Virus record (IMG/VR): IMGVR_UViG_3300017971_000770
Span: 1-23,574 of that record
From: a virus
DNA length: 23,574 nucleotides
Reading direction: 5' to 3' (one strand)
Below the pieces are notes generated by a model. The model worked only from the letters and a program-made list of their open reading frames with translations. It searched no databases and was not told the DNA's origin. Positions 1 to 23,574 of this stretch are shown here, one piece after another. Position numbers and translations under genes: made by a program. The stretch's first letter is position 1, and each line of letters starts with the position of its first letter.

Positions 1-22
1 GATTATACCTCGACGGTAGCTG

Positions 23-50
23 TTGACGCCACCGCCGGATATGCTATCTT
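23..50 (+). promoter_or_regulatory. Sigma-70-type extended -10 promoter for candidate ncRNA
   Basis: TTGACG at 23-28 matches the -35 consensus at five of six positions. It is separated by 16 bases from TATCTT at 45-50 (four of six, keeping the key first, second and last positions). A TG one base upstream of the hexamer (42-43) makes it an extended -10. A start near 57 (run of four G) would place the transcript exactly at the 5' strand of a stem formed with 143-148. Read by eye only; strength is inferred. Confidence 0.5.
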
Positions 51-56
51 GTAACT

Positions 57-468
57 GGGGCCGGCGATGGCTCTCCTGGAAATGCCGAACCGGGATCTTT
101 GTGAAGGATGACCGGCCGGCAACGATAGTTGGGACCTCGCTTGGCCCCGTCTTAGTTCATTCGCCCTCCCGCTTTCTAGGCAGAATAGTCAAACTGTCCG
201 GGCGTAGATTCTCTGCGGCGGTGCCCGAGCTGTGGACGGCCCAGCGGAGAAACCGAGACCGAAGCGCGGTAGAGTTGATCACCTGCATGGTGAGCACCCC
301 GCGGTAGCCACGAAAAAGAGATGAGCTGATCTGGGAGAAGTGGTAACGTCCGTGCGGACGTCGGGAAAACCCGCTGAGGCGAGGGCATCCGTTCATGGTT
401 TGCTCCATGAATCCGGGCTTTCGCGGAGGGGCGCCGTGCTGGTGTTCGTGCACCAGCCGGCGTTTTTT
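57..468 (+). ncRNA. Candidate structured noncoding RNA, about 410 nt
   Basis: No convincing coding frame lies here: the only forward frame in the 5' part begins at a TTG inside the -35 box and has no ribosome site. The stretch is rich in pairing. The 5' end GGGGCC (57-62) pairs perfectly with GGCCCC (143-148). Inside is a long hairpin 84-120 (GCCG/CGGC, CCGG/CCGG, AUCUUU/AAGGAU with two small internal loops). Another hairpin pairs 199-208 with 212-227. TCACC/GGTGA pairs at 279-293, ACGTCC/GGACGT at 346-361, CGGG/CCCG around AAAA at 362-373, and TTCATGG/CCATGAA at 392-411. It ends in an intrinsic terminator. It does not look like tmRNA (no tRNA-like 3' end), RNase P RNA or SRP RNA. The function is unknown. 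An alternative is a long 3' UTR of a gene left of the window, but the promoter at 23-50 argues for a separate unit. Confidence 0.42.
432..468 (+). terminator. Rho-independent terminator (plus strand)
   Basis: CGCCG (432-436) and GCTGGTG (438-444) pair with CACCAGC (451-457) and CGGCG (458-462), giving 12 base pairs with one bulged T at 437 and a six-base loop. Six T residues follow at 463-468. It is directional: the minus strand would have the A run before the stem, so it cannot stop the leftward late operon. It ends the candidate ncRNA and insulates the downstream plus-strand gene. Confidence 0.8.
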
Positions 469-601
469 CTCCACGTTGGGGTGGAATTGCGACTGCTCGC
501 TGGGTGGCTGGAAACTCTTCCTCTACTACCTTTATAGCATAATCCGCAGTCACTTACAAGCCCCCCGCTCGTAAAACCCCAGAAAAGACCACACAGAGCC
601 C

Positions 602-630
602 TTCCCGAATGTCCCGATCTCTGGTACTAT
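602..630 (+). promoter_or_regulatory. Possible extended -10 promoter for the exported-protein gene
   Basis: TACTAT at 625-630 matches four of six -10 positions and is preceded by TG at 622-623. The sequence 17 bases upstream (TTCCCG, 602-607) is a poor -35, so recognition would rest on the extended -10. Placed after the terminator at 432-468 and before the leader hairpin at 646-678, it is the most plausible start for the gene at 703. The rest of 469-601 shows nothing I can name. Confidence 0.3.
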
Positions 631-645
631 AGGAGGGGGGCACAG

Positions 646-678
646 CGATAGGTTGCCGGCGACCACGGCTGCCTATCG
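646..678 (+). promoter_or_regulatory. 5' leader hairpin upstream of exported-protein gene
   Basis: CGATAGG (646-652) pairs with CCTATCG (672-678), and inside it GCCG (655-658) pairs with CGGC (666-669). That gives 11 base pairs with a two-by-two internal loop and a seven-base apical loop. It ends nine bases before a strong Shine-Dalgarno run GGGGAGGG (688-695). It may stabilise the mRNA or bind a protein; no T run follows, so it is not a terminator as written. Confidence 0.4.
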
Positions 679-702
679 GTAAAGAAAGGGGAGGGTGTGG
701 CA

Positions 703-1434
703 ATGAAATATCAGGCGCTTTTCGCGTGCGTTTTTCTGGCTCCGTGTGTGGCATTGGCGCAGCAGGGTACGTTTTCCGGGCGAGCAGCCGAACTTCTCGG
801 CGGCCACCGGACGCCAGTTCGCGTGAAGCCACCGGCCGTACTCACGGTCAAAAACATCGAGAAGTACCTCGGGGAACAGCAGCAACTGCTCAGGGCAGCA
901 CAGCGTGGCCGCCCCTCACGGCTCGCGAAATCGCCAGTGTCGTACGATGTGAAGCGGAAACGCTTCACCTACCGAACGATTCAAAATAAGAAGGCAGAAG
1001 TGAAACGCCTGGAATCCCTGCTTGGCACCTTACCGCAGATTCACCGTTACGCCCATCAGGCGGGGCAAATCGGCAGCCTAACGGGCCCCCGCACGCGATT
1101 CACAATAGAGGAGATTGACACTGAAAAGGCATTTATCATCCAATACACGCCGCATGGTGGCTGGAACTTCTGGCTTGTCGGCCCAATCGTGAAGACATTC
1201 CAGAAGGGCCCCCTATTGGCTATGCGTAATGGTCGACCCGCCGAGCGTCAAATTCCCGGTGCCTTTAGAATTACAGGACAACAGGCGGGGCCCGCCCGTT
1301 ACAGCAAAGGATTGTTTGATGTCGTGGAGCCCTACAATCTAGCACCACACTACAAGAAACTGGGAATCGCAAGAAAAGAAAAAGACAAAAAGAAGACCGC
1401 GCCGAGAACACGCAGTAAGCCCAGAGAGAAGTAG
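703..1434 (+). CDS. Exported protein of unknown function, Lys/Arg-rich
   Basis: 243 residues. I prefer the ATG at 703 over the in-frame GTG at 697 because GGGGAGGG lies seven bases upstream of it. Residues 1-19 form a signal peptide (hydrophobic 5-19, likely cut after Ala-Leu-Ala). The mature protein begins with Gln-Gln and then a 13-residue motif GTFSGRAAELLGG (22-34) that also occurs near the tape-measure C-terminus in this window. The middle is mixed helix/strand with aromatic and basic residues. The last 20 residues are almost all Lys, Arg, Ser, Pro or Thr, suggesting a nucleic-acid or anionic-surface contact. It is the only protein gene on the plus strand and has its own promoter-like element and leader hairpin, the pattern of a phage moron. 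I do not recognise the family. Export and the gene boundaries are fairly sure; the role is unknown. Confidence 0.72.
   Translation: MKYQALFACVFLAPCVALAQQGTFSGRAAELLGGHRTPVRVKPPAVLTVKNIEKYLGEQQQLLRAAQRGRPSRLAKSPVSYDVKRKRFTYRTIQNKKAEVKRLESLLGTLPQIHRYAHQAGQIGSLTGPRTRFTIEEIDTEKAFIIQYTPHGGWNFWLVGPIVKTFQKGPLLAMRNGRPAERQIPGAFRITGQQAGPARYSKGLFDVVEPYNLAPHYKKLGIARKEKDKKKTAPRTRSKPREK
766..804 (+). repeat. Copy 1 of 39-bp coding motif shared with tape measure gene
   Basis: Encodes GTFSGRAAELLGG. The inverse-orientation copy at 7,334-7,372 (minus strand) encodes GTFSARAAGLLGG. The two share 30 of 39 bases and 11 of 13 residues, and five of the nine mismatches are silent third positions. No similarity continues on either side. 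Confidence 0.5.
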
Positions 1435-1569
1435 GTCGGGGGAGAATCGCAACACAAGCCACCATACGCGCCCGCGTGGCCTGTGGAGCGACGTTGGCGT
1501 CACCGGAGGCAGAACTGCCCTCAGCCGCAGAGCGCCGCTACTGGGCCACTGAGGAGCCAGAATAGCACA
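1435..1569. other. Convergent intergenic gap
   Basis: The rightward exported-protein gene and the leftward late operon end on either side of this 135-base gap. A short imperfect inverted repeat (GAGGCAG/CTGCCCTC, about 1,506-1,521) is present, but neither strand has a T run after it. No convincing terminator for the long leftward operon is visible, so it may be rho-dependent or the converging units may overlap. Confidence 0.4.
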
Positions 1570-1830
1570 CTACAGGGCGGCCGGTTCCAGGGTGATGACC
1601 TGGTCGTCTCTTTCGACCGCCTCGACGGCCGTCTTAGCCGCTTGCCGCTTCTCGAAAAGAAACACCCAATCAATGGGGGTCTGCCGCAATTTCTCGTCAA
1701 TCCATTCGTCTGCCGTATAGAGCGGCGCGCCGGTTTTGTCGTCAACCGGAATCGGATAGAGAGTGACAACAGCCTCGGCGACACGGGTTAAGTGCTCGTC
1801 TGGAATCTGAAAGCAAATCCGTTTCGGCAT
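1570..1830 (-). CDS. Small hypothetical protein at the end of the tail operon
   Basis: 86 residues with an ATG start and GAGG seven bases upstream (GAGGTGCAGTC-ATG). It lies 14 bases after the fibre-like gene and is the last gene of the leftward block. It is probably globular and mostly helical, with an acidic middle (DDKTG, DEWIDEKL) and no signal peptide or membrane segment. I do not recognise a family. Its position suggests a tail-fibre accessory or chaperone role, as is common for small genes after fibres, but nothing in the sequence proves that. Confidence 0.65.
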   Translation of the reverse strand: MPKRICFQIPDEHLTRVAEAVVTLYPIPVDDKTGAPLYTADEWIDEKLRQTPIDWVFLFEKRQAAKTAVEAVERDDQVITLEPAAL

Positions 1831-1844
1831 GACTGCACCTCGAA

Positions 1845-4523
1845 TCAGGCGAGTGTATAAACTGGAAGGAAGTAGTCTTGATCGGTGATCTGGTCGCCGT
1901 CGTCCTGGACTTCAATCTTGACCCAGCCGGCAAGCGTGGCGGTGGTCACGTCGCCATTGTCGACGATGGAGCGGGAAAGGTCGGCAGCAGCGGCGGTGCC
2001 AATGACTTTGAGGAAGGGCTCGTCAACGTCTTTCTGCTCAAGGGTCTGAACCGGGATTGCAGCGGTAGTGCTCGCCTGGGAGGCGTGGAGCGGGGTCGTT
2101 GGCGCCACTCCCACGCCCAGGTAGCCGCCGGTGAAGGTGAAGTCCCCGGTATCCACGTTGAAAACAAAATCAGACCCGTCATGGGAGATCTGGCCATCGC
2201 CTCCGGATGTCGCTCCAAACTGGAGCTCTTTCGAGTTGGCGGGAATCCAGAGGTGGCCGTCTTTGTTGATTCTGAGTCGTTCCGTTCCCGCGGTGACAAA
2301 CCGAATTGCCTTACTGTCGGCGGAAACGGTTGAAAAACCGAAGATGTCAATACAGGAACGGGAAGCAAGGTTTGTGCCTCCACCTGCCGACAGGCGAAGA
2401 AAGCCGGCGTCTGAAGCTTTTGAATCCGAGTAGCCACGTAGCTCCCCATCAAGTGACGCAACAGTAATCGCCGGAATCGAAGAGGTGGCGTCAAGCGTCG
2501 AGTTCTGGAGTGCGGCCACACCGTCGGCAAGGTGGAAATCCTCGTAGGGTGCGTTTGTATAGATCCCAAAGGTTCCGCCCGAGAAGTAGAAGCTCCCAGA
2601 GGTGAGGGTAAAGGCTCCATCTGAGCCATCCCACCCGATAGACAGTTGGTCCCCACCGCCAAAGTTCACCTCATCCGCGAGCGAAACTGTAACCGTGCCC
2701 CCGCCGTTGTCGGTGACCGTGAAATCGCCGGAGTCGAACTGAAGCACGCTGACCCGCTGCACTATCGGGCTGTCGTCCGTTTCTTTGACGGTCAGGGCGT
2801 CCGGGCCGGTAACGCCAACGATCACGACGTGGTTGGTGGCATCCTTCTGGAATGTGATCGGGTAGTTGTAGGTGAAGTTATAGGGGTTGGCGTCTTCGAG
2901 CTTGATCTTGCCGACCGGCTCGAAGAGGCCGGAATCGGTCCCCTCGATCATCACTGGTGCCTCTACGTCGACGATATACCAGAGGTTTTCCTGCCGGTCG
3001 TACGCAACAACCACCCGATCGCCAGATTCGATCTTCTCGTAGTACCAGTTGAATGCTTCAATGTCGCAACCAGAATCCTCGACACCCGAGAAGCTACCGC
3101 CAAACACTTTCCACCAGAGATCGACGGTCACCCGATCGCCGGCCACGACGTCCGCTTTCGTCTTGCCAACTCCAAAGATCTTGAAACAGCCCTCGATATA
3201 CTCCCATCGTTTGCGGACCTCGGACCACTTCGCAAACCCAAAAGATCCCTTGTGACCGACTGCGCCCTTACGGCCGATGCCCGGGTAGTAGGCTGAGACG
3301 TTCTCTGTCTCCCACTCGCCCGGGAGATAGATCCACACTGGCGGTGAGCCGGGTTCGTCGAGGAACTCAGCCTTGAATCGGACCGGCCAAGTTTCGTCCC
3401 CATTCTGGAGAAAGTCGTCGTCGACTACCTCGAATTGCCGAATCGGCGGCGCCTCATCGATCGCGTATAGCGGCCGTTCATCGCCCGACACGTCCAGCAG
3501 GCCGAGTAGTTTTCCCTTGTAGGGGTCCCATGCCGGCAGTAAATTGACCTTCTCCTCATCGAGCGTGCCGGTTACTACAGTAGCGGTGGTTGATTCAGCG
3601 GTTGCGCCTGAAGTGGCTCCGGTGATCGTGCGATCGCCCGGCGTGCCCTCGGCCTCGAAATCAGCAGATCCCTCCTCCAGGTGAATGTAGAGGTCCGTGC
3701 CGTCATCCTCGAAAAGCCAGCCACTCGCACCGGTCACCTCTTGCGTCACGTACTCGCCGGGCGTGAAGGTGCCGACCTTGCCAGAATAGGTGACCTTGAC
3801 GAGGGCTTCCGGCCGGTGGCGAAGTGGCAGAATCCAGCAGTCTTCCTTGACCTCCAGAAGACCCTCGCGGAGATCACCGCCCTGCTTCGGGTCGAGGTGC
3901 ACTACCTTGCCGTCGAACACACCCGATGCGTTGACCGTGGCATACCGCTTGCCGGTGTCGGGCTGGATCTGCACCAGCTCGGTACGGTGGCTGAGGTTAC
4001 CGAACCGGATTAGGGCCCGGCGTACGCCCGTCCCCGATTCCTTCCAGAGAATGAGAGCAGCCCCGTCGGTGCCACTTTCGAGGGCGCCGCGGTCGCCATC
4101 CTTGATGTCGGCATGATCGTGGTTCTCGTCACTGACGTCTATCCTCGCAACGCAGACGCCAGCGACGCAGGCCGTGGCGATCTTGCCGGCCTTGGCGGGT
4201 TCCAGGAAGACAACGAACTTGCCTTCGTGGGTGCCGGCGGCCGGCGTCACGCCCCTAATGATCGGCCCAGCCTTGAAGGCATCAAGATTTGCAGACGGCA
4301 GCGGGAAGACGGTATCAACACCCAGCACGCTGAACCGGTCGAGGTCATGGGCAGTAGTGTTCTTGACCTGCAGGATCGTCGCCTGCCAGTTGTCTCGCAG
4401 TGGCGTGCGGCTGGTGCTGGACTGGAGGCGCTGGACGTACTCCGCCGCATCCACGAAAGAATTATGGGCAGCCGCGGAAGGTGCCCATGGCTGCCCTGGC
4501 TTGACTTTCTGAGCTGAAGGCAT
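1845..4523 (-). CDS. Large tail fibre-like virion protein
   Basis: 892 residues from the ATG at 4,523. An upstream in-frame TTG at 4,556 would overlap the preceding gene and lacks a ribosome site; even the chosen start has only a weak purine run (GGCGAGA). The N-terminal third is a mixed globular region. The middle is beta-rich, with Gly/Thr/Ala-rich stretches such as TGATSGATAEST. From roughly residue 600 it carries fibre-type units: a motif like VTAGTERLRINKDGHLWI near 743-760, and two degenerate copies of the GxLGIGTxxPxxxLH pattern (GTFGIYTNAPYEDFHLADG, then GYLGVGVAPTTPLHASQ). That pattern is known from phage fibres and hyaluronidase-like or S74-chaperone-associated tail proteins. No intramolecular-chaperone peptidase S74 domain follows; the chain ends in a compact acidic strand-rich segment. 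It likely sits at the distal tail with the beta-helix protein encoded just upstream. Receptor binding is inferred. Confidence 0.7.
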   Translation of the reverse strand: MPSAQKVKPGQPWAPSAAAHNSFVDAAEYVQRLQSSTSRTPLRDNWQATILQVKNTTAHDLDRFSVLGVDTVFPLPSANLDAFKAGPIIRGVTPAAGTHEGKFVVFLEPAKAGKIATACVAGVCVARIDVSDENHDHADIKDGDRGALESGTDGAALILWKESGTGVRRALIRFGNLSHRTELVQIQPDTGKRYATVNASGVFDGKVVHLDPKQGGDLREGLLEVKEDCWILPLRHRPEALVKVTYSGKVGTFTPGEYVTQEVTGASGWLFEDDGTDLYIHLEEGSADFEAEGTPGDRTITGATSGATAESTTATVVTGTLDEEKVNLLPAWDPYKGKLLGLLDVSGDERPLYAIDEAPPIRQFEVVDDDFLQNGDETWPVRFKAEFLDEPGSPPVWIYLPGEWETENVSAYYPGIGRKGAVGHKGSFGFAKWSEVRKRWEYIEGCFKIFGVGKTKADVVAGDRVTVDLWWKVFGGSFSGVEDSGCDIEAFNWYYEKIESGDRVVVAYDRQENLWYIVDVEAPVMIEGTDSGLFEPVGKIKLEDANPYNFTYNYPITFQKDATNHVVIVGVTGPDALTVKETDDSPIVQRVSVLQFDSGDFTVTDNGGGTVTVSLADEVNFGGGDQLSIGWDGSDGAFTLTSGSFYFSGGTFGIYTNAPYEDFHLADGVAALQNSTLDATSSIPAITVASLDGELRGYSDSKASDAGFLRLSAGGGTNLASRSCIDIFGFSTVSADSKAIRFVTAGTERLRINKDGHLWIPANSKELQFGATSGGDGQISHDGSDFVFNVDTGDFTFTGGYLGVGVAPTTPLHASQASTTAAIPVQTLEQKDVDEPFLKVIGTAAAADLSRSIVDNGDVTTATLAGWVKIEVQDDGDQITDQDYFLPVYTLA

Positions 4524-4542
4524 TGCGTGATCTCGCCTGTTG

Positions 4543-6387
4543 CTACGACACGACAAACGGCTCTACCAGGAGTGCGCGAATGTACGCAGCCTGCCCAGGC
4601 GTACCGGCCCCATCGGCAGAAAGTGCAATGGCAATCGCCGTTTTCCCACTGGTGGCAATCTTGGCCAATCCGGCGACCGTCCCGTTGCCGAGCGGATCGC
4701 CGACGCTGATATTCTCGCCGTCGTCAGTCGGGAAGTCGTAGCAGTACCCCCGGGTCAGCACACGGTGTCGGGCATCGTCTGCGGCATTGCCTAGAACGGT
4801 CACACCTAAGACACGTCCGTCGCCCAAGGTGGTTGAGGTGCCGAATCCATCCTCTTTCCGCACAACCAGCCGCTTATTGTCGACTTGGCTCCCGTCGCGA
4901 TTGATGACCCAGAAGTATTCCTGGCGGTCCTCATACCACTGACTGACGTTGTCGCGAATGATATTAACTGAATGCCACGTCCCCGCCGCGTCGAGGCCGG
5001 CAATCGGGTCAGCGCACGCTGGGTCGAAAACGTTCCCAAGAATCACGTTGTCGTAGCTACTTCTGGTCCCGAAAGTGATACCTGCATTACCAGTCTGCTC
5101 GACCCAGATATTGCAGCCACTGATAACGTTTTCGAGTGCACCACTTAAGTAGACACCGCCGGCGGCATCAGTCGTTGCTCCGTCGGTGATCTGTGTGTTG
5201 ACAATCGAATTGCGGTAACCCCCGATGATCTTCAGTGCGTATTCGTCACGAGTGTAAGCATCGGGGGCCGCAGTTGTGATGTCGCCCTCGGTGCCCAGCA
5301 CACGCATGTTGATGAAGTTATCTTGCCCTTTCAAAAGAACCAGTGCCGGGCCGGCGTTCGCGTTCACTTTCGTGCCGGTGATCTTAGCGCCACCCGAGCC
5401 GGTAAGGAAGATGCCGCCGCCGTCGCAGTGCTCGAACCATCCGTCAAGAATGCGGCAGCCCCAGGGCTGGTTGATGTGCATGGCATCTCCCTTGCAGGAG
5501 ATCACATTCACGCCGTGCAATTGGAGATCGTAGTGGTTCGCGTTGACAACCACTCCATTGCATCGCCAGTCGAAGTTGCCGCTGACTTTGTCGCCCTGGT
5601 TGGCCTTATTGCCGTCAATGGCGAGATTCCGCAGGCCGAACCCGGCACCAGTATAGGCGCCGTTGACACGCTCATAGTGGACGACGTCGCAATCCTGGCT
5701 GTCGGCCAACATAATGGTGGCATGGTTGACGCCGTCGCCCTCGAGGTAGACGAAATCATTCAAGTTGACGGCACAGGTCATCCGCCGAGCATTCACCCCA
5801 GTGTAGGTCTCATAAGTCCGCGTGTCGAGTGTGATCGTGTCGGGGTCGGCCGTCTTGGCAGTCACGGTCCCGATGTGGTCTTCGTGTTTATCCTCCAACG
5901 TGTCGCCGCCAGTGTCACCATCACGGATTCGGAAGAGTTGCCCGACCTCCACGTCGGCGATAGTGGCTTCTCCAGAAAAAGTGATCCCGGAAATCACACC
6001 GGTGGTTCCCGTGAAGGTGCAGTCACTGATCACGATATCTGTCTGCCCGGCCGCCTTGCTAACGTAGAGCGTGCCAATGATGCGCACCACGCCGCCCTGG
6101 TTGTTGGTGCGGCCCGGGCCGTTCGCCTTGGCTTCGTCGATCGCGGCCTGCAACTGCACTTGATCGCCCCCGGAAGCGCGTGTGCCGCTGCACAGGTATC
6201 GGCCGTTGCCGGGAACTCGCATCCACGCGGGAGCATCGCGACCGATCACAGTGTAGGTCGCGCTGGACCCTACGCGACTGTGCAGATCCTCAACGGCTTC
6301 GCGTAACACTTGCGGCCATGGGGTCGGTCCTGGTTCCCGTAGCCGAGCAAGAAAGTCGGAATAGTCTAATGAATCGGGAATCGGCAT
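4543..6387 (-). CDS. Right-handed beta-helix tail adhesin (tailspike-like)
   Basis: 614 residues from the ATG at 6,387, which has GGAG eight bases upstream. The ATG at 6,414 lies inside the end of the preceding gene and is less likely. After an N-terminal segment of about 90 residues, a typical single-stranded beta-helix entry appears (QLQAAIDEAKANG...GGVVRIIGTLYV). Some 400 residues follow of short strands with regularly spaced Asn/Gly/Cys turns (for example GLRNLAIDGNK, NGVVVNANHYDLQLHGVNV, GDAMHINQPWGCRILDG), as in pectate-lyase-fold tailspikes. The last 100 residues form a separate beta-rich domain that may be a cap or trimerisation unit. Such proteins bind or cut surface polysaccharide, but I cannot identify catalytic residues, so hydrolase activity is open. 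It lies between an unknown tail protein and the fibre-like gene. Confidence 0.75.
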   Translation of the reverse strand: MPIPDSLDYSDFLARLREPGPTPWPQVLREAVEDLHSRVGSSATYTVIGRDAPAWMRVPGNGRYLCSGTRASGGDQVQLQAAIDEAKANGPGRTNNQGGVVRIIGTLYVSKAAGQTDIVISDCTFTGTTGVISGITFSGEATIADVEVGQLFRIRDGDTGGDTLEDKHEDHIGTVTAKTADPDTITLDTRTYETYTGVNARRMTCAVNLNDFVYLEGDGVNHATIMLADSQDCDVVHYERVNGAYTGAGFGLRNLAIDGNKANQGDKVSGNFDWRCNGVVVNANHYDLQLHGVNVISCKGDAMHINQPWGCRILDGWFEHCDGGGIFLTGSGGAKITGTKVNANAGPALVLLKGQDNFINMRVLGTEGDITTAAPDAYTRDEYALKIIGGYRNSIVNTQITDGATTDAAGGVYLSGALENVISGCNIWVEQTGNAGITFGTRSSYDNVILGNVFDPACADPIAGLDAAGTWHSVNIIRDNVSQWYEDRQEYFWVINRDGSQVDNKRLVVRKEDGFGTSTTLGDGRVLGVTVLGNAADDARHRVLTRGYCYDFPTDDGENISVGDPLGNGTVAGLAKIATSGKTAIAIALSADGAGTPGQAAYIRALLVEPFVVS

Positions 6388-6404
6388 TTCGAGGTCTCCG
6401 GCAA

Positions 6405-7217
6405 TTAAGCCCATGGATCGGGCAGCCCGAGGGCGGTAATATCAGCGTAATCGTAGACACGTTCAACGTGGGCAGCCAGCGGTCGGTCGGTCAGAGTGTT
6501 AGCCGCGCCATCTTCCTTCTTCTCGTATTCGATCCAAAGGTAATGATGACCTTCCTTATCGACGCCCGTGATATCGCCAATCGTCATTCCGGTCTTGGTT
6601 CTTGATGACGCAAAACGATAGGTAAGCCCGACCGGCTCCTCGCCCCGCTTCGCACCACTGGTACCCAGGAATAGGGTCTCGCCCTTGTCCCAGATTCGCC
6701 ACGGAGCATCATTGATCTTCGCGGTAGTGGATTCGAGGGTCTGTATGAAGCCATGGCTAGCGACAGTCTCATAACTAGCGTAGTGGGTCTCCTCCCAGGT
6801 GAAGACCGGCACCTTGATATCGACGCCCTCGACGGTCCGGCCGCTGCCATCTTGCCGAACGCCGATCGCGCCCTTGTGGTCTGGGGGCGTACCGGCTGCG
6901 GCGTAGCTCTGCACGTGTGCTAGGGCGTTTGTAATGTGGAAATTCTCGACGCCGATGTTGAACGACCAGGAGATATCCCCGGGCTCGCCCTGTTCCATCG
7001 TGCCGTAAATGACGGTTCCCGCCCAGATGCCGCCCCCCTCTTCGACGACTCGCGCATTCTCACGAACGAGACCCATCGTAACAGTCGGCGATGCGGCTAA
7101 CACGAGGCCGTAGGCGGTTGCCTTATCCTCAGTGCCACGCACTTGGTACTTTAGCAGCGCCTGAGGATTTCGCCCCTTAGTGACTTCCTGTCCGACAAGC
7201 TCGACGACGTAAGCCAT
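6405..7217 (-). CDS. Tail protein of unknown function downstream of tape measure
   Basis: 270 residues. The ATG at 7,217 shares one base with the tape-measure stop (TAATG), with AGGG about nine bases upstream, so the two are translationally coupled. An earlier in-frame codon would extend into the tape measure and is not needed. The protein is strand-rich, with no signal or membrane segment. It has recognisable blocks such as WSFNIGVENFHITNAL, VEGVDIKVPVFTWEETHY, LFLGTSGAKRGEEPVGLTYRF and GVDKEGHHYLWIEYEKKED. It resembles, from memory, a conserved hypothetical family in planctomycete prophages. The gene right after the tape measure usually encodes the distal tail (Dit) or a tip protein, so a tail-tip role is the best inference; no known Dit signature is visible. 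Confidence 0.7.
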   Translation of the reverse strand: MAYVVELVGQEVTKGRNPQALLKYQVRGTEDKATAYGLVLAASPTVTMGLVRENARVVEEGGGIWAGTVIYGTMEQGEPGDISWSFNIGVENFHITNALAHVQSYAAAGTPPDHKGAIGVRQDGSGRTVEGVDIKVPVFTWEETHYASYETVASHGFIQTLESTTAKINDAPWRIWDKGETLFLGTSGAKRGEEPVGLTYRFASSRTKTGMTIGDITGVDKEGHHYLWIEYEKKEDGAANTLTDRPLAAHVERVYDYADITALGLPDPWA

Positions 7218-9454
7218 TATGTAACACCCTCGACCCACTTCAGTTGATCGATCCGTTCCAGGTTGGCGTCAATCCGCTTCAGACTCCGGGCAGAGTCCTG
7301 ACTGGCCTTCCTAATGTCGGTGAGTGCGTTGCCGCCGCCAAGTAGGCCGGCAGCTCGGGCGGAAAATGTGCCGCGCGGTGACGCACCGGCGGCTGCCGGG
7401 GCACCGAAGACCGCGTCCCCGCCTTGCCTGGCCTTCGATGTGGCCACCTCCCGGGCTACTCTCTCGCGTGCCCGGGCGGCCTCTGTGCGAAGCTGGGAGA
7501 GCTTCGCCTCGGCTTCAGCTAGGCGGGCAGCCCCGGCCTTTAGTTCTGCGTCGTATCCCTGACGCCGCTTGACGTGGGCGGCTTCGCGTTCGCCCTCTAG
7601 AATGCCGGCGCGTTCCTTCCGGCTCGCCTCGATATCTGCTAGTCGCTCCGCCCGCCCCGTCTCGCGTGCGCGAGCTTCCCCGGCATATTGCTCCGCGAGG
7701 TTTTTCGCAACTTCCGCGCTATCGAGGCCCTCTGCCTTCGCGATAATCCAGCCGATCCCCTGCGCAACTTTTTCCTCCGCCCACTTCCACTTATCCACGA
7801 TGACGCCGGCAACTTCCACCCATGCCGCTTCGATCTTCGCGGCTCCGTTGACGAAAATCTCAGCGATGCCGTAAACCGCCTCAGTCCACGTCGCCATAAA
7901 GGCTTCCTTGAAGTCGATCCACTTCTCCTGGAGCCAGTTAATACCGCGTATCCACTCGGCGCGAAGTGACTCCCAGGCAATCTTGGCAGCCAGTGAAATG
8001 TCGCCGGCCGCCAGTGCGTCGGCGATTCCCTGGAAGACCGTGCGGGCCCAATCTCCAAGCTCACCGAAACGGTCGCCTAACCATTGTAGCGCTTTGCCGC
8101 CGGCACCGGATGCCTTTACGAGATAAGCCCCTAAGCTGATCACGGCAGCGGAAGCTAATCCGATTGGAGTAAGTAGGGCGCCTAAAACCGCACCCAGTGT
8201 GCTCAGGATCGCAACAGGCACACTCAGGGCGAAGGCAAGCAGTTTCGCCGCAACGCCGACAGTGAACAGTGCACCACCGAAAGCCAGTAGGCCAGCCGTT
8301 GCCGCCACGACGGCCACGACAAGTCCTTGATTCCGCTGAATCCATTCCGTCACGACACCAGCGAGAGCCGTTACTTTGGCGGCGACTGCGCGAATCACGG
8401 GCCCGAGTGTTTCACCGATGGCGATCTGCACACCCTCGACGGCGGACAGTAGCCGCCGAAAGGCTCCACCGAGCGTGTCGTCCATTATCGCGGCGGTCTT
8501 GCTTGCGGTCCCACTGGCGTTGTCGATTGCGTTGTTGAGTGCCTCGAAACGAGTAGCGGCCATCTTGAGGGCGCCGCCAATCGCACGCCTGCCGAAAAGC
8601 TTCTCGGCCCATGCCATGCGCTGCGCCGATCCCATGGTGCTCATTTGCCGGCCGATCTCGGTTAGGATATCGCCAGCAGGCCGCAAGTTACCGGCAGCGT
8701 CGACCGCCTCAATGTTCACCTCTCGCAGCATTTTCTGAACGTCCGTGTTCGAGAGTTGTAGGAAGAGGTTTCGGAGGGCCGTGCCGGCCATTGTGCCCTT
8801 GATGCCCATGTTAGCCATGGTGCCCAGCGCCTTACTGACACTCTCGATTGACTCGCCGGCCTCGGCGGCCATTGGCACCGCATACTTCAGCGACTCACCT
8901 AAGTTGGTCAAGGTTTGCGATGAATTATTGGCGGCCGCGACCAGAACGTCTGAAACCCTTTGCATTTCGGTGGCGTCAAGGTTGAATCCGCGTAGTGCAG
9001 CGGCAGCAATTTCGGCAGCCTCCGCAAGCTCGGTCCCTGTTGCCCTCGCTAGATTGAGAATGGCGGGCGTCGCTGCCTGAATTTCGCCCGGCTGAAAACC
9101 CGCGCGCCCAAGCTCGGTCATGCCTCTGGCAACTTGAGCGGCTGTGTAAGACGTTGTACGCCCGAGCTCTTTCGCCTGCTCCGTCAATCTCCGGAACTGA
9201 TCTTCCGTCGCGCCAGTGACGGCACGCACTACCGCCATCTGGTCGGAGAAGTCCGCGAACGTTTTGGTGCTAAAAGCCACGGGCGTCAAAGCAGCCGCCG
9301 AAACGGCAGCAAGTCGTCGCCCTAGATTCTGGGCCGCGCTTCCTAATGCTCGGAGTTTTTGCTCAGCCGCCTTCAAGCCTCGCGTGAAGCGATTGTCTCG
9401 CAGGTACAGCTCGACATAGGCAGCGCCGGCTTTGATTTCTGCGGCTGAGGGCAT
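7217..9454 (-). CDS. Tail tape measure protein, TP901-like
   Basis: 745 residues, an ATG start three bases after the chaperone stop. Residues 65-330 match the TP901-type tape-measure core (FADFSDQMAVVRAVTGATEDQF, MTELGRAGF, LRNLFLQLSNTDVQKML, then the LFGRRAIGGAL block). A long hydrophobic stretch at about 375-447 is typical of tape measures and may enter the host membrane during DNA delivery. Residues 590-675 are a charged Ala/Glu/Arg-rich coiled coil. Near the C-terminus (695-707) lies GTFSARAAGLLGG, shared with the exported protein at 703-1,434, and then a helical tail. Tape measures set tail length; at about 1.5 angstrom per residue for a helix this predicts a tail near 110 nm. It is preceded by the chaperone pair, the universal long-tail order. 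Confidence 0.92.
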   Translation of the reverse strand: MPSAAEIKAGAAYVELYLRDNRFTRGLKAAEQKLRALGSAAQNLGRRLAAVSAAALTPVAFSTKTFADFSDQMAVVRAVTGATEDQFRRLTEQAKELGRTTSYTAAQVARGMTELGRAGFQPGEIQAATPAILNLARATGTELAEAAEIAAAALRGFNLDATEMQRVSDVLVAAANNSSQTLTNLGESLKYAVPMAAEAGESIESVSKALGTMANMGIKGTMAGTALRNLFLQLSNTDVQKMLREVNIEAVDAAGNLRPAGDILTEIGRQMSTMGSAQRMAWAEKLFGRRAIGGALKMAATRFEALNNAIDNASGTASKTAAIMDDTLGGAFRRLLSAVEGVQIAIGETLGPVIRAVAAKVTALAGVVTEWIQRNQGLVVAVVAATAGLLAFGGALFTVGVAAKLLAFALSVPVAILSTLGAVLGALLTPIGLASAAVISLGAYLVKASGAGGKALQWLGDRFGELGDWARTVFQGIADALAAGDISLAAKIAWESLRAEWIRGINWLQEKWIDFKEAFMATWTEAVYGIAEIFVNGAAKIEAAWVEVAGVIVDKWKWAEEKVAQGIGWIIAKAEGLDSAEVAKNLAEQYAGEARARETGRAERLADIEASRKERAGILEGEREAAHVKRRQGYDAELKAGAARLAEAEAKLSQLRTEAARARERVAREVATSKARQGGDAVFGAPAAAGASPRGTFSARAAGLLGGGNALTDIRKASQDSARSLKRIDANLERIDQLKWVEGVT
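7334..7372 (-). repeat. Copy 2 of 39-bp coding motif shared with exported protein gene
   Basis: Encodes GTFSARAAGLLGG, residues 695-707 of the tape measure, just after a Pro/Ala/Gly hinge. Its partner is at 766-804 on the plus strand. Confidence 0.5.
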
Positions 9455-9457
9455 GGC

Positions 9458-9904
9458 TTACTTCACCTTCCCGGGGAAAGTCTGGCGGAGCATCTCGCGG
9501 TCACTCGCGGTCGGTGGTGCGACTGCCTGCTCTTGCCGGCTATAGGCTTGTGCTCCGTGGGGATGAAAATCCGCCTCCGTAAATGGCTGGCGTCGCTGTT
9601 TGGGGTCGCGATTGGATTCGGCATGCAGGGCAGCCAGTAGGGCGGTGTGATACCACGCCTCCCGCTGGCGCCCCTCGGCCATCCACACCAGCTCCCGGAG
9701 TGTGAAAGGCCGGGGGTCGAGCCCTAACTGTCCGGCGAGTCGCCAGACAAGCTCCCAGGGATCTTCTGCAGCTCGCGGTCGATCATCGCGTCGAACTCTT
9801 CGCTTTTGAGCGTCTGCTCGGCGAGGTCGATCGCCCGCCGAATCACTTCCTGCTGCTTGCCGATCGCTGCGACGACATCCGTGCGCTGGAGCTGGAGGAA
9901 AAAA
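9458..9904 (-). CDS. Tail assembly chaperone, downstream frame (gpT-like part of GT fusion)
   Basis: This frame lies at -1 to the upstream chaperone gene (9,724-10,194) and overlaps its end. Its protein-like part begins around 9,770 (EDPWELVWRLAGQLGLDPRPFTLRELVWMAEGRQREAWYHTALLAAL) and runs about 100 residues to 9,458, three bases before the tape measure. No start codon with a ribosome site precedes the conserved-looking part, and the frame is open through the overlap. In lambda, HK97 and many long-tailed phages the equivalent reading frame is reached only by programmed -1 frameshifting, producing a G-GT pair that chaperones the tape measure. I infer the same here. The end coordinate is the first base of the slippery heptamer TTTTTTC; a second possible slip point lies at 9,754-9,760, in which case the first 45 or so codons listed are not translated in this frame. 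Confidence 0.7.
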   Translation of the reverse strand, partial: FFPPAPAHGCRRSDRQAAGSDSAGDRPRRADAQKRRVRRDDRPRAAEDPWELVWRLAGQLGLDPRPFTLRELVWMAEGRQREAWYHTALLAALHAESNRDPKQRRQPFTEADFHPHGAQAYSRQEQAVAPPTASDREMLRQTFPGKVK

Positions 9905-10194
9905 GCGTCGAGGCCCTCCAAGAGCGCCCCGTGTGCCGCGTGCAGGGCCTCGCCGGCCAGGCACTCGGCAAACTGCGTGTCGCTGATCTGGCGCTCGTCT
10001 GCATCCGGCTTACAAACGGCGTACAACAGGTCACACAGGAAGATCAGGTCGGTGCTGAGTCGGGTCAGTAGCGGCGGATTGCCTTCCAGCGGCTGGAGTA
10101 GGTCGGCCCGCAAGAGTTCCTTGACCCGCTTCGCCGTCCCGATGTTGATCGCAAGCGACCAGCCATTCCCCTTTGAGTCGGTAAACTGCGGCAT
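9724..10194 (-). CDS. Tail assembly chaperone (gpG-like)
   Basis: 156 residues from the ATG at 10,194, five bases after GAGG (GAGGTTGAA-ATG). A start at 10,230 would overlap the preceding gene and has no ribosome site. Small strand segment first (MPQFTDSKGNGWSLAINIGT), then a helical body with Leu-rich segments and a charged C-terminal third. The position immediately before the tape measure, small size, mostly helical content, and the -1 overlapping frame after it all fit the lambda G chaperone, which coats the tape measure during tail assembly and is absent from the virion. Sequence similarity alone would not identify it; context does. It contains the heptamer T-TTT-TTC at codons 98-99. Confidence 0.75.
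   Translation of the reverse strand: MPQFTDSKGNGWSLAINIGTAKRVKELLRADLLQPLEGNPPLLTRLSTDLIFLCDLLYAVCKPDADERQISDTQFAECLAGEALHAAHGALLEGLDAFFLQLQRTDVVAAIGKQQEVIRRAIDLAEQTLKSEEFDAMIDRELQKIPGSLSGDSPDS
9898..9904 (-). promoter_or_regulatory. Candidate -1 ribosomal frameshift site T-TTT-TTC
   Basis: On the minus strand the 0-frame reads GCT TTT TTC, so the heptamer TTTTTTC fits the X-XXY-YYZ rule exactly in frame. After a -1 slip the next codons (CCT CCA ...) join the open frame that runs to 9,458. It lies 57 codons before the stop of the first frame, further upstream than in lambda. A single-codon slip at C-CCT-GGG (9,754-9,760) would give a more lambda-like, near-full-length G part, so the exact site is uncertain. 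Confidence 0.45.
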
Positions 10195-10201
10195 TTCAAC
10201 C

Positions 10202-10819
10202 TCACGGGACGCTGTCGTAGAGAACGCCAAGCTTCACGGTCGCCGAGTTCACGGAGTCCGCGTTGCTTAACAGGAGTTTGTCGACCGGGTTACCAGTCAG
10301 CGGATTTGTATAGCCGAGCTCGCTAAACCAGAACCACGGCTCGCTGGCGAGCAGAACGTCCTCGTGTAGACTGGCGCTGCCGGAGTCCTGGAAGTCGAAA
10401 TGCCCCGCCCGAGTCGAGTGCAGCATGATGATTGCGACATCATCGCCGTCGAAATCTGTATCTACCTCGACGACCTCGTCGGCTGTAATGGCGGAATCCA
10501 GCGCCGGCAAAACGTCGCCGCTGGCGCCAGTAAACGGAACGGAGGTACCGGCAACAGTGCCGACGGTCGCCCCGTAGGCGCATTTCTGCACTCCCGAAGC
10601 CGTCCAGAAGATATCGATCGTGTCGCCGGTGCTGATGTCGTGGCCTGCCCCTAGTGTCAGCGTGCCCGCCGTGTCGCTGGTGCGTGTCGATAACGTACCT
10701 GCATTGGCTGCCGGCAGTACCGGGTCTTGCGAAATCTGCCCCTCGGCAGTACGCGATACCTGACCCTGGATCGTCACGCCGCCGACCGATCCCGTGATAT
10801 TGATGGTGGAAGTTGCCAT
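10202..10819 (-). CDS. Virion protein of unknown function between tail tube and chaperone
   Basis: 205 residues; the ATG at 10,819 has AGGA eleven bases upstream, a long spacing. Strand-rich and acidic, with a Thr/Gly/Ser-rich N-terminal half (INITGSVGGVTIQGQV, TLTLGAGHDISTGDTIDIFW) and a Trp/Phe-rich segment near 158-164. It has no signal peptide, Cys pair or membrane segment. The composition is that of a beta-sandwich structural protein. Located between the tube candidate and the chaperone, it could be a second tube protein, a tube decoration, or a head-tail component. I do not recognise the family. Confidence 0.65.
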   Translation of the reverse strand: MATSTINITGSVGGVTIQGQVSRTAEGQISQDPVLPAANAGTLSTRTSDTAGTLTLGAGHDISTGDTIDIFWTASGVQKCAYGATVGTVAGTSVPFTGASGDVLPALDSAITADEVVEVDTDFDGDDVAIIMLHSTRAGHFDFQDSGSASLHEDVLLASEPWFWFSELGYTNPLTGNPVDKLLLSNADSVNSATVKLGVLYDSVP

Positions 10820-10837
10820 AGTGTTTCTGATCCTTTC

Positions 10838-11257
10838 TTAAACCCAAGTCGGATCGCGTGTCTCGTCGGTCGGTTCGGCCGTCACTTGATAGGTGATGAA
10901 GTCCTCGTTACCCTCGGCACGATTGAAGCCCGTGATGTAGTAATCGGCGTCCAGGCCGTCGCCGCTGCTGGCGTCTTTCGGGTAAAGGGCAATCCGCGTT
11001 GCGTTCATGTAGGCGTTTTTGACGGCCGTTAAAAAAGAGTCGGCTTCGATGTCCCAGGCCTTGAAGTCCAGGGTTGCTTCCTTGACGATCGGCTTACTGG
11101 CGACCCAGGCCTTGCCGCGGCGAACCGCCGCGGCTGTCCGGGCGCTGAGATTCAGATTCACGTCATCAACGTTATTCGCCTCAGTAGAAGCCGTACTTCC
11201 GGCCGTGCCGTAGTAGAACTTGCCGTCAAGGCCGATGCGATAGTCACCTGCGGCCAT
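10838..11257 (-). CDS. Major tail tube protein candidate
   Basis: 139 residues; ATG start with AGAGG eight bases upstream. The sequence opens with MAAGDYRIGLDGKFYYG and continues as a compact beta-sandwich pattern with one central helix (DIEADSFLTAVKNAYMNAT), ending with ITYQVTAEPTDETRDPTWV. Short, single-domain, strand-helix-strand proteins with the YYITGFNRAEGNEDFITYQVT type of ending are typical of tail tube subunits, which stack as rings around the tape measure. Position after the connectors and before the chaperone supports this. No sheath gene sits next to it, favouring a non-contractile tail. The assignment rests on fold pattern and context, not a diagnostic motif. Confidence 0.65.
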   Translation of the reverse strand: MAAGDYRIGLDGKFYYGTAGSTASTEANNVDDVNLNLSARTAAAVRRGKAWVASKPIVKEATLDFKAWDIEADSFLTAVKNAYMNATRIALYPKDASSGDGLDADYYITGFNRAEGNEDFITYQVTAEPTDETRDPTWV

Positions 11258-11317
11258 GATTGGTACCTCTCATTTGTTCCTTGTTGGTGGTGTCGGTAGT
11301 GGCTTGCGGCCGCCCGG

Positions 11318-11950
11318 TCAGTTGCCGTCGATCTCCGTCAGGAGCGCCTTGGCGTGCAGCTTGGCAGCCCGGGCGACGTCCTGCTCACTGATACTCTGGA
11401 CCGCCGGATTTGGGTTGGCTCGCAATCCAGCCAGCAGACCGGTAAGGGCATAGCAGGCGGCGCGCTCGAGCCGGGCGTTACTGATCTCGTCGTCAAGCTC
11501 GACGACCGGGACAGAAACCGTCGGCGTAACGGTCGGCTCGGCGGCCGGTACGGGATCGGGAACCGGTGCGGGCTCTGTAGCGGGCGCCGGTCCGGGCTCC
11601 GGCGCCGGGGGCTCCGCCACTATTGGCGTCGGCGCCACGGGCTCTTCGGCGGGCTCTTCGACGACCGGTTTAACCGGTGGCCCGGCTGGAGGCTCAACGG
11701 CCGGAGCCTCTTCAACGACCGGATCGGCCGCGGGCTCAGCAACCGGCCCCTCGGCGGGCGCCGGATACGAAGCCGCCACAAGGTCGCGGATATCGGCGGC
11801 AAAATCGTCGCCGATGCCGTTGATCTGTTCCAGGGAGTCGAGGCCGTACGCCTCGAGCTCACTCCGCGTCGTCAAGCCGGCCTTCTCGAGTGCCGAAGCC
11901 GCCCGGCCAGTGATTCCCAGTTCCCCGATAGTTGGATTGTCTTGTGACAT
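11318..11950 (-). CDS. Alpha-CTD-like HhH domain protein with Pro/Glu-rich linker
   Basis: 210 residues; ATG start with AAGG eight bases upstream. Residues 8-58 (IGELGITGRAASALEKAGL..., QINGIGDDF...) follow the pattern of the RNA polymerase alpha-subunit C-terminal domain. R16, A18, S19 and L21 fall where E. coli has R265, A267, N268 and L270, and G47 fits G296. The positions of K298 and S299 are D49 and F50, so minor-groove DNA binding would be weakened or absent. Residues about 63-150 are an extended Pro/Ala/Glu/Val repeat with long unstructured character. Residues 155-210 are a helical C-terminal domain. The gene lies between a gp10-like connector and the tail tube gene, so it may be a structural or assembly protein using a helix-hairpin-helix fold rather than a transcription factor. 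The function is unresolved. Confidence 0.65.
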   Translation of the reverse strand: MSQDNPTIGELGITGRAASALEKAGLTTRSELEAYGLDSLEQINGIGDDFAADIRDLVAASYPAPAEGPVAEPAADPVVEEAPAVEPPAGPPVKPVVEEPAEEPVAPTPIVAEPPAPEPGPAPATEPAPVPDPVPAAEPTVTPTVSVPVVELDDEISNARLERAACYALTGLLAGLRANPNPAVQSISEQDVARAAKLHAKALLTEIDGN

Positions 11951-11961
11951 ATTTTACGCCT

Positions 11962-12516
11962 TTAGGTTTTCGGCCACAGTTGGCCAAGATTTCGGTTAGC
12001 CTCATCGCGGGCAGGCCGCATGAAAGGCCTGGCCGGATACGTGGCAGCCATCCGTTGGCCGCCGTACTCGTGGAGGGCACCAATTGATGCAATAATATGC
12101 TCTGAAGGTCCGACAACAACTGATTTCCTGAGTGGATCAAACGCAAATAAAATAGCCGTTTTAAGCAGTCCACTATGCGTGTACGGTGGAGTTCCTGCCG
12201 GCGATGCCGGCTGCTCTTGCACCTCCTGCCGCCATCGCCGATATGCCCGCGTCCACGTCTGCGTACCGACTTTGTATTTACGCTTCGGCGGCCTCCGGGC
12301 AGCCCCTTTCCGCTTGACGGAAGACCGGGCTACCCTCCGAACACGACCACCCCAATTCCGCAAGAATTTCAATTGGCGTTTTTCAATCGCCCGCTGCACA
12401 TTTGGGCAATCGAAAAACCACGCAAGCGACCCCTCGATTAGCACACCACCGCCTTGAATCCTGGGACGCGCCACCCCCATCGTACGAGCTGTGTGTAGCC
12501 GCTTTGAAACACCCAT
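11962..12516 (-). CDS. HK97 gp10-like connector / tail-completion protein
   Basis: 184 residues; the ATG at 12,516 has AGGG five bases upstream and follows the previous stop by seven bases. An ATG at codon 13 is a weaker alternative. It is strongly basic in the middle (VKRKGAARRPPKRKYKVG). The C-terminal signature SIGALHEYGG then YPARPFMRPARDEA is the hallmark of the HK97 gp10 / phage virion morphogenesis family, in which an H-E-x-G-G block precedes a PARPF(M/L) motif. These proteins act at the head-tail interface or in tail completion. Position between small connector genes and the tail tube agrees. Confidence 0.8.
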   Translation of the reverse strand: MGVSKRLHTARTMGVARPRIQGGGVLIEGSLAWFFDCPNVQRAIEKRQLKFLRNWGGRVRRVARSSVKRKGAARRPPKRKYKVGTQTWTRAYRRWRQEVQEQPASPAGTPPYTHSGLLKTAILFAFDPLRKSVVVGPSEHIIASIGALHEYGGQRMAATYPARPFMRPARDEANRNLGQLWPKT

Positions 12517-12523
12517 AAAAACC

Positions 12524-12970
12524 CTACCGCTTACATCGCCACCGTAGCCGCACTACACCCACGAACGTGCGGCCATCACGCAAAATTGCGTCGTCAATTA
12601 ATGCGTCACCCGGCGAGGTGAACTCCCGGCTTTGACAAACGATCGGCGTGCTCCCGGCCGTCAAGCTCTTCACCCGGAAGTGATCCTTGATTTCCTCCAT
12701 GAGTGCCACCAGGCCATCGACGGCAACGTTACTGTCCGGATTGACCTTCTGCAGCAGCACCACATCGGTAGCGTACTGCGTATCATCCCGCCGACGGTCC
12801 AGCACTTCAAAACTCGCTGGCCCGGGCAATACGACCACTTTAAGGGCCTTCAGCGCCGTCACTTGGTAATTCGCCCGCCACTTCCGCGTGGGCGTGAAGC
12901 CCGAGCTGAACGTGGTGCCGTCCAGTTCGGCGGTTACCGCATCGGCAATCTCTCCGGCCTGACAACTCAT
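12524..12970 (-). CDS. Small head-tail connector or tail terminator candidate
   Basis: 148 residues. The ATG at 12,970 overlaps the upstream stop as ATGA, with GAGG four bases before it, so translation is coupled. The pattern is an N-terminal helix (AGEIADAVTAELDG), a run of strands (FTPTRKWRANYQV, LKALKVVVLPG), a helical segment (VAVDGLVALMEEIKDHF), and a final basic strand (VGVVRLRWRCKR). This resembles tail-terminator/neck proteins of the gpU or HK97 gp9-like class in size and order, but I see no diagnostic motif. Context gives it a neck role; which neck component is uncertain. Confidence 0.55.
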   Translation of the reverse strand: MSCQAGEIADAVTAELDGTTFSSGFTPTRKWRANYQVTALKALKVVVLPGPASFEVLDRRRDDTQYATDVVLLQKVNPDSNVAVDGLVALMEEIKDHFRVKSLTAGSTPIVCQSREFTSPGDALIDDAILRDGRTFVGVVRLRWRCKR

Positions 12971-13344
12971 TGCACCTCAACCAGCTTGCTGTGCACGCGG
13001 ATTGCCTGCCCTTGCGGATCACACCGCCGCCAACAGGCCTCCGTGCCGACCGGCATCGCCTCGTAGGTGCAGGTCTTACCGCCGGTCGTTTCTTCGATTC
13101 GATCGCCCTCGACGGGCTCCGTCTGCTGCCCGCCGAGGATCAGGTCAGCCGCCTCGAGAATCCAATCGACACGCTCGCCTTCAACCGTGGTGCCATCGCC
13201 GCCGTCCAACTCGACGCGCACGACCGACTTAACGGCCGTCAGGCCGCCGGCGACATACTCGCTATTGCGGCGGTAGGCGATCTCCATGCCGGCCGCCGAT
13301 TGGGCGGTCGACACAGCCCGGGCAATTGCGGTAGCGATCGACAC
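12967..13344 (-). CDS. Head-tail adaptor/connector candidate
   Basis: 125 residues with a GTG start at 13,344, supported by GAGG five bases upstream. It overlaps the next gene by four bases (ATGA). N-terminal helix (MSIATAIARAVSTAQSA), then a strand-rich core and Cys residues (TCTYEAMPV, EACWRRCDPQGQ), ending in AIRVHSKLVEVQ. It lies just after the capsid and decoration candidates, where the adaptor or stopper of the neck is normally encoded. The family is not recognised by motif; the call is from position and size. Confidence 0.55.
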   Translation of the reverse strand: MSIATAIARAVSTAQSAAGMEIAYRRNSEYVAGGLTAVKSVVRVELDGGDGTTVEGERVDWILEAADLILGGQQTEPVEGDRIEETTGGKTCTYEAMPVGTEACWRRCDPQGQAIRVHSKLVEVQ

Positions 13345-13351
13345 GACAACC

Positions 13352-13771
13352 TCAGTGCAGGATCTGTACCGTCATGGATTTATCGGAGGCGTCGCCCGTG
13401 CCGTCGTTCGTGGCCTGCACCCGGATATACTGCTGGCAATCCGAGGGGAGCTTGAAGCGAGCTGTGACCGCGGCCGCCCCCGCCCCGCCAGCTCCGGTCT
13501 GCACGATCACTTCCTTGGCGATCGTCGTCGGGCTGGCAAAGTTCGACACGGTATCTACCTGCACATCGTACTTCATGGTTTTCGTGTCGGGCAGATCTGC
13601 CGTCGCCAGGGCGGGGGCCTGGATCTCTAGCTCGACGTTTTCCATCCGGGCCCCGCGGCTGCCGTACAGCCCCAGGTCGAACCCGGACGATTGCACGGAG
13701 GCCGCGCCATTCGGCAGGGCTTGCGTGGTAACCTTGGTCGCGTCTTTGACGCGCTGGTTTGCTCGGTCCAT
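13352..13771 (-). CDS. Capsid decoration (cement) protein candidate
   Basis: 139 residues; ATG start with GGAG six bases upstream. It is a beta-rich protein with a Gly/Ala-rich loop in the middle (VIVQTGAGGAGAAAVTARFKL) and a C-terminal strand pair (QQYIRVQATNDGTGDASDKSMTVQIL). The pattern resembles Bbp16-type capsid cement proteins, which are likewise encoded right next to the major capsid gene. I use that resemblance plus position; the N-terminus (MDRANQRVKDATK) is charged and may be an arm reaching over capsomers. A neck component is the alternative. Confidence 0.55.
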   Translation of the reverse strand: MDRANQRVKDATKVTTQALPNGAASVQSSGFDLGLYGSRGARMENVELEIQAPALATADLPDTKTMKYDVQVDTVSNFASPTTIAKEVIVQTGAGGAGAAAVTARFKLPSDCQQYIRVQATNDGTGDASDKSMTVQILH

Positions 13772-13829
13772 GGTATTCTCCGAACCTTCAAGAGTTGAGA
13801 ATTGATTGTGGTCGTAAAGATCACCCCGC

Positions 13830-14765
13830 TTAGAGTGCGAGGGTCTCGACGTTGGAAATCGAATCAGTCGTGTAGACCGGGATCGTACCCTCGGGACCGT
13901 CGACCGAATCGGGCCATGGAGCAGGGGCGCCGGTCGGGCTGGTGGCGGTCTTGCTGTTCTTCCACTGCCGACGCGAGCGACGGGTGCAGAAAATCGCGTT
14001 CGGCGGCTTGCCGGCTGGGAACTTCTCCAGTGCCTGGTCGAAGAGGGCGTCGGTCAGGCCCTTACCGCTGTCGGTGGTCAGCTTCTTGATCCGGCAGACC
14101 GAGAAGACTGAACCGACCTGCAGCCCGGGCCGCAGGTAGAGCTCCTGGCGGTAGCCGGTGTACGGGTTGCCGCTGCCGTCGACCAGTCGCACTTCAGTGG
14201 GATCGGTGACCTCGGCCCGGCCGCCTTCGCCCAGAATCCAGCGGACGTCCTGCAGCCCGAACCGCACCAACCAGACGCTCGACGCGACGTTGTCAGTTGT
14301 GCCACCCGCGTCAACGTACATGGTGCTGTTGTCGTAGGATTGCAGCAGACCGGGGAAGGCGTCGGTCTTACCGAATGTTGCGTCGGCGCCATAGAAGAAC
14401 GCCACGCCCAGGGCCTGCATAGCGGCCTGCGTGATCGCCTGGGCTTCCTCGGCAAGGTAGGCCGCGGCCCCGTCTTCTGCCGCGTCGGCGGCCGCCTTAT
14501 CGACCTCAAACTGGGGATTCATCAGGAAGGCTTCGATCAGCCGCTGTTCCACTTGACTGTGGCTGACCGCGGTCCCCTGGCTGACCTGACGGAAGCCGAC
14601 GGTCGGCAGTCCGGTCCGCACTCGGGTTTTGTAGTTCAGGCCGCGGATCGTCCGGGCCGCGCCCAGGCGAACCTCAGGAACGGCCTTGGTGGTTTCGTCG
14701 ATCAATCCGACGGCAGCGTCGGTGCCGTTGCGTCGGATCACATCCAAGAGAGTAGGCATTGCCAT
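13830..14765 (-). CDS. Major capsid protein
   Basis: 311 residues; ATG start with GAGGAG nine bases upstream (a second ATG at codon 3 is too far from it). The N-terminal arm leads into RTIRGLNYKTRVRTGLPTV, an Ala-rich spine helix (QFEVDKAAADAAEDGAAAYL, ITQAAMQALGVAFFYG), and a strand-rich C-terminal half ending in GTIPVYTTDSISNVETLAL. That layout, an extended arm, a long Ala-rich helix followed by a loop-rich A domain, and the final strand before the stop, is that of an HK97-fold coat protein. It sits directly downstream of protease-scaffold and upstream of decoration and connector candidates. No cleavage site for a delta domain is apparent; the scaffold is a separate gene. Confidence 0.85.
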   Translation of the reverse strand: MAMPTLLDVIRRNGTDAAVGLIDETTKAVPEVRLGAARTIRGLNYKTRVRTGLPTVGFRQVSQGTAVSHSQVEQRLIEAFLMNPQFEVDKAAADAAEDGAAAYLAEEAQAITQAAMQALGVAFFYGADATFGKTDAFPGLLQSYDNSTMYVDAGGTTDNVASSVWLVRFGLQDVRWILGEGGRAEVTDPTEVRLVDGSGNPYTGYRQELYLRPGLQVGSVFSVCRIKKLTTDSGKGLTDALFDQALEKFPAGKPPNAIFCTRRSRRQWKNSKTATSPTGAPAPWPDSVDGPEGTIPVYTTDSISNVETLAL

Positions 14766-14819
14766 CTGTGTGTGCTCCTCTTCTTATGCACGAAGGGTGA
14801 TTTGCTCCGGCCTCGCCGT

Positions 14820-15323
14820 TCAGTTGCGGCTCGGGTCCGGCATCTTCGACGCATTGAACGCAATCAGGGGCGCCAACCCGTCGCCGTGGTTGTCAACGAC
14901 CGCCTGACTTGCCTTGCCGTCAGGCGTTTCTTCGGAGCCGGCCTGGAAATCCACCGGCTCCTCTTCGCCACGATCGACAGCCGCCAACTTGGCCTTGATC
15001 TGCTTGTTCTCGGCCTTTAGTGCCTCGGTGTTTCGCTCCTGGGCGTCCGCAAAAGAAAGCCCCTCGGCGTACCACTCGCCACCCTGAGGACCGAATACGT
15101 CGAGGAACCGCTTGCACTCGGCACGCAATCCTTGCTCCGTAACCTCATTGTGGCGGTCGAACTCCTCTTGGGTGAGAAATGCAGTCGGCACTTCGGGCTG
15201 CTCTAGTGCCTCGGCACTCTCGGGAACCTCCGAGGTAGGTGCCGCCAACTCGGCGGCGTCAGTAGTCTCGGTGTCCGGCGTCACAGCCTCATTGTCTGCC
15301 GGCTGGTCTTGCTCTTTCGACAT
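14820..15323 (-). CDS. Nested in-frame scaffold protein (Nu3-like) from internal ATG
   Basis: 167 residues starting at codon 193 of the protease frame. The ATG at 15,321-15,323 is preceded by GAAAGGGAAG, eight bases upstream, a good ribosome site lying inside the coding sequence. The start coincides with the end of the protease domain and the beginning of the acidic linker and coiled coil. The same AAGGGAA-type site precedes the protease gene itself. In lambda, Nu3 scaffold is made from an internal start inside gene C in the same frame; I infer the same arrangement. The product would be an abundant acidic, helical core protein lost on maturation. Confidence 0.55.
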   Translation of the reverse strand: MSKEQDQPADNEAVTPDTETTDAAELAAPTSEVPESAEALEQPEVPTAFLTQEEFDRHNEVTEQGLRAECKRFLDVFGPQGGEWYAEGLSFADAQERNTEALKAENKQIKAKLAAVDRGEEEPVDFQAGSEETPDGKASQAVVDNHGDGLAPLIAFNASKMPDPSRN

Positions 15324-15899
15324 AGCGTAATCTTCCCTTTCAAAGGTTACGGGGATTGTCTCCCCCTCTGAAAATGTCGTCTCGGTGTGCATGTCGGCGC
15401 CGTAGGGGCAGACTGCGGCACCACGCAGAGGCCACTGACGCACTACGACGCCGGGGCCCTCAAATTCGCGGCCATTGACCTCAGTAACTTCGCCGCGTTG
15501 AACTTCCTGAATCCGGATGCCATCGCCGCCGAAGTTGATCGAGGCCTCGTAGGGCACGCCGGCTTCCGCCTTGTGTTTCACCTCGCTTGCCCGATCGCCA
15601 GGCTGATACGGTACCAGCCGACCGGCGGCTTCGAGGTCGCCCGATTCCGTGGTAAAGGTGTCGAGAAACCCGATTACTTCCTCGTCACGGTGGCAATAGT
15701 CGAGCGGGATGGTGGGTTTATGCAAACGCATTCCGGCGAAATCATGGATAATCCGCCCCCAGTACCAGTGTTCGATCGGCTGCCCACTTCGTGCGGTAAG
15801 TCGCACGGCCGGATTTCCTTTGTCCTGACTGGCAAACTCGAGGGCCGACGCCCGGAATTGGCACGCCGCACGCGGGATTTTGCGCTGTTCATTGTTCAT
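14820..15899 (-). CDS. Prohead protease with C-terminal scaffold domain
   Basis: 359 residues from the ATG at 15,899, with AAGGGAAG upstream; its start overlaps the portal stop by 11 bases. Residues 1-190 look like a serine prohead protease of the HK97/S78 type: PLDYCHRDEEVIGFLD gives a candidate catalytic His70, and GVPYEASINF a candidate nucleophile Ser120, with the usual strands around them. Residues 195-240 are an acidic Pro/Glu/Thr-rich linker. Residues 240-310 are a coiled-coil, Glu/Lys-rich scaffold-like region (TQEEFDRHNEV, LKAENKQIKAKLAAVD), followed by a flexible acidic tail. Fusion of protease and scaffold with an internal start mirrors lambda C/Nu3. It should cut itself and the scaffold during head maturation. 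Confidence 0.82.
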   Translation of the reverse strand: MNNEQRKIPRAACQFRASALEFASQDKGNPAVRLTARSGQPIEHWYWGRIIHDFAGMRLHKPTIPLDYCHRDEEVIGFLDTFTTESGDLEAAGRLVPYQPGDRASEVKHKAEAGVPYEASINFGGDGIRIQEVQRGEVTEVNGREFEGPGVVVRQWPLRGAAVCPYGADMHTETTFSEGETIPVTFEREDYAMSKEQDQPADNEAVTPDTETTDAAELAAPTSEVPESAEALEQPEVPTAFLTQEEFDRHNEVTEQGLRAECKRFLDVFGPQGGEWYAEGLSFADAQERNTEALKAENKQIKAKLAAVDRGEEEPVDFQAGSEETPDGKASQAVVDNHGDGLAPLIAFNASKMPDPSRN

Positions 15900-17334
15900 T
15901 GTCTTCCCTTGATTCGTCATCCTCGGATTGACTATCCCCTGACTCGTTCTCCGCAGGCACCGCCTGTTCCGATAGGCCGAGCCGCTCCTCTTCGGCGTCA
16001 AGCTCATCGGCGACTTCCCAGAAGTCCAACCCCTGGCGCTTTAATATCCGCTGCCGGCTGGTGATGCGAGCCTTCAGCGCCTCGACGTCCGCTTTCACCT
16101 CTTGGTGTGGCTGAATCCACGGGATGCCCTTCGCGATCCATTCCCACTGCAGCTCTTCGATCGTCCAGCCGGCCGGCAGCTCGAGCACGCCGTCGAGTAC
16201 CCACAGTCCGATACGCCAGGCCGTTAAGGCGTCGAGTAACTCCCGGTTGTCTTGCTGTTTGTTCGCTGCAGATTGCTCATACAGGAGCAGGGCCTGCCGA
16301 CTGCCGGAGTAGTTCGTGAAATTCTCAGCAAAGAAGCTGAACGGAATATCGAGTGCCTTTAGTGCCACGGCGATCATGGCGTCGCTGAAGGTCTTAAACT
16401 CCGAGCTCGGGTGCCGACTCTCTAGAAATTCCGCCCGGTCGCCGGGGTCCAAGTCGAGTACCGCCGGCCCCCTGCCGAATTGCACCTCGTATTCGCTCTT
16501 GTCTTCGTCGCCGGAACCGTCGGTAGCGCTGGTAACGTCACCCATGGACTCGGTGGCTTCGCGGTAGAATGCCAAGGCAAACAACTGCGTTACCTTCGCC
16601 TTCGCCAGCGCGTAATCAAAATTCTCGTAGGTGTCACGGAGCCGGTTCAGTGCCGCCGCCAGCGGGGAAACGCCGCGGACCTGATCGAAGCGGTCGTAGT
16701 AGCCGTGTAAGGTCAGGTGTCGGGCTGGAATCATCCGCTTAAAGACAAATCCGTCGCCCCAGGCGTTGCGATCGCAGAGGCAGTAGGCTCGCGCCGCCCC
16801 GGCCGGCGAAAGCTGGACGCCATGGATGAGCTTCTCGGTATCCAGGCCATCCGGCAGCTTCCCCAATGTCGGCGTGCGGATTCGATCGCCTTCGACCCCC
16901 TGCACTCGGCCGCTACTGAGCTTCAAGACCCCAACGTCGCCGTCGACCGTACGGCAGGCCTCCGCCAGTCGGATGAACCGCTGCCGATTGTGCCGCATGG
17001 CCACATCAAAGTTCTGCTTCCGCGACCACCACGTCATCAGGCTTTCCAGCCGACGATTGAAAGCGTCGCTAGACGTACGTGCCTGGAAGTTAAACGTCGA
17101 CACGTAGTCGAGGTGCTTGCGGATCATCCAGGCGGCAATCTCATAATTCCGCCGCACGTCCCGGGTAGTGGCAACCAGTCGCTTGCGGTCGGCCTGCTTG
17201 AGCTGATTGTCCTCGCTCATCACATGGACGCGGGCCGACTTGCGCCGCTTTTGCGTATCGTCTACGGCGTCATAACCAAATATCGTCGGCAGACGGTTGA
17301 CCCACGCCCTGGTTGTCGCCATTAGTCCCGGCAT
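15889..17334 (-). CDS. Portal protein, lambda gpB family
   Basis: 481 residues; the ATG at 17,334 directly abuts the gpW-like stop. Typical lambda-family features are: an N-terminal region rich in Arg (RDVRRNYEIAAWMIRKHLDYVS), a wing/stem region with RGVSPLAAALNRLRDTYENFDYALAKAKVTQ, the later helix with LDIPFSFFAENFTNYSGSRQALL, and the family's ending RITSRQRILKRQGLDFWEVADELDAEEERLGL at about 430-460. The last 20 residues are strongly acidic. Twelve copies form the DNA gate at one head vertex and bind terminase, gpW-like protein and scaffold. The stop overlaps the protease start. Length fits the family (lambda gpB is 533). Confidence 0.93.
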   Translation of the reverse strand: MPGLMATTRAWVNRLPTIFGYDAVDDTQKRRKSARVHVMSEDNQLKQADRKRLVATTRDVRRNYEIAAWMIRKHLDYVSTFNFQARTSSDAFNRRLESLMTWWSRKQNFDVAMRHNRQRFIRLAEACRTVDGDVGVLKLSSGRVQGVEGDRIRTPTLGKLPDGLDTEKLIHGVQLSPAGAARAYCLCDRNAWGDGFVFKRMIPARHLTLHGYYDRFDQVRGVSPLAAALNRLRDTYENFDYALAKAKVTQLFALAFYREATESMGDVTSATDGSGDEDKSEYEVQFGRGPAVLDLDPGDRAEFLESRHPSSEFKTFSDAMIAVALKALDIPFSFFAENFTNYSGSRQALLLYEQSAANKQQDNRELLDALTAWRIGLWVLDGVLELPAGWTIEELQWEWIAKGIPWIQPHQEVKADVEALKARITSRQRILKRQGLDFWEVADELDAEEERLGLSEQAVPAENESGDSQSEDDESREDNEQ

Positions 17335-17523
17335 TCAAAAACCACTTAGATCGATCTGGGCCGCACGCGGCCGCAGCGTCGCATCTTGTTCCGCCTTCAG
17401 TGCCATAAGGCAACTACGCACCTTATCGAGATCATACTGCACTGTCACGCCGTCAACCGTGACACGGCTTGTGCCTTCGTTGAGGATTGCTTCCAGTTTC
17501 GCAATGTCATCTGCGATCGCCAT
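17335..17523 (-). CDS. Head-to-tail joining protein, gpW-like
   Basis: 62 residues, near the 68 of lambda gpW. Start ATG with AGG five bases upstream. Helix (IADDIAKLEAILNEG), a short hairpin (SRVTVDGVTVQYD), then a second helix (LDKVRSCLMALKAEQ): this helix-hairpin-helix order is the known gpW fold. Lambda W lies between terminase and portal; here it directly precedes portal, with an extra cassette between it and terminase. gpW binds the portal after packaging and lets the tail attach. Length, predicted fold and position agree. Confidence 0.75.
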   Translation of the reverse strand: MAIADDIAKLEAILNEGTSRVTVDGVTVQYDLDKVRSCLMALKAEQDATLRPRAAQIDLSGF

Positions 17524-17529
17524 CTCTAC

Positions 17530-17796
17530 CTACTCGCACACGGCTGCTGCCGTCGGCTCCCGGTTCTCTAAAACCCTGACAGTGAATCGTCGGCCGCATA
17601 CGTTACAAGTGCACATCCGCCACGCGACGTGGGTGTAAGGCTTGCCGTTGGGTGCCTGGCCGCCTTGCTCAATTTCCTCGTGGGCCTTCGTCGCGTAGGG
17701 CGAGCGGTAGGTCATGCCACACTCGACACAGCGCACAGGATCATGCCAAACCCAGTAGGCTGGCGGTTTCGTGCGCGGACGTCCGCGTTGACCCAT
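17530..17796 (-). CDS. Small AT-hook plus zinc-ribbon protein
   Basis: 88 residues from the ATG at 17,796, with GAGG about nine bases upstream; a longer reading to 17,880 would overlap the preceding gene by 73 bases and is rejected. The N-terminus GQRGRPRTKPP contains an AT-hook core (RGRP) flanked by Lys/Pro. C23-x2-C26 and C64-x2-C67 (with C62 nearby) form a zinc ribbon around a linker. Such proteins bind DNA or act in a complex; the hook would give minor-groove contact. It sits between a holin-like gene and gpW-like gene, in the place where lambda has nothing. A packaging accessory or late regulator are both possible. Confidence 0.65.
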   Translation of the reverse strand: MGQRGRPRTKPPAYWVWHDPVRCVECGMTYRSPYATKAHEEIEQGGQAPNGKPYTHVAWRMCTCNVCGRRFTVRVLENREPTAAAVCE

Positions 17797-17807
17797 GATG
17801 TCAGTCC

Positions 17808-18113
17808 TCACATTACAGTGGCCACCACGGCAGCCACTACGCCTGAAATGAGCGTCGCAACGGCTCCGGCAATCAACCAAAACCCCTTGCCACCGATCGC
17901 CCGAGCAGTCTCCAGGCGAGTGACCCGCCTATCGATAGACTCGCCCCCATTGCCCATCACAATCGGCCTGCAGATCCCGCAAGAAGTGGCCACGCTGGCG
18001 AGTGTCGTCGAGATATCGCCCAGCTTGCCGGCCACCTCTTCGTGTCGCCGTTCCATCTCTTCGTCAAGTGCGTCAATCCGTTGATGGAGGCGGGTAATGT
18101 CGTCGCTGCTCAC
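17808..18113 (-). CDS. Holin-like small membrane protein
   Basis: 101 residues with a GTG start at 18,113 that overlaps the previous stop (GTGA); GGAGG lies about ten bases upstream. Residues 1-40 are a charged coiled-coil helix (DDITRLHQRIDALDEEMERRHEEV), then a loop with CGIC (45-48), a second short charged helix (DRRVTRLETARA) and a C-terminal hydrophobic segment 78-101 (GFWLIAGAVATLISGVVAAVVATV). A soluble coiled coil followed by one C-terminal transmembrane helix is the pattern of XhlA-like holin-associated proteins. The cassette with two exported proteins supports a lysis or envelope role. No endolysin is visible in the window. Confidence 0.55.
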   Translation of the reverse strand: MSSDDITRLHQRIDALDEEMERRHEEVAGKLGDISTTLASVATSCGICRPIVMGNGGESIDRRVTRLETARAIGGKGFWLIAGAVATLISGVVAAVVATVM

Positions 18114-18454
18114 TCGGGGTCTTCCTCCCTGACCGACTCCTCCCTGACCGACTGCGGCAAGTAGAGTCGAATTGAAAACAGCGGCAGATCACGTCTGCGG
18201 AATTCGACTTCCACGAAGCCTTGCTGACAGTATCCATCGAGAATCCGCCGGAAAACCTCAGTGATTCGGCCTGTATTGGCTGCGGCTCCCTGCACTTGCT
18301 GTTGCACTTGCCGGGTCACCTCTTCGACGCGATTAGCTGCCGTGTAGGTGGCTGCGGCCGCATCCCGGATGCCGACCCGCCGGCTAAGTAGTGATGCTTC
18401 GCAAGTGCCCGCAATTAGGCAGACTAATAGACAGACAGACGATCTAACAAACAT
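18110..18454 (-). CDS. Small exported protein, unknown
   Basis: 114 residues; ATG with GGGAGG four bases upstream and a four-base overlap with the next gene. Residues 1-20 are a signal peptide with a probable signal-peptidase-I site after Cys-Glu-Ala; no good lipobox, although a Cys is near the site. The mature protein has a Gln/Ala-rich helix (ATYTAANRVEEVTRQVQQQVQ), then a strand-rich segment (FVEVEFRRRDLPLFSIRLYL) and an acidic repeat VREESVREED. Between a membrane-anchored protease and a holin-like protein it could be a spanin-like or periplasmic partner. The family is not recognised. Confidence 0.65.
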   Translation of the reverse strand: MFVRSSVCLLVCLIAGTCEASLLSRRVGIRDAAAATYTAANRVEEVTRQVQQQVQGAAANTGRITEVFRRILDGYCQQGFVEVEFRRRDLPLFSIRLYLPQSVREESVREEDPE

Positions 18455-18463
18455 GGTGCCTCC

Positions 18464-19801
18464 CTACTTCTTGGCCGGCTTCTTGACTTCCGCCCGGACC
18501 ACCTTGCGAGCTTCTGCTCTGGCCTTCTTGGCAGTATCGGTGCCCACGGCGTCGGCAACCTTGTAGGCGATGTTGTCTAGAATCGCGTCATCCCAGTTGC
18601 CGGGGATTACGTCCGTCAACTTATCGACGGCGCCGGCGATCGTATGGGCATACCCGCGAGCCATGCGAACCCCGAAAAAGACCAGAATACCACCCAGAAG
18701 CCCGCCACCGATCCCGATCTTCGCTAACAGCGACTTTAGCCCGCCGAGCACTACGCCTCCAACGGACCCGCCGAGCCCCTTGGTGATCTTCTCTGCGATT
18801 CCGACTTGAGCATCCTCGACGCCTTTCTCGAGCGACTGGAGCTCTGCCTGTACGGCCCGTCCGATCGCGTCGAGTGTCCGATCTTGCTCCGAGAGGTGTC
18901 GATCGAGCTGCTGGAACTCACTGCTCCCCATCGACGGGCCCGCTAAACCGCCACTGGAACCGCCCGGCAGCGTCGGCCATACCCGATCAACTTTGTCCTC
19001 TAGCCGGTCCATCCTGCGCTCTTCGTATCGGCGATATGGCAGAAGCTGACTCGGATTAGGCTGCGGCGCCGGGCATCCCCGGGGGCCGCACTGACTCGGC
19101 TCTGTGGGGGCCAGCTTCGGTGAATCGTACGTCCAGGCTGGCGCCGGCGAATGAGCCCAGCCGCCGCCTGCCGTCTGCGTGAATCGCAAAGTCCGGTAGA
19201 GGTTTTCGAGACTGACCGCAAAGCCTCGGCTCTGTCCGCTGTTTTGGCGCCCCCAGATCAGGCCAACAATTCGTTCGCCCTTGGCGTCGCAGACTGCCGA
19301 CCCACTACGGCCGTTGGCTGGCGGTGGCGTGAAACAGAGGTTGCCGTCGTCGTAGCCGAGAACGTGCCCCTTCCACCCCGTAGCCCACGCCCCCTTCGCA
19401 CATCCGGCCGACGTGATTGTGTCACCGGGATTCAATTTCGTGCCCCGTGGCGCAATCGGGATAACCCGGGGCAGGTGGCCTCCGAATGACGTCTGTGGAA
19501 CGGAGACAATCGCCACATCGACGCCGGCACCGCGGGCAATCACTGCACCGGACAGCCCCGCCGACTGGTGACCCTGTTTCCAAAAGATACACTTGACGGC
19601 ATTGGCATTGCCGACGACGTGTCGATTGGTCAGGATGAAGGCCCGTCCCTGGCTGATCTCGAAAACGCAACCGGTACCCGTGCTACCGTCCGGGGCGTGA
19701 ATTCGACACGTCGCGTCCAGCGTCTCCGAGACACCGGCGTGTGAGTAGTCGGGGGCTCCAATCAGAGCCGCGACGACCAGCAAAAGAGACAGTGGGCGCA
19801 T
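18464..19801 (-). CDS. Exported, membrane-anchored trypsin-like serine protease
   Basis: 445 residues from the ATG at 19,801 (GGGAAAG upstream); a TTG at 19,834 would only add ahead of the signal peptide. Residues 1-22 form a signal peptide ending Tyr-Ser-His-Ala. Residues 25-205 hold a chymotrypsin-fold domain with His61 (LTNRHVV), Asp95 (GVDVAIV) and Ser166 (NGRSGSAV), plus six Cys that could form disulfides. A Pro-rich stretch, a basic segment and an amphipathic helix (about 295-330) follow, then a transmembrane segment at 361-381 and a Lys/Arg-rich inner tail ending KKPAKK. Topology is therefore periplasmic or outside protease, one membrane pass, cytoplasmic tail. A phage could use it for envelope processing, lysis timing or superinfection exclusion. 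The substrate is unknown; the active-site triad appears intact. Confidence 0.78.
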   Translation of the reverse strand: MRPLSLLLVVAALIGAPDYSHAGVSETLDATCRIHAPDGSTGTGCVFEISQGRAFILTNRHVVGNANAVKCIFWKQGHQSAGLSGAVIARGAGVDVAIVSVPQTSFGGHLPRVIPIAPRGTKLNPGDTITSAGCAKGAWATGWKGHVLGYDDGNLCFTPPPANGRSGSAVCDAKGERIVGLIWGRQNSGQSRGFAVSLENLYRTLRFTQTAGGGWAHSPAPAWTYDSPKLAPTEPSQCGPRGCPAPQPNPSQLLPYRRYEERRMDRLEDKVDRVWPTLPGGSSGGLAGPSMGSSEFQQLDRHLSEQDRTLDAIGRAVQAELQSLEKGVEDAQVGIAEKITKGLGGSVGGVVLGGLKSLLAKIGIGGGLLGGILVFFGVRMARGYAHTIAGAVDKLTDVIPGNWDDAILDNIAYKVADAVGTDTAKKARAEARKVVRAEVKKPAKK

Positions 19802-19849
19802 GGTTCTTTCTTTCCCTTTGAGAACAGACAGCAAAACTGAGAAGAGAGA

Positions 19850-20443
19850 CTAGAAGCTATCAACTGTAACATTCAGCGGCATTAACCAGTCACGCAGATT
19901 CTTAATTGCCCTTGCGTGTATTCTGTGAATGCGCCGAACGCTCAAACCTAAATGTCCGGCAATGTGTCGCGCAGAATATCCCAGGCAATACCGAAGCCGC
20001 AAAACTTCCTGCTGTCTAATCGTGAGTGCTCCGAATGCCGCCCGCATCTGCGGGTCCCGAAAACTGAATTCCTGACGGCGTATCGCTGGTACCGGTTCAC
20101 CTCGATTGACGCGGGCTGCACCATGAATGTAGGCTCGCAATTGCTTGCGTACGCAGAGCTTGACGTACGGTTCTAGGTAACCGCGTTTCGGATCAAAGCC
20201 CGCCACTGCCGTAACCGCTGTAATCTGCGATAACGATTCCCGCTCGCTGGCATCGATGTTGTAGCATCCCCATTCTTCGATTAACCGCCAGAGAATCCGC
20301 TTGACTTTGGCAATCACTAGAATCGTGAGCTGCTCCTTGGCATCCAGGTCGCCCGCGTCAGTGCGTGCCTTTAGTAGCTTTTCTGTTTTCTCGGATGACC
20401 ACGCAGACGGTAGCGGCGGTAGAATCGACTCAGCAACTTCCAC
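19850..20443 (-). CDS. Sigma-70-family RNA polymerase sigma factor
   Basis: 197 residues from a GTG at 20,443, five bases after AGGGAG. Residues 36-115 resemble region 2: a helix block, then AVAGFDPKRGYLEPYVKLCVRKQLRAYIHG, which keeps the FDP-x-RG core-binding motif. Residues 138-186 are region 4 (LTIRQQEVLRLRYCLGYSARHIAGHLGLSVRRIHRIHARAIKNLRDWL) with a clear helix-turn-helix for the -35 element. Region 3 is almost absent, giving a minimal sigma factor. It is placed between packaging and head genes, so it probably drives late genes; its own promoter elements are not convincing. Host-like ECF function is less likely given region 2 spacing and the phage operon. Confidence 0.85.
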   Translation of the reverse strand: MEVAESILPPLPSAWSSEKTEKLLKARTDAGDLDAKEQLTILVIAKVKRILWRLIEEWGCYNIDASERESLSQITAVTAVAGFDPKRGYLEPYVKLCVRKQLRAYIHGAARVNRGEPVPAIRRQEFSFRDPQMRAAFGALTIRQQEVLRLRYCLGYSARHIAGHLGLSVRRIHRIHARAIKNLRDWLMPLNVTVDSF

Positions 20444-20497
20444 TCTCGCTCCCTACTATATAAATCCCGATGGTAGTGGTTAGTTTTTTTGTGGGTC

Positions 20498-20716
20498 CTA
20501 CTCCCACCCAGTCGTGTCGTAACCGAGGCGGCGCCATCGCTCCTCGATCTCCTGGTGGATCTCCGCTAAGTCTTTCTGTTTCCGGAGTGATTCCTCTGGT
20601 GGTGACATTAGGTAACCGGCCGCTTCTAGTTGCCGGAGCACCTTGCGCCCGCATTCCCGACAGAACCGATCAGAAGGCGAAACGGTCGAGTTTGTGCACT
20701 TTTCGCAGGTACGCAT
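20498..20716 (-). CDS. Zinc-ribbon mini-protein
   Basis: 72 residues from the ATG at 20,716, eight bases after GGAG; a GTG three codons earlier is less favoured. C4-x2-C7 and C19-x2-C22 (RTCEKCTNS, RFCRECGRK) give a zinc ribbon near the N-terminus. The rest is a charged helix (SLRKQKDLAEIHQEIEERWRRLGYD). It follows terminase by 34 bases and precedes the sigma factor by 54. It may partner one of these, but no function can be assigned. The lambda-type terminase usually needs a small subunit, and none is visible, so this is one of the few candidates nearby, though it lacks a helix-turn-helix. Confidence 0.65.
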   Translation of the reverse strand: MRTCEKCTNSTVSPSDRFCRECGRKVLRQLEAAGYLMSPPEESLRKQKDLAEIHQEIEERWRRLGYDTTGWE

Positions 20717-20750
20717 CAGAAACACTCCAGTCCCAGAGATGAATCACCCG

Positions 20751-22820
20751 TCAATCCAGATATTGCACGCGCCGCTTCCGTCGCCGCTTTGTCGCTGCCG
20801 GTTGCGTAGTATCCGCCAGCCGGCACCCCAGCATTGACGCCGTCACTGCACAGCCGACCAGGCAGTCGAGCCAGTGGTTGTCTGGGCGGCTCGCCCGCTG
20901 CTTCCACTCCTCGACCTTTCGCCCGCGGCCCTCGGTCTGCACGCGGTACTCAGAATCACAGATGTGCTCTGCGAAGAGCCGGTGCAAGGCCGGCTCACTC
21001 CCCCAAAGCGAAAGACACCCACGGGAGCCCATGGGCGCCGCTAGAAGTTGGTAGCAGAAGCTCTTCCAGTGGTTCGTGTCGATCACAACGTGCCTTGGCT
21101 CGCGTGTACCTCGGACGCTCGGCACGTACCAGTTGTCGCCGATCGTCTCTCCCGGCTTGCGGCGGTACTCGCTCATCGGCCGGTTGCCGGCGGTGATGCC
21201 CACGCCCTTAGAGGGCCAGACGAGATTCCCATAGAGCTGCTGCTTGGCGTACCGGTAGACGGTAGCCTTCTGCCAGCCGGAATCGATCCCAATTCGGGAA
21301 ATACGGAGCATCGCCCCGTCGTCACGCCACCACTTCCGTTGAGCAAGTTCCCATACAATCCCCTTTAAACCGCCGTAGACCTCAGCCTCGACATCGCGAC
21401 CCGGGAACGGCCGCGGGGCCCCGGCCATCGTAAAGTGCCGGCGGCGCTGATCGGGGACCGTGCCCCGGTCGATCACGTAGCCGGTAAAATTCGATTCCCA
21501 GGCAACTGCCAGCCAATAGAGTAGCTTTTGGTGGCAGTCGATGAACGCCGTAACGTGTTCACAGTCGGTAGGCACGGCCAGCCGCGGCCGGTGGTTGACC
21601 TTCGCCGCGACTTGGTCAGTCCGCAACACGAGCATATCGCCGTCGCCCTCGAGGGGCTCGTTCTGATACTCCGCGGCGAACATTTCCGGATCGGCAAGCT
21701 TCTTGTTCATCGCGCACTGCAGGGCTGAGATCTCGCTGGCCTCGTGTCGTTCGGGCCACGCCACGACGGCGCCCCGGTCCATGGCCTCGTGGTGCTGGCG
21801 GTAGAACTCTGTGTGCTCGCCGGCCTCGCGGCAGTGCTTGTCTTGCCAGATATCGCCGTACTGTCGCCAGAGTTCCATTGCATCGGCGTCCGGCCACTGG
21901 TAGACCATCCGGAACCGCTCACCACTCCACTGGGGAGACCGTTCCCGGTTCAGCAGCCGGTCGGCGAGGTCATCCGGGTAGATCACTGTGACGGTCGCCA
22001 CCGCAGCCATAGTCGCTGTTGGCCCAGCCATCCCGAGAACGTCGCCGTTAAGGAGCTGCAGCCGCTTGCGGTTCTCCGTCGGGCTAGCTGCGGTCTCGCG
22101 ATTCTGGGGATCGTCGATCAGGCAGAAGTCAGGCCGCAAGACCGTCTGGCCGTCGGCCAGCGTATGGGACCGGCCGCGAATCTCGCTCCCGGTCAGCCCG
22201 ATCCCGGAGATCACGCTGCCACTGGCCTTGCTGCCCGGGATCGTCGGGAACACCACGTGGGAGGCGCCCCACTCCACGTAGGTCGGCTTCCCGCGGTACC
22301 GTTGCCCTCGGCACCGCCGCGGTTCGCCGTCAAGCGCTCGGATTGCGTGTAGCTCCCGTTTGAAATCGACGTACAGCCGCTGATTCGTGCGAAGTGTGAT
22401 CTTCAGAGCCTTGACCAACTCCTCGGCGCGGGTGGCTGTCCCGGCGATCAGACAGACGTACCGCCGGCGCCCGGTCAGAACGCACCATAGGGCCGCGCCC
22501 CGGCACAACGAACTCTTCCCGCCGCCCCGCGGCATCGCCAGTGCCAGGAGCCCGCCGTGCGTGGCGGCCCGCTCCAACGCGACGATCGTCTGTAGGTGGT
22601 CATCACTCCACGGCAGAAAAAAGAGATCCGGGAAGTAGGTTTCAAGGAAGACCTGAAGACTCTTCTCGGCCGCCCGGCGCCGCTTGCGGTCGGTACACTC
22701 CGGCTTAGGCAGCGGGCCGATTTCCTGAACGGCAGCCGAGGCTTTTGCGGCCGACCGGGAAGCCGCCTCCCGGTGCCGCTGGCCGGCTGTCTTCGCCTGC
22801 TTTTTTGTCCGCCGTTTCAA
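20751..22820 (-). CDS. Terminase large subunit, lambda gpA / GpA type
   Basis: 689 residues from a TTG at 22,820; AGAGG lies seven bases upstream and the start overlaps the methyltransferase stop (TTGA), so the pair is coupled. Residues 1-50 are highly basic. The ATPase has Walker A at 96-103 (MPRGGGKS) and Walker B at 232-237 (FCLIDD). The nuclease half has acidic centres at D428 (FIDC), D513 (GIDSGWQ) and D647 (DNHWLDC), together with the DTNHWKSF block usual in GpA-type terminases. It packages concatemeric DNA into the prohead through the portal and cuts at the ends. Length fits (lambda gpA is 641). No small subunit gene is recognised nearby. The fit of sequence and order makes this among the surest calls here. 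Confidence 0.95.
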   Translation of the reverse strand: MKRRTKKQAKTAGQRHREAASRSAAKASAAVQEIGPLPKPECTDRKRRRAAEKSLQVFLETYFPDLFFLPWSDDHLQTIVALERAATHGGLLALAMPRGGGKSSLCRGAALWCVLTGRRRYVCLIAGTATRAEELVKALKITLRTNQRLYVDFKRELHAIRALDGEPRRCRGQRYRGKPTYVEWGASHVVFPTIPGSKASGSVISGIGLTGSEIRGRSHTLADGQTVLRPDFCLIDDPQNRETAASPTENRKRLQLLNGDVLGMAGPTATMAAVATVTVIYPDDLADRLLNRERSPQWSGERFRMVYQWPDADAMELWRQYGDIWQDKHCREAGEHTEFYRQHHEAMDRGAVVAWPERHEASEISALQCAMNKKLADPEMFAAEYQNEPLEGDGDMLVLRTDQVAAKVNHRPRLAVPTDCEHVTAFIDCHQKLLYWLAVAWESNFTGYVIDRGTVPDQRRRHFTMAGAPRPFPGRDVEAEVYGGLKGIVWELAQRKWWRDDGAMLRISRIGIDSGWQKATVYRYAKQQLYGNLVWPSKGVGITAGNRPMSEYRRKPGETIGDNWYVPSVRGTREPRHVVIDTNHWKSFCYQLLAAPMGSRGCLSLWGSEPALHRLFAEHICDSEYRVQTEGRGRKVEEWKQRASRPDNHWLDCLVGCAVTASMLGCRLADTTQPAATKRRRKRRVQYLD

Positions 22821-23518
22821 AAGAGAACCTCTTGCTCTAGCCGCCGAGCAGCAATCTCGCAGTACCGCTCTTCGATCTCAATCTGGATACACTTTCGGCC
22901 AAGATCTTTGCACGCCCGGCCAGTGGTGCCGGAGCCGGCGAAGGGGTCGAGGATGCTCGCTGCATTTTGGTGCCGCTCCAAGCACCATCCCATCAACGCT
23001 ATCGGTTTCTGCGTAGGGTGGCAACGTACACAACCTTCTGCCAGGTCCCACCGCCCATCACCTGGCACGTACGTTGCATAGACGCCGTGTCCGCCTTTTT
23101 CCCAAGCTAGTTCTGCATCCGACAAAAAAGCACCTAGTCTGTGTGCTCGTTTCTTCAGCCAAACCAATGTTGTCCCAATAGGCACCCGCTGTGCCCAATG
23201 ATTAAAGCCCCACAAAATCACTCTTGGGAACAGCAAAAACGGCGTTGGGTCGAATACCTCATCATCACCTGTGACTGGCCGAGGCCCCTGGCCTTGCCCG
23301 TAACGACGTTCTTTGTTGACTCCGCCTGTAAAACGTCGAGAATCAGTGTTGTAATTCATCCCATACGGCGGATCAGTCAGCAGCAGATCCACGCTCCCCG
23401 GTTCCAGCAACGGGAGAATGTCTCGGCAGTCGGCATGGTAGAGCGTGATGCCGTCGTGGCATTCACACGGCTGGCAGTCGCAACGAAAACACAGCGGCAA
23501 GCTTCCGGGTGTAGTCAT
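22817..23518 (-). CDS. Orphan DNA methyltransferase (beta class, N6-A or N4-C)
   Basis: 233 residues from the ATG at 23,518, about ten bases after GGGA (GAAAGGGAAACGCAGAAA-ATG); a TTG at 23,551 would add 11 charged residues and is less likely. Motif IV (DPPYG, 49-53) comes before motif I (DPFAGSGTTG, 191-200), the beta-class order, and HPTQKP at 167-172 marks the usual post-TRD motif. The N-terminus has a dense Cys cluster (C10, C13, C15, C18, C20) that may bind a metal. It is short with a small target-recognition region. No restriction nuclease is present, so it is orphan: protection of phage DNA from host enzymes, or marking DNA for packaging. The stop is inside the terminase start. Whether adenine or cytosine is methylated cannot be told from the motif alone. 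Confidence 0.9.
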   Translation of the reverse strand: MTTPGSLPLCFRCDCQPCECHDGITLYHADCRDILPLLEPGSVDLLLTDPPYGMNYNTDSRRFTGGVNKERRYGQGQGPRPVTGDDEVFDPTPFLLFPRVILWGFNHWAQRVPIGTTLVWLKKRAHRLGAFLSDAELAWEKGGHGVYATYVPGDGRWDLAEGCVRCHPTQKPIALMGWCLERHQNAASILDPFAGSGTTGRACKDLGRKCIQIEIEERYCEIAARRLEQEVLF

Positions 23519-23574
23519 TTTCTGCGTTTCCCTTTCCCGCTCATCAAACAATCAAACTTACCGTGGTTCCCGCC

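Follow-up and report, generated by a model that had tools for sequence, protein, structure and literature searches.

A predicted non-coding RNA facing the excisionase-integrase promoter of a temperate phage: a candidate antisense or convergent-promoter element

Introduction

Lysis/lysogeny switches have been worked out in detail for only a few phages, nearly all of them with protein repressors. In P2-like phages, such as P2 and 186 (pR-pL), the lytic and lysogenic promoters stand face to face, and the Cox and Apl proteins are both excisionases and regulators (PMC7498355). Non-coding RNAs have also been described from phages and prophages. The PhiRv2 prophage of Mycobacterium tuberculosis carries the small RNA (sRNA) ncRv12659, which is 173 nt long and starts 62 nt downstream of the start site of the opposing integrase; it lacks an intrinsic terminator and extends beyond the prophage into the DNA of the host (PMC3861185). 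The lambda OOP RNA and STnc6030 of BTP1 are antisense RNAs with cII and late genes as their targets (PMC7067206), and among the large non-coding RNAs, ROOL and GOLLD occur in phages and prophages (PMC12286853).

Here we examine a short non-coding gap beside the integration genes of a phage from IMG/VR. An initial annotation, made from the sequence, had described it as a candidate structured RNA; we compare it with the systems above.

Results

The window, which is the whole stretch of DNA analyzed here, comprises 23,574 bases, and the same phage is also found in IMG/VR as a 41,103-bp contig (3300028840_002380). Positions 1 to 23574 of the window correspond to 17538 to 41103 of that contig, with 12 substitutions and one 8-bp gap between the two copies. 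In the longer contig (L002), an excisionase gene (xis) starts on the minus strand 1 bp outside the window's left edge, with a GAGG ribosome site 7 nt upstream of its ATG; its product matches HTH_17 and TIGR01764 above the cut-off. A tyrosine integrase (PF00589) follows on the same strand, and both genes run away from the RNA unit, with an ERF recombination protein, a RecD2-type helicase, and other early genes lying beyond the integrase. To the right of the RNA come ORF245 on the plus strand, which matched no protein family, and then a minus-strand late operon (portal, GP7-type capsid, and GpA-type terminase). The phage carrying the RNA unit is temperate. No HTH_3 or S24 domain of a lambda-type CI repressor was found in the 41-kb contig, which may be incomplete. 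A 23-bp direct repeat around the 3' end of the integrase gene was considered as an attachment site and turned out to be a simple TGCTTCGCCTT-type repeat.

Other genes of this phage deserve mention in their own right. The early genes left of the window include a FeeM-type N-acyl amino acid synthase (PF21926, E = 1e-22; L004, 7770 to 8567), and two ParB-like nuclease/partition proteins lie side by side in the early region (L002, 1929 to 3472). Between the terminase and the portal are a trypsin-like peptidase and a sigma-factor/regulator-like protein (window positions 18464 to 19834 and 19850 to 20443). The apparent signal peptide of ORF245 is followed by GTFSGRAAELLGG, and nearly the same motif, GTFSARAAGLLGG, is found close to the end of the tape-measure protein of the tail (7217 to 9454).

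TABLE 1 Features of the RNA unit and its surroundings, in window coordinates
Feature	Position	Strand	Details
Predicted xis-int leader	1..524	-	Antisense to the whole RNA; inferred from gene order (L002) and P_minus
Leader hairpin, 10 bp	11..37	-	Just upstream of the GAGG ribosome site of xis; -18.6 kcal/mol, P = 1.0
P_RNA promoter	23..50	+	TTGACG-16-TATCTT, extended TG; second-best sigma-70-like site in the 41-kb contig
Predicted non-coding RNA, ~412 nt	57..468	+	Promoter, terminator, no coding frame
5' structural domain	57..148	+	z, -3.5 to -3.6; pair probabilities, 0.88 to 1.00
Eight bases AAGGATGA missing from the near-identical contig	104..111	+	3' side of the tip hairpin; lower stem kept
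3' region	164..430	+	Possibly closed by 164-169/425-430; hairpins at 346-361, 379-424, and 392-411
Intrinsic terminator	431..468	+	Stem 431-445/450-463, then T6; -26.7 kcal/mol
P_minus, facing promoter	531..559	-	TTGTAA-17-TATAAA, extended TG; predicted start at ~524
Candidate ORF245 promoter	602..630	+	TTCCCG-17-TACTAT, extended TG; rank 19 in the contig
ORF245	703..1434	+	Apparent signal peptide; coding signal in codon scan; same strand as the RNA

The initial annotation had read the left end of the window as a promoter-to-terminator unit of about 410 nt that encodes no protein, and each of these elements was recovered. The promoter was found with its extended TG and both boxes, and the near-perfect terminator placed at 432 to 468 is a stable stem followed by T6 (Table 1). 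Across positions ~1 to 690, none of the frames scored like the phage's genes for codon signal; the same scan does detect xis, the integrase, ORF245, and the late genes as coding. Moreover, the near-identical contig lacks 8 nt at 104 to 111, and because this deletion is not a multiple of three, it breaks the plus-strand frame at 23 to 307. The possibility that the unit could be the 3' untranslated region of a gene to its left was rejected, since the gene there is xis, which diverges from the unit.

The strand opposite the RNA is open for 105 amino acids, and it may be that a small early protein is encoded there ahead of xis (157 to 474, or from an ATG at 396; 79 to 105 amino acids), the plus-strand RNA being incidental. 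The ATG at 396 has a GGAG 6 nt upstream, GC content by codon position (0.61/0.52/0.69) resembles that of the genes, and phrog_25240 gives a weak full-length match (E = 0.003). However, the codon score of -0.03 is at the bottom of the real genes and ordinary among shadow ORFs, phrog_25240 also matches 5 of 14 control genomes as well as an unrelated gene of the same phage, and no relative was found by tblastn or scan. We consider such a protein improbable.

At the other end of the unit, the minus strand carries a second promoter-like site, P_minus (559 to 531), that the initial annotation had missed. A position-weight scan of the 41-kb contig ranked P_minus as the best sigma-70-like site (score, 13.98), followed by P_RNA (13.30) and a next site at 12.4; the scores come from a matrix that approximates Escherichia coli promoters. 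A simpler promoter scan missed P_minus, whose -10 box ends in A. The two promoters, which are 481 bp apart and point toward each other, flank the RNA exactly and have in common the 8-mer TATGCTAT, which occurs nowhere else in the 41-kb contig on either strand. It is important to note that 1.4 sites of such a score are expected per shuffled 41-kb genome, so that the count is ordinary and only the placement is remarkable: two such sites fell within a 700-bp region in 0.1% of local shuffles.

Because the minus strand carries all assigned genes of the 41-kb contig except ORF245, xis-int would naturally be transcribed from P_minus. A minus-strand transcript from it would cross the whole RNA gene before reaching xis-int, as expected of the partner of a cis-antisense RNA, and the RNA is predicted from the sequence to be complementary to ~410 of the ~520 leader bases. 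The initial annotation had placed the unit at the distal end of a late operon on the opposite strand; this reading is incomplete, in that the unit lies in the xis-int leader region, where it is overlapped on the other strand. The leader hairpin at 11 to 37 surrounds the -35 box of P_RNA and is outside the antisense RNA coverage. Likewise, the RNA starts at 57 and is hence predicted not to cover the xis ribosome site; its effect on xis would therefore come only via interference, premature termination, or leader processing. We also looked between the promoters for excisionase-type direct repeats one helix turn apart, and the longest chain was 2, as in shuffles.

On the plus strand, the next gene is ORF245, and attenuators usually have this layout, with a structured RNA and then an intrinsic terminator ahead of a gene. 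The unit could thus be a structured attenuated leader (riboregulator) of ORF245, on the same strand, in which transcription stops at 468 unless a signal allows read-through to 703. Yet ORF245 has a promoter-like site of its own at 602 to 630, and the 235-nt gap to the gene is long. Neither a riboswitch nor any other leader in Rfam matched, and there was no conspicuous alternative pairing that could act as an antiterminator. We regard a leader of ORF245 as a serious alternative but a rather unlikely one.

With respect to folding, better-than-chance stability is confined to the 5' domain (57 to 148) and the terminator. The exact pairing of 57-62 with 143-148 that had been noted in the initial annotation has a probability of 1.00 and closes a domain with stems at 64-67/137-140, 83-87/117-121, and 90-93/112-115 and a tip hairpin at 95-100/104-109. 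Of the 92-nt windows across this genome, ~0.3% match the z score of the domain. The RNA body from 149 to 428, on the other hand, is no more stable than shuffled sequence (z, -0.3), and the RNA with the terminator left out (57 to 428) has a z of -1.2, against a baseline of -0.25 (standard deviation, 1.2) in sampled 372-nt windows of the phage. The segment from 301 to 428 is slightly above chance stability (z, -1.9). About half of the bases pair at a probability of >0.9, but GC-rich DNA gives the same anyway. Thus, the organized fold claimed earlier is upheld for the 5' domain (z, about -3.6) and the terminator and fails for the body; as the body folds much like shuffled sequence, the "at least seven strong inverted repeats" on which the claim drew are mostly an effect of GC-rich DNA.

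A body of this kind would also be seen if there were no functional RNA at all and the gap were a regulatory or attachment (attP) segment in which the promoter and terminator matches are coincidental. Promoter consensus matches are common by chance, and the region adjoins xis. Nevertheless, one short non-coding gap contains both top-ranked promoter sites and the strongest terminator in the vicinity, in the right order, and we judge this explanation very improbable.

ROOL and GOLLD usually lie near tRNA islands, and no tRNA or tmRNA was found in the window. The Rfam search that the initial annotation had proposed (cmscan of positions 1 to 1500, both strands, E ≤ 5) returned only two chance matches, both outside the unit, and no family matched L002 or the gap of a second locus (L033) on either strand. 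On these grounds, together with the z of -0.3 for the body, membership in ROOL, GOLLD, or OLE, which the annotation had named for comparison, is not supported, and neither is a large ornate RNA of that kind.

Searches for homologues gave a similar picture. Nothing resembling the RNA was found by blastn in GenBank phages and plasmids, and exact 21-mer scans of IMG/VR and GTDB recovered only the near-identical contig of the same phage. Relatives were collected by a capsid scan (15 loci, one of which is the phage's own contig) and a tail-protein scan (80 loci). A covariance model built from the two copies was compared with 97 loci and with 34 contigs over their full length, the latter being 33 relatives plus the longer contig of the phage itself; it detected no homologue, the best non-self matches being noise. 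The collection of homologous contigs suggested earlier therefore yielded one near-identical 41-kb copy but no independent homologue. Neither blastn nor the covariance model gave a recognizable form of the RNA in the relatives, most of whose contigs stop before the region, so that absence is weak evidence. A 277-amino-acid tail-region protein (window positions 6405 to 7238), with no PHROG match, has relatives in 218 IMG/VR stretches, a wide uncultured phage group.

One relative, L033, has its late genes followed by ~400 bp of non-coding DNA (15451 to 15851), a small gene, and the integrase. In this gap, a promoter-like site with TTGACG points away from the small gene, and there are terminator-like hairpins on the strand opposite to the integrase; the two promoter-like sites of L033 rank only ~4th and 15th in that locus. 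The layout is the same, but the gap is not alignable with the window and has no model support, and we rejected it as a homologue of the RNA; L033 backs the layout weakly and does not back homology. In another relative, L122 (IMGVR 3300033141_006319), the left end (positions 1 to 1000) holds dockerin-like coding sequence and a frame resembling a tRNA read backwards, beside an integrase. L122 is probably a prophage still within host DNA and so offers a clue to the host group.

Prophages are known to express trans-acting small RNAs (PMC7067206), and the unit, with its own promoter and terminator and a significant 5' domain, might be a free-standing RNA of this type that is accessory to the lysogen, its overlap with the xis-int leader being incidental. 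Against this, the searched collections contain no homologue, there is no complementarity of >11 nt elsewhere in the phage, and the facing promoter offers a simpler role. We think a trans-acting role unlikely.

Discussion

The reading we favor, with about even confidence, is that the RNA unit is a cis-antisense RNA or convergent-promoter element controlling xis-int, and its position and sequence suggest that it probably belongs to the lysis/lysogeny switch of the phage. The RNA would be made from P_RNA (23 to 50) to the terminator at 468, face to face with the promoter of the xis-int operon (559 to 531, minus strand), and the terminator would stop it ~60 nt short of the opposing start site. The minus-strand transcript would start at ~524 with a leader of ~520 nt complementary to the entire RNA, and the two transcripts would therefore be mutually exclusive or self-interfering. 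The mode might be transcriptional interference by colliding RNA polymerases or, alternatively, pairing of the leader with the RNA's stable 5' stem-loop, which would bring about leader processing or termination. Activity of P_RNA would lower Xis and Int, and perhaps the early genes behind them, and would thus act as the lysogeny-side arm of the switch.

A further-reaching version, in which the phage has no protein repressor on the lysogenic arm and the RNA itself determines lysogeny or immunity, blocking the xis-int/early operon in cis and a superinfecting phage in trans, seems to us quite improbable. If antisense or convergent-promoter control of xis-int is true, RNA- and interference-based control of integration extends to a new lineage, an uncultured phage group.

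Unlike ROOL, GOLLD, and OLE, the unit has no Rfam match, no tRNA in its window, and no significant structure in most of its body, and it is smaller than GOLLD. It resembles P2 and 186 in having a pair of facing promoters next to an excisionase gene, with the opposing transcript crossing the early leader, where transcriptional interference is expected. However, the spacing of 40 to 60 bp in P2-like phages (PMC7498355) compares with ~480 bp between the promoters here, and excisionase-type direct repeats were not found. Further, the opposing transcript of P2 and 186 is a repressor mRNA, whereas here it is a predicted terminated non-coding RNA: the RNA has no coding frame, and the contig has no HTH_3 or S24 domain.

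The remaining likenesses are to phage RNAs. Like OOP and STnc6030, the RNA predicted here is a discrete phage antisense RNA directed against an opposite-strand phage transcript, although its target would be the xis-int leader and it has no sequence relation to either. Like ncRv12659, it is a phage non-coding RNA that would start next to an integrase promoter on the opposite strand; in contrast to ncRv12659, it is predicted to be ~410 nt long, terminated, and wholly inside the phage.
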